From positions 1 to 64,000 of the forward strand of contig CAIONQ010000081.1 in assembly GCA_903859705.1 (NCBI GenBank): a stretch of DNA of 64,000 nt, given 5' to 3'. Each line of letters opens with the position of its first letter. Within the stretch, counting starts at the first letter, position 1. The notes beneath the pieces are model-generated. The model was not told where the DNA came from and ran no database searches. It was given only the letters and a program-made list of their open reading frames with translations. Below are positions 1 to 64,000 of this stretch, in pieces. Source of the stretch: an uncultured Chthonomonas sp. (GTDB taxonomy: Bacteria; Armatimonadota; Chthonomonadetes; Chthonomonadales; Chthonomonadaceae). The translations under genes were made by a program, and so were the position numbers.

Positions 1-773
1 CCTGCTGGCTCATATACAGCGTCATGTTCACGCGTTACATTCGGCATGTTTACACTATCATCCGGCCGCAGAAGTGCAGCTTCTGCCTGAAAGATGAGGG
101 CTTCACGTACACGAACCGATGGCTCGATGTGCCTGCCCTCCTGCCGGCAACGATCTTCAATTGCCGCCAGGTACGCCTCATACGTCTGGCGTGCATCCTC
201 GTCTTGCCCAAGAGACCTATATAGCCTGATCAATTCGCTCCACATAAAATCCATTCTGGGGTACAGCCGTAGAAACCGCTTCAATGAGCCTGTTGCCCGA
301 ACGCCATTTCCAGCAGCAATATCGGCCCTAACTGTACTCTGAAGCGACTCCAGATACAATTCCTGAGCAGATTCCCGATGCGGGTATATCCAGGATCCTT
401 CCCAGCCTTTTAGGAGCTCTCCACGATACAACTGGAGCGCCTTTTGCACCGATGGGAGATCGCCACTATCGGCACAGTTTCGGAAGTCTATAACGTCTAC
501 AGTTACGCCTGAAGTGTCTATGTAAAGAGAGTTGTTAACCACCTTTATGCGATCGGCATCCGGCCCCAGAGCCTGTCGCAGTGCGCTCTCGGTTTTGCGA
601 AGGGAGGCATAACCAACTTCCAGAACGGTTTCGATCCATTGGCGCTGAACTCTCTGGTTCGCTTCCAGCACAAGCAGCGCCAGCAACTGACCTGCCCTTC
701 GAACTTGCAATCCCTCCAGAGGAATGCCATCGCGTGTAACCTGAAAACCGCCAAGCATTTCGATCGAAAGCAT
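1..773 (-). CDS. SARP/BTAD-family transcriptional activator, 3' end outside window
   Basis: Read on the minus strand, an open frame begins with ATG at 773 and continues without a stop through base 1, so the gene is cut by the window edge (257 codons visible). Residues 1-85 look like the winged-helix DNA-binding domain of SARP regulators (it opens MLSIEMLGGFQVTRDG). Residues 95-235 look like the helical bacterial transcriptional activator (BTAD) domain, with typical signatures such as LQLYRGELLKGW and YRSLGQDEDARQTYEAY. GGGAAGGG lies 6-13 bases upstream of the chosen ATG; an in-frame ATG 18 codons earlier (827) is possible. SARP proteins activate promoters through 11-bp-spaced direct repeats, and one such repeat lies upstream (871-888). 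Whether NB-ARC or TPR domains follow cannot be seen. Confidence 0.85.
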   Translation of the reverse strand, partial: MLSIEMLGGFQVTRDGIPLEGLQVRRAGQLLALLVLEANQRVQRQWIETVLEVGYASLRKTESALRQALGPDADRIKVVNNSLYIDTSGVTVDVIDFRNCADSGDLPSVQKALQLYRGELLKGWEGSWIYPHRESAQELYLESLQSTVRADIAAGNGVRATGSLKRFLRLYPRMDFMWSELIRLYRSLGQDEDARQTYEAYLAAIEDRCRQEGRHIEPSVRVREALIFQAEAALLRPDDSVNMPNVTREHDAVYEPA

Positions 774-870
774 TGTGTGCCCTTCCCGCATTAATCCGGA
801 CAACCCAGATACAACCGATTTCCCCATTATGCAGCACACAACCCTCCGTTCGCAGGGTGCGGCATACCCG

Positions 871-888
871 GTCACAAAGTTGTCACAA
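871..888 (-). promoter_or_regulatory. SARP-box-like direct repeat
   Basis: On the minus strand two identical heptamers TTGTGAC are separated by the 4-base spacer AACT, an 11-bp period. This is the layout of known SARP operators, and the site lies about 100 bases upstream of a SARP gene. A near-identical pair occurs at 2219-2236. No strong -10 element is seen at the usual distance here. The rest of the 774-1114 gap holds nothing else recognised except the hairpin at 1038-1072. Confidence 0.5.
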
Positions 889-1037
889 TCTACATTCGGA
901 GCGATGTCGGATTGCATGTTAGACACAAAAGAGGCAGGCACTACACCTGGTTGAGGCCAGCATCAACTCACCATTTGAACAGTCTTTATTCGTGATCACC
1001 AGCAATGGTAGTATGGTAACGCTGGATAGAAACAGCA

Positions 1038-1072
1038 TTGGCCCGGCAGATCCGTTCAATCTGTCGGGCCAA
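1038..1072 (-). terminator. Strong hairpin, likely transcription terminator
   Basis: TTGGCCCGGCAGAT (1038-1051) pairs with ATCTGTCGGGCCAA (1059-1072) across a 7-base loop, with a single G-T wobble. It lies just past the stop codon of the leftward BON-like gene at 1115. The flanking T-tract is weak on both strands, so termination strength is uncertain. Confidence 0.6.
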
Positions 1073-1114
1073 TACTTTCCTTTTAGAAATCCTTGCAAAC
1101 CACGAGCAGCGAAG

Positions 1115-1360
1115 TTAGCTGCGCAGGGTTACATCCCAAACCACATCCTTGATACCTGGTTTCGTGCGCAGAATAGTGGAGATCGCATTCATTTCGACCT
1201 GCATATCAACATCACCGGCTGCGCGGAGTGGGCGAACAACCCCATTCAAATACACCGTGGTCCCGGATACTGTTATAACCAGCTGAGAGGTATCGATGGG
1301 TCTTCGGCCAATCTGACCACGGATTACTTTCACAAGCTGTTTGGCATCGTTATGACTCAT
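1115..1360 (-). CDS. Small BON-domain-like protein
   Basis: An 81-residue protein. The C-terminal half (about residues 28-81) has the alpha-beta pattern of BON domains: a strand LVITVSGTTVYLNGVV followed by a helix and then IKDVVWDVTL, as expected for lipid- or envelope-associated BON modules. No signal peptide or membrane segment is visible, so its location is unclear. The open frame extends upstream to 1441, but ATG at 1360 is preceded by GAGGAACTC at good spacing and was chosen. It is transcribed divergently from the GNAT gene and followed by a strong hairpin. The BON assignment rests on pattern only; it could be another small alpha/beta protein. Confidence 0.6.
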   Translation of the reverse strand: MSHNDAKQLVKVIRGQIGRRPIDTSQLVITVSGTTVYLNGVVRPLRAAGDVDMQVEMNAISTILRTKPGIKDVVWDVTLRS

Positions 1361-1391
1361 GAGTTCCTCGTTTCTTGCTCTGAGATAGCTG

Positions 1392-1420
1392 TTGACTATC
1401 CTCTTATCCGTTCGTAATAC
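1392..1420 (+). promoter_or_regulatory. Sigma-70-type promoter for the GNAT gene
   Basis: TTGACT (1392-1397) and TAATAC (1415-1420) are separated by 17 bases. Transcription would start near 1427, leaving a leader of about 70 bases before the TTG start at 1500. Confidence 0.5.
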
Positions 1421-1499
1421 GAAATCCTGCCATGGCTGCATACGAATCCGGGTGCCACTCTGTCATATCATACACACATACAATTACGGAGTAAAGCCA

Positions 1500-2096
1500 T
1501 TGACCGCCTCCCCAAAACCTATTCTGAGAGAACTACCTGCTGAGATTACCAGTGAGCGTGTGCTTATTCGGCCCTACAGAGCTGGCGATGGTGCCGCACT
1601 GTGGGAGGCCGTAGCCGAATCTCGGGAGCATATTAAGCCATGGCTACCCTGGGGAGACTTACACAAAACCCCTGAAGACTCCGAAATATTTGTGCGAATG
1701 ATGCACGCCAAGTGGTTAACACGCGAAGATATGCCCATGGGTATCTGGGACCTCAGTTCCGGGCGCTACCTTGGTGGCACGGGCTTACACCGGATAAATT
1801 GGGATGTTCCTTGCTTTGAAATTGGCTACTGGCTGCGCAAGAGCGCTGAGGGCCATGGCTACATTTCAGAGGCCAGCTGGCTGTTAACGCAGATGTGTTT
1901 TGAAACGCTGCATGCACAGCGCGTGGAAATCCATGTTGCGGGCGGCAATGTGCGAAGTGCGGCTGTGCCGTTAAGGCTTGGCTTTATTCACGAAGCTACC
2001 CTGCGCAATAAAACCAAAATCACAACCGGAGAGGTTAGAGATATGCTTATATTTTCGATGATACCGGAAGAGTATGCGGCAAAAACTGCCGGCTAA
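1500..2096 (+). CDS. GNAT N-acetyltransferase, RimJ/RimL type
   Basis: A 198-residue protein of the RimJ/RimL-like acetyltransferase family, which transfers acetyl from acetyl-CoA to protein N-termini or small amines. Family patterns include LIRPYRAGDGAALWEAV near the N-terminus, the strand FEIGYWLRKSAEGHGYISEA with the acetyl-CoA-binding loop (R-x-x-x-G-x-G-like), and the closing segment VEIHVAGGNVRSAAVPLRLGF followed by a late MLIFSMI strand. The open frame starts further upstream (1392), but that part overlaps the predicted promoter and is not family-like. TTG at 1500 with GGAG about 6 bases before it is the preferred start. The substrate cannot be told from sequence. A terminator-like hairpin follows. 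Confidence 0.85.
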   Translation: MTASPKPILRELPAEITSERVLIRPYRAGDGAALWEAVAESREHIKPWLPWGDLHKTPEDSEIFVRMMHAKWLTREDMPMGIWDLSSGRYLGGTGLHRINWDVPCFEIGYWLRKSAEGHGYISEASWLLTQMCFETLHAQRVEIHVAGGNVRSAAVPLRLGFIHEATLRNKTKITTGEVRDMLIFSMIPEEYAAKTAG

Positions 2097-2137
2097 AGTA
2101 TAGTCTACACCGGCTACATAAATCTGCGTTTCCTGCG

Positions 2138-2162
2138 CCAGGTAATTCGCCTGGTAGTTTTT
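2138..2162 (+). terminator. Rho-independent-like terminator after the GNAT gene
   Basis: CCAGG (2138-2142) pairs with CCTGG (2150-2154) and is followed by TAGTTTTT. The stem is short but the position, 40 bases past the stop codon, fits. Confidence 0.5.
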
Positions 2163-2218
2163 CGTACAAAATAAAGAAGATATAAAATACTTGATGCACT
2201 AGTAATAAACTGATTGAT

Positions 2219-2253
2219 TCGTGACGATATTGTGACGTTCAGGTTGTTAGAAT
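2219..2253 (+). promoter_or_regulatory. SARP-box-like direct repeat with -10 element
   Basis: TCGTGAC (2219-2225), 4-base spacer GATA, TTGTGAC (2230-2236), then TAGAAT (2248-2253) as a possible -10. This is the SARP arrangement, in which the downstream heptamer replaces the -35. It matches the repeat at 871-888 and precedes the PEP-CTERM gene. Between 2097 and 2420 nothing else is recognised apart from the terminator. Confidence 0.5.
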
Positions 2254-2420
2254 AGCGGTGAGTTGGTGCCGGCAGCTGCTCAAATAATCATGAGAATGTA
2301 CTGAGTTTATTGATACAGCTGTCACACACCCTTTATGAAACTTCACCTCGCTGTAGCTATCAGAGCCGGGGCACTCCCTCGCCCTCCGCCGCTACGGACT
2401 TTCGAATTGAAGGAGCAACC

Positions 2421-3566
2421 ATGATCCGCCTCACATGTGTTCCGCGTTCCGCCAGGATGCTCGAAACCAGAACCCACGAATCGCATGGCGCACGCTCTTG
2501 TCTCGCATCTCTGCACTGCATTGGAGCGCTTATTCTTAGAAGCTGTAGACGGAAAACACCCACAGGTTCGCCCTGTAAACGAAAGGCCACCAGAGCAATA
2601 TTGATGGCGAGCATTGCCCTAGTCGCCGCAACGATGCTCATCACGAGCAGCGCTCGGGCTCAGGTATTTGTTGCTGATTGGGATTCTGCAAGCGTAAATA
2701 CCTTTGATGCCACCGGTAATCTGCAGGGTACATTTGTCAGCACAGGTTCGGGTGGCCTTGCCGCCCCGCAGGGCATGCGGTTTGGACCAGATGGAAATCT
2801 GTATATAACCTATGGTGCTTACAATGGGCAACCTGCTGGCGTTAAAAAGTACAGCGGGCATGATGGATCTTTTCTCGGAACCTTTGTATCTGGCATGCCT
2901 GATGCAAGCGATATCGTGTTCGATAACAACGGCCATGCCTATGTTACGGATATCGGTAGCGATAAGGTGTACCAATACAACAGTTCTGGCCAACTCTTAC
3001 AAACTTATTCTAATGGCCTTTCGAGCCCGCGAGGCATTGCCTGGGATGAGGCACACCATCAAGTTCTTGTTACCAATGATTACAGGGCACCGTATGCCAA
3101 TTCCGTTACAGCAATTGATCCGAACACCGGTGCATGGAGTACTTTTGCTACCGGCCTGGGCGAACCAGAGGGCATCACAGCAGGGCCAGACGGCAAGTTT
3201 TATGTTGCTAACTTTACTTATTCGTACTCATTTGGTGGCCAGTCTCCTCCCGACACAATCCAGGTAATTGGCGCAAACGGTGGTGTGTCTTCAACTTGGA
3301 GTTCTGGCGGTACGATAAACGGGGCAGTGGAACTTGCGGCTGGATTTAATAGAATGTACGTCACAAATATATATAGCCATCAGGTAGAGGCGTTCAATTT
3401 TGAGACCGGGCAATACGACCTTGTGTTTAATGCCGGTCACGCCTGGGGAATCGCTGTTAGAGAAGCTCCGCTTGCTACCCCTGAGCCCGGGAATCTTGTC
3501 ATTGGCAGTGCGCTCTCTGTTATCGGTTTTGTTCAGTGCATACGTAAATTGAGAAAGCCTGCCTGA
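2421..3566 (+). CDS. PEP-CTERM-anchored NHL-like beta-propeller protein
   Basis: A 381-residue exported protein. A long basic N-terminus leads to a hydrophobic stretch (about residues 60-80, MASIALVAATMLITSSARAQ) that looks like a signal peptide. About residues 85-345 hold repeated blades of the type GMRFGPDGNLYITYG and GIAWDEAHHQVLVTND, typical of NHL/SMP-30-like six-bladed propellers. The C-terminus has the PEP-CTERM sorting signal: TPEPGN, a hydrophobic segment, then the basic tail RKLRK. PEP-CTERM proteins are processed by exosortase and usually go to the envelope or exopolysaccharide matrix. Start chosen at ATG 2421, with AAGGAG 5 bases upstream; ATG 2604, directly at the signal peptide, is the alternative. 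It may be controlled by the SARP-box-like repeat upstream. Confidence 0.85.
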   Translation: MIRLTCVPRSARMLETRTHESHGARSCLASLHCIGALILRSCRRKTPTGSPCKRKATRAILMASIALVAATMLITSSARAQVFVADWDSASVNTFDATGNLQGTFVSTGSGGLAAPQGMRFGPDGNLYITYGAYNGQPAGVKKYSGHDGSFLGTFVSGMPDASDIVFDNNGHAYVTDIGSDKVYQYNSSGQLLQTYSNGLSSPRGIAWDEAHHQVLVTNDYRAPYANSVTAIDPNTGAWSTFATGLGEPEGITAGPDGKFYVANFTYSYSFGGQSPPDTIQVIGANGGVSSTWSSGGTINGAVELAAGFNRMYVTNIYSHQVEAFNFETGQYDLVFNAGHAWGIAVREAPLATPEPGNLVIGSALSVIGFVQCIRKLRKPA

Positions 3567-3651
3567 GAACCTCGCAACCACTGACAGTCCCAGCCTTCAG
3601 CCATTGGATAGCTGATATCCACTGACTGAAGGCAATAACTATGCGGTTCTC
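3565..3651. repeat. Large nested inverted repeat after the PEP-CTERM gene
   Basis: Three nested arms: GAGAACC (3565-3571) with GGTTCTC (3645-3651), CCTTCAG (3594-3600) with CTGAAGG (3626-3632), and TGGATA with TATCCA around a 5-base loop near 3612. It starts at the stop codon of the PEP-CTERM gene. There is no T-tract, so it is either an mRNA 3'-end structure or a remnant of a palindromic element. Confidence 0.5.
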
Positions 3652-3750
3652 TAAGTTTGGTAATGAAGGTAAGATGTTGTAGAATTCCCGCTTTTTCAGA
3701 AGAGCGTTGCATTTCAGCCGCAACTGCATTACTCAATTCCCACTCCAAAC

Positions 3751-5709
3751 ATGTTGTGTAACTCGGAACCTATCTGTTTTACAGTTTCCCTACTTGGCAC
3801 TCCCAGCATCAAACTGGGCGAGGTTACCATACGGCTTCGTTCGGCATCCGCCTGGGCAGCGCTTGCTTATCTTCTTGTACCAGACCGAGGCGAGAGCTTC
3901 ACACCCAATGGCCAGCCTGTTTCCCGAAAACTGCTTGCTGGTTGCATTTGGGATGGATGCATGGAGCCGCTTCAGGCCCTGCGCCAGGTACTTCTCTCTT
4001 TCAGAAGCTCACTGGGGAACGCTGCCTTACTTATTGACCGCAGTTTTGTGACTGCGCCAGCACATAGCTTTTGTACAGATCTGCAGATCATAGAATCATT
4101 GTGGACACAGGCCATGGGCCTGCCCGCCGCGGCCCATAGTGAGCGCATACATTTGCTCTCTCAGGCCGACCTGTTGATAGGCGGAGACTTTTTGGAGACA
4201 TGCTCGCTGGCTGCGCCGGCCGCAAGGGCTTGGCTGGATGTGATGCGCAGCCGTACCGTGAGTATGCTTGAGAAAGTGCTGCGCTTACTCTATTCCTCAT
4301 ACCTTGGCGTAACTAATCCCCATGCCGCATTTGAGGTGCTGATGCGCCTGTGTGCTATTTGTCCTGACAATGAGACATACAAAGCTCGCCTAATGGTACT
4401 GGGTAAGCATATTGATAGACCTTTGCTGCTTGAACAGCTTAAAGCTACGGACCCCTTTGAGATTATGTTGCCGGAGGTTCGCCGGCGAGAAATCAAGGGG
4501 CAGAAACTTGCAGGACGAGATGCACGGGCATTTAGTACTGTTTTGCACAGTCGCATTGCTACTCTTACACTGCCAATGAGAAACAGGCTGTTTGCACTCT
4601 CTGTATTGAATGCACCATTCAACCTTGCACTGGCAAGAGCAGTCTGTGCGGTGCCACAGGCGACACTCAGTGCTCTTGAAAAGTTGCACTTGTTAGACAA
4701 GGTTAACGGGGACTATCGCATGTTGGCGGCAGTTCAGGAGCTGTGCGATGAGAAGGTAACGCCCCGCGTGCGGAAAAGCGTAGAAGCTAAACGCCTGAAG
4801 TACTGCACAGATTACCTCGCTGCCATCTGGTATGGTTCGCCAGATTCCGAAGATTATTTCGCCAGCAGAAACGAAGCACGAGTGCATCTGGCACTTGCCG
4901 CAAATAACGTCGCTCAATTACCAGCAAGCTGCGAAACAAACGCATTTTATGGTTTGCTGAGGGCCTGTGGCGAGATCGATATTGCAACGGGGCTTGCTCC
5001 ATGGGCAGAGCGCGTCATGCATGGCTTCACAACAGAGTCTGCGCAGATGGCACAGACAGCACACATTGCCGGATGGATATGTGCCGAGCGCCATGATTAT
5101 TCCGCAGCCATTGAATGGCTTCATCGCGGTTTGGCAGTACCTGGATGTTACAGGGATATCCTCTATGGTTTGCTGGAAATATTAGTTACCTCGTTACATT
5201 ACAGTCGCCAACATTCAGAAGCACTTGAGGCAAGCAACAGATTGGAGGCTATATTTGAGCAAGATGAGTTACCACTGGCTGTAGCCAATACCATACGCTT
5301 CCGCGCAGAGATATATCTCGGCCTCCGAGAGCCGGAGGCCGCCATGGAATGCCTGCGCAAAACCGAGGAGTTGTATCTGCAATTAGCTGGTGTTGAACTT
5401 GGTATTGCCAATTGCCGTTACTGGATTGCCGAGATTCTGCGGAGAAATGGACAGCAAAATGAGGCGGAAGCAAATATCCGGGTATCTCTTGAGCTAAGGC
5501 TAAATTCAGGGGATATTACCGGGCAAGCCCAATGCCTGATCTGCCTTGCTCGCATTTTGAGGGAAAAGGGAGATGTACTCTCTGCCCGGCTGCACCTTCG
5601 AAACGCCATCTACCTGCTGGGTTCGGAAAGAGATCCAAAATCTCGCAAGATGGCTCAGGAGGAGCTGGATCTACTGGAAAATCAGATTGTCGTGACCGAT
5701 GCCCGTTAA
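3751..5709 (+). CDS. SARP/BTAD-like regulator with TPR C-terminus, no NB-ARC
   Basis: A 652-residue protein. Residues 1-105 resemble a degenerate SARP winged-helix domain (CFTVSLLGTPSIKLGE...). Residues 110-225 match the BTAD helical pattern, including the segment ADLLIGGDFLETC. The middle third (230-390) resembles the helical region that follows the ATPase in AfsR-like proteins, but no Walker A or B motif is present. Residues 400-640 are TPR-like helix pairs (for example ALEASNRLEAIFEQDELP and NEAEANIRVSLELRLNSGD). AfsR-family proteins usually carry an NB-ARC ATPase between BTAD and TPR; here it seems absent. The ribosome-binding site before ATG 3751 is weak. Probably a cytoplasmic regulator; target unknown. 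Confidence 0.7.
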   Translation: MLCNSEPICFTVSLLGTPSIKLGEVTIRLRSASAWAALAYLLVPDRGESFTPNGQPVSRKLLAGCIWDGCMEPLQALRQVLLSFRSSLGNAALLIDRSFVTAPAHSFCTDLQIIESLWTQAMGLPAAAHSERIHLLSQADLLIGGDFLETCSLAAPAARAWLDVMRSRTVSMLEKVLRLLYSSYLGVTNPHAAFEVLMRLCAICPDNETYKARLMVLGKHIDRPLLLEQLKATDPFEIMLPEVRRREIKGQKLAGRDARAFSTVLHSRIATLTLPMRNRLFALSVLNAPFNLALARAVCAVPQATLSALEKLHLLDKVNGDYRMLAAVQELCDEKVTPRVRKSVEAKRLKYCTDYLAAIWYGSPDSEDYFASRNEARVHLALAANNVAQLPASCETNAFYGLLRACGEIDIATGLAPWAERVMHGFTTESAQMAQTAHIAGWICAERHDYSAAIEWLHRGLAVPGCYRDILYGLLEILVTSLHYSRQHSEALEASNRLEAIFEQDELPLAVANTIRFRAEIYLGLREPEAAMECLRKTEELYLQLAGVELGIANCRYWIAEILRRNGQQNEAEANIRVSLELRLNSGDITGQAQCLICLARILREKGDVLSARLHLRNAIYLLGSERDPKSRKMAQEELDLLENQIVVTDAR

Positions 5710-5836
5710 GTGTAAGACTAACCAGAGTGTTCATTCGCGGTAGTCAAATCTGATTTTTTGAACCCAAATTAACACAGATATCGTATTCTGTAGCAATAAG
5801 CATACTGTTACCATCCTATGAGAAACGGCCCAATGA

Positions 5837-6691
5837 ATGTTAAAAGACACCGAGTACACCGAGCCAGAGCGCAGAATTCTGGAACGGCTTGAGAGCAAGC
5901 TTCCAGGTGAACGATTGGAAGCAGAGTTAGAGCTGAATGCCCTTGGCGGCGCTGGCATCACCTTTCTGCTTAAGGTCATTCAGGTCGAAGGTGCGAAACT
6001 TCAGGGGCGCAAGAAGATGCTCGGCGCAATAGTGGGGGTCATCGTTGCTCTGGTTGTGCCTACCATTATTGCACTGGTAGCTATGGGGCACGTTACAGCG
6101 CTTCCCGGCCTGGCAGGGCTCTCCGGACTCGGTGCTCTTGGCGTTATGCTTGCGCCCTCTCCCAGGCGATTGCGCGCGACTGAGCTCCTGGGACAGAGCA
6201 CCGATCCACGGGCAATCGGCCCTATTGCTGATGCCCTAAGCACGCAGGATCCGAAGGCAAAGCTGGCACTGATTAAGTCTCTATTTCGGCTGATGCCTAT
6301 GCTTAACCATGAGAGTAACCTGGAAGTGACCCCATCTCAACGCGATCGACTTCGAAAGCTCCTGTTTACGCGTGATCCAGATCGTGAATCCGAGCTGGCA
6401 ATCGTACTGATTGATGGTCTGGTTTCGTTACGAGATATAGGGGCGCTACATGCGTTACATACCGTATCTAAGAAACGGGTTTCCACCGAAAGCGGCAAAT
6501 TGGCTTTGCGAAAGGCGTTTCAAGGAATTGCGGAACTCGAGGCAATTAAACTCATGCAGGATGCTCCCAACTCCCTGTTACGGGCAAGCAGCGCCAACGG
6601 CGATCAACTACTGCGTGCCGCCAGTGCCAATATAGAAACCCCGGCCGAGCAGTTGCTGCGGCCGGGGAGTGCTAATGGCGATACGAGTTAG
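5837..6691 (+). CDS. HEAT-like membrane protein with LLRP-motif tail
   Basis: A 284-residue protein of unknown function. Residues 60-105 form one or two membrane segments (AIVGVIVALVVPTIIALVAM, then a Gly/Leu-rich stretch). Residues 110-235 look like HEAT-type helical repeats (LLGQSTDPRAIGPIADAL; LIDGLVSLRDIGALHAL). The last 40 residues are a low-complexity tail repeating LLR[AP]-x-SAN-G/I units: SLLRASSANGD, QLLRAASANI, QLLRPGSANGD. The protein at 16824-17648 has the same architecture and a related tail. Start ATG 5837 is preceded only by weak Shine-Dalgarno sequence. The stop overlaps by four bases the stop of the convergent oxidoreductase gene. Confidence 0.7.
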   Translation: MLKDTEYTEPERRILERLESKLPGERLEAELELNALGGAGITFLLKVIQVEGAKLQGRKKMLGAIVGVIVALVVPTIIALVAMGHVTALPGLAGLSGLGALGVMLAPSPRRLRATELLGQSTDPRAIGPIADALSTQDPKAKLALIKSLFRLMPMLNHESNLEVTPSQRDRLRKLLFTRDPDRESELAIVLIDGLVSLRDIGALHALHTVSKKRVSTESGKLALRKAFQGIAELEAIKLMQDAPNSLLRASSANGDQLLRAASANIETPAEQLLRPGSANGDTS

Positions 6692-8013
6692 ATTTCCAAT
6701 TTCCAGGGCTCGCGGTATTTGTAATGCAACAGCGCAGCAGCCTCGTCATCCCCAATTATCTGCTCGGTATCCGGGTCCCACTTAAGCCCATCTTTGCCAA
6801 GTCGCATGGCGATGTTGCCAAGCTGGCAGATGGTAATGGATCTGTGCGCGATCTCCGCTGGCGCCACAGTTGCTTCCCGTGAGATTATGCAATCCACAAA
6901 GTTTCGGAAGTGCTTTGGGCTATTGTAAAGATGGATCTCATTCGGGCCAATTTCTGAGTTAAAGATCTCTTCAGAGCTGGCTTCATGCTTGCCTCTATCT
7001 GCCCAAACCCAGCCATCGGTGCCTTCCCAGGTTACGCCAGGTTTCTCTTTATCCGAGATAATGAGTGTAATCCCATTTTTGTAAACCGCCTCAAAATAGT
7101 ACTCCGTGGCTGTGTTCCAGATTGGATCTTCCGGGAAAACGCCCTTTGCATTGCGAATTTCTATTGGGCCGGTGTACTCGGTATCCATTCCCCACTGGGC
7201 GCAATCCGGGTGGTGCCCACCCCAGTCTGTAACCTGCCCGCCAGAGTAATCCAGGTTCCATCGGAAGTTAACATGGCAGCGCGCGGGCGCATACTCTGCC
7301 ACCGGTGCCGGGCCAAGCCACATGTCGTAATCAAACCCATCCGGAATGGGTTCCGGGCTTTTACGATCGATGGTCTTTCCAAAATCTGGCCGGCCGCCGG
7401 GCAATCCGCACCGTACAGTGTGCAGTTTGCCGATGCGGCCATTGCGTACAAGTTCGCATGCTCGGCGGAAGTTAACATCCGATCTCTGTTGGCTGCCAGT
7501 TTGGAACACAACGCCATACTTTTTAACAGCATCGCTCATGGCTCGGCCTTCGCGCACCGTTAGCGAAAGCGGCTTCTGGCAGTAGATATCTTTACCTGCC
7601 TTTGCCGCCTCTACTACCTGAATGGCATGCCAGTGATCTGGTGTGGCTATCTCTACGGCATCAATATCCGATTGAGCCAGCAATTCCCTGAAGTCTGTAA
7701 AGGTACTAACACCATTGTAAGATTCACCCACAAGCTCTGAGTAGTGCTCATCGGCTATGCGCTTCGCAACGGCATATCCGCCTTCGGCATCGTCCCAATA
7801 TCCTCGGCTTTCACGGTTAACATCGCATACGGCAACAATCTGCACGCGCTCATCGCGCATGAAGTTGCGCATATCGCCGATACCCTGGTTACCAGTGCCG
7901 CTCATACCTACGGTTATGCGGTTAGAAGGGGCCGTGTGCCCATCGCGGCCCAACGCCGAAGCGGGAACGGGCTGCGGAAAACTTACGCCTGTAGTGCTAT
8001 CCTGCGTACTCAC
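6688..8013 (-). CDS. Gfo/Idh/MocA family NAD(P)-dependent oxidoreductase
   Basis: A 441-residue sugar-type dehydrogenase. The nucleotide-binding loop GMSGTGNQG is at about residues 36-44, TPDHWH at 124-129, and the family K-P signature appears as CQKPLS at about 145. The C-terminal alpha/beta substrate domain includes DWGGHHPDCAQWGMD. Such proteins oxidise sugars, inositols or glycosidic sugars with NAD(P). The first 30 residues look unstructured and lack a clear Tat motif. GTG start at 8013 has AAGGAG at good spacing. It is the last gene of a leftward operon with GH78 and GH76 enzymes, so it probably acts on a sugar they release. Confidence 0.92.
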   Translation of the reverse strand: MSTQDSTTGVSFPQPVPASALGRDGHTAPSNRITVGMSGTGNQGIGDMRNFMRDERVQIVAVCDVNRESRGYWDDAEGGYAVAKRIADEHYSELVGESYNGVSTFTDFRELLAQSDIDAVEIATPDHWHAIQVVEAAKAGKDIYCQKPLSLTVREGRAMSDAVKKYGVVFQTGSQQRSDVNFRRACELVRNGRIGKLHTVRCGLPGGRPDFGKTIDRKSPEPIPDGFDYDMWLGPAPVAEYAPARCHVNFRWNLDYSGGQVTDWGGHHPDCAQWGMDTEYTGPIEIRNAKGVFPEDPIWNTATEYYFEAVYKNGITLIISDKEKPGVTWEGTDGWVWADRGKHEASSEEIFNSEIGPNEIHLYNSPKHFRNFVDCIISREATVAPAEIAHRSITICQLGNIAMRLGKDGLKWDPDTEQIIGDDEAAALLHYKYREPWKLEI

Positions 8014-8070
8014 TCTCTTCTCCTTATAAATCCCATTATAAATCCCAAAATGAGATGCCGAAATTGTGTA

Positions 8071-9192
8071 TCAGAGCCGGTTCTGTGTCTGTTTCAGAAC
8101 CTGGGCCGTGTTCAGGAATGCTCTGGCAACGCTCGCCTGCGATAGCAGGCTTACCTTCTGTTGTGTTGCGGTTACGGGCTGGTTCCAGCGGTCGCCATAG
8201 TGCCCCGCACTGTCCTGGCATTGATCGTGTACAAAGCCCAGAGCCCGCGTCACAGATTTTGCCCAGTGCGGATCGCCATTTGTCTGGCCCAGTACAAGAA
8301 ACGCCTCACATAGCAGATGGGCAAACTGCCCCCCATCCTCAATGGCACCAGTATCCTTGCTCACCCACTGGGCTTCTGCAGCAGCGGCTACGCGCTCTGC
8401 CTCTTTCAGGTAGCTCTTATCCCCGGTTATGTTACTTAACAGGCAGGCTGCTCGTATCATGAGCGCCGTGTTGTAAGTCCATTTGGTTTTTTCGATACCG
8501 CCATCTAGCTTTATGTTGTCCCAGTACAGGCCATCGGTATCCTGCAAATGGCTCTTAGTCCATGAGTAGATCCGCTTTGCAGCTGTGAGAAACTCCTGCT
8601 TGTGAGTTATCTGGTAATGGCGAACAAGGCAAACCACCGCCGGGCCGTTGGAGCACGTGTTCTTGCTGGTTTTCTCCTGCTCTCGCCAGTAGATGCCGCC
8701 GCCCAGCAGCTTATCTTCGCCAGACATTATAAACTTAATCAGGTTGTCTGCGCGCTTGAGTATGGAGCGATCCCCGGTTATCTGGTAGGCATCCAGCAGA
8801 GCCATATCCATCCACATATTGTCGTCGTAATAGCGATCAAAGGGTTTTGGGCCAGGCAGCACATCGTAAGCCGGGATCTTATTTGGTCCATCTGTCAGGT
8901 ACACATCCAGGGCTTTAATGTAACCGGTAAGCTCACCGTTGTAGCGTGGTTTATCGGCACCGACAGCGGCATTAAGCGCCGGCACCAGCACACCACATCC
9001 CCAGTTAAAAGCAGGCCGTGGCTTCTTGTCTACCTCCGTACGCCAATCGTCGGCATACAGGGCGGAACCTGGAATTTTGAAGTCTGTCTGGATCTGATCC
9101 AGGCAGGCAGTGCCCCAGCGTTGCAGATCCTCGGCACTCTGGCACGCGGCTCGCATGCCTGGCACCAGCAATGCTGCTGAAGCAGCAACCAC
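8071..9192 (-). CDS. Glycoside hydrolase family 76 (alpha-1,6-mannanase-like)
   Basis: A 373-residue exported enzyme of the GH76 alpha/alpha-barrel family. The adjacent aspartate pair of the active site is visible in YYDDNMW (D123-D124), followed by LDAYQITGD and the family segments GGGIYWREQ, KNTCSNGPAVVCLVRHY and TYNTALMIRAACLL. Known members cleave alpha-1,6-mannosidic linkages. The GTG start at 9192 gives a short hydrophobic leader (VAASAALLVPGM); the same frame runs further upstream without an ATG, GTG or TTG, so a non-standard start such as ATT at 9201 cannot be excluded. It lies 23 bases after the rhamnosidase stop and 57 bases before the oxidoreductase, so the three are probably co-transcribed. 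Confidence 0.85.
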   Translation of the reverse strand: MVAASAALLVPGMRAACQSAEDLQRWGTACLDQIQTDFKIPGSALYADDWRTEVDKKPRPAFNWGCGVLVPALNAAVGADKPRYNGELTGYIKALDVYLTDGPNKIPAYDVLPGPKPFDRYYDDNMWMDMALLDAYQITGDRSILKRADNLIKFIMSGEDKLLGGGIYWREQEKTSKNTCSNGPAVVCLVRHYQITHKQEFLTAAKRIYSWTKSHLQDTDGLYWDNIKLDGGIEKTKWTYNTALMIRAACLLSNITGDKSYLKEAERVAAAAEAQWVSKDTGAIEDGGQFAHLLCEAFLVLGQTNGDPHWAKSVTRALGFVHDQCQDSAGHYGDRWNQPVTATQQKVSLLSQASVARAFLNTAQVLKQTQNRL

Positions 9193-9215
9193 TCCTGCAA
9201 TCCTTAGTACCTGGT

Positions 9216-11957
9216 TCAGTTTGTGCCTCCGCTAACGAAGTGGTAAGTTCCAGAACCGATGCGGCACTTCAGCGCATCTCCCTCACGGCCCAGCACGATT
9301 ATGCCGTTTGCAGCAGTTACCGGTTTCCCGCCTTCGGTGGGAATATCGGTACCCTCTGCAGGTATGTATACCAGTGCATCGGTGTTTGCAGGCACAGTTA
9401 CTTCCCAATCGATCCGAGCGGCGGTTTTCGTCCACTCCGACACGATTTCGCCATAATTGGATTTGTGTGTGCAGCGCACATGCGTTAACGGAGACCCTAT
9501 CACACGCGGATGGAGTACGGTGCGCTTGAAGCCGGGCACATCCTGATCTGGAGCTATGCCGCCAAGGGTTTCGTAGTACCACGCAGAGATATCGCCGAAC
9601 ATAATGTGGTTACGGCTCAGGTCTCCATCGTTGTTATCGTTCCACTGCTCCAGCAACGTGGTAGCGCCGTGTGTTACCCAGTAACCCCACGAGGGGAACT
9701 CGGAGCGTGAAGCAAGCCTGAAGGCTACATCCTGCCTACCGTTATCCGTAAGCGCATGCAGAATGTACTTTGCACCCAGTATGCCCACATCTATATGCCC
9801 TGCGGCAGCATCGATTGTGCGCACGAGGGCTGCGGTGTACTCTTTTCTGCGTGCTTCTGGAACCAGGTGGAAGTAAAGGGCACAGCTGATTGCCGTTTGC
9901 GTGTTGGTGCCCACAACATCCGAATCGGCATGAAGGAACCGCTTTTCGAATGCAAGCCGAATGCTCTCCAACAGATCGAAGTAGTGGCGAATATCATCTC
10001 GGCGATTTAGCAGGCGTGCGGTACGCAGCAGAATTTCTGTATCCCGATAGAAGTAGCCTGTGGAAGTAATATCGGTTGGCGTTTCGGTTTTGAACGGTGC
10101 CCAATCGTTGAGGCCGAAGTTGGCGATATGATCTGGCGATTTCTTATCTACAAAATCAACATACCGCTTGAGGCCAGTGTACTGTTCCTCCAAAATATGC
10201 CTGTCTCCTGAGAACAGATACAGATCCCAGGAGATAAACGGATAGGCGGCATCCCACGCGGGGCCATTGCCCCAGGCGTACCCCCAGCCACCGGTTGGTA
10301 CGATGCCGGGAAGCTCGCCCGTTGGGCGCATGGCATCCTGCATATCCCGTATCCATTTGGCGTAGTTAAGGCCTCCATTGTAGTTATACAGGCCCGTTTC
10401 TGCTGCGAGCTGGGCATCGCCCATCCAGCCATTCTTCTCTCGCGTAGGGCAATCGGTTGGAATGCTCAGGAAGTTGGATACATACGCCCACTCGGTGGCT
10501 GCCTGTATCTTATTAAGCAGCTCATCGTTGCAGGCAAAGCTGCCGGCACGCTCAAAGCCCGCATGCAGCACAATCGCTTTCAGGCTTTCTGTGGTGGGCT
10601 TTCCGGGAAAGCCCGTAACTTCGGCATACCGGAAGCCATGGTAGGTAAATCGGGGCGTGTAGGTTTCTGTGCCTTTGCCGTTGAGTACATACACATCCGT
10701 TTGGAAACCCGCTTGATGGGTATGGATCTTGATTTTATCCTGGTTGAGCGTACCATCCGCCCTCAGGATTTCGCCGAACTGCATCTTAACCTGCGTGCCA
10801 GCCGGACCGCTGACTTTCAATTGCTCGATGCCCGCCATGTTCTGGCCAAAATCGAAAACAAATACACCTTTTTTAGGTTCAGTTACGGCAACGGCCTTAA
10901 GCGTTTGAAAGCGCTTGATGGCAGGGTATGTTTGCGCAGATAGCACCCCGGTTGGCGGCGTGGCAAAGTTTACGGTTAACCAGCCCTGATCATTAAAATG
11001 CGCACTGTCCCAGCCAGCAACTTCACGGCGGGCATCATAGGTTTCGCCAGTCATTAGCTGGTTATCTACAAGTGGGCCAGTGTGCGCCTTCCAGCTTTGA
11101 TCTGTGCCAATTATCTGGGTGGTTCCATCCTCAAACAGGAGGTTGAGCTGCGCAAGTGCTTTGGGCTTATCTCGCCATTCGGCCTTATCAAAGTCCCAGG
11201 CTGCGGCCACGGCATAGTTGTACCAGCCGTTGCCCAGCAGCATTCCAAGCGCGTTATCGCCCGTATGAACCTGGCCAGTTACATCAAAGGTTGAGTACAG
11301 CACACGCTTATCGTAGCGCGTAAATCCGGGATCCATCTCATGATCACCCACTTTGGCTCCATTGAGATGAAGTTCGTAAAAACCAAGGCCTGTTACGGTT
11401 AAGGTTGCGCGCTTTATCGGCTTGTTTACAGAGAAAGCCCGGCGCAGCAGGGGCGTTTCTTGCCCTTTCTGCAGAGCCTCCGGCGCTGTAATCCAGCGGG
11501 CCATCCAGTCGTTTTTGGTAAGCAAGCCCATGGCCCAGGACGCCGGTTTGCTCCAGGCAGATGCCTCCCCACGCTCGTTCCAAATCTTTACGGACCAGTA
11601 GTAACGCGTGCCAGATGTCAGCGCTTTACCACGGTAATCTATGCCCGTGCTGCGATCAGAATCCACAAAGAGGCTATCCCATACGTCGGCTTTACCAACC
11701 TCCAACAATGCAGGGCTGGTTGCTACGAGAATGCGATACCCGGTTTGCCGTGCTGCCCGCTGCCCTGCAACTGCCTGGCATAGCCACCCAAAACGTGGCC
11801 GCATAGTATCCAGCCCGAGTGGGTTATGCTGATACTCGCAGGTGAGCGATGCCGGCCGAAGCGGCCCGGCCTGTGCGTGATGCCCCGAAATTATTAACGG
11901 AAGCGCGGCGAGGAATGTAAGAGATGCAGTACGGATTAAACGGCGTGGCACCGACAT
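9216..11957 (-). CDS. Alpha-L-rhamnosidase, GH78
   Basis: A 913-residue secreted enzyme releasing terminal alpha-L-rhamnose. A signal peptide of about 30 residues ends HHAQA. N-terminal beta-sandwich domains of the Bac_rhamnosid type follow (GTRYYWSVKIWNERGEASAW; ATLTVTGLGFYELHLNGAKVG). The catalytic alpha/alpha barrel has the family motif DCPTREKNGWMGDAQ at about residue 500, containing catalytic acidic residues, and YPFISWDLYLFSGD. A C-terminal beta domain ends the protein. Start ATG 11957 is preceded by TGGAGCCC. It is the first gene of the leftward glycan operon. Confidence 0.93.
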   Translation of the reverse strand: MSVPRRLIRTASLTFLAALPLIISGHHAQAGPLRPASLTCEYQHNPLGLDTMRPRFGWLCQAVAGQRAARQTGYRILVATSPALLEVGKADVWDSLFVDSDRSTGIDYRGKALTSGTRYYWSVKIWNERGEASAWSKPASWAMGLLTKNDWMARWITAPEALQKGQETPLLRRAFSVNKPIKRATLTVTGLGFYELHLNGAKVGDHEMDPGFTRYDKRVLYSTFDVTGQVHTGDNALGMLLGNGWYNYAVAAAWDFDKAEWRDKPKALAQLNLLFEDGTTQIIGTDQSWKAHTGPLVDNQLMTGETYDARREVAGWDSAHFNDQGWLTVNFATPPTGVLSAQTYPAIKRFQTLKAVAVTEPKKGVFVFDFGQNMAGIEQLKVSGPAGTQVKMQFGEILRADGTLNQDKIKIHTHQAGFQTDVYVLNGKGTETYTPRFTYHGFRYAEVTGFPGKPTTESLKAIVLHAGFERAGSFACNDELLNKIQAATEWAYVSNFLSIPTDCPTREKNGWMGDAQLAAETGLYNYNGGLNYAKWIRDMQDAMRPTGELPGIVPTGGWGYAWGNGPAWDAAYPFISWDLYLFSGDRHILEEQYTGLKRYVDFVDKKSPDHIANFGLNDWAPFKTETPTDITSTGYFYRDTEILLRTARLLNRRDDIRHYFDLLESIRLAFEKRFLHADSDVVGTNTQTAISCALYFHLVPEARRKEYTAALVRTIDAAAGHIDVGILGAKYILHALTDNGRQDVAFRLASRSEFPSWGYWVTHGATTLLEQWNDNNDGDLSRNHIMFGDISAWYYETLGGIAPDQDVPGFKRTVLHPRVIGSPLTHVRCTHKSNYGEIVSEWTKTAARIDWEVTVPANTDALVYIPAEGTDIPTEGGKPVTAANGIIVLGREGDALKCRIGSGTYHFVSGGTN

Positions 11958-12102
11958 TGAACAGGGCTCCAGGCATAAGATTTGTAAACAGGCTCAAACA
12001 AACACTTTTGGGTGGCAGGATACACGTTTCCCGCACACTACAAACTTCCCGTGACCGAAGTATTTTCCCTTCTTAAAAGGAAACTCAGAACCGTATCCGG
12101 TT

Positions 12103-13419
12103 TCAGTCATCGAACATCTGTGTAACCATCTGGATGAACTTCCAACCTGTCTGGTCTGTACCACCCTGTGTTTGCTTCATTATAATGCCGATGACACCCT
12201 CTTTGGGGTCTGCAAAATACTGCGTGTTGAAGTAACCACCCCAGCCAAACGTGCCGGCACTTCCCTGCCCTCCCTTATGAGCTCCCTTTTCGGTTACCAC
12301 ACTGAAGGCGAGGCTAAAGGCGGAATCGGGTCCATAAAGCTCAATCGGAACCTGTGGAGTGCGCATTAGCTCCGCTGTAGTCCGGCTCAGGATTCTTACC
12401 CCATTTAGCTCGCCGCCATTCAGATGCATCTGCAGGAAGGTGGCGTAATCTTTTGCAGTACTATTGAGGCCACCTCCACCAGAAAATAGAGATTTAGAGC
12501 CCTTAATGGGGTAATCGGGATCGTAAAAGGTGGTTGGAAACCTACCCCACCCACTGCCCTTAGGAGTTTGTACAGCAACCAGGCGAGATGCCTTTTCGGC
12601 GGGCAGGTAAAAGCCCGTATCGTTCATGCCGAGCGGTGCAAACAGGTGGTTCTGTAGATACTTATCGAAGGGCTCTCCAGAAACAATCTCTACCAGGTAA
12701 CCCAGCACATCCAGCCCCATTGCATAGGTGAAGTGCTCTCCCGGGTTGTGGTGCAAAGGTAGTTTGGCAAGGCGCTTTACATTTTCCGCTATGGTTATGG
12801 GCTCTGTTGAAAATGCGATGGCTATGCCAGCCTTTTTGTACAGTGCGCGGAACCGTGCATCTCCATCGATATCGCCATATCCCAGGCCAGAGGTATGCGT
12901 AAGCAGATCGCGAATGGTAATTTCGCGCCTGGCTGGTGTGCCGGTCCACTCTCCGGTTTTATCATCATACGTAGAGAGCAACTGCGGGTTTTTGAACTCC
13001 GGAATGTAGTTTGAAATAGGATCGTCGAGCTGAAATTTGCCTTGCTCCCACAGCATCATAACTGCTGTTGCGGTAATCGCCTTGCTCTGGGAGGCAATCC
13101 GGAATATATCGTCTGGCTTTTCGGCACGGTTGGCCTCTGTAACTGCCATGCCGTATGCTTTGTGATAGACAATTTTGCCGTGCCGAGATATGAGGGCCAC
13201 CACACCCGGGATGCTGCCAGATTTCACGGCATCGCTTAACATCGCATCGATGCGCCCAATGCGCTCTTTCGAAACCCCTACCCGGGCCGGATCTGCAGCC
13301 GATAGAGGCGGAGACTTATGGGTAGATGCTGTTTGTGCATGGGCGGGATAGATACCGCCTGCAAGCGAAAGTGTGAGGCACACGGCAGAGAACGCGCGAG
13401 TGGTGTGGAGGAAACGCAT
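12103..13419 (-). CDS. Serine hydrolase, class C beta-lactamase-like esterase
   Basis: A 438-residue exported member of the beta-lactamase/penicillin-binding-protein-like family (EstB type). The signal peptide ends AHAQ at about residue 29. The catalytic S-x-x-K motif is SQSK (about 110-113) in FRIASQSKAITATAVMMLW; the Tyr of the second motif lies in HFTYAMGLDVLGYLVE; and the third motif region is GTFGWGGYFNTQYFADP. Members hydrolyse esters, D-amino-acid peptides or beta-lactams; the substrate here is unknown. A TTG start 10 codons upstream is possible, but ATG 13419 begins directly at the signal peptide. It stands alone, convergent with nothing. Confidence 0.88.
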   Translation of the reverse strand: MRFLHTTRAFSAVCLTLSLAGGIYPAHAQTASTHKSPPLSAADPARVGVSKERIGRIDAMLSDAVKSGSIPGVVALISRHGKIVYHKAYGMAVTEANRAEKPDDIFRIASQSKAITATAVMMLWEQGKFQLDDPISNYIPEFKNPQLLSTYDDKTGEWTGTPARREITIRDLLTHTSGLGYGDIDGDARFRALYKKAGIAIAFSTEPITIAENVKRLAKLPLHHNPGEHFTYAMGLDVLGYLVEIVSGEPFDKYLQNHLFAPLGMNDTGFYLPAEKASRLVAVQTPKGSGWGRFPTTFYDPDYPIKGSKSLFSGGGGLNSTAKDYATFLQMHLNGGELNGVRILSRTTAELMRTPQVPIELYGPDSAFSLAFSVVTEKGAHKGGQGSAGTFGWGGYFNTQYFADPKEGVIGIIMKQTQGGTDQTGWKFIQMVTQMFDD

Positions 13420-13561
13420 AGTTTGATGATCTCCGAAAACGGCTTCCAACAGGCTGGCACCTGTGGGTTTTAGTCGGCAGATGGCATCTTTCCTGCCCTG
13501 CGGTACACAATGCGATACAGATCACGCTATTGCTGGAATAGGATTGCACCCAGTTGCTTAG

Positions 13562-14278
13562 TTAAACATGGCTTTTGCGCACCGCTACTATTAGATCGTA
13601 ACGTTGCTTAATTGCCAGGTTCTCGGGAGTTTGGTCCTCAGGACGCAGCCTTCCCTGCCGAATAAGCTCGCGCGCAACAAACGGAGATTCTTTAACCAAG
13701 TATTTTAGGCTTACGTTTCCAGAAAAGTACTCTTCGGCTTTTTCTGCGCGTTCCTTACGGAAGTCGTTCAGGCCCAGCCTATCAATTGTCTTCTGGACCC
13801 GCGCATCAATGTCTGGCTGTAGATACTCCGCAGGGATAACCTGAAATCCCACGAGCTCCAGCTCAAACCAATCATCCTCAACCTCAAACGGATCCAAGAT
13901 GTCATCGTGGGTGCCTTTGCGGGCATTGATCCGTCCGCAGGCCAGTCGGTAATTATTCCATTCGTAAACCTTGTCCCAGTGTTTAGATTTGGCGAGATAG
14001 TGGTCGACTGTAGCACTGCCAGTTACGGCATTTATTTTTAAACAGGTGTACGCACAAATCTGACCGTACGCTACCAGTAAGTCGGGAATTGCATGTTTCC
14101 AGTAGTCTCGAAATTTTTTACACGGAATATCCTCGCGTCGGTCACATATCTTTTTATATGTCCGTCCGACGGTTCTATCTGATCGCTCACCAACCATCTC
14201 CGCAATGGCGCGCAATCCAGGTGTACGGACCTTATCATTAAAGTCAACCGGTTCGGTTTGGGGTTCAACACGAATCAC
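13562..14278 (-). CDS. HNH endonuclease, PtuB-like partner of the ATPase
   Basis: A 238-residue protein. The central part has an HNH-type nuclease motif: C75-x3-C79, then V-D92-H93-Y, then EWNNYRLACGRINARKG (about 106-122) with the conserved N and K, and ILDPF. This DH...NYRL...N..KG pattern is typical of HNH proteins paired with OLD/RecF-like ATPases in Septu and retron-associated systems. It overlaps the upstream ATPase gene by 4 bases, so the pair is translationally coupled. Inferred role: DNA cleavage controlled by the ATPase. Family membership beyond HNH is not proven. Confidence 0.75.
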   Translation of the reverse strand: MIRVEPQTEPVDFNDKVRTPGLRAIAEMVGERSDRTVGRTYKKICDRREDIPCKKFRDYWKHAIPDLLVAYGQICAYTCLKINAVTGSATVDHYLAKSKHWDKVYEWNNYRLACGRINARKGTHDDILDPFEVEDDWFELELVGFQVIPAEYLQPDIDARVQKTIDRLGLNDFRKERAEKAEEYFSGNVSLKYLVKESPFVARELIRQGRLRPEDQTPENLAIKQRYDLIVAVRKSHV

Positions 14279-15513
14279 TTTTCTGCCCTGTTGCCATCAT
14301 AAAAAGCCGACCAACGCAGCCAGAACCTATCCAATTCGCCAAGAGATGCCTTCAGCAGACGATTTACACGCTCCATTTCCGCTGGTTCCAGGTTTCGAGA
14401 ACGGGTAATCGTCAGCGCTGCGGAGATGGCTTCCTCGGCTTCTACCGAGCGTGCCTCTTTGAGGTCGAAGGCTGAACTTGTTAACCAGTTAGAGGCATCC
14501 CCCAGGCGCTCGAATGGCCGCCTCTGCAGAGTTACAGACTGTGTCTCCTGCTGTAGGTCCAGATCGAACCATGCGTCCCGTTCCGGATCATAAATAGGCT
14601 CGATGGAGGCAAGCACCAGCGGGGAGTGCGTAGCGGCTATTAGTTGAACCTCAACGCGTGCGTCCCCGGTAAGGCTTGCAACCACGTCTACCATCGAAGG
14701 AACTATCCGGCGCTGCCATTGTGGATGAAGGTGCGCCTCAATTTCGTCTACTATCAAAACAATCTGTGCTGCGGGACTCTGGCCGCGAAGCTCACTTGCT
14801 GCCAGATGTTCCTGCCAGGCCCAAACCAAAAGGTAAGCGAGCGCCATTATTCTGCGCATTCCTGCCGATGCAAAAACTACTGGCACCTCTTGTGCATATG
14901 GCATACGAATGGTGGGATACCGTTTTGGATCGTCTACAGATATTTTTTTAAGGTCGCCAATTTCTATGGGAGAGCCAGGAGACGGCGATAGCTTCTTCAA
15001 CACCTGCTTAAGTTCTGTAAAAGCGACGTTGTTTTCTCGCTGCCACGATGCCCAATCTCGGATTAGCCCTTCGCACAGGGCGTTACCTTCCCATATTTCC
15101 GCATTTGTAAAATTGAACGCAGCGGGGCGGGCGGTTGCCTCCGCTTCGGAGTAGTTTCGCGCAGGGTCCCACACAGAGAAGCCACCATCCACCTGGGCAT
15201 ATATCACCAGGCCAGGGATGCCCGGGCGGCCGCGTTGGTTCGTCCACTTTTCAGATTGTCTGTCAAATTTGCACGATTGTGAAACGGGCTTCGCTTTACC
15301 ACTATATGTAAAGGATATTTCGGGTGTGGTGGGGTGCGAATGCGGAAGTGCGGGCTCGCGGGCCCAGTTGCGCGCAAGCGCCCACCATGCAACATCCAGC
15401 AAAAAGCTCTTACCAAGGCCGTTATCACCTGTAATGATGTTGAGCCTGGGGGCAAATGAGATATCAAGTTCTGGCGCCGGGCCTACATCCTTCAGTTTCA
15501 GGTACTTAAGCAT
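14275..15513 (-). CDS. AAA/OLD-like ATPase, PtuA-like
   Basis: A 412-residue ATPase of the SMC/RecF/OLD type. The first strand is MLKYLKLKDVGPAPELDISF, then Walker A GDNGLGKS (29-36), a signature-like SAGMRR segment at about 220, Walker B IVLIVDEIEAHLHPQWQ (about 252-268) and the switch strand IAATHSPLVLASI. The length and single-domain layout fit PtuA of Septu-type defence. No TOPRIM nuclease domain is visible, in keeping with the separate HNH partner. ATG at 15513 lies at the left edge of a 224-base gap. Likely a nucleotide-dependent sensor or clamp; the trigger is unknown. Confidence 0.78.
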   Translation of the reverse strand: MLKYLKLKDVGPAPELDISFAPRLNIITGDNGLGKSFLLDVAWWALARNWAREPALPHSHPTTPEISFTYSGKAKPVSQSCKFDRQSEKWTNQRGRPGIPGLVIYAQVDGGFSVWDPARNYSEAEATARPAAFNFTNAEIWEGNALCEGLIRDWASWQRENNVAFTELKQVLKKLSPSPGSPIEIGDLKKISVDDPKRYPTIRMPYAQEVPVVFASAGMRRIMALAYLLVWAWQEHLAASELRGQSPAAQIVLIVDEIEAHLHPQWQRRIVPSMVDVVASLTGDARVEVQLIAATHSPLVLASIEPIYDPERDAWFDLDLQQETQSVTLQRRPFERLGDASNWLTSSAFDLKEARSVEAEEAISAALTITRSRNLEPAEMERVNRLLKASLGELDRFWLRWSAFYDGNRAEK

Positions 15514-15737
15514 TGGACAATCATATCTCCCGGTGTATTAGTTCTTTTATCACATCCATGGTACCTGCAGTACGCAGGCAATGAAGTGCTGCGTATGGCA
15601 GGAGCTGAACACTTACTATGCATGTGCACACGCTTTTGACCTAATGTATCGTACATCTTGCGTAGGCTCAGACTATTGTTTTGGCCCCAATTCAAACATG
15701 CCGCACGATGGAGGTAAATTGATTGCAATGAACTCTT

Positions 15738-16733
15738 TTGCATATTCGAACAGAACAGCTGGGCATCGGATTGGGGGCAAGACGCTTGAAGCAGTTACCT
15801 ACCATTGATTGGCTGATGCAGGGTGACCCGGTGATACGATGGCAAACCATGCGCGACCTATGCTCCGAGCCTGCGCCAGTATGGGAGGCTGAGCGCCAGC
15901 GCCAGATTATAGATGGATGGAGTGCACAGTTTTTGCAGGCGCTTCTACCCGATGGCACCTGGCCAGATGGCAGATGGACAGGAACTCTCTGGACTCTGCT
16001 TACCCTGATCGATTGCGGAATACCGGCAGATGAGCCCCGCGTTCTGCACGCTGCTACGCATTTTCTGGATGGCAGCCTGACGCCTGAGCGCGCCGCCAGT
16101 AACAAGTGGCTGCTAACACAAATGGATTTGTGCCACCTCGGTTTTTGGCTCCGAATCGGTGCGTACTTTGTTGGCACACACGATCGGCTGATGATAGTGG
16201 CGGAAACGCTGCTGAGGCAACAGATGCCAGACGGCGGCTGGAACTGCAGAATGCGTACAAATCCTAAAACTCACCACAGCTCATTTCACACCACATTTAA
16301 TGTGTTAGAGGGGCTGCGTGTGGCTGCAGCGGCAGGCATTATAAGCCAACAAGTGTTTCGCGAGTGTGAAACACGCGCAATGGAGTTTATGCTGGTGCAC
16401 CAGATGTACCGCTCCGATCACACAGGGGAGGTGATTGACGCGAGATTTACCCACCTTACTTTTCCTTCGCACTGGCATTACACCGTGCTGCGTGGCCTGG
16501 ACTACATGCGCGAAACTCCTGAGATTGGGGATCCACGCCTTAACGATGCTATCGAACTTCTGGAAAGTCGACGTCGTGCGGATGGCTGCTGGCCCGTAGA
16601 GAAGCGAATTGTGGGCACAGAACTATTTGACATGGAGAAATTCGGCGGGATTAGCAGATGGAATACACTGCGTGCACTGCGCGTACTTAGATGCCGTGCA
16701 CAGGCAACGGGCAATTTAGCCAGCACACTGTAA
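15738..16733 (+). CDS. Prenyltransferase/squalene-oxidase-repeat alpha/alpha-barrel protein
   Basis: A 331-residue protein with the helical repeats of terpenoid-cyclase/squalene-cyclase-like toroids: LLPDGTWPDGRWTGTLWTLLTL, MPDGGWNCRMR and RRRADGCWPVEKR, each with the D-G-x-W core. There is no DxDD motif of true squalene-hopene cyclases, so cyclase activity is doubtful; many such proteins are uncharacterised. The start is uncertain: TTG 15738 lacks a good ribosome-binding site, TTG 15786 has GGGGGC before it, and a well-placed GGAGG leads to ATG 15728 in another frame that stops after 26 codons. Cytoplasmic; no signal peptide. Confidence 0.65.
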   Translation: MHIRTEQLGIGLGARRLKQLPTIDWLMQGDPVIRWQTMRDLCSEPAPVWEAERQRQIIDGWSAQFLQALLPDGTWPDGRWTGTLWTLLTLIDCGIPADEPRVLHAATHFLDGSLTPERAASNKWLLTQMDLCHLGFWLRIGAYFVGTHDRLMIVAETLLRQQMPDGGWNCRMRTNPKTHHSSFHTTFNVLEGLRVAAAAGIISQQVFRECETRAMEFMLVHQMYRSDHTGEVIDARFTHLTFPSHWHYTVLRGLDYMRETPEIGDPRLNDAIELLESRRRADGCWPVEKRIVGTELFDMEKFGGISRWNTLRALRVLRCRAQATGNLASTL

Positions 16734-16823
16734 AGGCTAATTGCTTGAACATATCGGCCAGAACACACCCTACCCGTGATTTCTGAAGCGTTTGATTTGA
16801 TGACCGCACGGAGGCATGACTGA

Positions 16824-17648
16824 ATGGTTGAGACCAAACCGAATGGGAATGAAGGTTTTTTGGAAACGAGGCACGCCCAGGCTCTTTCGTATGTAACTGA
16901 GGCACGAAAATGTCGCAGACACAGGCGGCGTGCGGCTCAACTAACAGGTGTGAGTACCGTAGCTTTGTTCACGCTATTTGGAGTAACCGCCGCCCTCCCA
17001 AACGCAATGAGTCCAGCAATTGCTGAGGCATTGATTTTCTTATTCATAACAGTGGCTGGCGGCGGGATAATGTGGTACCTCGCAATAAGTGGTTACCTCG
17101 GGGAAATCGTTCGTAAATCAGAATCCTCAGGGGATAAGAGCAGGATTGGTGTGGTGATAGATACTTACACCACGCTCACCGGGATAGAAGATCTACCGTT
17201 TCGAGATGAGAAGAGATCTGCATCGCTCGTGCCACTCATAGATGCAACAGCAAATACCATTGCGAATATACTGAGTACCTTCGATGAAACCGATATCGGA
17301 AACCTGTTGCCCGAGCACCACATTACCCTTCACAAGTTGATAATGCATCACGATCCCAGGGTGGCAAACGGTGTGCTTGCCGGGCTTGGCGCAGTCGGAA
17401 ATGAAGGCGATTTGCAGTTTATTCTGTCCCTCATCGGCAGCCCCTCAGCACTGACATCCGGTTCTGAGGCACAGCTCAAGGCTTCCATCACGCAGCTTGA
17501 AACCAGATTACAAAAACAGCAGCAGGCGGCGGAACTGCTGCGCCCGGGTACCACTCCCGGCACCACTCCGGAACAGCTCCTACGCCCGGTAAACGGACAG
17601 CAAGAGAACCAGGAAAAAGAGCAGTTGCTGAGGGCGGGGATGGAGTGA
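16824..17648 (+). CDS. Membrane protein with LLRP-motif tail, similar layout to 5837-6691
   Basis: A 274-residue protein of unknown function. Two membrane segments lie at about residues 38-58 and 68-90 (ending GGGIMWYLAISGYLGEIV). The following 130 residues are helical and HEAT-like (LIDATANTIANILSTFDETD; GVLAGLGAVGNEGDLQFIL). A Gln-rich coiled segment then leads to a tail with ELLRPGTTPG, EQLLRPVNGQ and EQLLRAGME. The tail motif is shared with the protein at 5837-6691. ATG 16824 follows GGAGG at slightly long spacing. No neighbour suggests a function. Confidence 0.65.
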   Translation: MVETKPNGNEGFLETRHAQALSYVTEARKCRRHRRRAAQLTGVSTVALFTLFGVTAALPNAMSPAIAEALIFLFITVAGGGIMWYLAISGYLGEIVRKSESSGDKSRIGVVIDTYTTLTGIEDLPFRDEKRSASLVPLIDATANTIANILSTFDETDIGNLLPEHHITLHKLIMHHDPRVANGVLAGLGAVGNEGDLQFILSLIGSPSALTSGSEAQLKASITQLETRLQKQQQAAELLRPGTTPGTTPEQLLRPVNGQQENQEKEQLLRAGME

Positions 17649-17900
17649 GGATGAAATAGGAATTTAGCGGATTCCTGTTGACGCATGAGAAACCCATGTA
17701 TGGGTCTCACTTGGCTGAAAGTCCAATTCCGGTGGCACGCACGTTACTTCCATTCGAAGTACTAAACAGCAGCACGGGGTGACCTGTTCTGCAAAATCAA
17801 ACTTGGGATTGAATTGTTTGTAGACAATCCAACCACCCCTGTCTACTCATTTACTCAATAAGCCAGACAAAAATAAACGCACTAATTTATATCAATCCTC

Positions 17901-17930
17901 TTGACAACACAGCTATACCCGTTTTATAAT
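17901..17930 (+). promoter_or_regulatory. Consensus sigma-70 promoter of the RHS operon
   Basis: TTGACA (17901-17906) and TATAAT (17925-17930), both perfect consensus, are separated by 18 bases. Transcription would begin near 17937, giving a leader of roughly 180 bases before ATG 18116. Apart from this promoter and a weak inverted repeat near 17687-17708, the 17649-18115 gap shows nothing recognisable. Confidence 0.75.
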
Positions 17931-18115
17931 CACGTTATGCAGGCAATAAGCCCGTTGGTTTGAAGTACTACGAGTGTTGTTTGCGTTCGGTTTCTCATTT
18001 CTATTCGCAGATATCCAACTTCCTGAGCCGCAGTGTTGGCTCTTCAACAATCAAATATCTTCTAGTTCTATCTCGTCGTGTTTGTGACCCGTTATCAAGA
18101 AGTGGGGGGCTACAA

Positions 18116-21100
18116 ATGTTCCGTGCCATGTCGCTCGGTGGTCGTGTTGCTGTTTGGTTTCAAACGGCTTTTTCTATTTTCTGTTGCCTGTTACTTGGCT
18201 GTTTCAGTTTGTGTATAGCCAACACAAGTCTGGCTCAAATAAGTGTTGGGCCAGGTGGCGGAGGTTCGGTGGCGCCTTCAGCTACCGATGCGCTCTACCC
18301 GGGAGATACGGGATATCCAGCACATATGGGTGACCCTCTTGTGCTCTTCCAGGGAGACAGAGGCTATCCGTCTCTGCCAGGTGCCCCGATCATTATCTAT
18401 CCTGCACTACCCGGGAGCCCCTCCTATGTACTGCCGGGCGATCCAGACTATCCGCAGATATACGGTGATCCCGCACTGATTTTTCCGGGTTCACCGAACT
18501 ATCCCGTTCCAGCATTCTCACCCGGTCAGCCTATTATTATCTGGCCCTCAACGCCGGGTTACCCGGTTCTGCCTTTCGATCCCACTCTACCTATAATCCT
18601 GTACCCGGGTATACCTGGCTATCCTGAACTTCCTGTTTCACCCGGGTTCGGTTTGTGGCCAATCACACTGTGGCCCACAGACCCATCCTACCCGACCAAC
18701 CCAACCTTACCGATCATAATACTGCCTGGCGATCCATCCTACCCTGGAAATCCGCCGGTACCTCCGCCCGCAGGTGGTGGCGGCACGCCTACGAATCCGG
18801 TCAATCCTCCTGTCAGTCACCCTAAGGTCGATGGTATGTGGCCGAAAGCTGGCCTCATTCAAGGCAGCGACGGATACCTGTACGGTACCACGGCAAACGG
18901 CGGACAATACGGCTTTGGAACCGTATACAAGGTTCTTCCCAACGGTCAGAACTATACTCTCCTTTATGAGTTTCAAGGCACCGATGGGTCCGGTCCATGC
19001 GGTCACCTGCTTATGATTGGCAATATGCTGTATGGCACAACTGTGGCTGGCGGAGGCGCAGGCGGTGTGCTATGGCAGATAAACACCACACCAGGAGCTG
19101 CCGGTCAGCACGGATACGCCGAAACAACGCTATACACATTTACGGGCCCATTTGGCTCAGGGCCGCACGATGGTGTTGTACTCGGGCCGGATGGATCGTT
19201 CTACGGTACAGCAACTTATGGTGGCCCCACTTCCGCCGCGAACGCCAACGCGCAGGGAGTTGTGTTTAAATTCAACCCAATAACACACGCCTACACTGTA
19301 TTACACACCTTTACCGAAACACAAATTGAACTGGTTAACCCTGCAACCGATACAAACACGAACTCAGATGGTTACTGGCCAATAGGCGGTGTTGTTTTTG
19401 CACCGGATGGTTACCTGTATGGCACTACTGCCGCGGGCGGAGTTGTTAGCACGCTTACATCTGCCGGGCTTGTAATGTCTGATCCTAACTGGAAATATTG
19501 TGGAGGCACGGTTTTCAGGCTAACCCCGAGCGGTTCTAACTTCTCCGTTCTCCACAGGTTTCACTGGGCGACTGCATCGTCAACCGGAGCCCCGGTGCGG
19601 AACGGGGATGGCGCAACGCCGGTAGCCCGACTCTTTTTGGCATCCGACGGACGATTTTATGGAACAACCTCGATTGGCGGCAATGGGCGCCCGAATGATA
19701 ACAACGAAGGGCCGGGAGTTGTCTACTCGATAACGCCTGGCATTGCTGCTTCGTCCGACTTCCGATTGGAACACCAGTTTGCATCAAACGGCAACGCAAC
19801 AGACGGCATATTTCCGATGGGCTCGCTCATTCAGGGAAGCAATGGTCACCTGTTCGGCACAACACGGCTTGGCGGACCAGGCGGATCCGGCACCGTGTTT
19901 GAGCTGGGACTCAGCCCGGGAAGTGCATCCGCAGGAACGCAATTTTACGCTACAGATTGGGCTTTTGCGGATAAGGACATCAATGGATCGCAACCTCTAT
20001 GTGATCTGATTCAAGGTCAAGATGGTAACTACTACAGTACTTGCAATCTCGATGGGGCAAACGGTTATGGGACGGTATTCAGTCTGTCTCCCGCGCTTGG
20101 CCTATATGCCATTCACTCATTCGGAAGTATAGCCAGCAATCCCGGGATTCCACCATCAGGCGGAGGTGGAACAGGCGGGGGTACCGGTGGTGGTGGATTG
20201 CCAGGCGGGGGCGATGGCGGCGGTACAGGGGGCGGAACCGGCGGCGCTCCTGGCGGCGGGGGCGGCGGCACAACACCCCCGGTAACGATAGTCTCGGTAA
20301 CATTGTATCCGGCAAGTCTGGTGGGTGGGCGTACCACTGTAGGGACTGTAACCCTAAGTGGCCCGGCTCCGGCAAGCGGCGCGGTTGTCTCTCTGACGTC
20401 CGACAACGCTTCTGCGACTGTACCTTCTTCAGTCACGATCCTCGCTGGGAGCAACACCGGCACATTTGCCGCCGGTACCACAGCGGTTTCAGTTATTACT
20501 ACGGCACATATTACTGGATCGCTCAATAGCAGCTCGGCCGCAGGGACACTCACGATTCTGCCACCCAGCCTTACCGGAATCGTACTTGATCCTCCTACCG
20601 TGCCTGCCGGCACCCTGTCACACGTCTCGGTCACACTGAACGGTCCTGCTCCTGTTGGCGGAGCCATAGTGTCCGTTGTAAGCGCACAAACTGCTTTTGC
20701 AACGGTACCGTGCCGCGTACTAATACCTGCCGGCCACAGTAGCGCTCGCTTCCTGGCTGCTACCATCCAGCAACTCGGGTTGCAAACCGACGATATTACG
20801 GCAAGTTATGGAGGCTCGGCCGTTACCGCGACATTGAAGATAGTGCGTGGAACGACGCAAGATGCACCACTGCTTGCGGATGCCCCTGTAATGGCGGGTA
20901 GTTACTCCAATACAAATCTTGGAACAGCGACGACACTCCAGGTCAGAAAACTTACCAACGACTCCCTGAGTAACTCGAACGCAGCCTCGTACCTGATGTT
21001 CGACCTGACGAATATACACGTTGCTCCCACGTGCGCAACGCTAAAGCTCAAGGTTTCTGCCGCATCAGCTCCTTCCACCGGCATCGCGAACATTAAAGTC

Positions 21101-24100
21101 TACGGTATCGCTGATACAAGCTGGACGGAAGGATCAATCACCTGGAGCAGTGCGCCGGGCTTGAACAGAACGACCTTTGTAGGCAGCGGCCAGGCGATAG
21201 ACATCGAAGGCGCACCTATGCAGAGCGGCGTGGCCTCATTCGATCTTACAGGTTACGTTGCTGCAAATCTCGGTAAGAAAGTTACACTACTTGTAATTAA
21301 CGAATCCCCGGATAGCTTGAGCCTGGTTACTGGCAGCAAAGAAGATCCGGTGAACACGCCCAGGTTAGTACTTGCAATACCGTTCATGAACGATGTGCCA
21401 GCACCGTTCTGGGCACTGGATGTTATCCCAACAGATAGCGGAGCAGTAGGCTCTGGCCCTTCAGCAAGCGATAACGTCAACCTTGCCTCTGGAGTTGAGG
21501 AGAACACGCCCGGCCCCGATATCATCGGTCGCAACCCGGTCGGCCCAACGGCAGTTTTCGAGCGCATGTACCGAAGCGTGCTTGCGGCGAACGGCTACAG
21601 TTCGCCTGGTCTCAGCGCAGGCTGGATCCACATGTACGATATTGTTGTCAGCGGCAAGGAAGGATCCTGGCTTCCGCTCTCGTTGCTCTATCCAAACGGA
21701 GCGAAGGAGACCTGGCAGCCCATGCTCGACGCAGGCGGCAATCCCACTGGCGCATTACAGCCGAGTAAGTCAGGAACGCCGTACCTCGTTTCTGGCGTGC
21801 CTTCTCCCATTACACAAGGAGCATGGGGCTCGTTAAAGATCACCTTTAAGGATCGGTCGACATGGACTTTCCTACCCATGCAGTCCAGCACGGAAACCTA
21901 TGTCCTCTCCGTAATTACAAACGCCGTTGGTAGAAGCATCCGCCTGAAATACGACACAAACCGATGCCTAACGAGCGTCACAGACGATTCCGCTGTACCC
22001 AACACTCTGTTGAGCCTGACGTATGCAGGTAACAATCTGAGCTCAATTACAGATCCGTATGGGAGGTTTGTCAATTACACTTTCAACAACCAGCCGGGAG
22101 GCGGTCAGGCGCTAACTGCCGTTTCACAGCTCAGCAATATAACACCTCAATGGAACTACGGATACGGTGCAGTCGGAGGTTGGACTCTGCTAAACTCCGT
22201 CGGTTCTCCAGATCCAACCAATCCAGCGCAGATCAACTCCCACAGCATTAACTACAATGGCGACGGAACCGTTGCCAGCCTCGTCGATGCAAATAACAAC
22301 GTACGAAACTACAGTTATGGCGCATCAACAACCGTTCAGCTTGTGGGGCCAGATGGCGAGGCGTTACGATACGATCAGCACTTCGGAGCGCTAAACAATG
22401 ATGCTGGCACCACGGATGCAGCAGGCAACTCCGATAGTCTTGCCTATGGGGATCCAGGCAATCCTTACCTTCCAACCACGTACACAAACCGCAATAACCA
22501 GCATGTGGACGCAACGTACGATGCCTTTGGCAACCAACTAACTGCAAACACAATTGCTGCTGGCCAGCCGCAAACCGCGCTTTATACCTACGACTATTCC
22601 AAGTTTCCCCTTGGCGAGCTCAGCACAGTTCGGTCTATCGGCCACATGGGTCAGGTCGTCTATGACTATCAAGACAATGGCCTCGTAAAGGCAATTCATT
22701 CGCCACTACCAGGCGCTCTCTATGGCGGCCAGGCGGGACCGAATAGAGACCACACTGTCTACTATTCCTACACGGCACTTGGCAACGTATCCACCATCTC
22801 GGTGCCATCACCGAATACAGGCGGCGCTCCGGTAACGTATCGTTACAATTATGTGTTCGACGCGCTGGACGGAACCACGAAAAACGAAGCGTTGGGCGAA
22901 CCCCTGACCGTAACTACACCAACTGGCTCGATTACGCATTTCCGGTACGACAACCGGGGCAACCGCATCGCTATTATCGATAATGCAGGAGTAAGGACGG
23001 ACTACGAATTCAACCTGGCGGACCAACCGACCAGAGTAACATTGCCAGCCACTGGCCAAACCGGAACTGGCCGCGCCTATTCCGTTGTCAACTACCAGTA
23101 TGTCGGTGGACCCTCAACCAGCACGGTAGATTATGACGAAAGCGGAAATCAGGTCCGCGTACATTCGGTGGCGCTGGGCAAAGAGGGTGAAGCACTGTCT
23201 CAATCCGGCAGTGGCGAACAGGCATCGTTCACCTACGATGGCGCATCTCGAATCAAACTGCTGAAAGATGGCAACAACAATGCCATTAAGCACGATTATG
23301 ATGCTGTTGGCAACCTTAGTAAGCTAACCTACCCTGGAGGAGGCAACCTCCAAACCCATTATGACAATGATAGCAACGTTACCAGCTTCACCAATGCCAG
23401 AAATCAGACGGTTGGTTTCAATCTTGCACCAGATGATAGCCGGATGCTCTCTGCGACCCATGCCAACGGAGCACAGGATACAGTTGGTTATGATGCCCTT
23501 GGCCGAGTGTCCTCGATCTCCAACGGCGATACCACAATCGCTTACCAGTACGACGATATCAACAACCTCGTAAGTACTGCTACCGGCTACCGTGGGCAGA
23601 TGCCAGACGATATGTCGCCAACCGTCAGTTATCAGTACTATCCAGATGGATCGCTTGCATCTATGGTGAGCACCCTTTACGGGCAGATAAATGTCGGCCC
23701 GTTCGTCTATAACTACGATCTGGATGGCCGCCTGATAAACGAGCAGACCCCGTGGGGCGATCAGTACATTTATGAGTACGATGCCAGCGGTGTTCTAAAG
23801 CACAAGAAAATTGGCACCTATGCACACACAAACTACTCTCACAATGCGCTCGGGCAGTTAACACGCCTCACCAACTCGGTGTACGCAAATAATCAGTACA
23901 CCGTAACCTCCGATTTCAATGCCTTGAGTTACGATGGTGGAGGCAACTTAACAGGCGAGAGTATTACCTACTCATCCTTCCTCAACCCCGGCAGTTATCT
24001 AACGACACGCCGAAACTTCAGTTACGACGCCAAAGACCGCATAGCGGGCGAAAACGCCACCTTTAATCTCTCTAACCCGGTGGTTCCCAACTGGCTGCAG

Positions 24101-25558
24101 CCGTTCAACTATAGCTACGGTTCAGACAACGCGGATAGCTTGACCACAGTACGGGGTGTTACACAATCGGTTAATGCATATGGGCAGGTCACAGCAGATG
24201 CGCAGGGCTCCAGCTATGGCTACGATATCGATGGCAACACTACCAACTACACTTCCAACGTTTTCGGACCGGGAAACTCGGCGGCACTGGCTTACGACGA
24301 CAGCAATCAGCTAACGGACTATACGTATCAACCTGCCAGTGGGCCCGGGCAATCGATACACCAGGCCTACCGGCCGGACGGCCTGCGCAGCTGGACGGGA
24401 ACATCAACGACTCCAGGTGTCCTATACGTCTACTCGGGAGACAAGCTGCTCTACGAAACTGCGTGGGTAAGTACAGCAAATGGTGGCGGCTACCCGGCCG
24501 CCAACGCAGAAACACGCATCCACGGCTGGGGCGCAACCGGGCTGGAGCAGGTGTATTATCCCGATCGCGGCCTTGTCGTCACCCTGAGTTACGATCCACA
24601 GGGAAACGCTGTCTCTCACCAAACAGGGCCGGCACTTCAGAACTTCCAGCAATTCGATGCTTTCGGGCGGCTGATGTTCCACTTCGCATACGACGCCACC
24701 TCTGCGAATGCAGATGCCGGTTACGATAGTACCTTCGGATTTGCCGCCCAGGCAGGCGCCTATACCGATCGTAACATGCCCGATCTCATTCTGATGACCC
24801 ACCGCTACTACAGCCCAACCAGCGGTCGGTTTATCACAAGAGATCCTATCGGCTACGAAGGTGGTCTGAACGAGTACGCCTACACTCGGAACAACCCGGT
24901 GATGAAAGTGGATCCGAGCGGGTTGGACGGCGTAGGGACAATACTGCTCACGTTTACCAAAGAGGAAGCTCCGTGGATCCTTGCCCATCCTATCGAGACG
25001 GCTGGCATGCTCAATTGTGTTGACGGCACATGTGCATCAGTCTATGTTTCGACGCTGTATAGTTCCGCATGTTGTCCACCCGGGGCGATCGTTGCGGTCG
25101 GGCTCGGTTTTTCGCAGCTATCTTATGTTGCAAGCAAAAAGTACATCGCTCCAAAGCTGTTTCCGATTACACCGGAGAGCGTGTGGAGTCCGCCGAACTA
25201 CTTCATTGATGTAAGAAAAGAGCTGCACAAGGCGCGTTGCCACCTTGGGTATGAAGCCGAGATTAATTTCCCATCATACCTCTGGCAGCGATATGCTACA
25301 GTCGTTACTTCAAAGCCTCCGAACCGTGGCGGGGTAGATCATGTGTACCTCGACGGTAAATGGCTTCATTGGAATTGGGTGGAGCTGAAAGCTGATACTC
25401 CCAGTGGCCGGAAAGCAGCTGCCAAGCAGATACGCGGCAGGTATAAACAAGGGATGAGCGGCATTGGTGCAAGGTACCTGTGGAAGTATGAAGGAGCCGG
25501 CAAGTTTAGTTACAGGCTTGCAGGATTCTGGGCCAATGGAAAGTATAAAGGAGAATAA
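18116..25558 (+). CDS. Giant secreted RHS-repeat polymorphic toxin with putative nuclease tip
   Basis: 2480 residues. A Sec-type signal peptide ends SLAQ at 41. Residues 60-217 are about eight imperfect Pro/Tyr repeats around G-[DS]-P-x-Y-P. Residues 235-675 are GloVer-type repeats (GSDGYLYGTTANGG, GTVFELG). A Gly-rich linker spans 681-722, followed by two Ig-like domains (723-912) and a DNRLRE/CBM96-like domain (about 915-1090, DTSWTEGSITWSSAP). RHS/YD repeats run from about 1130, ending in the core GRFITRDPIGYEGGLNEYAY at about 2237-2260. The last 208 residues are the variable tip, with GGVDHV and VELKAD spaced as in PD-(D/E)XK nucleases. ATG 18116 has GGGGGG upstream; the frame opens at 17960 but without a ribosome-binding site. 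The stop is 3 bases before the first array gene. Confidence 0.9.
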   Translation: MFRAMSLGGRVAVWFQTAFSIFCCLLLGCFSLCIANTSLAQISVGPGGGGSVAPSATDALYPGDTGYPAHMGDPLVLFQGDRGYPSLPGAPIIIYPALPGSPSYVLPGDPDYPQIYGDPALIFPGSPNYPVPAFSPGQPIIIWPSTPGYPVLPFDPTLPIILYPGIPGYPELPVSPGFGLWPITLWPTDPSYPTNPTLPIIILPGDPSYPGNPPVPPPAGGGGTPTNPVNPPVSHPKVDGMWPKAGLIQGSDGYLYGTTANGGQYGFGTVYKVLPNGQNYTLLYEFQGTDGSGPCGHLLMIGNMLYGTTVAGGGAGGVLWQINTTPGAAGQHGYAETTLYTFTGPFGSGPHDGVVLGPDGSFYGTATYGGPTSAANANAQGVVFKFNPITHAYTVLHTFTETQIELVNPATDTNTNSDGYWPIGGVVFAPDGYLYGTTAAGGVVSTLTSAGLVMSDPNWKYCGGTVFRLTPSGSNFSVLHRFHWATASSTGAPVRNGDGATPVARLFLASDGRFYGTTSIGGNGRPNDNNEGPGVVYSITPGIAASSDFRLEHQFASNGNATDGIFPMGSLIQGSNGHLFGTTRLGGPGGSGTVFELGLSPGSASAGTQFYATDWAFADKDINGSQPLCDLIQGQDGNYYSTCNLDGANGYGTVFSLSPALGLYAIHSFGSIASNPGIPPSGGGGTGGGTGGGGLPGGGDGGGTGGGTGGAPGGGGGGTTPPVTIVSVTLYPASLVGGRTTVGTVTLSGPAPASGAVVSLTSDNASATVPSSVTILAGSNTGTFAAGTTAVSVITTAHITGSLNSSSAAGTLTILPPSLTGIVLDPPTVPAGTLSHVSVTLNGPAPVGGAIVSVVSAQTAFATVPCRVLIPAGHSSARFLAATIQQLGLQTDDITASYGGSAVTATLKIVRGTTQDAPLLADAPVMAGSYSNTNLGTATTLQVRKLTNDSLSNSNAASYLMFDLTNIHVAPTCATLKLKVSAASAPSTGIANIKVYGIADTSWTEGSITWSSAPGLNRTTFVGSGQAIDIEGAPMQSGVASFDLTGYVAANLGKKVTLLVINESPDSLSLVTGSKEDPVNTPRLVLAIPFMNDVPAPFWALDVIPTDSGAVGSGPSASDNVNLASGVEENTPGPDIIGRNPVGPTAVFERMYRSVLAANGYSSPGLSAGWIHMYDIVVSGKEGSWLPLSLLYPNGAKETWQPMLDAGGNPTGALQPSKSGTPYLVSGVPSPITQGAWGSLKITFKDRSTWTFLPMQSSTETYVLSVITNAVGRSIRLKYDTNRCLTSVTDDSAVPNTLLSLTYAGNNLSSITDPYGRFVNYTFNNQPGGGQALTAVSQLSNITPQWNYGYGAVGGWTLLNSVGSPDPTNPAQINSHSINYNGDGTVASLVDANNNVRNYSYGASTTVQLVGPDGEALRYDQHFGALNNDAGTTDAAGNSDSLAYGDPGNPYLPTTYTNRNNQHVDATYDAFGNQLTANTIAAGQPQTALYTYDYSKFPLGELSTVRSIGHMGQVVYDYQDNGLVKAIHSPLPGALYGGQAGPNRDHTVYYSYTALGNVSTISVPSPNTGGAPVTYRYNYVFDALDGTTKNEALGEPLTVTTPTGSITHFRYDNRGNRIAIIDNAGVRTDYEFNLADQPTRVTLPATGQTGTGRAYSVVNYQYVGGPSTSTVDYDESGNQVRVHSVALGKEGEALSQSGSGEQASFTYDGASRIKLLKDGNNNAIKHDYDAVGNLSKLTYPGGGNLQTHYDNDSNVTSFTNARNQTVGFNLAPDDSRMLSATHANGAQDTVGYDALGRVSSISNGDTTIAYQYDDINNLVSTATGYRGQMPDDMSPTVSYQYYPDGSLASMVSTLYGQINVGPFVYNYDLDGRLINEQTPWGDQYIYEYDASGVLKHKKIGTYAHTNYSHNALGQLTRLTNSVYANNQYTVTSDFNALSYDGGGNLTGESITYSSFLNPGSYLTTRRNFSYDAKDRIAGENATFNLSNPVVPNWLQPFNYSYGSDNADSLTTVRGVTQSVNAYGQVTADAQGSSYGYDIDGNTTNYTSNVFGPGNSAALAYDDSNQLTDYTYQPASGPGQSIHQAYRPDGLRSWTGTSTTPGVLYVYSGDKLLYETAWVSTANGGGYPAANAETRIHGWGATGLEQVYYPDRGLVVTLSYDPQGNAVSHQTGPALQNFQQFDAFGRLMFHFAYDATSANADAGYDSTFGFAAQAGAYTDRNMPDLILMTHRYYSPTSGRFITRDPIGYEGGLNEYAYTRNNPVMKVDPSGLDGVGTILLTFTKEEAPWILAHPIETAGMLNCVDGTCASVYVSTLYSSACCPPGAIVAVGLGFSQLSYVASKKYIAPKLFPITPESVWSPPNYFIDVRKELHKARCHLGYEAEINFPSYLWQRYATVVTSKPPNRGGVDHVYLDGKWLHWNWVELKADTPSGRKAAAKQIRGRYKQGMSGIGARYLWKYEGAGKFSYRLAGFWANGKYKGE

Positions 25559-25561
25559 TAT

Positions 25562-26302
25562 ATGGACTTACAGGCAGAAGTAAACCGGGGATGGCAACTT
25601 ATTCAGGATGGCAATCCTGTTCCCGCAATTAAGATATATGAGCAAGCCGTAGTGCAACTCCCATGCCTCGGTTTCTTTAACAATTACGGTATCGCTTTAC
25701 TTGAAGCGGGGCTGTTTGAGCGTGCGGAAGCAGCGTTTCGTTCCGTTCGTAACCTCCCAGATCCTATCGGGTACTGCAGCATCAACGTTGGTACGGCGAT
25801 ATGGTGCCAAGGTCGGTACAACGATGCCTGCGAAGACTGGCTCACCGAGCTTAACCGAATCATGTCCAGCAAAATAAAGAATAACGACTCCAGCGGACTA
25901 TTCATAGTCTGCATGTTATGGTGGGCCTCGCAGCGATTGGATCAACCAGAGCTGTGGACCAAACTGCAGCCTATGGTAAAGAAGGTGCTGAAGACGCGTG
26001 GACAGCAGTATCCATTTGCACTTGCGATACATAGCTTCATCGCTGGCTCATCGGACCGTGATCAGCTACTCAATTATACCGTCAAAGGCATCTACAAACC
26101 GGAAGCCGAATATGATGCCTGGAATTATAGACAGTTGTGTCAGGCGTGGTTTTACCTGGCGGGAAAGGAAGAACCAGGGTCTGTGGGGTGGACGAATTTC
26201 CTTGAAACCGCACTCCGTTACGGAAAGTCGGATGGATTGGGAACAGCAGAATATGCCGTTGTAAAACATGAGCTCCGACAATACCCGGTGAGCGCTTCCT
26301 GA
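25562..26302 (+). CDS. Array copy 1: TPR-like presumed immunity protein
   Basis: 246 residues, helical, with TPR-like pairs (NNYGIALLEAGLFERAEAAF; GRYNDACEDWLTELNRIM) and a conserved Trp-rich core (MLWWASQRLDQPELW). It starts 3 bases after the RHS stop; its ribosome-binding site, AAGGAG, lies inside the last RHS codons, so the two are translationally linked. Position directly after a polymorphic toxin is the usual place of the cognate immunity gene; that role is inferred, as the family is not one I recognise. No signal peptide. Residues 1-70 are almost identical to copy 5, while the last 45 match copy 4. Confidence 0.7.
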   Translation: MDLQAEVNRGWQLIQDGNPVPAIKIYEQAVVQLPCLGFFNNYGIALLEAGLFERAEAAFRSVRNLPDPIGYCSINVGTAIWCQGRYNDACEDWLTELNRIMSSKIKNNDSSGLFIVCMLWWASQRLDQPELWTKLQPMVKKVLKTRGQQYPFALAIHSFIAGSSDRDQLLNYTVKGIYKPEAEYDAWNYRQLCQAWFYLAGKEEPGSVGWTNFLETALRYGKSDGLGTAEYAVVKHELRQYPVSAS

Positions 26303-26317
26303 TAACCGAAAGGTGTA

Positions 26318-26346
26318 GAGGGTGATCATTGGGCACTTTCACCCTC
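26318..26346 (+). terminator. Array hairpin 1 (terminator or attenuator-like)
   Basis: GAGGGTGA (26318-26325) pairs with TCACCCTC (26339-26346) around a 13-base loop just after copy 1. The same hairpin follows copies 4, 5 and 6 and a variant follows copy 2. There is no clear T-tract. Confidence 0.5.
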
Positions 26347-26452
26347 TCACACATCCTTTGTACTTATCGCGCTCGGTCAGTCTGGCAGGGTTACCATTCA
26401 AAAGCTGCATTGCGATGGTCTACATGAAAACCAATACCAACAACCGTTTAAA

Positions 26453-26512
26453 CGGTCTATGCGCCTAAGGCCTGCTGGTACAGCTCTTGATGGAAAGTAC
26501 CAGGGAGAATAA
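26453..26512 (+). pseudogene. Remnant of an RHS toxin-tip 3' end, upstream of copy 2
   Basis: Nineteen codons and a stop read R-S-M-R-L-R-P-A-G-T-A-L-D-G-K-Y-Q-G-E. The intact RHS protein ends S-Y-R-L-A-G-F-W-A-N-G-K-Y-K-G-E at the same distance from the next immunity ATG. Between this copy and that at 30143, changes in the G-K-Y codons (GGA/GGC, TAC/TAT) are silent in this frame. The frame is open further upstream to about 26309. Inferred as the leftover end of a displaced toxin tip; conservation of the overlapping ribosome-binding site explains only the last few bases. Confidence 0.5.
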
Positions 26513-26515
26513 CCA

Positions 26516-27259
26516 ATGGAACTAATGTCAGAAGCAAACCGAGCATGGCATCTCATCCAGGATGGAGATCCTATTCCCGCGATTGAGATTTACGAGCATG
26601 TTCTCGCACATGAGCCATGCCTTGGTTACTGGAACAATTTCGGCATCGGTTTATGCGAAGCGGGAATGTTTGAGCGTGCTGAAGCCGCCTTTAGAACGGT
26701 TCGTACGCTCCCAGATCCTATAGGCTTCAGCAGCAGCAATGTTGGTGCGGCCATATGGTGCCAGGGTCGATACAGCGATGCCTGTGAAGACTGGCTCGCC
26801 GAGCTCAACAGAGTAATGTCCACGAAGATAAAAAACCAGGAGTCCAGCGGAATATTCATAGTCTGCATGCTGTGGTGGGCTTCACAGCGATTGGACCAAC
26901 CAGAGCTGTGGACAAAACTGCAGCCTATGGTAAAGAAGGTGCTGAAGACGCGCGGCCAACAATACCCATTCGGCCTTGCAATACATAGCTTTGTCACGGG
27001 AGCGTCGGACCGCGAGCAGCTGTTAAACGATACCGTGGAGGGCATCTATGATCCTGACACTTCATATGGCCTCTGGAATTCGAGAAGATTGTGCCAGGCG
27101 TGGTTTTACCTGGCGGGCAAGGAAGAAGCAGGTTCTCCTGAATGGACAAGGTGCCTTGAAAACGTATTGCAATTTGGTCATCGGGTCGGGTTAGGCACAG
27201 CGGAATATGAGGTAGCAAAACACGAGCTGCGTCGCTACCCGGAGAGTTCTAGCTTGTAG
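26516..27259 (+). CDS. Array copy 2: TPR-like presumed immunity protein
   Basis: 247 residues, paralogous to copy 1 along its whole length, with the same central block (WCQGRYSDACEDWLAELN through QLWTKLQ-like helix). It is more divergent than copies 1, 4, 5 and 6 in the first 70 residues (EHVLAHEPCLGYWNNFGIGL) and at the C-terminus (RRYPESSSL). GGGAGAATAACCA precedes ATG 26516. An upstream toxin-tip remnant and a downstream hairpin frame it, making a complete module. Immunity to a former or variant tip is a reasonable inference. Confidence 0.7.
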   Translation: MELMSEANRAWHLIQDGDPIPAIEIYEHVLAHEPCLGYWNNFGIGLCEAGMFERAEAAFRTVRTLPDPIGFSSSNVGAAIWCQGRYSDACEDWLAELNRVMSTKIKNQESSGIFIVCMLWWASQRLDQPELWTKLQPMVKKVLKTRGQQYPFGLAIHSFVTGASDREQLLNDTVEGIYDPDTSYGLWNSRRLCQAWFYLAGKEEAGSPEWTRCLENVLQFGHRVGLGTAEYEVAKHELRRYPESSSL

Positions 27260-27269
27260 CAGAGGCCCG

Positions 27270-27302
27270 GAGAGGGTGATACTTGATCGCTTTTACCCTC
27301 TT
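27270..27302 (+). terminator. Array hairpin 2
   Basis: AGAGGGT pairs with ACCCTCT across a loop that differs in sequence from the other array hairpins, while the stem is kept. This suggests the stem is maintained by selection or is simply older. Confidence 0.45.
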
Positions 27303-27384
27303 ACACGTCCTGTTATTAAACAGTCAATTGAGCCGTCTATGTGTACAGAACCGTAGTCGTTCGTTGATCTCAAAAGCATAAGAT

Positions 27385-27435
27385 CGGTCTATGCGCCAAA
27401 TTCCCGCAAGTAAAGTTCTCGGTGGTAAGGATTGA
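27385..27435 (+). pseudogene. Diverged RHS tip 3'-end remnant, upstream of copy 3
   Basis: In the same relative position and frame as the other remnants, 16 codons and a stop read R-S-M-R-Q-I-P-A-S-K-V-L-G-G-K-D. Alignment with R-S-I-R-Q-R-P-A-G-T-A-L-D-G-K (30143) shows conservation of R-S-x-R-Q-x-P-A and L-x-G-K. A TAA lies two codons upstream (27379-27381), so it is only a fragment. Confidence 0.4.
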
Positions 27436-27447
27436 ATTGAGGAGCTT

Positions 27448-28188
27448 ATGGACATAACGGCAGAAGCAAACCGAGCATGGCATCTTATAGAAAGTGGGGA
27501 TCCTCTGGTTGCCACGGAAATCTATGAGCAGATTGTGCTTCATCATCCGACGATGGGCATGTGGAACTGTTATGGGATTGCCCTGCGTGAAGCCGGGCTG
27601 TATGAGCGTGCAGAAGCTGCCTTTCGCACCATTCGGACGCTTCCAGATCCTATAGGGTACAGCACCATCAACGTTGGTGCGGCGATCTGGTGCCAGGGCC
27701 GATACAACGATGCCTGTGAGGACTGGCTCGCCGAGCTCAACCGAGTAATGTCAACTAAGATAAAAAACCAGGAGTCCAACGGAATATTCATAGTCTGCAT
27801 GTTATGGTGGGCTTCACGGCGATTGGATCATCCTGAGCTCTGGACCAAACTGCAGCCAATGGTAAAGAAGGTGCTGAAGACCCGTGGGCAGCAATACCCA
27901 CTTGGCCTTTCGATACATAAGTTTATCGCTGGATTGTCTGACCACGATCAGCTGCTAAACGATACAGTCGAAGGTGTCTACATTCCGGAAACTGAGTATG
28001 GTGCCTGGTATGTGAGACAGTTATGTCAGGCGTGGTTTTACATGGCGGGAAAGGAAGAACCAGGGTCTGTGGGGTGGACGAGGTGCCTTGAAAACGTATT
28101 GCATCGTGGTAAGCGCAACGGATTAGGCACAGCAGAATACGCGATAGCAAAACACGAACTGCGAAGGTACCCGGAGATGACTGCCTAA
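27448..28188 (+). CDS. Array copy 3: TPR-like presumed immunity protein
   Basis: 246 residues, same family as copies 1-2. Its N-terminus (EIYEQIVLHHPTMGMWNCYGIAL) is the most divergent of the set, whereas the stretch around RTIRTLPDPIGYSTINVGAAIW is shared with copy 6, suggesting segment exchange. GAGGAG precedes ATG 27448 at good spacing. The C-terminal part includes SVGWTRCLENVL, a blend of copy 1 (SVGWT) and copy 2 (TRCLENVL) features. Followed by a different hairpin from the other copies. Confidence 0.7.
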   Translation: MDITAEANRAWHLIESGDPLVATEIYEQIVLHHPTMGMWNCYGIALREAGLYERAEAAFRTIRTLPDPIGYSTINVGAAIWCQGRYNDACEDWLAELNRVMSTKIKNQESNGIFIVCMLWWASRRLDHPELWTKLQPMVKKVLKTRGQQYPLGLSIHKFIAGLSDHDQLLNDTVEGVYIPETEYGAWYVRQLCQAWFYMAGKEEPGSVGWTRCLENVLHRGKRNGLGTAEYAIAKHELRRYPEMTA

Positions 28189-28201
28189 TAGGTATAAACC
28201 T

Positions 28202-28230
28202 GGCGCGGGTAATTGATCTTCACCTGCGCC
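28202..28230 (+). terminator. Hairpin after array copy 3
   Basis: GGCGCGGGT (28202-28210) pairs with ACCTGCGCC (28222-28230), nine pairs with one G-T wobble, around an 11-base loop. It is unrelated in sequence to the other array hairpins but sits in the same place. It covers the first possible (TTG 28213) start of the next gene. Confidence 0.5.
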
Positions 28231-28245
28231 CAACCTCTGCACGCT

Positions 28246-29121
28246 ATGGCTTCCGCAACTGTCAGCTATATGGAGGCTGTTGAAAAACAGATGATACGTC
28301 CAATCCAGGGCCCCGATTTGGAAATGGGATTTTACTGCCACAACCGCACCGAAACAGCGGCGTTGGATGATCTTGTTAACACCCTTTTGGATCTGGGTGC
28401 GGCTCCAGCCGGGCGTGCTTATGCATGTGATCGCGATGTATATAATACCAGGCCATTTGGCGGTTATCTCGATTTACCGCTATCATCGCTGAACGTAACC
28501 GACAGTGCGGATTTACGCAGGCTCTTACACGCGGAGCCACAACAGCTGTTATCTGTAGATATACTCGGTGCGAGCGACTGTGTATACTATGAAGCAGAAC
28601 ATGTCCATCTTGCCCGGATCAGCGATTATGCGAGCAGACAGGACAAGCACCCTGTAATGATTGACGCCAGCGGCGACAAGATCAACCTGTTCTTCGATCC
28701 TTACGCAACACGCTCCGATCGTGCGCGCGCCGAAAAACTGGGCAAAAAGGTGTTCTATCGCTTTGCTGATATCGTCGCACGAGTGTTACCGGCATACGCG
28801 GCAATAACGATTGAGGAAGACATCTGCTGCCCTGTTGACCTGGAGATAAACCCAAATCCGGTTTTGTTTAAAGACTTCTATGTCAGCGAATCGTTTGTAG
28901 GAACAAGCGCTCTGGAAACGATAGATAGTATCTTTGGAGGCGCAAGTTCCGTGCCCATGGGAGATGGTCGTTACTTTTCGTCAACAGGCTTTTTTAGTCC
29001 GGGGCGGTGTACATCAAGAGACCCCGACCAGAGTAATTACGCAAAGTCTGAGGCCGTATCACGCATCATCGCGTATGCCGGTGCCAACTGGCGGCGATGC
29101 ACGTATCAATCTTCCGAGTAA
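28246..29121 (+). CDS. Unrecognised protein inserted in the immunity array
   Basis: About 291 residues, not related to its neighbours. I do not recognise the family. It has an alpha/beta look (LEMGFYCHNRTETAALDDLV near the start; PVMIDASGDKINLFFDPY in the middle), no signal peptide and no membrane segment. The C-terminal part has a Gly/Ser/Phe-rich stretch (GRYFSSTGFFSPGRC). Its position among presumed immunity genes suggests an immunity protein of another type for a lost tip. The frame opens at TTG 28213, but that codon lies in the loop of the preceding hairpin; ATG 28246 is used here, and ATG 28270 or 28291 are possible. None has a good ribosome-binding site. Confidence 0.55.
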   Translation: MASATVSYMEAVEKQMIRPIQGPDLEMGFYCHNRTETAALDDLVNTLLDLGAAPAGRAYACDRDVYNTRPFGGYLDLPLSSLNVTDSADLRRLLHAEPQQLLSVDILGASDCVYYEAEHVHLARISDYASRQDKHPVMIDASGDKINLFFDPYATRSDRARAEKLGKKVFYRFADIVARVLPAYAAITIEEDICCPVDLEINPNPVLFKDFYVSESFVGTSALETIDSIFGGASSVPMGDGRYFSSTGFFSPGRCTSRDPDQSNYAKSEAVSRIIAYAGANWRRCTYQSSE

Positions 29122-29248
29122 TTCGAGTTACGGTTAGCATTGACTATGCAGTCCGAACATGTAACGGCATCACCGCACTGCGAATGACGTCCGCCACCAA
29201 CATCACAAGACCATCTATGAAAATTGTAGATCTCACGGTGAATAACAA

Positions 29249-29989
29249 ATGGACCTAAAGACTGAAGTAAACCGGGGATGGCAGCTTATTCGCCAAGGCG
29301 ATCCCGTTCCCGCAATAACGATATACGAGCAGGCCGTAGCGCAACGTCCGTGCCTCGGTTTCTACAATAATTTCGGAACTGCGCTAATGGAAGCAGGACT
29401 ATTTGAACGTGCGGAAGCTGCCTATCGCACCGTTCGTACTCTGCCAAATCCTATAGGGTACTGCAGCATCAAAGTTGGTGCGGCGATATGGTGCCAGGGT
29501 CGGTACAACGATGCTTGCGAAGACTGGCTCACCGAGCTTAACCGGATCATGTCCAGTAAGATCAAGAATAACGACTCCAGCGGATTATTCATAGTCTGCA
29601 TGTTATGGTGGGCCTCGCAGCGATTGGATAAGCCCGAAATGTGGTCCAAGTTACAACCCATGGTAAAGAAAGTGCTAAAGACGCCTGGTCAGCAATATCC
29701 GTTCGGCCTTGCCATACATAGCTTCATCGCTGGCTCGTCGGACCGTGATCAGCTACTCAATGATACCGTCGAAGGCGTCTACAAACCTGAAGCCGCATAT
29801 GATGCCTGGAATTATCGACAGTTGTGCCAGGCGTGGTTTTACCTGGCTGGAAAGGAAGAACCAGGCTCACCCGAATGGACGATGTGCCTTGAAACCGCAC
29901 TCCGTTACGGAAAGTCGGATGGATTGGGCACAGCAGAATATGCCGTTGTAAAACATGAGCTCCGACAATACCCGGTGAGCGCTTCCTAA
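29249..29989 (+). CDS. Array copy 4: TPR-like presumed immunity protein
   Basis: 246 residues. The first 60 residues (LIRQGDPVPAITIYEQAVAQ, CLGFYNNFGTALMEAGLFER) are the same as in copy 6, and the last 45 (LETALRYGKSDGLGTAEYAV...) the same as in copy 1, so it is a recombinant of the two. GGTGAATAACAA precedes ATG 29249. The leader 29122-29248 does not carry the toxin-tip remnant seen before copies 2, 3, 5 and 6. Helical TPR-like fold; immunity role inferred from context only. Confidence 0.7.
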   Translation: MDLKTEVNRGWQLIRQGDPVPAITIYEQAVAQRPCLGFYNNFGTALMEAGLFERAEAAYRTVRTLPNPIGYCSIKVGAAIWCQGRYNDACEDWLTELNRIMSSKIKNNDSSGLFIVCMLWWASQRLDKPEMWSKLQPMVKKVLKTPGQQYPFGLAIHSFIAGSSDRDQLLNDTVEGVYKPEAAYDAWNYRQLCQAWFYLAGKEEPGSPEWTMCLETALRYGKSDGLGTAEYAVVKHELRQYPVSAS

Positions 29990-30003
29990 TAACCGAAAGG
30001 TGA

Positions 30004-30034
30004 AGAGAGTGATCATTGGGCACTTTCACCCTCT
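30004..30034 (+). terminator. Array hairpin 4 (one stem mismatch)
   Basis: AGAGAGTGA (30004-30012) against TCACCCTCT (30026-30034); same element as after copy 1, with one mismatch in the stem. It belongs to a spacer of about 215 bases (29990-30205) highly similar to 26303-26515 and 30947-31158. Confidence 0.45.
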
Positions 30035-30142
30035 CTAACATCCTTTGTACTTATCAGGCTCGGTCAGTCTGGCAAGGTAACCACTCAAAAGCTGCATTGA
30101 GCAATGGTCTGCATGAAAACCAATACAAACAACCGGTCTAAA

Positions 30143-30202
30143 CGGTCTATACGCCAAAGGCCTGCTGGTACAGCTCTTGATGGCAAGTATCAGGGAGAAT
30201 AA
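30143..30202 (+). pseudogene. RHS tip 3'-end remnant, upstream of copy 5
   Basis: Nineteen codons and a stop: R-S-I-R-Q-R-P-A-G-T-A-L-D-G-K-Y-Q-G-E, followed 3 bases later by the ATG of copy 5, the same spacing as between the intact RHS stop and copy 1. One base of indel difference from the copy 2 spacer lies just upstream, so the longer frame is not conserved. Confidence 0.5.
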
Positions 30203-30205
30203 CAA

Positions 30206-30946
30206 ATGGACTTAAAGACTGAAGTAAACCGGGGCTGGCAGCTTATTCAGGATGGCAATCCTGTTCCCGCAATTAAGATATATGAGCAAGCTGTAGTGCA
30301 ACTCCCATGCCTCGGTTTCTTTAACAATTACGGTATTGCTTTACTTGAAGCGGGGCTGTTTGAGCGTGCGGAAGCAGCGTTTCGTTCCGTTCGTAACCTC
30401 CCAGATCCTATCGGGTACAGCAGCATCAACGTTGGCGCTGCCATCTGGTGCCAGGGCCGATACAACGATGCCTGTGAGGACTGGCTCGCCGAGCTCGACC
30501 GGATCATGTCCAGTAAGATCAAGAATAACGACTCCAGCGGATTATTCATAGTCTGCATGTTATGGTGGGCTTCACGGCGATTGGATCGTCCTGAGCTCTG
30601 GACCAAACTGCAGCCCATGGTAAAGAAGGTGCTGAAGACGCGTGGTCAACAATACCCATTCGGCCTTGCCATACATAAGTTCATCGCTGGCTCGTCGGAC
30701 CGTGATCAGCTGCTTAACGATACAGTCGAGGGCACCTACAAACCTGAGTTGGAGTTTGACACATGGGATTCTGGCAAGTTATGCCAGGCCTGGTTTTACC
30801 TGGCAGGAAGGGAAGAACCAGGCTCCTCAGAGTGGTCCCAGTGCTTTGAGAAAGCCCTTTATTATGGCAAGGTAAGTGGGATGCATGAGCCAGAATTTGC
30901 CGTAGTAAAACATGAGCTCCGACAATACCCGGTGAGCGCTTCCTAA
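30206..30946 (+). CDS. Array copy 5: TPR-like presumed immunity protein
   Basis: 246 residues. Its first 70 residues are almost identical to copy 1 (QDGNPVPAIKIYEQAVVQ, FFNNYGIALLEAGL), but residues 190-230 are unique (ELEFDTWDSGKLCQAWFYLA; CFEKALYYGKVSGMHEPEFA), and the last dozen residues return to the common form. The unique C-terminal block is a candidate specificity region. GGGAGAATAACAA precedes ATG 30206. Cytoplasmic, TPR-like. Confidence 0.7.
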   Translation: MDLKTEVNRGWQLIQDGNPVPAIKIYEQAVVQLPCLGFFNNYGIALLEAGLFERAEAAFRSVRNLPDPIGYSSINVGAAIWCQGRYNDACEDWLAELDRIMSSKIKNNDSSGLFIVCMLWWASRRLDRPELWTKLQPMVKKVLKTRGQQYPFGLAIHKFIAGSSDRDQLLNDTVEGTYKPELEFDTWDSGKLCQAWFYLAGREEPGSSEWSQCFEKALYYGKVSGMHEPEFAVVKHELRQYPVSAS

Positions 30947-30960
30947 TAACCGAAAGGTAT

Positions 30961-30991
30961 AGAGGGTGATCATTGGGCACTTTCACCCTCT
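30961..30991 (+). terminator. Array hairpin 5
   Basis: AGAGGGTGA (30961-30969) pairs perfectly with TCACCCTCT (30983-30991) just after copy 5; same loop as after copy 1. Confidence 0.5.
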
Positions 30992-31097
30992 CTAACATCC
31001 CTTTGTACTTATCAGGCTCGGTCAGTCTGGCAGGGTAACCACTCAAAAGCTGCCTTGCGATGGTCTATATGAAAACCAAGACAAATAACCGTTTAAT

Positions 31098-31151
31098 CGG
31101 TCTATACGCCAAAGGCCTGTGGGTACAGCTCTTGATGGCAAGTATCAGGGA
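31098..31151 (+). pseudogene. RHS tip 3'-end remnant, upstream of copy 6
   Basis: Reads R-S-I-R-Q-R-P-V-G-T-A-L-D-G-K-Y-Q-G in the same frame as the remnant at 30143. A 3-base deletion (GAG) has removed the last Glu codon and shifted the stop, so this copy is the most decayed of the near-identical set. Confidence 0.45.
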
Positions 31152-31158
31152 ATAACAA

Positions 31159-31899
31159 ATGGACTTAAAGACTGAAGTAAACCGGGGCTGGCAGCTTATT
31201 CGCCAAGGCGATCCCGTTCCCGCAATAACGATATACGAGCAGGCCGTAGCGCAACGTCCGTGCCTCGGTTTCTACAATAATTTCGGAACTGCGCTAATGG
31301 AAGCAGGACTATTTGAGCGTGCAGAAGCTGCCTTCCGCACCATTCGGACGCTTCCAGATCCTATAGGGTACAGCACCATCAACGTTGGTGCGGCGATATG
31401 GTGCCAGGGTCGGTACAACGATGCCTGCGAAGACTGGCTCACCGAGCTTAACCGGATCATGTCCAGTAAGATCAAGAATAACGACTCCAGCGGATTATTC
31501 ATAGTCTGCATGTTATGGTGGGCCTCGCAGCGATTGGATCAACCAGAGCTGTGGACAAAACTGCAGCCTATGGTAAAGAAGGTGCTGAAGACGCGTGGAC
31601 AGCAGTATCCATTTGCACTTGCGATACATAGCTTCATCGCTGGAACTTCGTGCAGAGAACAGCTATTGAACGATACAGTCGAAGGCGTATACAATCCTGA
31701 CGAGGATTATGGTGCATGGAATTTGGGAAGGTTATGCCAGGCCTGGTTTTACCTGGCGGGAAAGGAAGAACCAGGCTCACCCGAATGGACGATGTGCCTT
31801 GAAACTGCACTCAGATATGGAAGTCGGCACGGGATAGGTACATTCGAATACGCGATAGTAAAACATGAGCTGCGAAAATACCCGGTGAGCGCTTCCTAA
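31159..31899 (+). CDS. Array copy 6: TPR-like presumed immunity protein
   Basis: 246 residues, the last complete copy. The N-terminal 60 residues equal copy 4, the segment RTIRTLPDPIGYSTINVGAAIW equals copy 3, the middle equals copy 1 (KLQPMVKKVLKTRGQQYPFA), and residues 165-235 carry private changes (AGTSCREQLL; NPDEDYGAWNLGRL; GSRHGIGTFEYAIV). The ribosome-binding site is shortened (CAGGGAATAACAA) by the deletion in the upstream remnant, so translation may be weaker. TPR-like; presumed immunity protein. Confidence 0.7.
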   Translation: MDLKTEVNRGWQLIRQGDPVPAITIYEQAVAQRPCLGFYNNFGTALMEAGLFERAEAAFRTIRTLPDPIGYSTINVGAAIWCQGRYNDACEDWLTELNRIMSSKIKNNDSSGLFIVCMLWWASQRLDQPELWTKLQPMVKKVLKTRGQQYPFALAIHSFIAGTSCREQLLNDTVEGVYNPDEDYGAWNLGRLCQAWFYLAGKEEPGSPEWTMCLETALRYGSRHGIGTFEYAIVKHELRKYPVSAS

Positions 31900-31913
31900 T
31901 AACCGAAAGGTGT

Positions 31914-31944
31914 AGAGGGTGATCATTGGGCACTTTCACCCTCT
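31914..31944 (+). terminator. Array hairpin 6
   Basis: AGAGGGTGA (31914-31922) pairs with TCACCCTCT (31936-31944). Similarity to the other array spacers stops about 12 bases later, near 31955, where ankyrin-like coding sequence begins. Confidence 0.5.
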
Positions 31945-31960
31945 CTCACATCCTTCAAGG

Positions 31961-32086
31961 GTGAAACAACTGCTCGAACGTGGTGCTAATCCCAATATCA
32001 AAACCGTCGACGGTGAGAGCCCTCTCACCGCGGCAATAGGTGATGCTATCACTACAGCACTGTTGAAGCGATACGGAGCGCATTGA
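31961..32086 (+). pseudogene. C-terminal fragment of an ankyrin-repeat protein
   Basis: Forty-one codons and a stop translate to an ankyrin-like end: VKQLLERGANPNIKTVDGE, then SPLTAAIGDAI and ALLKRYGAH. The L-L-x-x-G-A-N-P-N and S-P-L-x-x-A patterns are ankyrin hallmarks. There is no start region; the fragment is joined directly to the array spacer. An intact, divergently oriented ankyrin gene lies at 32399-33220. Confidence 0.65.
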
Positions 32087-32165
32087 CCTCTGGCGAATGC
32101 ACTTTATCCGTGGTTATTCACATCGGTTACCAGTAAGGTACACACCGTCAACGCGGAGCATTAAC

Positions 32166-32366
32166 CTACTCCACATCCCAGTCGTCCTGCCAATCCGGTG
32201 CCAAATTCGAGTTTCCATTTCGTAAAGCCCTGATTTCGCCTTGAATCCTGCGGATTGTTTTCAGAGCGTGTTGCTTATCCTGATTGTGGCTGTACATCTC
32301 ATACTTTGCTATGTGCTCTTCTACCGCTTTTCGGTGCCCGGCGAGCTTGGTTTTGTCATCTGCCAT
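32166..32366 (-). CDS. Small conserved-looking hypothetical protein
   Basis: 66 residues, highly charged and helical (HRKAVEEHIAKYEMYSH; ALKTIRRIQGEIRALR), likely a small coiled-coil protein, ending in an acidic Trp-rich tail (DWQDDWDVE). I do not recognise the family. The frame opens at 32399, but ATG 32366 has GAGG about 6 bases upstream. It follows the ankyrin gene on the same strand by 32 bases and is probably co-transcribed with it. Confidence 0.6.
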   Translation of the reverse strand: MADDKTKLAGHRKAVEEHIAKYEMYSHNQDKQHALKTIRRIQGEIRALRNGNSNLAPDWQDDWDVE

Positions 32367-32398
32367 CGTTGCCTCTAATCCCAAAACACCGATACCCA

Positions 32399-33220
32399 TC
32401 AGCGCGTTGGGGCGCCTGCTGATAGCTCGTCAAGAGCCTGAAGAAATGCTTCATGCCTCTGCGTGGCAGCAAAATCCCTGGCTGAGCGGCCCCATCCATC
32501 CTTTATGTTGGCGTTAGCGCCATGCTTTAGCAATAGCTTTAGCATTGCCTTTTCACGTTCACCAAACTGCGTTCTTCCAGCCAACCAGTGCAGCGGCGTA
32601 CTGCCCATTTCGTCGCGAATATTTGCGTCTGCATGCGTGTTCAGCAGGGCCTCTGCAACAGGCACATTCAAGTGGTTTACCGCAACAGTCAGCGCGGGCA
32701 TATGGCCAGCCAGGGGGTTCAACAACGGCTTCCACCTGTCGATTTGAGGTGAGGCTGCCGTGTAACTGTTTGGATTACTGCCGTGCGCCAGCAGGGATTG
32801 TACCGTAGTGAGATTGTCGGAGTGTATCGCTTTCAGCAGCTCAGCCGAATTCTCTGCCTCTCTGCTCAGGGCACGCACACGTACGAATGGTTGCGATACT
32901 AATGCAACACACAACACAGCGGCGGCGGCAGAAATCAGCCGTTTTCGCGCCCGGCTCTGGCGTAGTGCCAGGTTAGCAATATTGGTTGCCTTCCTGGTCC
33001 GGCGCGATTCTATCTCCAACCACAGCGCGTCGGCATTGGTATCTACTCCAAGTTCAGCCAAAACCTTATCAATGCCCACACCTGGGCGCGCTTCACTCTC
33101 TTTCGATTGTTGCAGTTTGCGCGCATCTATCTCGGCAAGCGCTTCCGCAAACTCAGCGGCCGTTGCCCGCCGCTCGCCATCCCACACCACTTCTGCCGTC
33201 TGGTGGTCATGCTCCAGCAT
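32399..33220 (-). CDS. Membrane-anchored ankyrin-repeat protein
   Basis: 273 residues. Residues 1-90 are charged and helical; a membrane segment lies at about 95-112 (ISAAAAVLCVALVSQPFV). Residues 125-260 hold three to four ankyrin repeats: LLKAIHSDNLTTVQSLLAHG, VPVAEALLNTHADANIRDE, GSTPLHWLAG and MLKLLLKHGANANIKDGWG. Topology suggests an N-terminal cytoplasmic part and ankyrin repeats on the other side of the membrane, or the reverse. ATG 33220 follows GGAGGGG. Ankyrin proteins often bind partner proteins; the partner here is unknown. Confidence 0.8.
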   Translation of the reverse strand: MLEHDHQTAEVVWDGERRATAAEFAEALAEIDARKLQQSKESEARPGVGIDKVLAELGVDTNADALWLEIESRRTRKATNIANLALRQSRARKRLISAAAAVLCVALVSQPFVRVRALSREAENSAELLKAIHSDNLTTVQSLLAHGSNPNSYTAASPQIDRWKPLLNPLAGHMPALTVAVNHLNVPVAEALLNTHADANIRDEMGSTPLHWLAGRTQFGEREKAMLKLLLKHGANANIKDGWGRSARDFAATQRHEAFLQALDELSAGAPTR

Positions 33221-33353
33221 CGGTTGTTACCCCTCCCAGGTCACAATTATAAAATGGCAATACCTACCACTAATCACAACTACATTCTTCATATTTGCAA
33301 ATGCTTCCTGCTTAATTGCCGCAGTTCTACGCTTGCCCATCGCACAGAAACTA

Positions 33354-33401
33354 TTGACTTGCTGAACCACCAGCACTATAATACCAAATGGTTAATTAAC
33401 C
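33354..33401 (+). promoter_or_regulatory. Promoter with overlapping ArsR-type palindrome
   Basis: TTGACT (33354-33359) and TATAAT (33377-33382) are 17 bases apart. A perfect 12-base palindrome GGTTAATTAACC (33390-33401) sits at the expected transcription start, just before the ribosome-binding site of the SRPBCC gene. A repressor bound there would block transcription, and the ArsR protein of the same operon is the obvious candidate. Confidence 0.65.
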
Positions 33402-33413
33402 GGGAGGTATGAT

Positions 33414-33908
33414 ATGAATACAAACTTCTTTGATTTCGAAATAGAGCGTGAATTCAAATGCACTCCAAGTGTGCTGTTCAGGGCATGGGCCGATCCAGCA
33501 ATAAAGGCAAAGTGGTTCCACGGGCCGGGTGCATGGGTTGAAACCGGGCGAGCCCTGGATCTGCGCGAAGGTGGTGTGGAGACGATGACGGGAGACTTTC
33601 CCGGCAGGTTTACAACCAGCTATACCGCACACTTTTACGATGTGCAGCAAGATAGTCGTATTGGCTATAGTTTTGAAGTGCGCCTGGGGGGTGAAATATA
33701 CTCTATTTCCACAGTGGTGGTTGAGTTTCACAAATCCAAATATGGCACCACTATGCAATACCATGAGCAGATTGCGGTATTCAACCAGGCTGCCACATCC
33801 GAGCATACTTTTAACCTACAGGAAACTCGCGCAAACCGAATTATGGGTACACAGGGGCACTTCGATAGCCTGACAGGATACTTAGAAACTTGCAAAGAGA
33901 CACACTGA
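33414..33908 (+). CDS. SRPBCC/AHSA1-family protein
   Basis: 164 residues of the START-like, Aha1-homology family. It opens with the typical IEREFKCTPSVLFRAWADP, then KAKWFHGPGAWVE; the strands TGDFPGRFTTSYTAHF and RIGYSFEV and the C-terminal helix GHFDSLTGYLE follow. Family members bind hydrophobic ligands in a deep cavity; the ligand is not predictable. GGGAGGTATGAT precedes ATG 33414. It overlaps the ArsR gene by 19 bases. ArsR + AHSA1 pairs are common, usually with the regulator first; here the order is reversed. Confidence 0.88.
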   Translation: MNTNFFDFEIEREFKCTPSVLFRAWADPAIKAKWFHGPGAWVETGRALDLREGGVETMTGDFPGRFTTSYTAHFYDVQQDSRIGYSFEVRLGGEIYSISTVVVEFHKSKYGTTMQYHEQIAVFNQAATSEHTFNLQETRANRIMGTQGHFDSLTGYLETCKETH

Positions 33909-34231
33909 GCACCACCCTGCATGCAATCGCCGATCCCACTCGCCGAATGCTACTTTCTATGCTTATGGAGGGCGATGCCTGTATTAAGGACCTCGCCCGG
34001 CCACTTTCCATATCCCTGCCGGCCGTTACCAAGCATGTGCGCATTTTGGAAGAGGCGGGCCTGATAACCAAAACAAGGCAAGCTCAGTGGCGAACCTGCC
34101 ACCTTCATAGCGAACATCTCCAGGAGGTGGCCCTGTGGCTCGATCCCTACCGGCAACTGTGGGAAAAGCGCCTCGATACCCTGGAACAGGTTGTTGCCGA
34201 CCTGATGGATGCCGACCAGGAAGAGATATAG
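33890..34231 (+). CDS. ArsR-family winged-helix transcriptional repressor
   Basis: 113 residues. The ArsR core is clear: TLHAIADPTRRMLLSMLMEG, then the helix-turn-helix KDLARPLSISLPAVTKHVRILEEAGL and the wing ITKTRQAQWRTCHLH. No CxC metal-binding pair is present, so it is probably of the non-metal SdpR/AHSA1-linked type. TTG 33890 is the likely start, coupled to the upstream gene by overlap. It probably represses its own operon via the palindrome at 33390-33401. Confidence 0.9.
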   Translation: MQRDTLSTTLHAIADPTRRMLLSMLMEGDACIKDLARPLSISLPAVTKHVRILEEAGLITKTRQAQWRTCHLHSEHLQEVALWLDPYRQLWEKRLDTLEQVVADLMDADQEEI

Positions 34232-34282
34232 TCCGGATTGCCAGTTCCGCGCGATAGCATCCTGTGAGATACTATTGCCAAT

Positions 34283-35488
34283 ATGCAAAAAGAGTACGGA
34301 TTATTTGAATGGATCGGCGAGCGCGGGATCATCAACAGCATTGTTTCGTTCTGGAAACAACACCAGGATCGAGAACAGATCGCTTATGTTGTTCGCCTGC
34401 TAAATGCCATCCAGTGGCATGGCAACGTTAAGCCAGCCTGGGTAGAAGGTATTACTGCCGCAACGCTCACTGCTGAGTTTGCAGTGGGCGATTTTGGCGA
34501 TTGCGATCTGTTAATTGTATGCCATACGGATGCAGCCGCCACCCCATACTGCGTTTTTGTAGAGGCAAACATTACCCCGTTAAGCTGGGGAGCTAAACCC
34601 ACAAATCAGCGCGCATCCGCCGGGTTTGCAGGCAGCATCAATGGGCAACTATGCCTGAAATACAGGTTTGCCAGAGCGCTGGTATCTGAGAACAGAAATA
34701 TTTACCCGGTTACTGAGGTTGCAGAGCCGGAAAGGCTATTCTCCGCATACAGACATTCCGTATTGCGAGACCCCGCTCGCCAGCCGAGGCAACTGGCCAA
34801 AGGACGCGTGCTGGAGCACCTAAAACAGCTCGGCCTGTTGGGATCGGATAATGGATCAGGGATCGGCTCCGAAGCACAATGCTATTACGTAGCCCTCACG
34901 TGGGACAAACCGGAGCAAAGGATAGGAAGCGACGACCCGGATTTTACTCCAGACTACTTGCCACTGTTCCTGGATGAAACCGGCAGCGATGTATGGGCGA
35001 CAACACTGAACAGATGCGGGTGGATTGGGTTTGACGCTGTGGAATCGGCCCTGAATCTGCGAGAATCGGCAGATTACCTCCGAGCATTACGGTCTATTCA
35101 GGAGAGCTCGCAAACCGAAGAGGCTGCAGGCGAAACCGAGATGCCAGATACTCTGGATGCGGTAACACAGTTATGCCAGGACGTTGCCAACGAAATGGCA
35201 TCAGCCTGTGGCGGATGGCTTCATGCGGTTGGCAACACTAAAATAGGTTGGAGCATTAAAACAACTCAGGTAGTTGGCAAGGTGCTGGTACACAACCGGG
35301 GCCTGTTTGTTGGGGTACGCGTTCACGAGTTGCATTCCCCCACTGCCCCACCATTTTTGCCCACAAAACTCTCCGTGCACGGCGTGGCCTTCCATGGCTG
35401 CTATTTAACCGGTGATCAACACGCTATCATTGGCTCAGAGCAGCTTGCAGAAGTGCTTACCGAACTTAAGAGATGCTGGGGAGAGTAG
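34283..35488 (+). CDS. Hypothetical protein, possibly nuclease-like
   Basis: 401 residues, cytoplasmic, family not recognised. The N-terminal part holds FWKQHQDREQIAYVVRLLNAI and a possible restriction-nuclease-like strand pair, GDCDLLIVCHTD and YCVFVEANI, where a D and E occur at PD-(D/E)XK spacing, but the lysine is missing (E-A-N). The rest includes YLPLFLDETGSDVWA and a C-terminal domain ending LAEVLTELKRCWGE. ATG 34283 has no strong Shine-Dalgarno. It stands 51 bases after the ArsR gene and could be in the same transcript. Confidence 0.6.
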   Translation: MQKEYGLFEWIGERGIINSIVSFWKQHQDREQIAYVVRLLNAIQWHGNVKPAWVEGITAATLTAEFAVGDFGDCDLLIVCHTDAAATPYCVFVEANITPLSWGAKPTNQRASAGFAGSINGQLCLKYRFARALVSENRNIYPVTEVAEPERLFSAYRHSVLRDPARQPRQLAKGRVLEHLKQLGLLGSDNGSGIGSEAQCYYVALTWDKPEQRIGSDDPDFTPDYLPLFLDETGSDVWATTLNRCGWIGFDAVESALNLRESADYLRALRSIQESSQTEEAAGETEMPDTLDAVTQLCQDVANEMASACGGWLHAVGNTKIGWSIKTTQVVGKVLVHNRGLFVGVRVHELHSPTAPPFLPTKLSVHGVAFHGCYLTGDQHAIIGSEQLAEVLTELKRCWGE

Positions 35489-35534
35489 CGCTTGCGCTGT
35501 TTAAGTGTGCGCTACTCGTTTTGCCTGTTGAACC

Positions 35535-36992
35535 CTACTTACGTGCTATTTTATCGAAGAAGGCGAAAATATCTGGCAGGGCCACTTGCACTGCAAATAG
35601 ATGCTCACAATCGGGATACTCGTGGTACTCACTTGTTTCTATCTGCGCTTTCTTCAGTCCCGCTTGCAGTTGGCGGCTCATAGTTATTGCAAAGTCATCG
35701 GCCCCAACGCCAACAAATATTGGCAGGTTCTTCGTACTGGCTGTGAGGTTGCCGCCCCCGCTGATGAGAGCGGCCCCGGCAAACAGTTCTGGCTTACGGT
35801 TAATATGCCCTACACCCTGCATAGCCCCCATTGAGTGCCCCACAAGAAACACTTGCTTGCGATCTACCGGGTAGAGTGCAGAAAGGCTTTCGATCATCTC
35901 GGATATGGTTGCCGCCGTGGGCCCACCTTCGGCCCTGGGTGCCAGCAGCAGCCAGCCGCGTTTTCGGCACAACTCCACAATTGCGCCGTGCCCATAGCTA
36001 TCAAAAAACATATTCTCGCTTCCGCCAGCGCCATGCAGGGCAATCACAAGGGGTAAGGGGCTTCCACTGCCAACCGTGGCAGGGGCAAGCAGGCGGGTGT
36101 GGGCTTTATGCTCTCCGTTTACCAGGGTTAACCAGTACTCGCCCGGCACTTTTCTGCCAAAATACTCCTGCCCCGCTGCCTCTGCCTTCGCTGCTGCTTC
36201 TGCATGTGCCAGCAGCAGGGCTGCAGGGTAATCGGTTTCAAATGTATCCCCTTTAGCAAGCGAAGTTAGCAGCCCACACAAATTAGCCGCCGTTGCACCG
36301 GCAGTACGCATTGGCGCCGGGGAAATGGATGCCTGCAACGCTGCCAGCCGCTGGCTAAGATTTCGAACAATGGAAAGTGTCAATTCGCGGGTTGCGCGCT
36401 GTTTTCCATTCACCATCACCTGAAACGTGAGGCGGTAATCGCCTTCTGCACGCCCGGGCAAGTTCAGTTTGCAATCTGCCGGAACGGATGTTATGGCCCG
36501 CGTCTCCAGCACCTTAACGTATCCAGAGGCAGAGCCTGGGCCAGATATGGCAACCGTTACGGTGGCCGCCGCTGGCATTGCGCCAGCGGTTTTATAAAAC
36601 TGAGTTACCCGGTAATTCAGAACCATCTGAGTGGTATCGATAACCCGCTTTTCAGGCACAAAGGAGAGCGAATTGGCCCAGACGTCATCGGCAGAAGGAG
36701 CACCTGAAGATCGCAGGGCAAACCTGGCAGCATCCAGAGATTTGCCAACCTCTGCGAACTGCCCGGAGAAAAAGCCCATAACCGCAGACTGCATCTTCGG
36801 CACCGCCCTGTGGTGATCACCAGGCGCTTTATGGGCGTCCCACTCAAGCTCACAGGCCCTTACGCGCTTGCCAAGTTCATACCTATCCAACTGAGCAAAC
36901 GCACAGCGCGGCAATGCCGCCACAAGGAGTGCCGGAACAACACATTGGCTTACGATGCGAAAAACCAAACTGCGATATTGATTCAAGAACAT
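35535..36992 (-). CDS. Exported alpha/beta-hydrolase esterase (PHB depolymerase/LpqC-like)
   Basis: 485 residues with a signal peptide (VVPALLVAALPRCAFAQ). The C-terminal 240 residues are an alpha/beta hydrolase: oxyanion segment LPLVIALHGAGG, nucleophile GHSMG, acid in VGVGADD and histidine in DCEHLF. This resembles polyhydroxybutyrate depolymerase/feruloyl-esterase-like secreted esterases. The N-terminal part (40-250) contains a beta-sandwich-like region (YRLTFQVMVNGKQRATRELTLSI) of unknown role. ATG 36992 is preceded by GGAGG at very short spacing; TTG 37010 is the alternative. Confidence 0.8.
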   Translation of the reverse strand: MFLNQYRSLVFRIVSQCVVPALLVAALPRCAFAQLDRYELGKRVRACELEWDAHKAPGDHHRAVPKMQSAVMGFFSGQFAEVGKSLDAARFALRSSGAPSADDVWANSLSFVPEKRVIDTTQMVLNYRVTQFYKTAGAMPAAATVTVAISGPGSASGYVKVLETRAITSVPADCKLNLPGRAEGDYRLTFQVMVNGKQRATRELTLSIVRNLSQRLAALQASISPAPMRTAGATAANLCGLLTSLAKGDTFETDYPAALLLAHAEAAAKAEAAGQEYFGRKVPGEYWLTLVNGEHKAHTRLLAPATVGSGSPLPLVIALHGAGGSENMFFDSYGHGAIVELCRKRGWLLLAPRAEGGPTAATISEMIESLSALYPVDRKQVFLVGHSMGAMQGVGHINRKPELFAGAALISGGGNLTASTKNLPIFVGVGADDFAITMSRQLQAGLKKAQIETSEYHEYPDCEHLFAVQVALPDIFAFFDKIARK

Positions 36993-37055
36993 GGCCTCCA
37001 GAGCGAACAAACTGTGTGCTCAGCATTGTAGCAGACTCGAGGCTAAGTATGTAGG

Positions 37056-37343
37056 CTAACGTATGGCTAAATCGCCTCCAAATGTCTTCACCACCAGAAC
37101 TATCACCACCCCAAAAAAGGCGATGATACCACCGATGTTTGCCGCATGGAAAAGGGCAAACACCACAAGCAGCCCGGCAATTACCAGTGCTCCAATACCA
37201 ACCTGCTTCATGGTAATCTCGTCGTTGTAAACAAGATATCCAATCCACGCACACACCAGTAAAACCCAGATAACGTTCGATATCGGAAACGGTTGACTTT
37301 CACTCTGTACCTGCATTAGCATCCGTGCGCCTGTTGGTAACAT
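37056..37343 (-). CDS. Small membrane protein with three to four helices
   Basis: 95 residues. Hydrophobic segments: VIWVLLVCAWIGYLVY, QVGIGALVIAGLLVVFALF and GGIIAFFGVVIVLVVKTF, giving three or four membrane passes. No recognised family. ATG 37343 has GGAAAGGAACAAG upstream; the frame extends to 37415 but without a better start. A pair of TTGTG-type direct repeats with a 10-base period lies upstream (37389-37405). Confidence 0.65.
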   Translation of the reverse strand: MLPTGARMLMQVQSESQPFPISNVIWVLLVCAWIGYLVYNDEITMKQVGIGALVIAGLLVVFALFHAANIGGIIAFFGVVIVLVVKTFGGDLAIR

Positions 37344-37580
37344 CTTGTTCCTTTCCAATTCACAATCTTCAATGGGCGTAGCCCCTAAACCACAATCTGT
37401 CACAATCCTTACCACAGATAATAATATCCTATTTCCACGCCAATTCTCTCGCCGTTATTCGGGTTTTCCGGCGCTTTTTAGCAGGAACAACTGCCCTTTC
37501 TGGCGAACTACCTATCGGCATTTATCGCCCGGTAACATTTGCTCGTCGGGCCGTGCTGCAATTCATTTCAGGAGCCCTGC

Positions 37581-39038
37581 ATGTCCACCTCAGAATCACC
37601 TCAGCTGCAACAGCTTTATATAAACGGCGCGCGCGTTAGCGCATCCGATGGCTCCTCAATTCCCGTTGTGAACCCGGCCAACGGCAGCACCATTGCGATG
37701 GTTAGCAGCGGCTCCGCACAGGATATTGATTCTGCTGTGCAGGCAGCTTCCGCCGCATTTAAGGGCGAGTGGGGCAACGCGAAGGCTGGAGATAGGGCAG
37801 CAGCACTCCGAGCACTGGCAGCAAAAATTCGCGAAAACATCGAAGAGCTGGCGATGCTCGAATGCATCAACGTTGGCAAGCCGCTGAGCTCTGCTCGCGG
37901 CGAAGTGGGCTACGCAGCAAAAGTTTATGAGTATTATGCAGGCTTAGTATCTAACCATGGCGGGCTCACAGTGCCGGTTTCTGGCAATGGCACCGGGCTA
38001 ACCTTCCGCGAGCCACTGGGCGTGTGCGGGCTGATTGTTCCGTGGAACTTCCCAATAGTTATCATGGCATGGAAGCTGGCACCCTGCCTCGCAGCCGGCA
38101 ACACTGCGGTTGTTAAGCCAGCCGAGTGGACCCCGCTCACGGCATTGCGCGTTGCCGAGCTGGCTGTAGAGGCTGGTATTCCCGCAGGTGTGCTTAATGT
38201 CGTTCCCGGCCTGGGCCAGGTTGCTGGTGCGGCCCTCAGTGCACATCCCGATGTCCGTAAAATATCCTTTACCGGGTCTACGGCTACGGGCTCTGCGATC
38301 ATGAAGGCATGTGCCAACGATATCAAACGCGTATCCCTGGAACTTGGTGGGAAGTCTCCCTCCATTGTGTTTGAAGATGCCGATATCGAGAAGGCAGCGG
38401 CATCGGTAATGAGCATCTACGATAACACCGGCCAGGATTGCTGTGGCCGCAGCCGCTACCTGGTTGCGCGCAGTGTTTACTCCGAATTCCTGGAACGATT
38501 TGTGGCCAATAGCAAAGCCGTTAAGGTTGGCGACCCATTGGATGCAGCCACAGAAATTGGCCCGCTTGCCTCACGCGTACAGTATGCTCGGGTAGATGGA
38601 TACGTTCAACAGGGCATGAGTGAAGGCGCCAGGCTCTGCACTGGCGGCGGAGGTCCTTCCAACCCGGCTCTGGCAGCCGGCTGCTACTTTGAGCCCACCG
38701 TATTTGCCGATGTTACGCCGAACATGGTGATTGCTCAGGAAGAGATTTTCGGACCGGTTGTTGCGGTTATCCCGTTTGATTCTGAAGAAGACGCCATCCG
38801 CATTGCTAACGGCACAAAGTACGGGCTGAGCGCTTCCATATGGACCCGCGATGTGGCCCGTGCCCTGCGCGTTGTACGCAAGGTGGATTCTGGCGTTATC
38901 TCAATCAACACCAGCAGCAGCGTGCACCTGGAGATGCCATTTGGCGGCTTCAAGCAGAGCGGCATTGGCCGCGAACTTGGCCCTGGCGCCCTGGATCTGT
39001 TTACCGAAGTTAAGAGCGTTTTCATTTCCGGAGAGTAG
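37581..39038 (+). CDS. Aldehyde dehydrogenase (betaine/gamma-aminobutyraldehyde type)
   Basis: 485 residues of the NAD(P)-dependent aldehyde dehydrogenase superfamily. It contains the Rossmann segment IVPWNFPIVIMAWKLAPCLA, the glutamate motif LELGGKSP (about residue 253) and the catalytic cysteine in GQDCCGRSR (about 286), plus EEIFGPVVAVIPF. ATG 37581 has AGGAG six bases upstream. It leads an operon with a glutamine-synthetase-like ligase and an SDR, in which it may oxidise a gamma-glutamylated or free amino-aldehyde. Cytoplasmic. Confidence 0.92.
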   Translation: MSTSESPQLQQLYINGARVSASDGSSIPVVNPANGSTIAMVSSGSAQDIDSAVQAASAAFKGEWGNAKAGDRAAALRALAAKIRENIEELAMLECINVGKPLSSARGEVGYAAKVYEYYAGLVSNHGGLTVPVSGNGTGLTFREPLGVCGLIVPWNFPIVIMAWKLAPCLAAGNTAVVKPAEWTPLTALRVAELAVEAGIPAGVLNVVPGLGQVAGAALSAHPDVRKISFTGSTATGSAIMKACANDIKRVSLELGGKSPSIVFEDADIEKAAASVMSIYDNTGQDCCGRSRYLVARSVYSEFLERFVANSKAVKVGDPLDAATEIGPLASRVQYARVDGYVQQGMSEGARLCTGGGGPSNPALAAGCYFEPTVFADVTPNMVIAQEEIFGPVVAVIPFDSEEDAIRIANGTKYGLSASIWTRDVARALRVVRKVDSGVISINTSSSVHLEMPFGGFKQSGIGRELGPGALDLFTEVKSVFISGE

Positions 39039-39080
39039 TTAAGGGCAACCGCACCCACTTCTCCAAGAGAGGCAGAGTCC

Positions 39081-40463
39081 ATGGCGCAATCGCCTGCTGG
39101 CAAATTGAGCATCGATGACCTGGCCAACGCCGTAAGCGCTGGCCAGATAGATACTGTTCTTGTAGTGTTTCCAGATATGTACGGTAGGCTGCTTGGCAAG
39201 AGGCTTACTGCCGGGTATTTTCTGGACTATGTGGCATCTGGCGGCACGCATGTGTGCGATTACCTGCTGGCCTGCGATATGGAGATGGACCCCGTTCCCG
39301 GCTACAAGTTTACGAGCTGGGAAAAGGGCTACGGCGATATGCACGCCGTGCCAGATGTAAGCACTCTGAGGGCTGCTGCCTGGTTGCCGGGCTGCGCCAT
39401 TGTGTTGTGCGATCTGTTTACCCCCGATCATAAACCCGCTGGCCCCTCCCCGCGCTACATGCTGCAAAAGCAACTGCAGGCGGCCAGTGAGATGGGTTTA
39501 ACCGCCTTTGGCGGCACCGAGCTCGAGTTTTACCTGTTCGATGAGAGCTACCAGACTGCCCGCGAAAAAGGCTACCGAGGCCTCAAAACGGCGGCATCCT
39601 ATATAGAGGATTACCACATCTTGCAGGGCCGCAGGGAAGACAGTGTTCTTGGCGCTATTCGGAGAGACCTGAGCGCCAGTGGCGTTACCATCGAAGGTAC
39701 CAAGGGCGAGTGGGGCCCCGGCCAGCAAGAGCTTAACCTTGTGTACTGTGATGTTCTGGAGCAGGCTGATAGGGCCGTTCTGTGCAGGCACGCCTCCAAG
39801 GAGATTGCAGATATCCAGAACAAAGCCATTACCTACATGGCTAAGTGGGATGAAACCCTGGCAGGCTCTGGCATGCACCTGCATGTGAGCCTGTGGAACG
39901 CCGAGGGTGAAAATGCCTTCACGGGCCCAACAAAAATCGGCAGCAGCAGTGTGAGTGAAACATTCCGGCAGTTCCTTGGCGGGATACTTGCCCATACTCT
40001 GGAGATCACCGCGCTCTTCGCCCCCAATGTCTCCTCGTACAAACGGTTCCAGGCATCCTCTTTTGCTCCAACAAGCATTGCTTGGAGCGATGATAACCGC
40101 ACGGCGGGTTATAGAGTTGTGGGTTCCGGCCGATCATTGCGCATTGAGTGCCGAATACCTGGCGCGGACTGCAACCCCTATCTGGCCTATGCAGCCCTCA
40201 TGGCCGCTGGTCTGGATGGCATCAAAAACAAGATGGAGGCGCCAGCGCCATTCTCCGGCGATATTTACCAGGCTGCGGCATTGCCCCGCCTGCAAACCAG
40301 CCTGCGAGATGCAACCGATGCCTTCGGAGGCAGCCAGTGGACGCGCGAAACGTTCGGTAGTGATGTGGTGGACCACTACGTTCACTTCTTCCGCACCGAA
40401 CAGCGCAAGTTTGATGAGATTGTTACCGACTGGGAGAAGAACCGGTTTTTCGAGCGGATTTAA
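39081..40463 (+). CDS. Glutamine synthetase family protein (gamma-glutamyl amine ligase-like)
   Basis: 460 residues. It has the glutamine-synthetase fold: N-terminal beta-grasp with VVFPDMYGRLLGKRL, catalytic-domain motifs GGTELEFYLFDE, QQELNLVYCD, GSGMHLHVSLWN, and the closing RIECRIPGADCNPYLAYAA. The substrate-binding parts differ from GlnA and match the PuuA/GlnT branch, which ligates glutamate to amines. The context with aldehyde dehydrogenase and SDR supports an amine-catabolic role rather than ammonium assimilation. It starts 42 bases after the dehydrogenase gene. Confidence 0.88.
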   Translation: MAQSPAGKLSIDDLANAVSAGQIDTVLVVFPDMYGRLLGKRLTAGYFLDYVASGGTHVCDYLLACDMEMDPVPGYKFTSWEKGYGDMHAVPDVSTLRAAAWLPGCAIVLCDLFTPDHKPAGPSPRYMLQKQLQAASEMGLTAFGGTELEFYLFDESYQTAREKGYRGLKTAASYIEDYHILQGRREDSVLGAIRRDLSASGVTIEGTKGEWGPGQQELNLVYCDVLEQADRAVLCRHASKEIADIQNKAITYMAKWDETLAGSGMHLHVSLWNAEGENAFTGPTKIGSSSVSETFRQFLGGILAHTLEITALFAPNVSSYKRFQASSFAPTSIAWSDDNRTAGYRVVGSGRSLRIECRIPGADCNPYLAYAALMAAGLDGIKNKMEAPAPFSGDIYQAAALPRLQTSLRDATDAFGGSQWTRETFGSDVVDHYVHFFRTEQRKFDEIVTDWEKNRFFERI

Positions 40464-40523
40464 TCTCCGCACAATAGTTTCGGATTAGTGGGCTACGGCC
40501 CCACCACAGAAAGGGTTGCAGAC

Positions 40524-41297
40524 ATGCGTCTTCAAGATAAAGTTGCGCTCATTACAGGAGCGGGTTCTGGCATTGGCCGCGAGGCAGCATTGCTCTTTTC
40601 AAAAGAGGGAGCAAAGGTAGTGGTTGCCGATGTAAATGATGCCGGCGGCAACGAAACCGTGGAACTGGTAAAAGCGGCAGGTGGCGAGGCCATCTATGTT
40701 CATGCAGATGTATCGAAGGCGGCAGAAGCAGAAGCCATGATCGCGGCTGCCGAAACCACGTTTGGCAAACTGAACATCCTGTTCAACAACGCCGGAATAT
40801 CTCACGCCAACGACGACGATGCCATCAACACCGAAGAGGATGTTTGGGATCTTACATTCGCCATCAATGTTCGCGGCGTATTCCTGGGCTGTAAGTACGG
40901 CATTCCGGCCATTCTGCGTGCTGGCGGCGGCTCCATCATCAACACCGCATCGTTTGTAGCCGTGCTCGGCGCTGCTACTCCCCAGTTGGCCTACACCAGC
41001 AGCAAGGGCGCCGTTCTTTCCATGACCCGTGAGCTATCCTCCATTCATGCTCGCCAGGGTATCCGCGTAAACGCCCTGTGCCCTGGACCGCTGCACACCG
41101 AACTTTTGATGAAATACCTCAACACCGAAGAGCGCAGACAGCGCCGCCTTGTGCACATCCCGATGGGCCGCTTTGGAGAGGCAAAAGAGATTGCCAACGC
41201 AGCACTCTTCCTTGCCTCGGACGAGTCTTCGTTTGTCACCGGCTCAACCTTCCTGGTAGATGGTGGTATCACCTCCGCGTACACCACGCCTCTATAA
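40524..41297 (+). CDS. Short-chain dehydrogenase/reductase
   Basis: 257 residues, classical SDR. Cofactor loop GAGSGIGR at 12-19, NNAG at about 90, and the active-site Y-x-x-x-K in AYTSSKGAV (Tyr about 157); ends with the usual GSTFLVDGGITSAY. The acid after beta-2 (VVADVND) favours NAD(H). ATG 40524 lies 60 bases after the ligase stop; the open frame starts at 40488 but lacks a ribosome-binding site there. Third gene of the operon, followed by a strong terminator. Confidence 0.92.
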   Translation: MRLQDKVALITGAGSGIGREAALLFSKEGAKVVVADVNDAGGNETVELVKAAGGEAIYVHADVSKAAEAEAMIAAAETTFGKLNILFNNAGISHANDDDAINTEEDVWDLTFAINVRGVFLGCKYGIPAILRAGGGSIINTASFVAVLGAATPQLAYTSSKGAVLSMTRELSSIHARQGIRVNALCPGPLHTELLMKYLNTEERRQRRLVHIPMGRFGEAKEIANAALFLASDESSFVTGSTFLVDGGITSAYTTPL

Positions 41298-41326
41298 GCT
41301 CCAACCAGCAACCTGGTTGTCTGTGC

Positions 41327-41376
41327 AAAAAAGCATGTGCTGCCGCCCACTGGTGGCAGCAGCACATGCTTTTTTG
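41327..41376 (+). terminator. Strong bidirectional rho-independent terminator
   Basis: A-tract plus GCATGTGCTGC (41333-41343) pairs with GCAGCACATGC (41359-41369), then a run of T. It ends the aldehyde dehydrogenase/ligase/SDR operon. Confidence 0.9.
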
Positions 41377-41477
41377 TTTTTGAATTCGCTGCCAAATTGA
41401 TGCAGCCTGGCTTGAAACCTGCGGCTCTATGGTAAGGTATTGAAAAGTGGCAACAATCCTGTTTGCAAAGGGGCGCT

Positions 41478-42041
41478 ATGAAACTACGCTGGCACAAAAC
41501 CAAAAAGCCGTTTGCATATACATTGCTCTGCCTCATGTTGCCATTGCTCCTGGTGCGAGGAGTGGATGCCGTTGGCAGATTTGTGTACCGCGATACCCTA
41601 AAGCGACCCGTACACGAAATATCCGACATTAGTACCTCCTTGCATGTAAATGGCGTTACCTTAAACACCAATGCAAGCGGGGCTAAAACGCTTATCGGCA
41701 CCATGCAGAATGTTGCTCCAGATGCCGAGTTCTCGCTTTATGCCGTAACGTTTCATGTGTATGATTCACACGGTAAAGAACGCGTGCCAGTACATGCCGA
41801 GCGGGAAACACTCTTGAAGCCCGGTGGAGTATGGGAGTTTGCAATACCACTTAACGACCCTGAGGCAGCTTCGTGCAAATTGGAGCGTACAATTGGGGTT
41901 CAGGCACTGGCAGACCACTCGATGATTCCGGCAAAGTTACGCCAGAGATTTGATGAAATTGTAACAATGAACGAAACGAAACATGCCAGAGAAATTGCTG
42001 ATCAGCAATCACGGATTGCTGTGAGCAAGCCCAACAAATAG
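41478..42041 (+). CDS. Hypothetical signal-anchored protein
   Basis: 187 residues. A basic start (KLRWHKTKK) and a hydrophobic segment (YTLLCLMLPLLLVRG) form an uncleaved signal anchor. The rest (about 40-150) is beta-rich (EFSLYAVTFHVYDSHGKER; GGVWEFAIPL), resembling FxLYD-type or DUF-like extracytoplasmic beta-sandwich domains, then a charged helical tail. ATG 41478 has AAGGGG upstream. Function unknown. Confidence 0.65.
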   Translation: MKLRWHKTKKPFAYTLLCLMLPLLLVRGVDAVGRFVYRDTLKRPVHEISDISTSLHVNGVTLNTNASGAKTLIGTMQNVAPDAEFSLYAVTFHVYDSHGKERVPVHAERETLLKPGGVWEFAIPLNDPEAASCKLERTIGVQALADHSMIPAKLRQRFDEIVTMNETKHAREIADQQSRIAVSKPNK

Positions 42042-42187
42042 CTTTATGTGGGTCTTTACCAAATTGTATTTCTGCGACGGTTTGCCTACTACTCTGCCAT
42101 AATAATCACGTACACTTCCTGCTATCAGAGTTGGTTTTCACCTCGACTGCAGAGAGTACCAACATTATTAAGGAGCACGCGTTTCCT

Positions 42188-42955
42188 ATGAGTATTCCTA
42201 TTGGCATTCAGCTATACGCAGTACGCGGAGAAGTAGAAAGGAGCCTGCCAGATACCCTTGCAGAGCTCGGAAAAATTGGCTTTGCAGGCGCAGAGCCCTG
42301 GGGTTACGAAGGCGCAGATTTAACGTGGCAGGGCTTTGCAGCAACCGATCTACGCAAACTCTATGATGACAATGGCCTTACCTGTTGCGGCATCCACCTT
42401 AGTACCGACGCTCTGCGCGGAGACAACCTGGCTCGCTCAATTGAGTTTAACCAGATTCTTGGCAACCGTTTCTTGCTCATCGCCATGGACCCTGTTCGAA
42501 TCAGTAGCCTGGCCGGCGTAACAGAGCTTGCAGAGATCTTGAACACAGCCTCTGCTGAGTTGGAGAAGGTTGGCATGTTTGCCGGGTACCACGCACATGG
42601 TTTTGATGCCGCGAAAATTGAAAATGGGGAGATTGGCTGGGATGCCCTCTTCTCTCGCACGCGGCAAGAAGTAATTATGCAGATGGATATCGGCAACTAC
42701 GCCAGTGGTGGCGGAGACCCGATTGGCACCCTCAAGCGCTTCCCGAACCGTGCACGCACCGTACACCTGAAAGAGTATGGCGGCGCGCCCGGATCCATTC
42801 TCGGCGAGGGCACGGTAGATTGGAACGAGGTTTTCCGCCTCTGCGAAACCGAGCAGAATACCGAATGGTATGTGCTGGAAGAGGCAGCGCCAGATGGCCT
42901 TGGGTACGATATTCCATCCAGAAGCCTGGCCTATTTGCGAAGTATAGGGAAATAG
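42188..42955 (+). CDS. Sugar phosphate isomerase/epimerase (xylose isomerase-like TIM barrel)
   Basis: 255 residues. AP-endonuclease-2/xylose-isomerase-like TIM barrel: IGIQLYAVRGEVERSLP, CCGIHLSTDAL, the metal-site strand VIMQMDIGNYASGGGDP, TVHLKEYGG with His/Lys/Glu ligands, and WYVLEEAAP. Members isomerise or epimerise sugars and inositol intermediates. ATG 42188 has AAGGAG rather far upstream (12 bases). Single gene with a strong terminator. Confidence 0.88.
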   Translation: MSIPIGIQLYAVRGEVERSLPDTLAELGKIGFAGAEPWGYEGADLTWQGFAATDLRKLYDDNGLTCCGIHLSTDALRGDNLARSIEFNQILGNRFLLIAMDPVRISSLAGVTELAEILNTASAELEKVGMFAGYHAHGFDAAKIENGEIGWDALFSRTRQEVIMQMDIGNYASGGGDPIGTLKRFPNRARTVHLKEYGGAPGSILGEGTVDWNEVFRLCETEQNTEWYVLEEAAPDGLGYDIPSRSLAYLRSIGK

Positions 42956-42993
42956 CCAGCAACAACCTGGCGATTTGTAGCAGAAAAACTAAA

Positions 42994-43033
42994 GCACTCC
43001 GGCGCTGTTTACGCAGCTCCGGAGTGTTTTTTT
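42994..43033 (+). terminator. Rho-independent terminator
   Basis: CACTCCGG (42995-43002) pairs with CCGGAGTG (43019-43026), followed by seven T. It lies between the convergent isomerase and GH127 genes. Confidence 0.9.
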
Positions 43034-43056
43034 GGATTTGTGCCAGCAAGCTATGA

Positions 43057-45834
43057 TTAAGGCGTTACCGCAGCCTTAATCTCTTCTGCCGTAAGCGCCC
43101 GAGCATAGAACGCAACATCCGCTATCCGCCCAACAAAGTGCTCGCCGCCAATAAAATTGGGGTTGTAGCCTACCCCAACTTCTGTGCTTGCCGAATGGAT
43201 ATGCTCCGGCACCTTTACCGGCTTGCCCGCAACGCCATTAACGTAAAGCGTTAAGGTTGCGCCCTGCTTCACGGCCGCCACATGAAACCACTGACCACGT
43301 TCGATTGGCACCGCTTCTGTCGCGATAAAGCTACCTGCCTCCATCCGTGCGGAAACGCTGGTTCCGGCCACCAACACTCTCAGCGGGTCATCGAGGCCGC
43401 GGCACCAGGCAGAAAAGATCTGCTCTCCGCCGGTGGGTGGCCCATCCACACAGGCCCAACCAATAAACGAATAATCTCTCTCCGGGAAAAAGGGCAGCGT
43501 GTACTTCAGCCTGGTCTCTGCACCAAAGCTCAGCGCTCTGCCAGCCTCTCCATGCCGATCCAACGCAGGCATTGTTCCCTCTTCTGTATGCTTATCGCCA
43601 AAAGAGGGGTTGCCATTGCCGGCGAGCTGCGCGGCCAACATCAGGCCATCCGCTCGCACCGATGCAAACGGATGTGGGGCTGTGCGGGATACATGCAGAA
43701 GCCGGGGTCCATTGTCGTTGGCCACAAAACCGTAGGCATTCACTGTTCTAACCTGCCACCAGTATTCGCCATCGCCAAGTATAGAAAGATCCACAGTGGT
43801 GGAAGCGCTCTTTAATCCCTTTTCATGAATGATCGGCGCTTTCATATCTGCTGAAGCCGAAACCAACACATCGTACATATCTTCCGGGCCAGCTGCAGCA
43901 GACCAGCGCAGAAGGGCTGGTCCCGGTTTTCCGAGCGTGCCCGGGCGTGGCAACTCAAGGCCTACGGCAGGCGGAGGCATGTGCGATGCCGGTACCCAGG
44001 CTGCATAATCTGTGCCGGTTGCGCCCGCCGAAGCAAAGTCGCAGAACGTAACCTTCTGCCCACCCTGTGCCACTGCACGCCACAGTCCCATGGGTGCAAG
44101 CACCCCTGCTGGTGCAGGGAGCTTCTCGAAATGGAGCTTAGACACATCCAGTTGCTTGAGAGCCGTGGTCTCGGCAGAATTGTGTGCAGCATCTACAGCC
44201 AGCAGCAACGGCCCAATGTGTATGGCCGCGCGGCCCGCCCTTTCGGGGCCACGGCCAACAGAATAACGTGGCGACAATTCGAAATCTACCTGAACGGTAT
44301 CTCCGGATTTCCAGGTTCTCTCGATGGTGCAATAGCTGCCTGCAACAGCCGCGATGGGAGCTCCATTTACCGTTACATGGGTGGTTTTGGACCAGGCAGG
44401 TATGCGCAGCTGTAGGCCAAAACGTGTTTTACGCTGCGGGTTAACTACGATATGTACCGTTCCGCCTAATGGGTAACTCGTTTTCTGAACAATGCGCAAT
44501 CGGTTCCCTGGCGCAAGCGGAACATCAAACGTACCGGGGCCATAGTAGTTAACGGCCACGGCTGCAGCGGAACCAGGCGACCGGTTTGAAGCAGACATCA
44601 TAGCCCAGTCCGAAAGCATACCAAGTGACCTTGGCGCATTTACAGAGCAGCAGTTGAGCTCCGGAGATCCCGGCCGGTACTGGAAGTTTATCTGCTGATA
44701 CGCCGGAGCACGCGTCCCGTTGAGCGGCGTATCGTAAGTGCACCAATTGCCAGAGGGATGTTGGGCCGCAAGCGCCTGGTTCCAAAACGTAAGTTCTAAT
44801 TCATCGGCAATAGTGGGGTCGCCAGTTAATCGCAGGGCATCAATCGTTAGTGCCATCCAGGCAACGCTGCAGCATGTTTCGATTGGGCCAGCTGCAAAAA
44901 TGGTGCCAGAAGCCTGTTCGTTGGTCGAAAAGGCCCCTGAGGGGTGAACATCGTACTTACGAATGCTGTGCCACAGTGAGAGCAGCGCCTTTTTGTACCT
45001 CACTTCTCCGGTGGCCTCGTACATAGTGCTGAAGCCCTGCAATAAGTGCAGTGCCTCCCACCGGGCACCGCTGCCAGGCAGCTGATAGTACGGCACGCCG
45101 GCAATGCCTTTGTTCAGCCAATCACCATCCTTCGGCAAATCTTCCTCAACGCGGCGAACAAAAGAAAGGTAGCGTGAGCTGCCCGTACGCTTATATAGCT
45201 CCGCCATAATGTGGTACACGCTGAGGTTAAAGTTGGCATTTCCGGCATCAATTGGCCGCCGCTTTGTATCTACATACAACCGGCAGATGCAGTCTGCCGC
45301 CCTAATCACGCTATCGTATGCGTGTTTATCTCCTGTGGCGTCGTACCACATTAACAGGCCAAGCATGCAATGGTAGTGGCCCCATAGGTCGCAATCCCCC
45401 ATAAGGCGGCGAGCATGTGGAAACGGACCAAGGTATCCATCAGAATCCTGGCAAGCCATCAGATCTTTTACAAACTTCTGAGTGGCAGCTTTTACCCTGG
45501 GATCGGATGACATTCTGCAGGCCTGAACGGCAGAAATAAGGTACTTACCGGCAAATTCGCCAGCCCAGGGCACAATCTCCGGGTAGGGCAGGTGCCTATC
45601 TCTGCGGTGAAACATATCCAGCAGGCCGGGGTTCGCATCTGGCATTCTCAACAGCCAGTTTTCAACATTTCTGGCAATGCGAGAGCCAGGCTCCCCTTCG
45701 AAGTGCCAGTTAGATCCAGGAAGCGTCTCCATCGCCACTTTCCCCTTATGTTCGGAGTTCGCAACTGCCATCCCTGGCGCGGAAAGCGCACACAGGGCAG
45801 CCAGCAACCAGGCAACAAATCGCACAGAACGCAT
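43057..45834 (-). CDS. GH127-family glycosidase (beta-L-arabinofuranosidase-like) with LamG domain
   Basis: 925 residues, exported (signal peptide through GMAVANS). Residues 35-560 match the GH127/DUF1680 alpha/alpha barrel: WAGEFAGKYLISAVQ, DSDGYLGPF, and the zinc-site elements G-P-I-E-T-C-C (about 319) and LNCCSVNAPR (about 395), with the catalytic cysteine. A linker with fibronectin-III character follows (DGEYWWQVRTVNAYG at about 690). The last 200 residues are a LamG/concanavalin-like domain (QWFHVAAVKQGATLTLYVNG; VGRIADVAFYARALTAEEI), likely for glycan binding. ATG 45834 has GGAGG at proper spacing; GTG 45840 overlaps that site. Confidence 0.9.
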   Translation of the reverse strand: MRSVRFVAWLLAALCALSAPGMAVANSEHKGKVAMETLPGSNWHFEGEPGSRIARNVENWLLRMPDANPGLLDMFHRRDRHLPYPEIVPWAGEFAGKYLISAVQACRMSSDPRVKAATQKFVKDLMACQDSDGYLGPFPHARRLMGDCDLWGHYHCMLGLLMWYDATGDKHAYDSVIRAADCICRLYVDTKRRPIDAGNANFNLSVYHIMAELYKRTGSSRYLSFVRRVEEDLPKDGDWLNKGIAGVPYYQLPGSGARWEALHLLQGFSTMYEATGEVRYKKALLSLWHSIRKYDVHPSGAFSTNEQASGTIFAAGPIETCCSVAWMALTIDALRLTGDPTIADELELTFWNQALAAQHPSGNWCTYDTPLNGTRAPAYQQINFQYRPGSPELNCCSVNAPRSLGMLSDWAMMSASNRSPGSAAAVAVNYYGPGTFDVPLAPGNRLRIVQKTSYPLGGTVHIVVNPQRKTRFGLQLRIPAWSKTTHVTVNGAPIAAVAGSYCTIERTWKSGDTVQVDFELSPRYSVGRGPERAGRAAIHIGPLLLAVDAAHNSAETTALKQLDVSKLHFEKLPAPAGVLAPMGLWRAVAQGGQKVTFCDFASAGATGTDYAAWVPASHMPPPAVGLELPRPGTLGKPGPALLRWSAAAGPEDMYDVLVSASADMKAPIIHEKGLKSASTTVDLSILGDGEYWWQVRTVNAYGFVANDNGPRLLHVSRTAPHPFASVRADGLMLAAQLAGNGNPSFGDKHTEEGTMPALDRHGEAGRALSFGAETRLKYTLPFFPERDYSFIGWACVDGPPTGGEQIFSAWCRGLDDPLRVLVAGTSVSARMEAGSFIATEAVPIERGQWFHVAAVKQGATLTLYVNGVAGKPVKVPEHIHSASTEVGVGYNPNFIGGEHFVGRIADVAFYARALTAEEIKAAVTP

Positions 45835-45865
45835 CTTCACCTCCGGCGAGTACCATCCAGGTTAT

Positions 45866-45905
45866 CAACACCGTAGATTATCAGGTGTTGTACCGTATTG
45901 CGGTA
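45866..45905. promoter_or_regulatory. Two adjacent inverted repeats upstream of the GH127 gene
   Basis: CAACACC (45866-45872) with GGTGTTG (45884-45890), followed directly by TACCG-TATTG-CGGTA (45891-45905). Both are perfect and lie between the divergent GH127 gene and the membrane-protein gene. They could be repressor operators; no regulator gene is adjacent. Confidence 0.4.
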
Positions 45906-46003
45906 GGCGTTCCCCATAGGATGATTAGAAACCTGCTGATAACCAAAAGCGTATCTGAGTTCGTGCAATACTTCTGGCACCATTTATAAGGCAGGAGAGT
46001 AAC

Positions 46004-46519
46004 ATGCCTGTTCAGGTTTCGGTTCCGCATCTGGATTCAATCCACATTTTTAAGCGCCCGGTAGATCGGTACGTTGGTCTGGGAATTGCTGGCTTCTTTC
46101 TTACTCTATCAATTCTCATCGCTGTGATGAACCCGGAGGATATCCCTACCAGAACGGGCCACATCTCGCGGTTTTTCCCGCTCTGGCCATCGTTGATAGC
46201 GAGTTTTATTGCGATAGTATTGGCTGGCCCATCGGAAGTAACGCTGGATCCCCATTCGCGACGTTATACCCTGTTAAGTGGTCTACCTTTGCTCGCAACG
46301 CCAAAACACGGTTTCCTGGATGAAATAGCTTATCTGGCTATAAGAACTGTGAGGACTAAAGGCGGAACATCCATCATGTCTGCCCGGGTTGAACTCGAGT
46401 GGAAGGAACGTCGGCGGCCCAAAGTATTTCTAAAATATGCTCGGATGGACGATGCTTACAAATTGAAAGACACCGTACCCGCCCGAACTGGCATTGAAGT
46501 AAAGTGGGAAGTTGAGTGA
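46004..46519 (+). CDS. Hypothetical two-helix membrane protein
   Basis: 171 residues with two membrane segments (VGLGIAGFFLTLSILIAVM and PLWPSLIASFIAIVLAG), followed by a soluble beta-rich domain (SEVTLDPHSRRYTLLSGLP; IMSARVELEWKERRRPKVFL). This looks like a membrane-anchored PH-like/DUF domain. AGGAGAGTAAC precedes ATG 46004. No family recognised. Confidence 0.7.
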   Translation: MPVQVSVPHLDSIHIFKRPVDRYVGLGIAGFFLTLSILIAVMNPEDIPTRTGHISRFFPLWPSLIASFIAIVLAGPSEVTLDPHSRRYTLLSGLPLLATPKHGFLDEIAYLAIRTVRTKGGTSIMSARVELEWKERRRPKVFLKYARMDDAYKLKDTVPARTGIEVKWEVE

Positions 46520-46631
46520 CCAAAATGTGCTGAGCACAAGTAGACTTACGGAGCAGTATCTGCACAATACATAGCGTTAAGTGCTAGCACTTACAGCGTC
46601 TTCTGTTACATTGAGCAGGGCCAGTTTGCGC

Positions 46632-46660
46632 TTTACTTTGCCCACTCCCTGTGATATACT
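46632..46660 (+). promoter_or_regulatory. Sigma-70 promoter of the structured leader
   Basis: TTTACT (46632-46637) and TATACT (46655-46660) with a 17-base spacer. The start would be near 46667, exactly at the 5' edge of the structured leader. Confidence 0.6.
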
Positions 46661-46667
46661 TTAGCAC

Positions 46668-46820
46668 GCATCACGAGGAGCCCAGTGGGCTCAGCAACCG
46701 GGTTGGAGAACCACGGTGCCCCGGGGATAATCTCTCCGATGTGCGCAGTCAAACACTGCGAAAAAATCTCCCGGACAGGTCTCGTCCGCCACCGCTCGCT
46801 GATGCGAACGGTGGTTTTTT
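46668..46820 (+). ncRNA. Structured leader resembling a SAM-I/SAM-IV riboswitch
   Basis: P1: CGCATC (46668-46673) with GATGTG (46738-46743). Inside it lie hairpin GAGCCC-AGT-GGGCTC, then AGCAACC, hairpin GGTT-GGAG-AACC, then ACGGTGCCCCGGGG. The order hairpin, GCAACC, hairpin, GGTGCC is the conserved core of the SAM clan (SAM-I/IV). Downstream come hairpins CGCAGT/ACTGCG and CGGAC/GTCCG and a terminator, an ordinary expression platform. No methionine gene follows; the first gene is a DUF3293 protein. The assignment to the SAM clan is by eye. Confidence 0.45.
46789..46820 (+). terminator. Terminator of the structured leader
   Basis: CCACCG (46789-46794) pairs with CGGTGG (46809-46814), with an inner TCGC/GCGA stem, followed by six T. 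It can act as the off-state of the leader. Confidence 0.8.
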
Positions 46821-46922
46821 GTTTGTCTGAATCTTCTGATTCATACCGTCTAAACGCCCTGTCCGGCCATTTCGGCCGTGCACAGCCATCAGGCGAGCAA
46901 TAAAACCCCGGGGGTATGCATC

Positions 46923-47420
46923 ATGACACTGCTATCATCCGCGCAGGATAATCATAACAATCATACTGTAGAAGCGCCAACACCACCCGCTGAGCTGGAG
47001 AAGGCGTTTCTTGCCACCACATACTGTGTGCATCACGATAACTCGCTGCTTCGCATTCGGCCGGGTATGCTTTCCAAGCATCTCGATGAACTGCTTAAGC
47101 GGATAGGTGCAGAGGCATGGGCCTTTATTACGGCATCCAATCCGGGTTGCCTGGCACTATCTGATGAAGAGAACCGGGCCCGGCATTCAGAACTACGCCG
47201 AGCTGTACTAAAACTGGGTTTTACATGCCTCAATGGGTATGGCCTGGGAGATGCCGGTGATTGGCCAGCAGAAGAGAGCCTGCTTGTGGTAAGCGCCACA
47301 GAAGAACAGGCTCTTGCACTGGGGCAACAATTCGGACAGCTGGCCGTGATCTATGGCAGAGTTGGCGAAGTTTCCAGATTGCTGTGGACGCCCCTCACAG
47401 CCGAATCTACAGAAGCCTGA
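46923..47420 (+). CDS. DUF3293-like protein
   Basis: 165 residues. It matches the DUF3293 pattern: AFITASNPGCLALSDEENRARHSELRR, then LNGYGLGDAGDWPAEESLLV and the ending EQALALGQQFGQLAVIYG. The family has no assigned function. ATG 46923 has GGGGG in the leader at about 8 bases; the frame opens at 46878. It is the first gene after the riboswitch-like leader and terminator, so its expression is probably controlled by read-through. Confidence 0.8.
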   Translation: MTLLSSAQDNHNNHTVEAPTPPAELEKAFLATTYCVHHDNSLLRIRPGMLSKHLDELLKRIGAEAWAFITASNPGCLALSDEENRARHSELRRAVLKLGFTCLNGYGLGDAGDWPAEESLLVVSATEEQALALGQQFGQLAVIYGRVGEVSRLLWTPLTAESTEA

Positions 47421-47464
47421 TCCTCTCTTATATAGCCCTATCCGTATTGGACCGTGCTAGAAGG

Positions 47465-48790
47465 ATGGTTAAGACTGTGAGAAAAGCCCCGCTCGCTCTA
47501 ATTGCCACCTGCCTTGTCATGCTGTTTGTGCTCTGCCCATGCGGGCAAGCACAAACCAATGATTATCCTCTGGTAGCGGCAAAAGAGTGCACGCCGCGCC
47601 TGGGTTTACCCAACCTCATTGCCCGAGCAAACCGCAAAGGCTCAGAGGTGAAGATTGGTTACCTTGGTGGCTCCATTACAGCACAGCCAGGCTGGCGAGT
47701 TTTGTCCCTCGCCCTGCTCCAGAAAACCTTCCCCAATGCTCACTTCGCCGAAATCAATGCGGCAATCGGCGGCACTGGCTCCGACTTAGGAGTTTTCCGA
47801 CTGCAGCACGATGTGCTGGATTTCAAACCCGATCTGCTATTTGTAGAGTTTGCTGTTAACGATGGCGGTGCCTCGCCGCAGCAGATAACCCGCTGCATGG
47901 AGGGAATAGTACGGCAAACCTGGCACACCCTTCCCAATTGCGACATCTGCTTTGTTTACACCGTTACAGAGAGCCTTGCAGCTCCCATGATCACGGATGG
48001 CAAATTCCCACGCTCCGCCAGCGTGATGGAGGCAGTAGCAGATAGATATGGCATTCCATCCATCCATATGGCAATGCAGGTTGCCGCACTCGCTAAGGCC
48101 GGCAAGCTGCTATGGAGTGCCCCACTCCCCAAAACAGACCAGGAGAAGGCCGCAGAAGCTGGCAAGGTAGTGTTTGCTGCGGATAGCGTCCACCCCTATC
48201 CCGAAACCGGGCATGTGCTGTATCGAGAGGCGATAGAACGATCACTGCCCGGCATTAGAGCCGCAAGCAAGCATGCAGGCAAGCACAAACTTGCCAAACC
48301 TCTGGATCCAGAAAACCTCGAGAGGGCATCTCTGGTACCTGTTTCGCCTGCGGTACTCAGCACCGGCTTTCAAAAACTGGATGCCGCTAGCAACAACATC
48401 GCGAAGTCGTTCGAGCATTATACGGGCGGCATCTACCGTGCAGCCAATGCCGGAGACAAACTAAGCTTTAAATTTAAAGGCACGTACGCAGCCGTATACG
48501 ATATTATTGGCCCGGATTGCGGGCAAGTGCGTGTAACCATAGATGGCGGTGCGCCACGCACAGTCGCTCGATTTGATAGTTTCTGTACCTACCACCGCCT
48601 GGCAACGCTGCTTCTGGCATCTGATCTCAAAGACGATATCCACACCGTTACCGTTGAAATACTGCCCGATCAACCAGACAAGGCAACCATTCTCGCCTCT
48701 CGTGGAGAAAAAATGGATAACCCTGTACGGTTCAATGATCGAGCGTTCTACCCGGGTGCACTGCTGCTGGTGGGCGAACTCATTCGCTGA
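47465..48790 (+). CDS. Exported SGNH/GDSL-type hydrolase
   Basis: 441 residues with a signal peptide (ALIATCLVMLFVLCPCGQAQ). SGNH blocks: GYLGGSITAQPGW (Ser), IGGTGSD (Gly), FAVNDGG (Asn) and DSVHPYPETGH (Asp/His). Such enzymes act as carbohydrate acetyl-esterases or lipases; the C-terminal part (LSFKFKGTYAAVYDIIGPD...) is a beta-sandwich that may bind carbohydrate. The start is uncertain: ATG 47465 abuts AGAAGG; GTG 47477 has better spacing. It begins 45 bases after the DUF3293 gene. Confidence 0.85.
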   Translation: MVKTVRKAPLALIATCLVMLFVLCPCGQAQTNDYPLVAAKECTPRLGLPNLIARANRKGSEVKIGYLGGSITAQPGWRVLSLALLQKTFPNAHFAEINAAIGGTGSDLGVFRLQHDVLDFKPDLLFVEFAVNDGGASPQQITRCMEGIVRQTWHTLPNCDICFVYTVTESLAAPMITDGKFPRSASVMEAVADRYGIPSIHMAMQVAALAKAGKLLWSAPLPKTDQEKAAEAGKVVFAADSVHPYPETGHVLYREAIERSLPGIRAASKHAGKHKLAKPLDPENLERASLVPVSPAVLSTGFQKLDAASNNIAKSFEHYTGGIYRAANAGDKLSFKFKGTYAAVYDIIGPDCGQVRVTIDGGAPRTVARFDSFCTYHRLATLLLASDLKDDIHTVTVEILPDQPDKATILASRGEKMDNPVRFNDRAFYPGALLLVGELIR

Positions 48791-48852
48791 GTCCCTCCGG
48801 CACCAGACCAGCCAGAACACCGCGTGTTAACAACAAACAGGCAGGAGATTGT

Positions 48853-49023
48853 ATGTCAGCTATCCTCAGTGTTACCGTGGGAGCAGCCCTGATAGCAACG
48901 GCAACAGGCGTTGCAGGCGCAGTAATTTACCGGGCCGCTCGAAGTATTGAGTCGTTTCGCCACGACGACCATGAGGCGTTCACTTCTAAGAACCATTCCG
49001 CCAGCAACGGAGGCGGAAAGTGA
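48853..49023 (+). CDS. 56-residue membrane peptide coupled to the permease
   Basis: ATG 48853 with AGGAG six bases upstream gives a 56-residue protein: one hydrophobic helix (ILSVTVGAALIATATGVAG) followed by a charged, Ser/His/Gly-rich tail ending NGGGK. Its TGA overlaps the GTG start of the permease (GTGA), a strong sign of translational coupling. It may be an accessory subunit of the transporter; no family recognised. Confidence 0.75.
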   Translation: MSAILSVTVGAALIATATGVAGAVIYRAARSIESFRHDDHEAFTSKNHSASNGGGK

Positions 49024-50603
49024 CAGATGGATCGGAACTGCAGGCACTTACGCAGGAAGAGGCAGATAAGCATGCCCTACACCACTTCGGATATGCGCAG
49101 CAGCTCTTGCGAGATATGGGTGGCTTCTCCAACTTCGCAATCTCGTTTTCCGTAATCTCCATTCTAACCGGCGCAGTAACGCTGTACGGAATTGGCCTGA
49201 ACGCCGCCGGGCCTGCGGTAATGGGGATTGGCTGGCCTTTCGTTACTATCTTTGTGCTGCTAGTTTCTGCCTCAATTGCAGAGCTTGCCTCGGCAATCCC
49301 AACATCGGGCGCTCTGTACCACTGGTCCGCACTGCTAGGCGGTGCTGGCTGGGGCTGGATTACCGGCTGGCTCAACCTCATTGGTCTGGTGGCAACCATC
49401 TCTGCAATAGACTATGGCTGTGCCGGTTTTCTAGCCCCATTGCTCCATATGCCCTTTGTAGCTCCCGCTGAAGTAACCCGCAGCACAATGCAGGTATTCA
49501 CCTGCCTTCTTCTATCGCAGGCCGTGCTTAACCACGTTGGCATCCGAGTTGTTAGTAAGCTAAACGACCTGAGCGCCTGGTACCACATCATTGGCGTAGT
49601 GATCATTGTTGGCGCCCTTGCGTTCTTCGCACACCATCAGCCTATTGCTTTCCTGTATACATCCCACTTCTCCACTTTAAAACTGGGAAACACTTCACCA
49701 TCGTACGGTTACGCATTCATGAGTGGCCTGCTGCTGGCTCAATGGACCTATACAGGTTACGATGCCTCTGCCCATACTATTGAAGAAACAAAGGATGCTC
49801 GGGTTCGCGCCCCGTGGGGAATTTTCCTTTCCGTAGCGATCTCAGGCCTTGCCGGATATCTTTTAATATCGGCAGTTACGCTGGCCATTAAGGATTTGCC
49901 TGCCATTGCCGGGGCAGACAACCCATTTAGAGCGGTGTTTGAGGCCGCATTCCCCCACTCCAATTTTCCGGTGGTTGTGATGTGGATTGTCACCCTCGCA
50001 CAGTGGTTTTGCGGGCTTGCATGCGTTACCTCTACCAGCCGTATGATGTTTGCACTATCACGAGATAAGGGAATGCCGTTTTCCAGCACATGGGCCACCG
50101 TTAGCAAAAAGTATAGAACACCGGCATCGGCGGTTTGGCTAAGCGCGGGCCTGGCGTTCTTACTGCCCGCAGCCCTGCTCCTTTTCTTGCACTTTCAGCC
50201 CCATGCTGGCGACTTCACAACCCTCTATGGGGCCATTACGGGCATCAGTACCATAGGTCTCTATCTATCCTATGGCTTCCCAATTCTGCTAAAACTGCGC
50301 GCAGAACAGCGAGGCACCTGGAATGCAAAAACCTACGGGCCATGGAGTATGGGCAGCTGGAGCCGACCGATGAACGCCATAGCTGTAGTCTGGATAGCGT
50401 TCATAACGGTTCTGTTTGTTCTACCACCCAATGAACTTACAGGCAAGGTATTTGCCATCGTATTTGTGCTGCTGCTGGCTTACTATGCCGTGGCGGTGCG
50501 CGGGAAGTTCAAAGGCCCGGTACCACAGGCCCGCAGCGAACAGGACCTGCTTAGGATGGAACAGGAGTTTGAGAACTTGTCGGGCGCAACACAGGAGCCA
50601 TAA
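49020..50603 (+). CDS. APC-superfamily amino acid/amine permease
   Basis: 527 residues, about 12 membrane helices. The N-terminal signature RDMGGFSNFAISFSVISILTG and the segment PTSGALYHWSALLG are typical of the amino-acid/choline (GABA, choline permease) branch of the APC family; further on, FGCGLACVTSTSRMMFALSRDKG-like sequence (49999-50080) is conserved. GTG 49020 has GGAGG upstream. The downstream PhyH dioxygenase starts 1 base after the stop, so transporter and oxygenase are likely for the same compound. Confidence 0.88.
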   Translation: MTDGSELQALTQEEADKHALHHFGYAQQLLRDMGGFSNFAISFSVISILTGAVTLYGIGLNAAGPAVMGIGWPFVTIFVLLVSASIAELASAIPTSGALYHWSALLGGAGWGWITGWLNLIGLVATISAIDYGCAGFLAPLLHMPFVAPAEVTRSTMQVFTCLLLSQAVLNHVGIRVVSKLNDLSAWYHIIGVVIIVGALAFFAHHQPIAFLYTSHFSTLKLGNTSPSYGYAFMSGLLLAQWTYTGYDASAHTIEETKDARVRAPWGIFLSVAISGLAGYLLISAVTLAIKDLPAIAGADNPFRAVFEAAFPHSNFPVVVMWIVTLAQWFCGLACVTSTSRMMFALSRDKGMPFSSTWATVSKKYRTPASAVWLSAGLAFLLPAALLLFLHFQPHAGDFTTLYGAITGISTIGLYLSYGFPILLKLRAEQRGTWNAKTYGPWSMGSWSRPMNAIAVVWIAFITVLFVLPPNELTGKVFAIVFVLLLAYYAVAVRGKFKGPVPQARSEQDLLRMEQEFENLSGATQEP

Positions 50604-50604
50604 C

Positions 50605-51606
50605 ATGCCGGAAATAACAATGGGGTTAACCGAAACGCAGGTAGCACAGTTTCATCATGACGGTTTTCTGGTAGTGGAAGACCTGATTGACGACGCAATG
50701 CTTGCAGATTTACAGATGGGTATCACCGCTGAAATCGATAAGAGTTGCAGGGCGTTAATCGAATTGGGTGAACTCTCCCGAGATTACGCAGAGCTGCCGT
50801 TTGAGGAGCGCCTTACGGCTATGACCGCAGAAACTCCAAAAGTGATTGGGCGAATTACGGATGGGGCACTTGCTATTCCGGCTATATTTCGCCTGATAAG
50901 CTATGGCCCGCTGTTGGATGTTGCCGAGAGCCTTTGTGGTCCGGAGCTCATTGCTTCCAGCGTGTATCGGCTAAGGCCAAAGCTCCCCAACTATGGGCCT
51001 GGAGTTGTGCCGTGGCACCAGGATTCTGGTTATTTTGAGCCGTTTTGCGATAGTGCGCTCATCGTAACGTGCTGGGTACCACTCGTAGATGCAACCGCTG
51101 AAAACGGATGTCTGCAGGTTGTGAAAGGCGGACACACTGGGCCCGTTGTTAAGCATGGTGCCGGCCACCACTATCTGTTGAAAATTGCAGATGCCGATTT
51201 ACCTGAGGGCGAAATAGTTACTGTGCCCGTTAAACGGGGCGGTGTGCTACTTCTCACCAACCTTGTACCACACTGCTCGATACCAAATGTTTCAGAAGGT
51301 ATCCAATGGTCTATGGACCTACGATACCAGAGTGCCTCCCTGCCAACAAATGCGCCCATCACGCGCCTGCCCGATGAGATGCTGGATTCGGATGCTCCCC
51401 TGGCATGCTATCCTCCAGAGGCCGATGTACTGGTGAGGAGCGCAGAGAGGCCGGATCAAATAATAGCTTCTCCAGAGCAGTTCGAGGAAATTCGCCTGAA
51501 CCACATTCCTGGTGCAATTACGGAGCGCTGGGGCGATGAGAACTTATGGCGGCCCGGCGGTAAGCGCTGGACAGGGCATGCGCGCAAGAAGGTAGAACAA
51601 TCCTAA
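50605..51606 (+). CDS. Phytanoyl-CoA dioxygenase (PhyH) family oxygenase
   Basis: 333 residues, Fe(II)/2-oxoglutarate-dependent dioxygenase. H-x-D in VPWHQDSGYF (about 137-139), distal His in LVPHCSIPN (about 222) and a conserved Arg a few residues later in MDLRYQ complete the site. It starts with the typical FHHDGFLVVEDLID. Members hydroxylate lipids, ectoine or small amines. ATG 50605 has AGGAG at 9 bases and lies one base past the permease stop. Confidence 0.9.
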   Translation: MPEITMGLTETQVAQFHHDGFLVVEDLIDDAMLADLQMGITAEIDKSCRALIELGELSRDYAELPFEERLTAMTAETPKVIGRITDGALAIPAIFRLISYGPLLDVAESLCGPELIASSVYRLRPKLPNYGPGVVPWHQDSGYFEPFCDSALIVTCWVPLVDATAENGCLQVVKGGHTGPVVKHGAGHHYLLKIADADLPEGEIVTVPVKRGGVLLLTNLVPHCSIPNVSEGIQWSMDLRYQSASLPTNAPITRLPDEMLDSDAPLACYPPEADVLVRSAERPDQIIASPEQFEEIRLNHIPGAITERWGDENLWRPGGKRWTGHARKKVEQS

Positions 51607-51614
51607 GTTTGATA

Positions 51615-52580
51615 TCATATGGCAGCGCTCGCATTAACTATGCTTGCGCTGCCTACCCGCCGCCACATCCACCTCATAATTGCAATGTCTAAAGCTGCAG
51701 TTATCACTGCCAGCGGCGCATTGCCTGCTATTACAACAACACCAACAAACGCTGTTTGAATGTACCAGCCGATACCCACAGCAGCAAATGCCGGCAGTGT
51801 ATCCCACCGCATTTTCTTAAGAATGGCCGCTGCCCCTACCGCAAGCAACAGCGTTACTGCTAAATATATCGGCACTGCAGCTTTAGCAGAAGCCATGCCA
51901 ATCACAACCACGGTAGGCACAATGCCTGCGATGCCAAATGCAAGTGGGCGAGCAGGCTGCACCGTTTGTTCAGGCAAAAACTCCCCTTTACACTGAAGCC
52001 CTACACCATATAGTAGCGCAGTAGCCAAAATCATTACCCAGAGCTGAAAATGCGATCCCGGTCCACCAGCAGTACCAGCATGGGTGAATGCCAGAACTCC
52101 AAAACCAAATGCGAATATCCCAAAAACGCTCGTAGCAAGTGGACTGAGCCACGGTTTGCCTCTAACATCGGGATAGGCAAGGTGCGTGATAGCAATAGGA
52201 AAGAGTACCGAGGAGAGACTGTGCCACAGTAGTATATGAGCGCACCAGGGCAGGTTGAAGCCATAAAACTGCCCGTAATGAGTATATTGTGGAATAGGTA
52301 CGTTGTGTGTGGCAACAAGAGTGCGGGCAAAGAGCCCCTCGTTTAATATCCCGTATGCCAAACCGAAACAGAAAACCCCGCCGGTACCAATCCCCTTGCG
52401 CACCGCGAGCTCACGAATTGCAATAATCGGCAAACCATAGCCAATCAGCAAAAACAGCAAAGTTCCGGGGTTTACCAGCCGTACAAGGGGCGTACTGCTG
52501 GTAAACAGCTCCGGAACAATGGTTGTAACAGCTCCCAGTAGGAGCAATGCTCGTTTATTCACACTAAACCCCTGCATCAT
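51615..52580 (-). CDS. Hypothetical polytopic membrane protein
   Basis: 321 residues with about eight to nine membrane helices (for example PGTLLFLLIGYGLPIIAI, VFGIFAFGFGVLAF and AVPIYLAVTLLLAVGAAAIL). The loop VFCFGLAYGILNEGLFART and HILLWHSLSSVLFPIAITH have conserved-looking His/Glu/Asn residues, suggestive of a CPBP-like or transporter-like protein, but I do not recognise the family. Its 3' end contains a 32-base inverted repeat (51621-51652) that may also end the convergent PhyH transcript. Confidence 0.65.
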   Translation of the reverse strand: MMQGFSVNKRALLLLGAVTTIVPELFTSSTPLVRLVNPGTLLFLLIGYGLPIIAIRELAVRKGIGTGGVFCFGLAYGILNEGLFARTLVATHNVPIPQYTHYGQFYGFNLPWCAHILLWHSLSSVLFPIAITHLAYPDVRGKPWLSPLATSVFGIFAFGFGVLAFTHAGTAGGPGSHFQLWVMILATALLYGVGLQCKGEFLPEQTVQPARPLAFGIAGIVPTVVVIGMASAKAAVPIYLAVTLLLAVGAAAILKKMRWDTLPAFAAVGIGWYIQTAFVGVVVIAGNAPLAVITAALDIAIMRWMWRRVGSASIVNASAAI

Positions 52581-52655
52581 TGCCTGTGTTATATCAGGCT
52601 GTACGGTGCAATATCCTCTGGGGGTTCAGAAAATCGAGTATCTGATATTACTATC

Positions 52656-53462
52656 TTACTTGCTTTCGCTAAACAGAGCAGCCCGCATTGATAGGGAACC
52701 AAGATCGAAACCCGTTATAGGAAACGATACCGTATCCTCAACATCTGCAGCACCAGAACTGTATAGGAGTGGTAAGTAGTGATCTGGCGATGGATGCGCA
52801 AATCGAAAATCGGGAGCGTTCACTGCAGTCGCCAGAAACTGCAAATCGTGCTGTTCCAGCGCGGCTGCAATATCGGTATCAAACCGTAATGCCCAGTCTG
52901 GCGTTTGCGGATTTGCCTGCCCCCAGCGCGCCATAACATCGCCAAGATTGTGCGTAATATTGCCTGAGCCCAACACCAGAACTCCCTGATGCCTCAGCTC
53001 CCTTAACACCACACCTATGTTCAGTATATCGGCGGGGCTAAGCCGATAATCGATACTCAGTTGCAGAACTGGGATGTCTGCAGCAGGGCGTAAGTGGCGC
53101 AATACGGTCCAGGTTCCATGATCCAGACCCCACGCCTGGCTCACGGTACCGCCATACTTTGTAAGCGATTGCGCAATTTGAGCAGCGAGCTCTGGATTGC
53201 CAGAAGCCGGGTACTCAACCGCAAACAGTTCTGCTGGGAAACCACCGAAGTCGTGAATAGTGGGCGGAAGTACATTGCCAGTTACCTGGGTTCCTTGCCC
53301 ATACCAGTGCGCAGATATGGCAACGATTGCTTTTGGCGTGGGAAGGGAGATGGCAAGATCTTCAAATGCCCTACTCCACTGATTGTCCTCAATGGCATTC
53401 ATCGGGTTGCCATGTCCTACAAACAGCACTGGCATTCTGCCTGGTGTAATGGAACTACTCAT
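52656..53462 (-). CDS. ygiD: DODA-type extradiol ring-cleavage dioxygenase, YgiD-like
   Basis: 268 residues of the class III (LigB) dioxygenase family, closest in pattern to 4,5-DOPA dioxygenase YgiD. Metal ligands lie in VGHGNPM (His17), SAHWYG (about 51) and HPSPDHYLPL (about 225); DHGTWTVLRHLRP and VLGSGNITHNL are family signatures. ATG 53462. It follows the YceI gene on the same strand with a gap of 38 bases. The MarR-YceI-DODA set is a frequent combination. Gene symbol by similarity to E. coli. Confidence 0.88.
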   Translation of the reverse strand: MSSSITPGRMPVLFVGHGNPMNAIEDNQWSRAFEDLAISLPTPKAIVAISAHWYGQGTQVTGNVLPPTIHDFGGFPAELFAVEYPASGNPELAAQIAQSLTKYGGTVSQAWGLDHGTWTVLRHLRPAADIPVLQLSIDYRLSPADILNIGVVLRELRHQGVLVLGSGNITHNLGDVMARWGQANPQTPDWALRFDTDIAAALEQHDLQFLATAVNAPDFRFAHPSPDHYLPLLYSSGAADVEDTVSFPITGFDLGSLSMRAALFSESK

Positions 53463-53500
53463 CTCCCAATCCCTCCGTGTACCTTTACTCGGTTAACGCG

Positions 53501-54142
53501 TTACTTACCTACCGGGTTGGCTTCCAAATTCAACTCAATATCTACCTCGTTGCTTACGGCCCAACCGCCGGTATCCATCTTCTGATTCCACTTTACGCCA
53601 TAATCCTGGCGATTGATACGCAGAATCGACTGCAGACCGAACCGCACCTGACCAAAGGCATCTTTTAGTGGGCCGCTAAGAGTAAACGGTAAATCTACTG
53701 GCTTGCTCACACCATGCAGGGTGAACACGCCATGAGCAACGTATTTGTTGCCACTCAGCTTTGTAATCGATGTGCTCTTATAAGTTATCTCAGGATACTT
53801 TGCAACATCAAAAAAGTCTGCCGATTTCAGGTGGCCGTCTCGCTGTGGTTCGTTGGTATCTATGCTCGCCGCCTGTATGGTAAACAGTACAGTCGATTTT
53901 GAAAAGTCTTTGCCATTAGCATGAATAGCGCCGCTGAACTTATTAAACCGGCCCCGTACCTGGCTAACCAGCATGTGGCGAACCGAGAAGTTGGCGCTGG
54001 TGTGAGTGGTATCTATAGCCCAATCTCCATCAAAGCGAATTGAGGGAGTTGCCTGTGCATGGGATACAGGCGCACTTACTGCAAGCAGTGCCGATGCGGC
54101 TGTAAATACAGCTGCGGTTCCGATCAGTCGTCTTGTAATCAT
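53501..54142 (-). CDS. YceI-family periplasmic lipid-binding-like protein
   Basis: 213 residues with a signal peptide (AAVFTAASALLAVSAPVSHAQ). The YceI lipocalin-like barrel: WAIDTTHTSANFSVRHMLVS, VRGRFNKFSGAIH, SADFFDVAKYPEITYKS, and LTLHGV-type strand VFTLHGVSKPVDLPF. Related proteins bind isoprenoids. ATG 54142 has AAGGAAACG upstream; the frame runs to 54208 but without support. Divergent from the MarR gene. Confidence 0.92.
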   Translation of the reverse strand: MITRRLIGTAAVFTAASALLAVSAPVSHAQATPSIRFDGDWAIDTTHTSANFSVRHMLVSQVRGRFNKFSGAIHANGKDFSKSTVLFTIQAASIDTNEPQRDGHLKSADFFDVAKYPEITYKSTSITKLSGNKYVAHGVFTLHGVSKPVDLPFTLSGPLKDAFGQVRFGLQSILRINRQDYGVKWNQKMDTGGWAVSNEVDIELNLEANPVGK

Positions 54143-54190
54143 TTTCGTTTCCTTGCGTCTAAGAGTGGTGGTTGAAGAGTAATTGTTATC

Positions 54191-54219
54191 ATGGAAAATT
54201 AGTTCCATATGTGATTATA
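54191..54219 (-). promoter_or_regulatory. Palindromic operator overlapping the yceI-like promoter
   Basis: ATGGAA-N6-TTCCAT (54191-54208) is a perfect inverted repeat in the yceI/marR divergent region. On the minus strand a TATAAT (54214-54219) lies just upstream of it, so the palindrome covers the expected start site. Likely bound by the MarR protein encoded next door. Confidence 0.5.
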
Positions 54220-54343
54220 TACGATTCAAATATTCTATATGTTACATCAGAGCGAAAAAAGAGGGTTGCGGCCAAACATTATCTAATCTGGCATGCAGTG
54301 CTTGCATCGATTCAGGTGTGGCACGATTGAGGAGGCGAAGAGT

Positions 54344-54811
54344 ATGCCGACCCATTACAAGGGAACAGAGCAAGAGAAAGAGGCATTAGATCTGTTTATA
54401 AAACTACATCGTGCAACAGACTCTGTATCTGCGCGCTCTTACGCATCCATAGCGGAAACCGGCTTAACCATGAGTCAATTCGGCATTCTGGAAACGCTTT
54501 ACCACCTTGGCCCACTCAAGCCAAGCCAGCTGGCTGAAAAGCACCTGAAGAGCCGAAACAACTTTACCCTCGTAATTGACAACCTTGAGAAGCTAGGTTA
54601 CGTGCGCAGGGAGCGAGGTCAGAAGGATCGCCGTTCCATACTGGTTAGCCTCACCGAAGAAGGACGCAGCAAGATAACCGAGCTGTTCCCTGTATTCGCT
54701 GCCACTCTTGAAAAGCAAGTACAGGTACTCACAAAGTCGGAACTCGCAGAGCTATCTCGGCTCTTAAAGATACTTGGTACGGGGCAGCGAAAAAAATCGA
54801 ACGACGTTTAA
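54344..54811 (+). CDS. MarR-family transcriptional regulator
   Basis: 155 residues. MarR winged helix: GLTMSQFGILETLYHLGPLKPSQLAEKH, NNFTLVIDNLEKLGYVRR and the wing RERGQKDRRSILVSLTEEG. A Cys for peroxide sensing is not seen, so ligand-controlled repression is more likely. ATG 54344 has GAGGAGG upstream. It probably represses the divergent YceI-DODA genes. Its stop overlaps that of the convergent GNAT gene. Confidence 0.92.
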   Translation: MPTHYKGTEQEKEALDLFIKLHRATDSVSARSYASIAETGLTMSQFGILETLYHLGPLKPSQLAEKHLKSRNNFTLVIDNLEKLGYVRRERGQKDRRSILVSLTEEGRSKITELFPVFAATLEKQVQVLTKSELAELSRLLKILGTGQRKKSNDV

Positions 54812-55329
54812 TCTGCAGGATGGTCATCGGGGCTATCAAGCCGCATGGCAAAGTGTATCTGCCGCGCAATGGGCACAAATCCAAGTCGTGGATATAACTT
54901 TTGACCAATAGGGTTCTGTTCCAGGGTTTCTATTTTGGCAATCTCCATACCCTGTTCCCGCATGTAGCCTATGGCATGATCTAATAACGCGTGCCCAAGC
55001 CCATGTGCCTGATGAGCGGGATCCACGGCCATATTGGGTATCCATCCTATTCTGGATACTCTTTGCAGGCGGGTTGTTATATAGCCAACCACAACTTCAG
55101 TTTCAGCGGAGTACACGGCAACAAACACACCATCTGGCTGAACCCTGCAATCCTCCACAATAGCCGCGGCTTTTCTATCTGCCCAGGTTCCCTCACCAAA
55201 TGCCCCGAACTCGCGCTCCATGTTGCGATCTATGGATACGCCTTCAAACGAGTCTACGGTTATCTGCTGAAGCCTGGCCAGATCGCGAGATTCAAACGGA
55301 CGGATTAAATATCCGTGTGGCAGTGTCAT
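54808..55329 (-). CDS. GNAT-family acetyltransferase
   Basis: 173 residues. The acetyl-CoA-binding motif A is in DPAHQAHGLGHALLDHAIGYM (Q/H-x-x-G-x-G), and the preceding strand is IGWIPNMAVDP; the ending YPRLGFVPIARQ is typical. Substrate unknown. ATG 55329 has GGAGACC upstream; the open frame continues upstream through the tRNA region and is rejected there. Confidence 0.88.
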   Translation of the reverse strand: MTLPHGYLIRPFESRDLARLQQITVDSFEGVSIDRNMEREFGAFGEGTWADRKAAAIVEDCRVQPDGVFVAVYSAETEVVVGYITTRLQRVSRIGWIPNMAVDPAHQAHGLGHALLDHAIGYMREQGMEIAKIETLEQNPIGQKLYPRLGFVPIARQIHFAMRLDSPDDHPAD

Positions 55330-55353
55330 TACGGTCTCCAGAATGGGCAAATA

Positions 55354-55396
55354 AACAAAAACAGGGTTCCGAAACCAATTGGTTTCAGAACCCTGC
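55354..55396 (-). terminator. Terminator after tRNA-Asn
   Basis: CAGGGTTC-C-GAAACC (from 55362) pairs with GGTTTC-A-GAACCCTG (to 55395); the minus strand then continues into a run of T. It separates the tRNA from the GNAT gene. Confidence 0.85.
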
Positions 55397-55404
55397 TTTT
55401 CAAG

Positions 55405-55476
55405 CTCCCCGTGATGGGCTCGAACCATCAACATTTCGGTTAACAGCCGAACGCTCTGCCATTGAGCTAACGGGGA
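55405..55476 (-). tRNA. tRNA-Asn (GTT)
   Basis: The minus strand folds as a full cloverleaf: acceptor TCCCCGT/ACGGGGA, D arm around AGCTCAATGGCAGAGC, anticodon loop CTGTTAA with anticodon GTT, T loop GGTTCGAGCC, discriminator G. CCA is not encoded. It also gives the 72-nt length expected. Confidence 0.97.
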
Positions 55477-55587
55477 TCGCGCGCGAATAAATATACAACG
55501 GCACACCCCCAATTGTCAAGAAAAACATACAGAATTTGAGGGTTAAAATTGGTCTGCAAAGTGAGGAATGCGAGGGAGGGGAATTCC

Positions 55588-58125
55588 CTACGTCGGCCCC
55601 TTAATCCGAATGCTGGCATACGTAGTCAGCCGATCGAGGGTTATCTCAGCAACTCCATCCTCAAAGGTGGCCTTTGCCGGGCGGGTAAGATCGGGAGTTA
55701 GCGTATCCACCTGCAGATTGGCAGCCTTCGCCAGTTCAACGGGCAGCCGCACACTGAAGTGCAGGCCCTGAGCTGGCTTCAAAGTATCGGCATCCAGATC
55801 AATATCGTAGTTCACCAGATCCAGGTAGATTGTAGAGGCATCCCCTGCCTTCCAGGCAAACACGCCAACTGTGGACGGCATTGTTTCTGCAGACACCCAT
55901 GTTCGGGTGCCAAACCAGCGCTTCATGTCATCCAGCAATCCAGCGCGCTGATCAATCTTGAGATAGTAATCCTGCCCCGGGTTGCCGGGAGTAAGCATTG
56001 CCTCCCCTTTGCCCACACGCACGGTTTGGCCGGATATTAGACCCAGCCTGCCTGCCAACTCCTGTCCATCAACACGCTTCGCAAACCAGCCAGAGGGCGC
56101 ATGCAGAGAGCCAACTGCCCCGCTAATTACCGCCCTGCCTCCTGCTTTTACCCAGGTAACAATCGCATCTATGGCTGCATCGGACAAACTTAGCGCATGA
56201 GGCACAACTAGAGTTTTCACTCCTGATAGCTCTGCTGCTGTAAGCTTCCAATCAGTTATCGCCCGATATGGAATATGCGCATCAATCAATGCAGTTGCCC
56301 AGCCATGGTGGCCAAATATGTGTGGCTGATCATCGATATTGCTGTAACCGCCGGGCGTAATGTGCTGCAACTGATTATCTGGAGAGAACAGTACGGCTGC
56401 ATCATACAGTGGCTTGCGCACTCCAAAGGCTGCCTCGTTATCGCGCACAAACTGGTTCCACCAGGCATGGCTTTCAACGGTTCCACAAACTTCCGCATTG
56501 TCTGGCATGCACAGCAAAAATGCACCGTTTGCAAATGCCTCGGCACATAGCAGTTTTCCAATCCCGGGCTTCTTCTGGTACTTTGCAAACACACCAGAGA
56601 GATAATACCAGGCGGCGGAAAACGGCCCCTTTTGATGCTCCAGTGCAGCCCGGTACATGATGGCCATTTTGCCAATTGGTGGGATGGTGATGCCTCTTGT
56701 GCCAGAACCCATATGCCAACCAGGCGTGGTTTCAGTATTGATCATGCCCTGCCAGCCATCCTGAACCCATCCGAGGCCATACATTGGTACATCGTTGCCG
56801 CCAATGCAGAAATCTGGCCTACCACCGGCCGTGGCTTCCTGATGAATGGCAGAATAGAAACCTTGCAGCTGCTTTTGTGCTCCAGCCTGCCGATAAGCGC
56901 GATAGGCCCGCCACAGCGGGTCTGATACCCACGCAGGATTGTGCCAGGCAGCGTCCTTAGTATTGGTGGCATCTTTCGCACCAAGAGCGCCTGCCCGTGT
57001 TTTCATTTCTGCCCGCACATCAAAGTTATCTGCCGCCGCTCCCAAGGGCAGCCCTGCAGCAACGGCCAATTTAGGATTTGCCTTCAAATAGTCTACAAAA
57101 CCCGCGGCCGACCAGTCTCCAAACGCTTTATCCACAGGTGGATAACCAAAGTTATCCCACGGCGAGTAGTTATCACACCACACGCCATCGAGGCCCCGTT
57201 TTACAATCTCTTTAATGGATCGGCGAACATACTGGTTCCAGAAGGGCGCAGAAATATCTTTATGAACGCTGATTACGCCGCAGTAAACCGTTTCGCCCTG
57301 TTTATATCCCGCAGGTGCTGCCACTTCTGGCCAGCCAACCTGAGCAGGGTACAACCCCTCTGTTGGGCCAGTTGGTTGCCCATTCGGGAGTTTATCGTTC
57401 ACCCTGGCAGGCGTTTCATAACTGGCTGCCAGGGTGCCGTTCACATCTTTGGATCCGCATGCGTCATAAACTCTGTGGTTTAGAGGGTAGGTTTTGCCCG
57501 GGATTATTCCAACAGCAGGCTTTCCATCCGGATAGTGCGGCATCGGGTTGAAGGTATCTGCACCGGGTAAATCCAGCAGCGAAACACAAAAGTCTTCTCT
57601 ATCTACTAAGTTATGTGGGCCAATCCAGCGGAATGCCGTTTTGCCAACCCAGGGGTTCTTATCGGTCCAGTTCCAGTGGCTGCGAGCAACCAGTGACATG
57701 GCCGGGTTATCCCCACGTGTAACAAATGTGCCATCTGCTTTTATGTTTAGCTGCACGGCATAGAGCATACAATCGCCAAAGCCCTCTATCCAGGTAATGG
57801 CGCGGCCACCCATCTCCTTTATCTTCTTTAGCGAGTCTCCGCTTTCATAAACCGATACCTGTTGCGCAAAAGGTCCCCAGGTAGGATCTTTTGCAAGCCC
57901 ATGTATAACCATTTTTGCATGAGATTTAGCAAACACATCGGGGCTTTCGGATTGTTCAAGACTTGGATACTGATGCCACCACGGCACATCTGAGGTTAGT
58001 GGTGCATTATCAGCACTGGATGCCGCATTTGCTCTGCTGCCCCATGCAAGTTCGGCGGCCAGAGCGGCCGCCGAACCAAGCAGTGTACGCCGTGTTAATC
58101 GGCGCTGTTTGAATACACCATTCAT
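55588..58125 (-). CDS. Tat-exported glycoside-hydrolase-like protein
   Basis: 845 residues. N-terminal Tat signal RRLTRRTLLGSAAALAAELA. The central part looks like a TIM-barrel glycosidase (KRGLDGVWCDNYSPWDNFG; WQGMINTETTPGWHMGSG) and the region around 640-690 (KTLVVPHALSLSDAAIDAIV, GGRAVISG) matches the trimerisation domain of GH42-type beta-galactosidases. The C-terminal 120 residues are beta-sandwich-like. Exact family and substrate are not clear. ATG 58125 has GGGAAGC upstream; the frame begins at 58146. Confidence 0.75.
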   Translation of the reverse strand: MNGVFKQRRLTRRTLLGSAAALAAELAWGSRANAASSADNAPLTSDVPWWHQYPSLEQSESPDVFAKSHAKMVIHGLAKDPTWGPFAQQVSVYESGDSLKKIKEMGGRAITWIEGFGDCMLYAVQLNIKADGTFVTRGDNPAMSLVARSHWNWTDKNPWVGKTAFRWIGPHNLVDREDFCVSLLDLPGADTFNPMPHYPDGKPAVGIIPGKTYPLNHRVYDACGSKDVNGTLAASYETPARVNDKLPNGQPTGPTEGLYPAQVGWPEVAAPAGYKQGETVYCGVISVHKDISAPFWNQYVRRSIKEIVKRGLDGVWCDNYSPWDNFGYPPVDKAFGDWSAAGFVDYLKANPKLAVAAGLPLGAAADNFDVRAEMKTRAGALGAKDATNTKDAAWHNPAWVSDPLWRAYRAYRQAGAQKQLQGFYSAIHQEATAGGRPDFCIGGNDVPMYGLGWVQDGWQGMINTETTPGWHMGSGTRGITIPPIGKMAIMYRAALEHQKGPFSAAWYYLSGVFAKYQKKPGIGKLLCAEAFANGAFLLCMPDNAEVCGTVESHAWWNQFVRDNEAAFGVRKPLYDAAVLFSPDNQLQHITPGGYSNIDDQPHIFGHHGWATALIDAHIPYRAITDWKLTAAELSGVKTLVVPHALSLSDAAIDAIVTWVKAGGRAVISGAVGSLHAPSGWFAKRVDGQELAGRLGLISGQTVRVGKGEAMLTPGNPGQDYYLKIDQRAGLLDDMKRWFGTRTWVSAETMPSTVGVFAWKAGDASTIYLDLVNYDIDLDADTLKPAQGLHFSVRLPVELAKAANLQVDTLTPDLTRPAKATFEDGVAEITLDRLTTYASIRIKGPT

Positions 58126-58164
58126 AATTTGCTTCCCGGCGCACAACTCGCTCGTGTTGCGTTA

Positions 58165-59208
58165 TTAACCGTGAAGTGCCCGAGTGCCCTGGCGGAATAA
58201 ACTGCCAGCAGCAATAACCGGCGTAGCCCCACCCAGTTTGCCTTCCACCACCACATCATCTTCAATGATGGTGTGCTCATCTACTATAAGGTGGCTGAGT
58301 GAGACATTGTTGCCAATGCGCACGCCATCCATGATGATGCAATCAGTGAGCAGCGATCCCTTGCCAACGGTGCTGCCCGCACCTATGGAGGTTAGGCCGG
58401 AGATGAGCGAGTGATCTGCCACGGTAGCCGATGGCGAAATTGCGACATCATTGGTATGGGTTTTCACGGATCCATCCAAAATAGCCCGGGTTGCAGACAT
58501 CAGCTGCTCTGCCCTGCCAAGATCCATCCAGAAACCGCCAGGAGCGCACCCATAAACCGGGGCATGCTCCGCCAGTAGCCGCGGGAAGATATCACGCTCA
58601 ACAGAGCACTTTTCGCCGTGCGGAATGGAGTTGATAAACCGGGCGCTAAGAACATAGAAACCTGCATTAATCAGATCGGTACCAGTAACGGCAACATTCT
58701 GCTCATTAGCAAGCGCTTTCTTGGTTTCTTCGCTGGGTTCAAGCCATGCGGTTACCCGCTCATCGTCATTCAGTACCAGCACCCCAAAGGGGTTTGGGCT
58801 GGGCACAGGCTGCAGGGTGATTGTTGCTACAGCGCTTTTACTGTAGTGAAAATCTATTACGGTTTTCAGATCATAATCCGTGAGCACATCGCCATTGAAC
58901 ACGGCAACATCTTCATCTGGAAATAGCTCTGCGGCATTTCGAATTGCGCCGCCGGTGCCCAGTGGTGCATCCTCTACGGCATAACGCATTTTCACGCCAA
59001 AGCGGCTGCCATCACCAAAATGCCCCTGTATTTTATCTGCCATGTAGTTGGTGGCAAATACGATGTCATCCACACCGTGCTCACGAAGCAGCGCCACCTG
59101 ATACTCAAGAAATGGCCGATTTACCACCTGCACAAGTGGCTTCGGGCGGTGGTAAGTAAGTGGTCGAAGCCGGGTGCCAAGCCCTCCGGCAATAATAATG
59201 CCCTTCAA
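58165..59208 (-). CDS. NDP-sugar pyrophosphorylase (nucleotidyltransferase + left-handed beta-helix)
   Basis: 347 residues. It starts with [21 protein letters not shown], the nucleotide-binding signature of sugar-1-phosphate nucleotidyltransferases; FNGDVL holds the metal-binding Asp and [10 protein letters not shown] is conserved. From about residue 245 hexapeptide repeats form a left-handed beta-helix ([21 protein letters not shown]). The sugar (glucose or mannose) cannot be told. TTG 59208 with AGGAAACCCAA upstream. Next to an aldo/keto reductase and galactokinase. Confidence 0.9.
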
Positions 59209-59243
59209 TTGGGTTTCCTTTCGTTAAAGGATACGATACGAAT

Positions 59244-60203
59244 TCAGACCGCAAGTGCAGCATCAATGGCTGCAATGGTGTCTGGCTCAAGGGTGATACC
59301 AGCAGCGCCACAGTTGTCATCCACCTGGGAAGGGCGGCTGGCACCAACGATAACACTGCTTACATTTTGCTTTCTCAGGCACCATGCCAGAGCAAGCTGT
59401 GCCATAGTTAGGCCAAGTCCCTGTGCAATCGGCACAAGATTCTGGATACGTGTAAGCTGGGCTTCATCCAGCTTACCACCGTTCAGGAACATGTTCTGCT
59501 TGGGGTCTGCTGCACGGGAATCTGCCGGAACGGGCTGCCCGGGAAGGTACTTGCCGGTTAACAGCCCTTGTGCCAGAGGCGAGAACACAATCTGCCCTAT
59601 TCCCTCACGTTCGCACGTAGGAATAACCTCAGCCTCAATATCGCGGCCAAGCATGTTGTAATACGGTTGGCTGGAAACAAACCTATCGAGGTTGTGCTTC
59701 ACCTGAAAGTCCACAGACTCCTGAATCTGCGCCGCGCTCCACATGCTGAAACCGGCATAAAGAATTTTGCCCTGGGATATCAGATCATCCAGCGCACGCA
59801 ACGTCTCTTCGATAGGCGTTTCCGCATCAAATCGGTGGCACTGATAAACGTCGATGTAATCTAGCCCGAGGCGCTTCAGACTGAGGTTGCACTGCTCTAC
59901 GATGTGCTTGCGTGAAAGCCCCCTATTGTTAGGCATCGGCCCATCATTCATGGGGAAGTAAACTTTGGTGGCGAGCACATAGCTATCGCGCGGGAACTTA
60001 CTGAGCGACTTGCCCACCACCTCTTCACTCTTGCCACGTGCGTACACATTTGCGGTATCAAAAAAGTTAACGCCGAGCTCATAGGCGCGATCAATACACT
60101 TTTCCGCAGTTTCATTCTCTGTGGCATTTCCGTATGTAAGCCAACTGCCCAGACAGATCTCACTAACCTTCAAGCCGCTATTACCAAGCCGTCGATAGTG
60201 CAT
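59244..60203 (-). CDS. Aldo/keto reductase
   Basis: 319 residues, NADP-dependent, of the potassium-channel-beta-subunit-like branch. Catalytic tetrad: Asp/Tyr in [15 protein letters not shown], Lys in VLATKVYFP and His in [23 protein letters not shown] and [14 protein letters not shown] are family signatures for cofactor binding. ATG 60203 has GGAGACATAAAA upstream; the frame begins at 60281. Substrate unknown, probably a sugar aldehyde or small carbonyl. Confidence 0.92.
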
Positions 60204-60391
60204 TTTTATGTCTCCAGATACAAGCTGCGTTGATATATTTGCTGAGCCCACGCTGCGAATTGGCAGTTGCTGCCGTTTCAAGCATCGCCCATACTTTTAT
60301 TATGGCTGAACTAAGAAGCAGGTGGAACCGGAAAGTGCAATTGGTTCTGCTAACGCAGAGCTAATTTATGCCAGACTGAATTGGTGACGGA

Positions 60392-61144
60392 CTATTTTGT
60401 GGGTTTCTGGGCTACACAGAGAATGGTAGAACCAAACGGAAGGCTTGTTTTACGTGCGACCGAATTTTCAACTGTTAGCAGCCCCGTTAGCAGGCTATTA
60501 ATTGGGGCAGGCACCATGGGCATAGCGGCCTTCGGCTCGTTGCTCATTGGCTTTTTGGCATTTAGGCGCCTCTGCATTGTAAGAATGGGGTACAGAGACA
60601 TCATAGTATGCGTAAGCTTCTCAATGTGCAGGCCCGCTTCTACAAATCTGTCGTTCATCTCTCTTCGCACATAACGGCGGAAGTGCATCAGTGCCAGGTC
60701 GTGCTCGCTCCACAAGTGGGGATAAGCGGGAACGGTAGCAAATATCCGTCCCCCAGGCTTTAGAACTCTGGCAAACTCGGCAAGAGCAGCCTTATCATCT
60801 GGCAGGTGCTCCAGCATGTCCATAGCAACCAGGGCATCAAAAGAGTTGGAAGCGAAGGGCAGTTTCATGGCATCCGCCCCCACAAGATTACCCAGGCCAC
60901 GGCGGCGCGAAAACTGAAGTGCAAGGGGAGAGAAATCAGCGGATACAACCTTGCCCCAACGCGTAAGCCGGTGAGACATGGCGCCCGTTCCACAACCAAT
61001 ATCCAGAATTACCCGGTTGGCCACGTGTTCGGCATCCTGTATGTAGCGCTCCCGCAGCAACGCTTCAATTAACCGGTGCCTGCCTACAAACCACCAGTAG
61101 GAATCTTCCAGGCGATACATTCGCTCATATTCAGCAGTGTTCAT
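60392..61144 (-). CDS. SAM-dependent methyltransferase (class I)
   Basis: 250 residues. Motif I VILDIGCGTGAMSHRL, motif II VVSADFSPLAL, and DALVAMDMLEHLPDD. It begins with YERMYRLEDSYWWFVGRHRLIEALL, typical of methyltransferases associated with surface glycan genes. It starts 1 base after the stop of the GT2 gene, so the two are translationally linked. The hydrophobic C-terminal end may touch the membrane. Confidence 0.9.
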   Translation of the reverse strand: MNTAEYERMYRLEDSYWWFVGRHRLIEALLRERYIQDAEHVANRVILDIGCGTGAMSHRLTRWGKVVSADFSPLALQFSRRRGLGNLVGADAMKLPFASNSFDALVAMDMLEHLPDDKAALAEFARVLKPGGRIFATVPAYPHLWSEHDLALMHFRRYVRREMNDRFVEAGLHIEKLTHTMMSLYPILTMQRRLNAKKPMSNEPKAAMPMVPAPINSLLTGLLTVENSVARKTSLPFGSTILCVAQKPTK

Positions 61145-61145
61145 G

Positions 61146-61964
61146 TCACCTGGGGTTCGGATTGGATTTGACTGCGGACGGAGTGGCCCCGTATCGCGTC
61201 AGGCGTATTCTAAACAGCGTTCGTACCATTCGGGGGCCATCGCGAAATGGGCTGATCTTCGAGCCCTCTTGATGCGCCCAACGTATCGGCACTTCATCCA
61301 CTTTCAAACCAAGCAGCTTTACAGCTACATAAAGGGCTTCCACATCAAAGGCCCAGTCATCTACCATGCATAGGCCGAAGACATCTTTGCAGGCTCTTGA
61401 TGTGAAGAGTTTAAAGCCGCACTGAGTATCGTGAATTCCCGGAACGGTTAACAGCTGAACCAGCTTGTTAAATGTTCTGCCACCCAGTTCCCGGATTATA
61501 GATTCCCTTTGTACAAGCTCTGATCCAACCACATCCCTGCTGCCGATTGCTACATCAGCTCCCTTTTGGATGTGCTCGAGTAGCTTCTCAACCTCTTCGA
61601 TGGGAGTTGCAAGATCAGCATCAGAAAACAGAACAAATTTGCCTGCTGCCCGAAGCATGCCATACCGCACTGCGTACCCTTTGCCATGGTTACTTGCATA
61701 TTCAAGCAGGCGAACCTGAGGCCGACACGCGGAAATGTTCTGAACGATGCTGGCGGTTTCGTCGGTGCTGCCGTCGCTCACTACCAGGATTTCAAAATCG
61801 TAGTTGCGCGTATCAAAGTACGCAAGCATGCGCTTGAGGGAAGCGCCGAGCCGCTTTTCCTCATTATAGGCCGGGATGACTACTGAGAGAAATGGCTGAC
61901 CGTTGTGGGTTAGCTCATCTTCAGCGGACTTCTGCTGATCACCCGAGTTGGTGTCTGCGCTCAA
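61146..61964 (-). CDS. GT2 glycosyltransferase (dolichyl-phosphate glucosyltransferase-like)
   Basis: 272 residues. GT-A fold: LSVVIPAYNEEKRLGASLKRML, DFEILVVSDGSTDET, the DxD-like metal site FSDADLATP and TQCGFKLF. The pattern FVLFSDADLATPIEE is typical of dolichyl/undecaprenyl-phosphate glucosyltransferases. No membrane helices. TTG 61964 with AGGAG at 7 bases. Operon with a methyltransferase; probably makes a lipid-linked sugar for surface glycans. Confidence 0.9.
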   Translation of the reverse strand: MSADTNSGDQQKSAEDELTHNGQPFLSVVIPAYNEEKRLGASLKRMLAYFDTRNYDFEILVVSDGSTDETASIVQNISACRPQVRLLEYASNHGKGYAVRYGMLRAAGKFVLFSDADLATPIEEVEKLLEHIQKGADVAIGSRDVVGSELVQRESIIRELGGRTFNKLVQLLTVPGIHDTQCGFKLFTSRACKDVFGLCMVDDWAFDVEALYVAVKLLGLKVDEVPIRWAHQEGSKISPFRDGPRMVRTLFRIRLTRYGATPSAVKSNPNPR

Positions 61965-62176
61965 AAAAGATCTCCTGATAGCACTCTCAGATAACCGCCG
62001 GTTACACTACAACCCCATAAACGGCTGCAGGCAGCAGCGCAAACCAGGCAGAAACGCCGTGGCGAGAGCACCGTCGCCTATTATATCCCCCCACCGCCAC
62101 GGTGTCAAACAATGTGCACGCTTGCCTGTCGTAAGGGCCTAGATTATACAGGCATCCCAAGAACTCCGGCTCTGTA

Positions 62177-62185
62177 TGCTATACT
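62177..62185 (+). promoter_or_regulatory. galK: Extended -10 promoter candidate for galK
   Basis: TG-C-TATACT gives an extended -10, but no -35 is seen. Apart from this, the 61965-62300 gap between the divergent GT2 and galactokinase genes shows nothing recognisable. Confidence 0.3.
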
Positions 62186-62300
62186 GCCACAAACGACTTC
62201 GGGTTCCACCCCAGCCATTATATACGGTGCCTGCAGGTTGCTCGCGGGCCCGGCTGCTTTATGGATCCCAGAACTGTAAAACAGGAGTTATGAACACGCG

Positions 62301-63482
62301 ATGACTACCGCCAATTGTTCGAGGCTGGAAGAACTTACCGCGAAGTACCGAGAGCTGCATGGCACCGAGCCTGAGATTCTGGTGCGTGCTCCCGGGCGAG
62401 TCAACCTCATCGGCGAGCATGTGGATTACAACGATGGGTTTGTGTTTCCGGCCGCTATAGATAGAGATGTTATGATTGCTGCCGGCAGAAGGACAGACAG
62501 GCAGGTAAAACTGCATGCCATGAACTTCAATCAATCTTCTACGTTTACGCTGGATGGTGTTCAGCCCGCAACCGATGGCCGCGAGAGATGGAGCAACTAC
62601 CTACGTGCCATGGCCTGGGTTTTTCATGACGAAGGGCTGGGCACTGCCGGTATCAATGCCGTACTGCTTGGGGATGTTCCCCTTGGTGCTGGCCTGTCTT
62701 CCTCGGCAGCAATGCTGGTTGCCAGCGGCAACACCTTCGCTGCCGCCGCCGGCCTGGAGATAGACCCGGTGCGTATGGCCCTACTGGCACAGCGCGGCGA
62801 GCGAGAGTTTGTGGGTGTAAACGTTGGCATTATGGATATGTATATCTCTGCCCTGGGGCAGAAGGATCATGCCCTACTTATTGATACACGCTCACTGACA
62901 TTTGAAGCCGTTCCGCTGCCAGAAACGGGTGTTTCCATAGTTATTGCGGATACCAATAAGAAACGTGGGCTGGTTGATTCCGAGTACAACACGCGCAGAG
63001 CTGAATGCGAACACGCCGTTGAACTGCTCCGGGAACATATTCCAGGCATCAAAGCCCTGCGTGATGTTACGCCGGCTCAGTTTGAACAATATGCTTCGGT
63101 TTTACCAGAGGTAACACGCAAACGAGCTCGCCACGTAATTACGGAGGATGAGCGAACACTGGAAAGTGTTGCGGCCCTCAAATCGGGAGACATTGCGCGC
63201 TTCGGTGAGTTGATGAATGGATCTCATGAAAGCCTGCGCATAGATTACGAAGTGAGCTGCAAAGAGCTGGATGCCATGGTTGAGGCCGCACGTTCTATTG
63301 AAGGTGTGTATGGAGCCAGAATGACGGGGGCTGGATTCGGCGGCTGCACTGTTAGCCTGGTTGCAGATACCGCCGTTGAACGGTTTCTGGATGAGGTGCC
63401 GGCACTGTACAAAAAGGCCACTGGCCTCACCAGCACCATCTACGTTACCACCGCCGCTCAGGGCGCACAGGTTCTGAATTAA
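62301..63482 (+). CDS. galK: Galactokinase
   Basis: 393 residues, GHMP kinase. The galactokinase signature GRVNLIGEHVDYNDGFVFP (about 32-50), ATP loop VPLGAGLSSSAAMLVAS (about 121) and the third motif GARMTGAGFGGCTVSLV are all intact. It phosphorylates alpha-D-galactose at C1 with ATP in the Leloir pathway. No galT or galE lies within the window; the nucleotidyltransferase at 58165 is on the other strand. ATG 62301 has AGGAG somewhat far upstream. Confidence 0.97.
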   Translation: MTTANCSRLEELTAKYRELHGTEPEILVRAPGRVNLIGEHVDYNDGFVFPAAIDRDVMIAAGRRTDRQVKLHAMNFNQSSTFTLDGVQPATDGRERWSNYLRAMAWVFHDEGLGTAGINAVLLGDVPLGAGLSSSAAMLVASGNTFAAAAGLEIDPVRMALLAQRGEREFVGVNVGIMDMYISALGQKDHALLIDTRSLTFEAVPLPETGVSIVIADTNKKRGLVDSEYNTRRAECEHAVELLREHIPGIKALRDVTPAQFEQYASVLPEVTRKRARHVITEDERTLESVAALKSGDIARFGELMNGSHESLRIDYEVSCKELDAMVEAARSIEGVYGARMTGAGFGGCTVSLVADTAVERFLDEVPALYKKATGLTSTIYVTTAAQGAQVLN

Positions 63483-63535
63483 CACATTCTTATCTGTGGT
63501 GCTCATGGAAGCGTATCTGTTGCATGCAGAAACGC

Positions 63536-63565
63536 TTCATCTCATTTATAACCATGTGCTATAAT
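63536..63565 (+). promoter_or_regulatory. Promoter candidate for the succinate dehydrogenase operon
   Basis: A perfect TATAAT (63560-63565) preceded by TG-C makes an extended -10; TTCATC (63536-63541) is a weak -35 at 18 bases. It lies about 75 bases before the TTG start at 63638. Confidence 0.5.
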
Positions 63566-63637
63566 TAACAGGTTTTGCCACTCCGCAGAGCTGGCGCCGA
63601 ATGCGCTGCCGCCTGCGGTTTGAGGAGGATTATTTCA

Positions 63638-64000
63638 TTGGCAGTTCAGACCTCTCCGCCTGCAGCCGCAGCCGGTTCGCAGAAAGCCCCGGTTGTTAAG
63701 AGGACCGACAACTGGTGGGGCGGAACACTTTTCTTCTTTATCGTGTTCAGTGCATTTGGCGCATGGGCTACGTTCCGTGCGTTCCAAAATGGCTTTTACG
63801 AGACAGCAGGTGCATCTCAATTTGGCGGAGCATACTACCTCTCCCCGTTGTATTCACCAACCCTCAGGTTGAGCACCAAGATCGCTGGTTTCAACATTTC
63901 CCCGGCGCTGTTCATCCTTCCGTTTCCACTGTGCTTCCGCCTTAGCTGCTACTACTACCGTAAAATGCTCTACAGAGCATACGGTGCAGATCCGCTGGGC
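63638..64000 (+). CDS. Succinate dehydrogenase membrane subunit-like protein, 3' end outside window
   Basis: The TTG start at 63638 follows GAGGAGG at 6-8 bases; 121 codons are visible to the window edge. The segment WWGGTLFFFIVFSAFGAWATF is a membrane helix, and CFRLSCYYYRKMLYRAYGADP matches the heme-binding type-2 cytochrome-like subunit of actinobacterial-style succinate dehydrogenases, which carry a similar R-L-x-C-Y-Y-Y-R-K motif. In those genomes the flavoprotein and iron-sulfur subunits follow directly. The product would anchor the enzyme in the inner membrane and pass electrons to quinone. Confidence 0.75.
   Translation, partial: MAVQTSPPAAAAGSQKAPVVKRTDNWWGGTLFFFIVFSAFGAWATFRAFQNGFYETAGASQFGGAYYLSPLYSPTLRLSTKIAGFNISPALFILPFPLCFRLSCYYYRKMLYRAYGADPLG

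Follow-up and report, generated by a model that had tools for sequence, protein, structure and literature searches.

Our analysis points to a SAM-I/IV riboswitch that, through transcription termination, controls DUF3293, a protein that we place in the SAM-lyase superfamily as a cellular representative and that is predicted to act on SAM or a derivative and/or on MetK, the SAM-producing enzyme. We regard this reading, taken as a whole, as probable. Leader and gene lie in the window, that is, the whole 64,000-nucleotide stretch of DNA analyzed, and comprise the following elements together with the genes further downstream:

46632–46660, + strand: sigma-70-like promoter with extended −10 (TTTACT-17-TATACT, TG before the −10), a consensus match only
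46663–46776, + strand: SAM-I/IV riboswitch aptamer (RF01725; Rfam covariance model 50.1 bits; own model R1, trained on a set that includes this aptamer, 67.4 bits)
46667–46672, + strand: P1 5′ strand CGCATC, pairing with GATGTG at 46738–46743
46694–46699, + strand: core element GCAACC (sequence, Rfam alignment, invariant columns)
46705–46709, + strand: L3 GGAGA, candidate PK-2 strand with a 5-bp match to TCTCC at 46767–46771
46715–46720, + strand: core element GGTGCC (sequence, Rfam alignment, invariant columns)
46767–46771, + strand: candidate PK-2 3′ strand TCTCC, complement of L3 GGAGA
46789–46820, + strand: intrinsic terminator CCACCG...CGGTGG plus T6 (hairpin and T tract)
46795–46806, + strand: putative antiterminator 3′ half CTCGCTGATGCG, complementary to CGCATCACGAG at 46667–46677 over 11 bp with one bulged C
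46923–47420, + strand: DUF3293 protein, 165 aa, predicted SAM-lyase-like fold (PF11697, 69.2 bits)
47468–48790, + strand: SGNH/GDSL hydrolase, possibly co-transcribed; a neighbor whose linkage is not conserved
49020–50603, + strand: APC amino acid permease (AA_permease_2); a neighbor whose linkage is not conserved
50617–51606, + strand: PhyH-type dioxygenase; a neighbor whose linkage is not conserved

Judged by its sequence, the leader is a true SAM-I/IV riboswitch, with the methyl donor SAM as the predicted ligand. The original prediction had described a SAM-I/IV-like leader with a terminator and had proposed a covariance-model search with the models of the SAM clan; this search placed RF01725 above its curated cut-off (50.1 versus 41.1 bits), with the aptamer covering the model end to end (1–99 of 99) and E-values of 3.3e-5 in the scan of the 64-kb window and 2.6e-7 in a local scan. 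The match is one of two Rfam matches in the window and the only RF01725 copy in the 6.2-Mb genome. The P1-closed RNA with its GCAACC and GGTGCC core is present as claimed, and the core lies among the columns invariant across 29 aptamers. Both fold and Rfam alignment show P2 as a plain 6-bp hairpin without an internal loop, a SAM-I/IV feature (PMC2864571). None of 200 dinucleotide-shuffled versions folded as well as the leader (z −3.2). The candidate PK-2 between L3 and the 3′ tail is not significant for the window leader taken singly (p=0.23), but is so when 19 de-duplicated leaders are combined (p=0.0025). The leader shares the P1/P2/P3 layout, core, 3′ hairpin and candidate PK-2 of its class, and differs in the gene it controls, as DUF3293 is tied to no riboswitch in the literature searched. 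A new riboswitch class, which had also been considered, is ruled out by the RF01725 match; the RNA belongs to a known class and is new only as a member of it. That it might nevertheless be a new class, or a variant aptamer that binds a different ligand, is barely credible: many genes downstream of such leaders in the phylum are not classical sulfur genes, but the Rfam cut-off is exceeded, the core elements are intact and MetK genes follow SAM-I/IV leaders in the same phylum.

The layout of the leader argues for a transcriptional SAM-OFF switch, a sign of regulation that we infer because the 5′ half of the terminator can instead pair with the P1/J1-2 strand over 11 bp. Specifically, CTCGCTGATGCG spans part of the terminator 5′ half and the loop, and CGCATCACGAG the P1 5′ strand and J1/2; in a transcript that ends immediately ahead of the terminator 3′ arm, the helix formed by the two replaces P1 in the minimum free energy (MFE) structure. 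The isolated 7-bp part of this alternative helix was computed at −8.9 kcal/mol versus −6.9 for P1. Comparison with shuffled P1 strands gave p=0.003 for the window and, for 13 de-duplicated leaders taken together, p=2.2e-4, the signal being absent in leaders G041, G154, G171 and G026b. The sequence of the alternative pairing shifts along with that of P1, as a comparison of the window (CGCATCA:TGATGCG) with the same-genus genome G001 (TGCATCC:GGATGCA) and with G032 (CATCAG:CTGATG) shows; in G001, the antiterminator was not seen in the MFE of the truncated transcript, though the 7-bp complement is present. In the proposed mechanism, SAM binding would close P1 and allow the terminator at 46789–46820 to form (OFF). 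Without SAM, 46667–46677 would pair with 46795–46806, and RNA polymerase would read into DUF3293 (ON). The opposite sign, with SAM promoting read-through and a SAM lyase being made at SAM excess, draws on metabolic logic only and seems rather improbable, as the aptamer and the terminator occupy separate segments and are both present in the MFE of the leader, the alternative helix takes the P1 5′ strand as is usual in OFF layouts, and a similar layout precedes MetK2 operons (G217b, G124b). As for the promoter claimed ahead of the leader, a promoter-like element does stand at 46632–46660 and its predicted start falls at the P1 5′ strand, but position alone supports it, such sites being not commoner in the region than in shuffles (5 versus 4.1). 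Divergent from the leader, 43057–45840 (− strand) encodes a GH127 beta-L-arabinofuranosidase-type protein with a laminin-G-like domain.

The gene list given by the original prediction (DUF3293, SGNH hydrolase, small peptide, APC permease and PhyH) is correct and all members are co-directional, including the 56-aa open reading frame (ORF) between SGNH/GDSL hydrolase and AA_permease_2. Spacing and the lack of a + strand terminator-like site between DUF3293 and 49490 are compatible with a single five-gene operon, though only compatible. Sister species G001 carries an SGNH orthologue of 71% identity on a different contig and G042 a copy of 69–70% identity, neither with DUF3293, permease or PhyH beside it. 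Because the SGNH orthologues lack those neighbors, the genes after DUF3293 do not form part of a conserved SAM-linked unit, and we rejected the idea that all five genes together make up a SAM regulon. The suggested link of DUF3293 and the permease to sulfur or methyl metabolism therefore survives for DUF3293, through its MetK_C fusion, a Bacteroidota case and its SAM-lyase fold, but not for permease and PhyH, given the SGNH orthologues elsewhere.

We assign DUF3293 to SAM metabolism, where it is probably a cellular SAM-lyase-family protein with predicted activity. We place it there because of a SAM-lyase fold, aligned invariant residues, a MetK_C fusion behind a leader and a case in Gillisia. 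We modeled the window protein with AlphaFold2 (mean pLDDT 83, pTM 0.78) and searched the PDB for similar structures; the three highest Foldseek rows were phage SAM lyases (6znb, 7ock; E 0.0065 to 0.073). VIA-align ranked the T3 SAM lyase in its MetK complex first (Z 8.7 and 8.3), followed by Svi3-3 at 6.5 and the best unrelated row at 6.3, with unrelated designed proteins from there down. Again, a model of the Gillisia DUF3293 (pLDDT 89) matched the T3 lyase (Z 8.6 and 8.2), Svi3-3 (7.0 and 6.6) and the SAM-AMP lyase (5.3), the best unrelated row scoring 5.9. SAM lyases, which have a PII-like/GlnB-like fold (PMC7877911), are thus the best structural matches of both predicted models, which rest on essentially one alignment. 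The Foldseek E-values are weak, 0.0065 at best for the window model and 0.17 for the second; chlorite dismutase-like and PII families are also listed with weak scores, the PII proteins, which share the broader fold, standing lower in the fold lists of both models. Complementarily, and as a partly independent test, profile–profile comparison of 21 DUF3293 members with nine T3-type lyases gave E 1.2e-4, with none of 300 column shuffles as good and an hhalign probability of only 55%. In these profiles, N84, E117 and Q139 of DUF3293 align with N27, E68 and Q94 of the T3 enzyme, each residue being invariant in both alignments and, on the DUF3293 side, across 21 diverse members. In the window model, E117 opens the strand after a loop and Q139 lies between helix 127–136 and strand 141–146, so that hhalign and model together place them as the putative catalytic Glu at the T-loop end and the putative Gln in the B-loop.

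DUF3293 shares with the T3 SAM lyase (PF23780; PDB 7OCK, 8BB1) the fold (Z 8.7, 8.6) and the three aligned residues, and a tie to MetK, which the T3 protein contacts and to whose C-domain DUF3293 is fused in one genome. It differs in being cellular rather than phage-borne, in its own WA[FY]ITAxNP and WPPExS signatures and in lacking a PF23780 match. With Svi3-3 (6ZNB, 6ZM9), it has in common the PII-like fold (Z 6.5 and 7.0), the Glu at the T-loop end and the Gln in the B-loop, but is only 13–17% identical in structural alignments, and trimer and activity are putative for DUF3293. The type III CRISPR SAM-AMP lyase (9GAB) matches in fold at Z 5.3 and in the conserved Glu and Gln, the two residues structurally common with SAM-AMP lyase (PMC12255297), whereas in the DUF3293 loci read we noticed no CRISPR genes nearby. 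Mutation of the critical Svi3-3 Glu (E69) lowers activity 1500- to 4500-fold (PMC7877911); in the same study, phage SAM lyases were tested in vivo by rescue of an ilvA deletion strain. Glu117 and Gln139 of DUF3293 are predicted to serve at the places of Svi3-3 Glu69 and Gln104, and the protein to take SAM or a near derivative as a substrate that it binds and cleaves. When DUF3293 was searched by sequence against PDB, Pfam and PHROGs, no SAM lyases came up. Since no single member matches the Pfam model for the T3 type (S-AdoMet_lyase), we do not file DUF3293 under PF23780; what seems likely from sequence and model is superfamily kinship and a similar function, not membership in that family.

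DUF3293 occurs across several bacterial phyla; it was absent from the phages and IMG/VR viral contigs searched, and plasmids gave two weak matches. Rows for HTLV Gag in the DUF3293 search were attributed to chance similarity with an ITxYNP stretch. Divergent copies lie inside long open frames (at least 540 aa, stop to stop) at about 5442–5651 of locus L078 and 5834–5986 of L079; these frames look phage- or element-like and keep the Lys/Glu-x-Ser and Gln signatures. In L056, L064 and L065, DUF3293 is a C-terminal add-on of unrelated longer proteins, the partner domain in L064 resembling N-formylglutamate amidohydrolase by eye.

RF01725 is present in 18 of the 291 Armatimonadota genomes searched. 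On contig C445 of G001, a compact operon follows a SAM-I/IV leader that carries a terminator of its own; the genes are a 128-aa ORF, a 186-aa ORF, a MetK_C–DUF3293 fusion and a 127-aa ORF, which overlap or are separated by small gaps. The fusion comprises MetK_C (PF02773, 1.2e-47) and DUF3293 (8.5e-21). The MetK_C part shares only 52% identity with the MetK of the same species, which marks it as a diverged paralogue and makes a chimeric assembly an unlikely source of the fusion. As MetK loses its activity when the T3 SAM lyase binds it (PMC8406200), the fusion gains a natural meaning, and DUF3293 may additionally or instead act on MetK as the T3 enzyme does. Second MetK C-domain copies were found in 6 of 25 genomes, all six downstream of SAM-I/IV leaders; one is the G001 fusion, and the other five are divergent MetK genes that follow MoxR-AAA and VWA genes. 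This placement agrees with SAM being the ligand. The window genome has a single MetK, which lies on a different contig under a SAM-I riboswitch. A Gillisia metagenome-assembled genome (Bacteroidota) carries three SAM-I/IV aptamers within a 4-kb stretch; the second of these is followed by one other gene and then by DUF3293. By our own estimate from counts and genome sizes, over the other DUF3293 genomes, about 0.005 cases of a same-strand SAM-I/IV aptamer within ~3.3 kb upstream are expected by chance; two were seen (G001 and Gillisia). Most DUF3293 loci have no nearby SAM riboswitch. This absence, the weak Foldseek E-values and the designed ferredoxin folds close below in the lists would suit a real leader beside a DUF3293 without any SAM-related role, the neighborhood being coincidental and the fold match a common ferredoxin-like arrangement. 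Given co-location in a sister species and another phylum, the MetK_C fusion and a separate profile test in which three invariant residues line up, we consider such a coincidence distinctly improbable.

Several further leaders were recorded. In the Gillisia locus (L061, 2474–6332), the three aptamers mostly precede Pfam-less proteins (622, 223, 140 and 135 aa). SAM-I/IV leaders of one family (f14) at L086 2358–6480, L087 5167–470 (− strand), L023, L026 and L081 head operons of a MoxR-type AAA ATPase, a VWA/DUF2201 protein and a divergent second MetK, resembling a SAM-regulated backup MetK module. A SAM-I/IV aptamer with terminator, with a SAM-I aptamer directly after it, precedes a YbjN-like gene at L027 3533–3795, L028 7940–7679 (− strand) and L031 3556–3818, with an SNF2-like helicase next in L027 and L028 and an additional SAM-I aptamer at L028 6839–6945. 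A tandem pair of SAM-I/IV aptamers at L024 1771–2021 (− strand) precedes small unknown genes and a TY-Chap1 (YbjN/T3SS chaperone-like) protein. In a same-genus genome, a weak SAM-I/IV-like match (31.9 bits; L217 1501–1605, − strand) lies just upstream of an IS3-type-transposase-like gene pair. Among viral contigs, a DNA pattern for the aptamer matched 120 stretches.

A SAM-destroying enzyme under an apparent SAM-OFF switch is an apparent paradox, as it would create positive feedback and make poor homeostatic sense. Possible ways out may be another SAM-derived substrate, a regulatory MetK-binding role or an alarm responding to phage SAM depletion. The second of these is taken furthest by the view of DUF3293 as a PII-like SAM sensor without catalysis, which would bind MetK and adjust the rate of SAM synthesis; expressed at low SAM, such a protein would tune MetK rather than destroy SAM, and the paradox would be gone. 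The MetK_C–DUF3293 fusion, MetK binding and inhibition by the T3 enzyme (PMC8406200), the PII-like/GlnB-like fold of SAM lyases (PMC7877911) and the PII proteins lower in the fold lists are all on its side, but invariance of the catalytic Glu and conserved Gln in 21 diverse members suggests chemistry, and we hold the sensor to be unlikely, if worth keeping in mind. More speculative, and given little weight here, is the idea that the SAM-I/IV leaders are alarms for SAM depletion, for example by a phage SAM lyase, inducing either a divergent MetK2 (MoxR-VWA-MetK2) or the SAM-lyase-like/MetK-domain fusion; the outcome would be SAM synthesis restored with a phage-proof MetK, or a SAM-starved arrest. 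PADLOC anti-phage models gave no match among the SAM-I/IV-linked proteins tested.

Within the open-access literature, to which the search was confined, we found no publication naming DUF3293, and none placing it in the SAM-lyase superfamily, under a SAM riboswitch or in fusion with a MetK domain. The SAM-lyase enzyme type has so far been described mainly from phages and from one CRISPR accessory. If DUF3293 is a cellular SAM-lyase-family protein, it would constitute a chromosomal, riboswitch-controlled branch of that enzyme type, and a SAM-destroying protein made at SAM scarcity would, if true, pose a direct experimental question.
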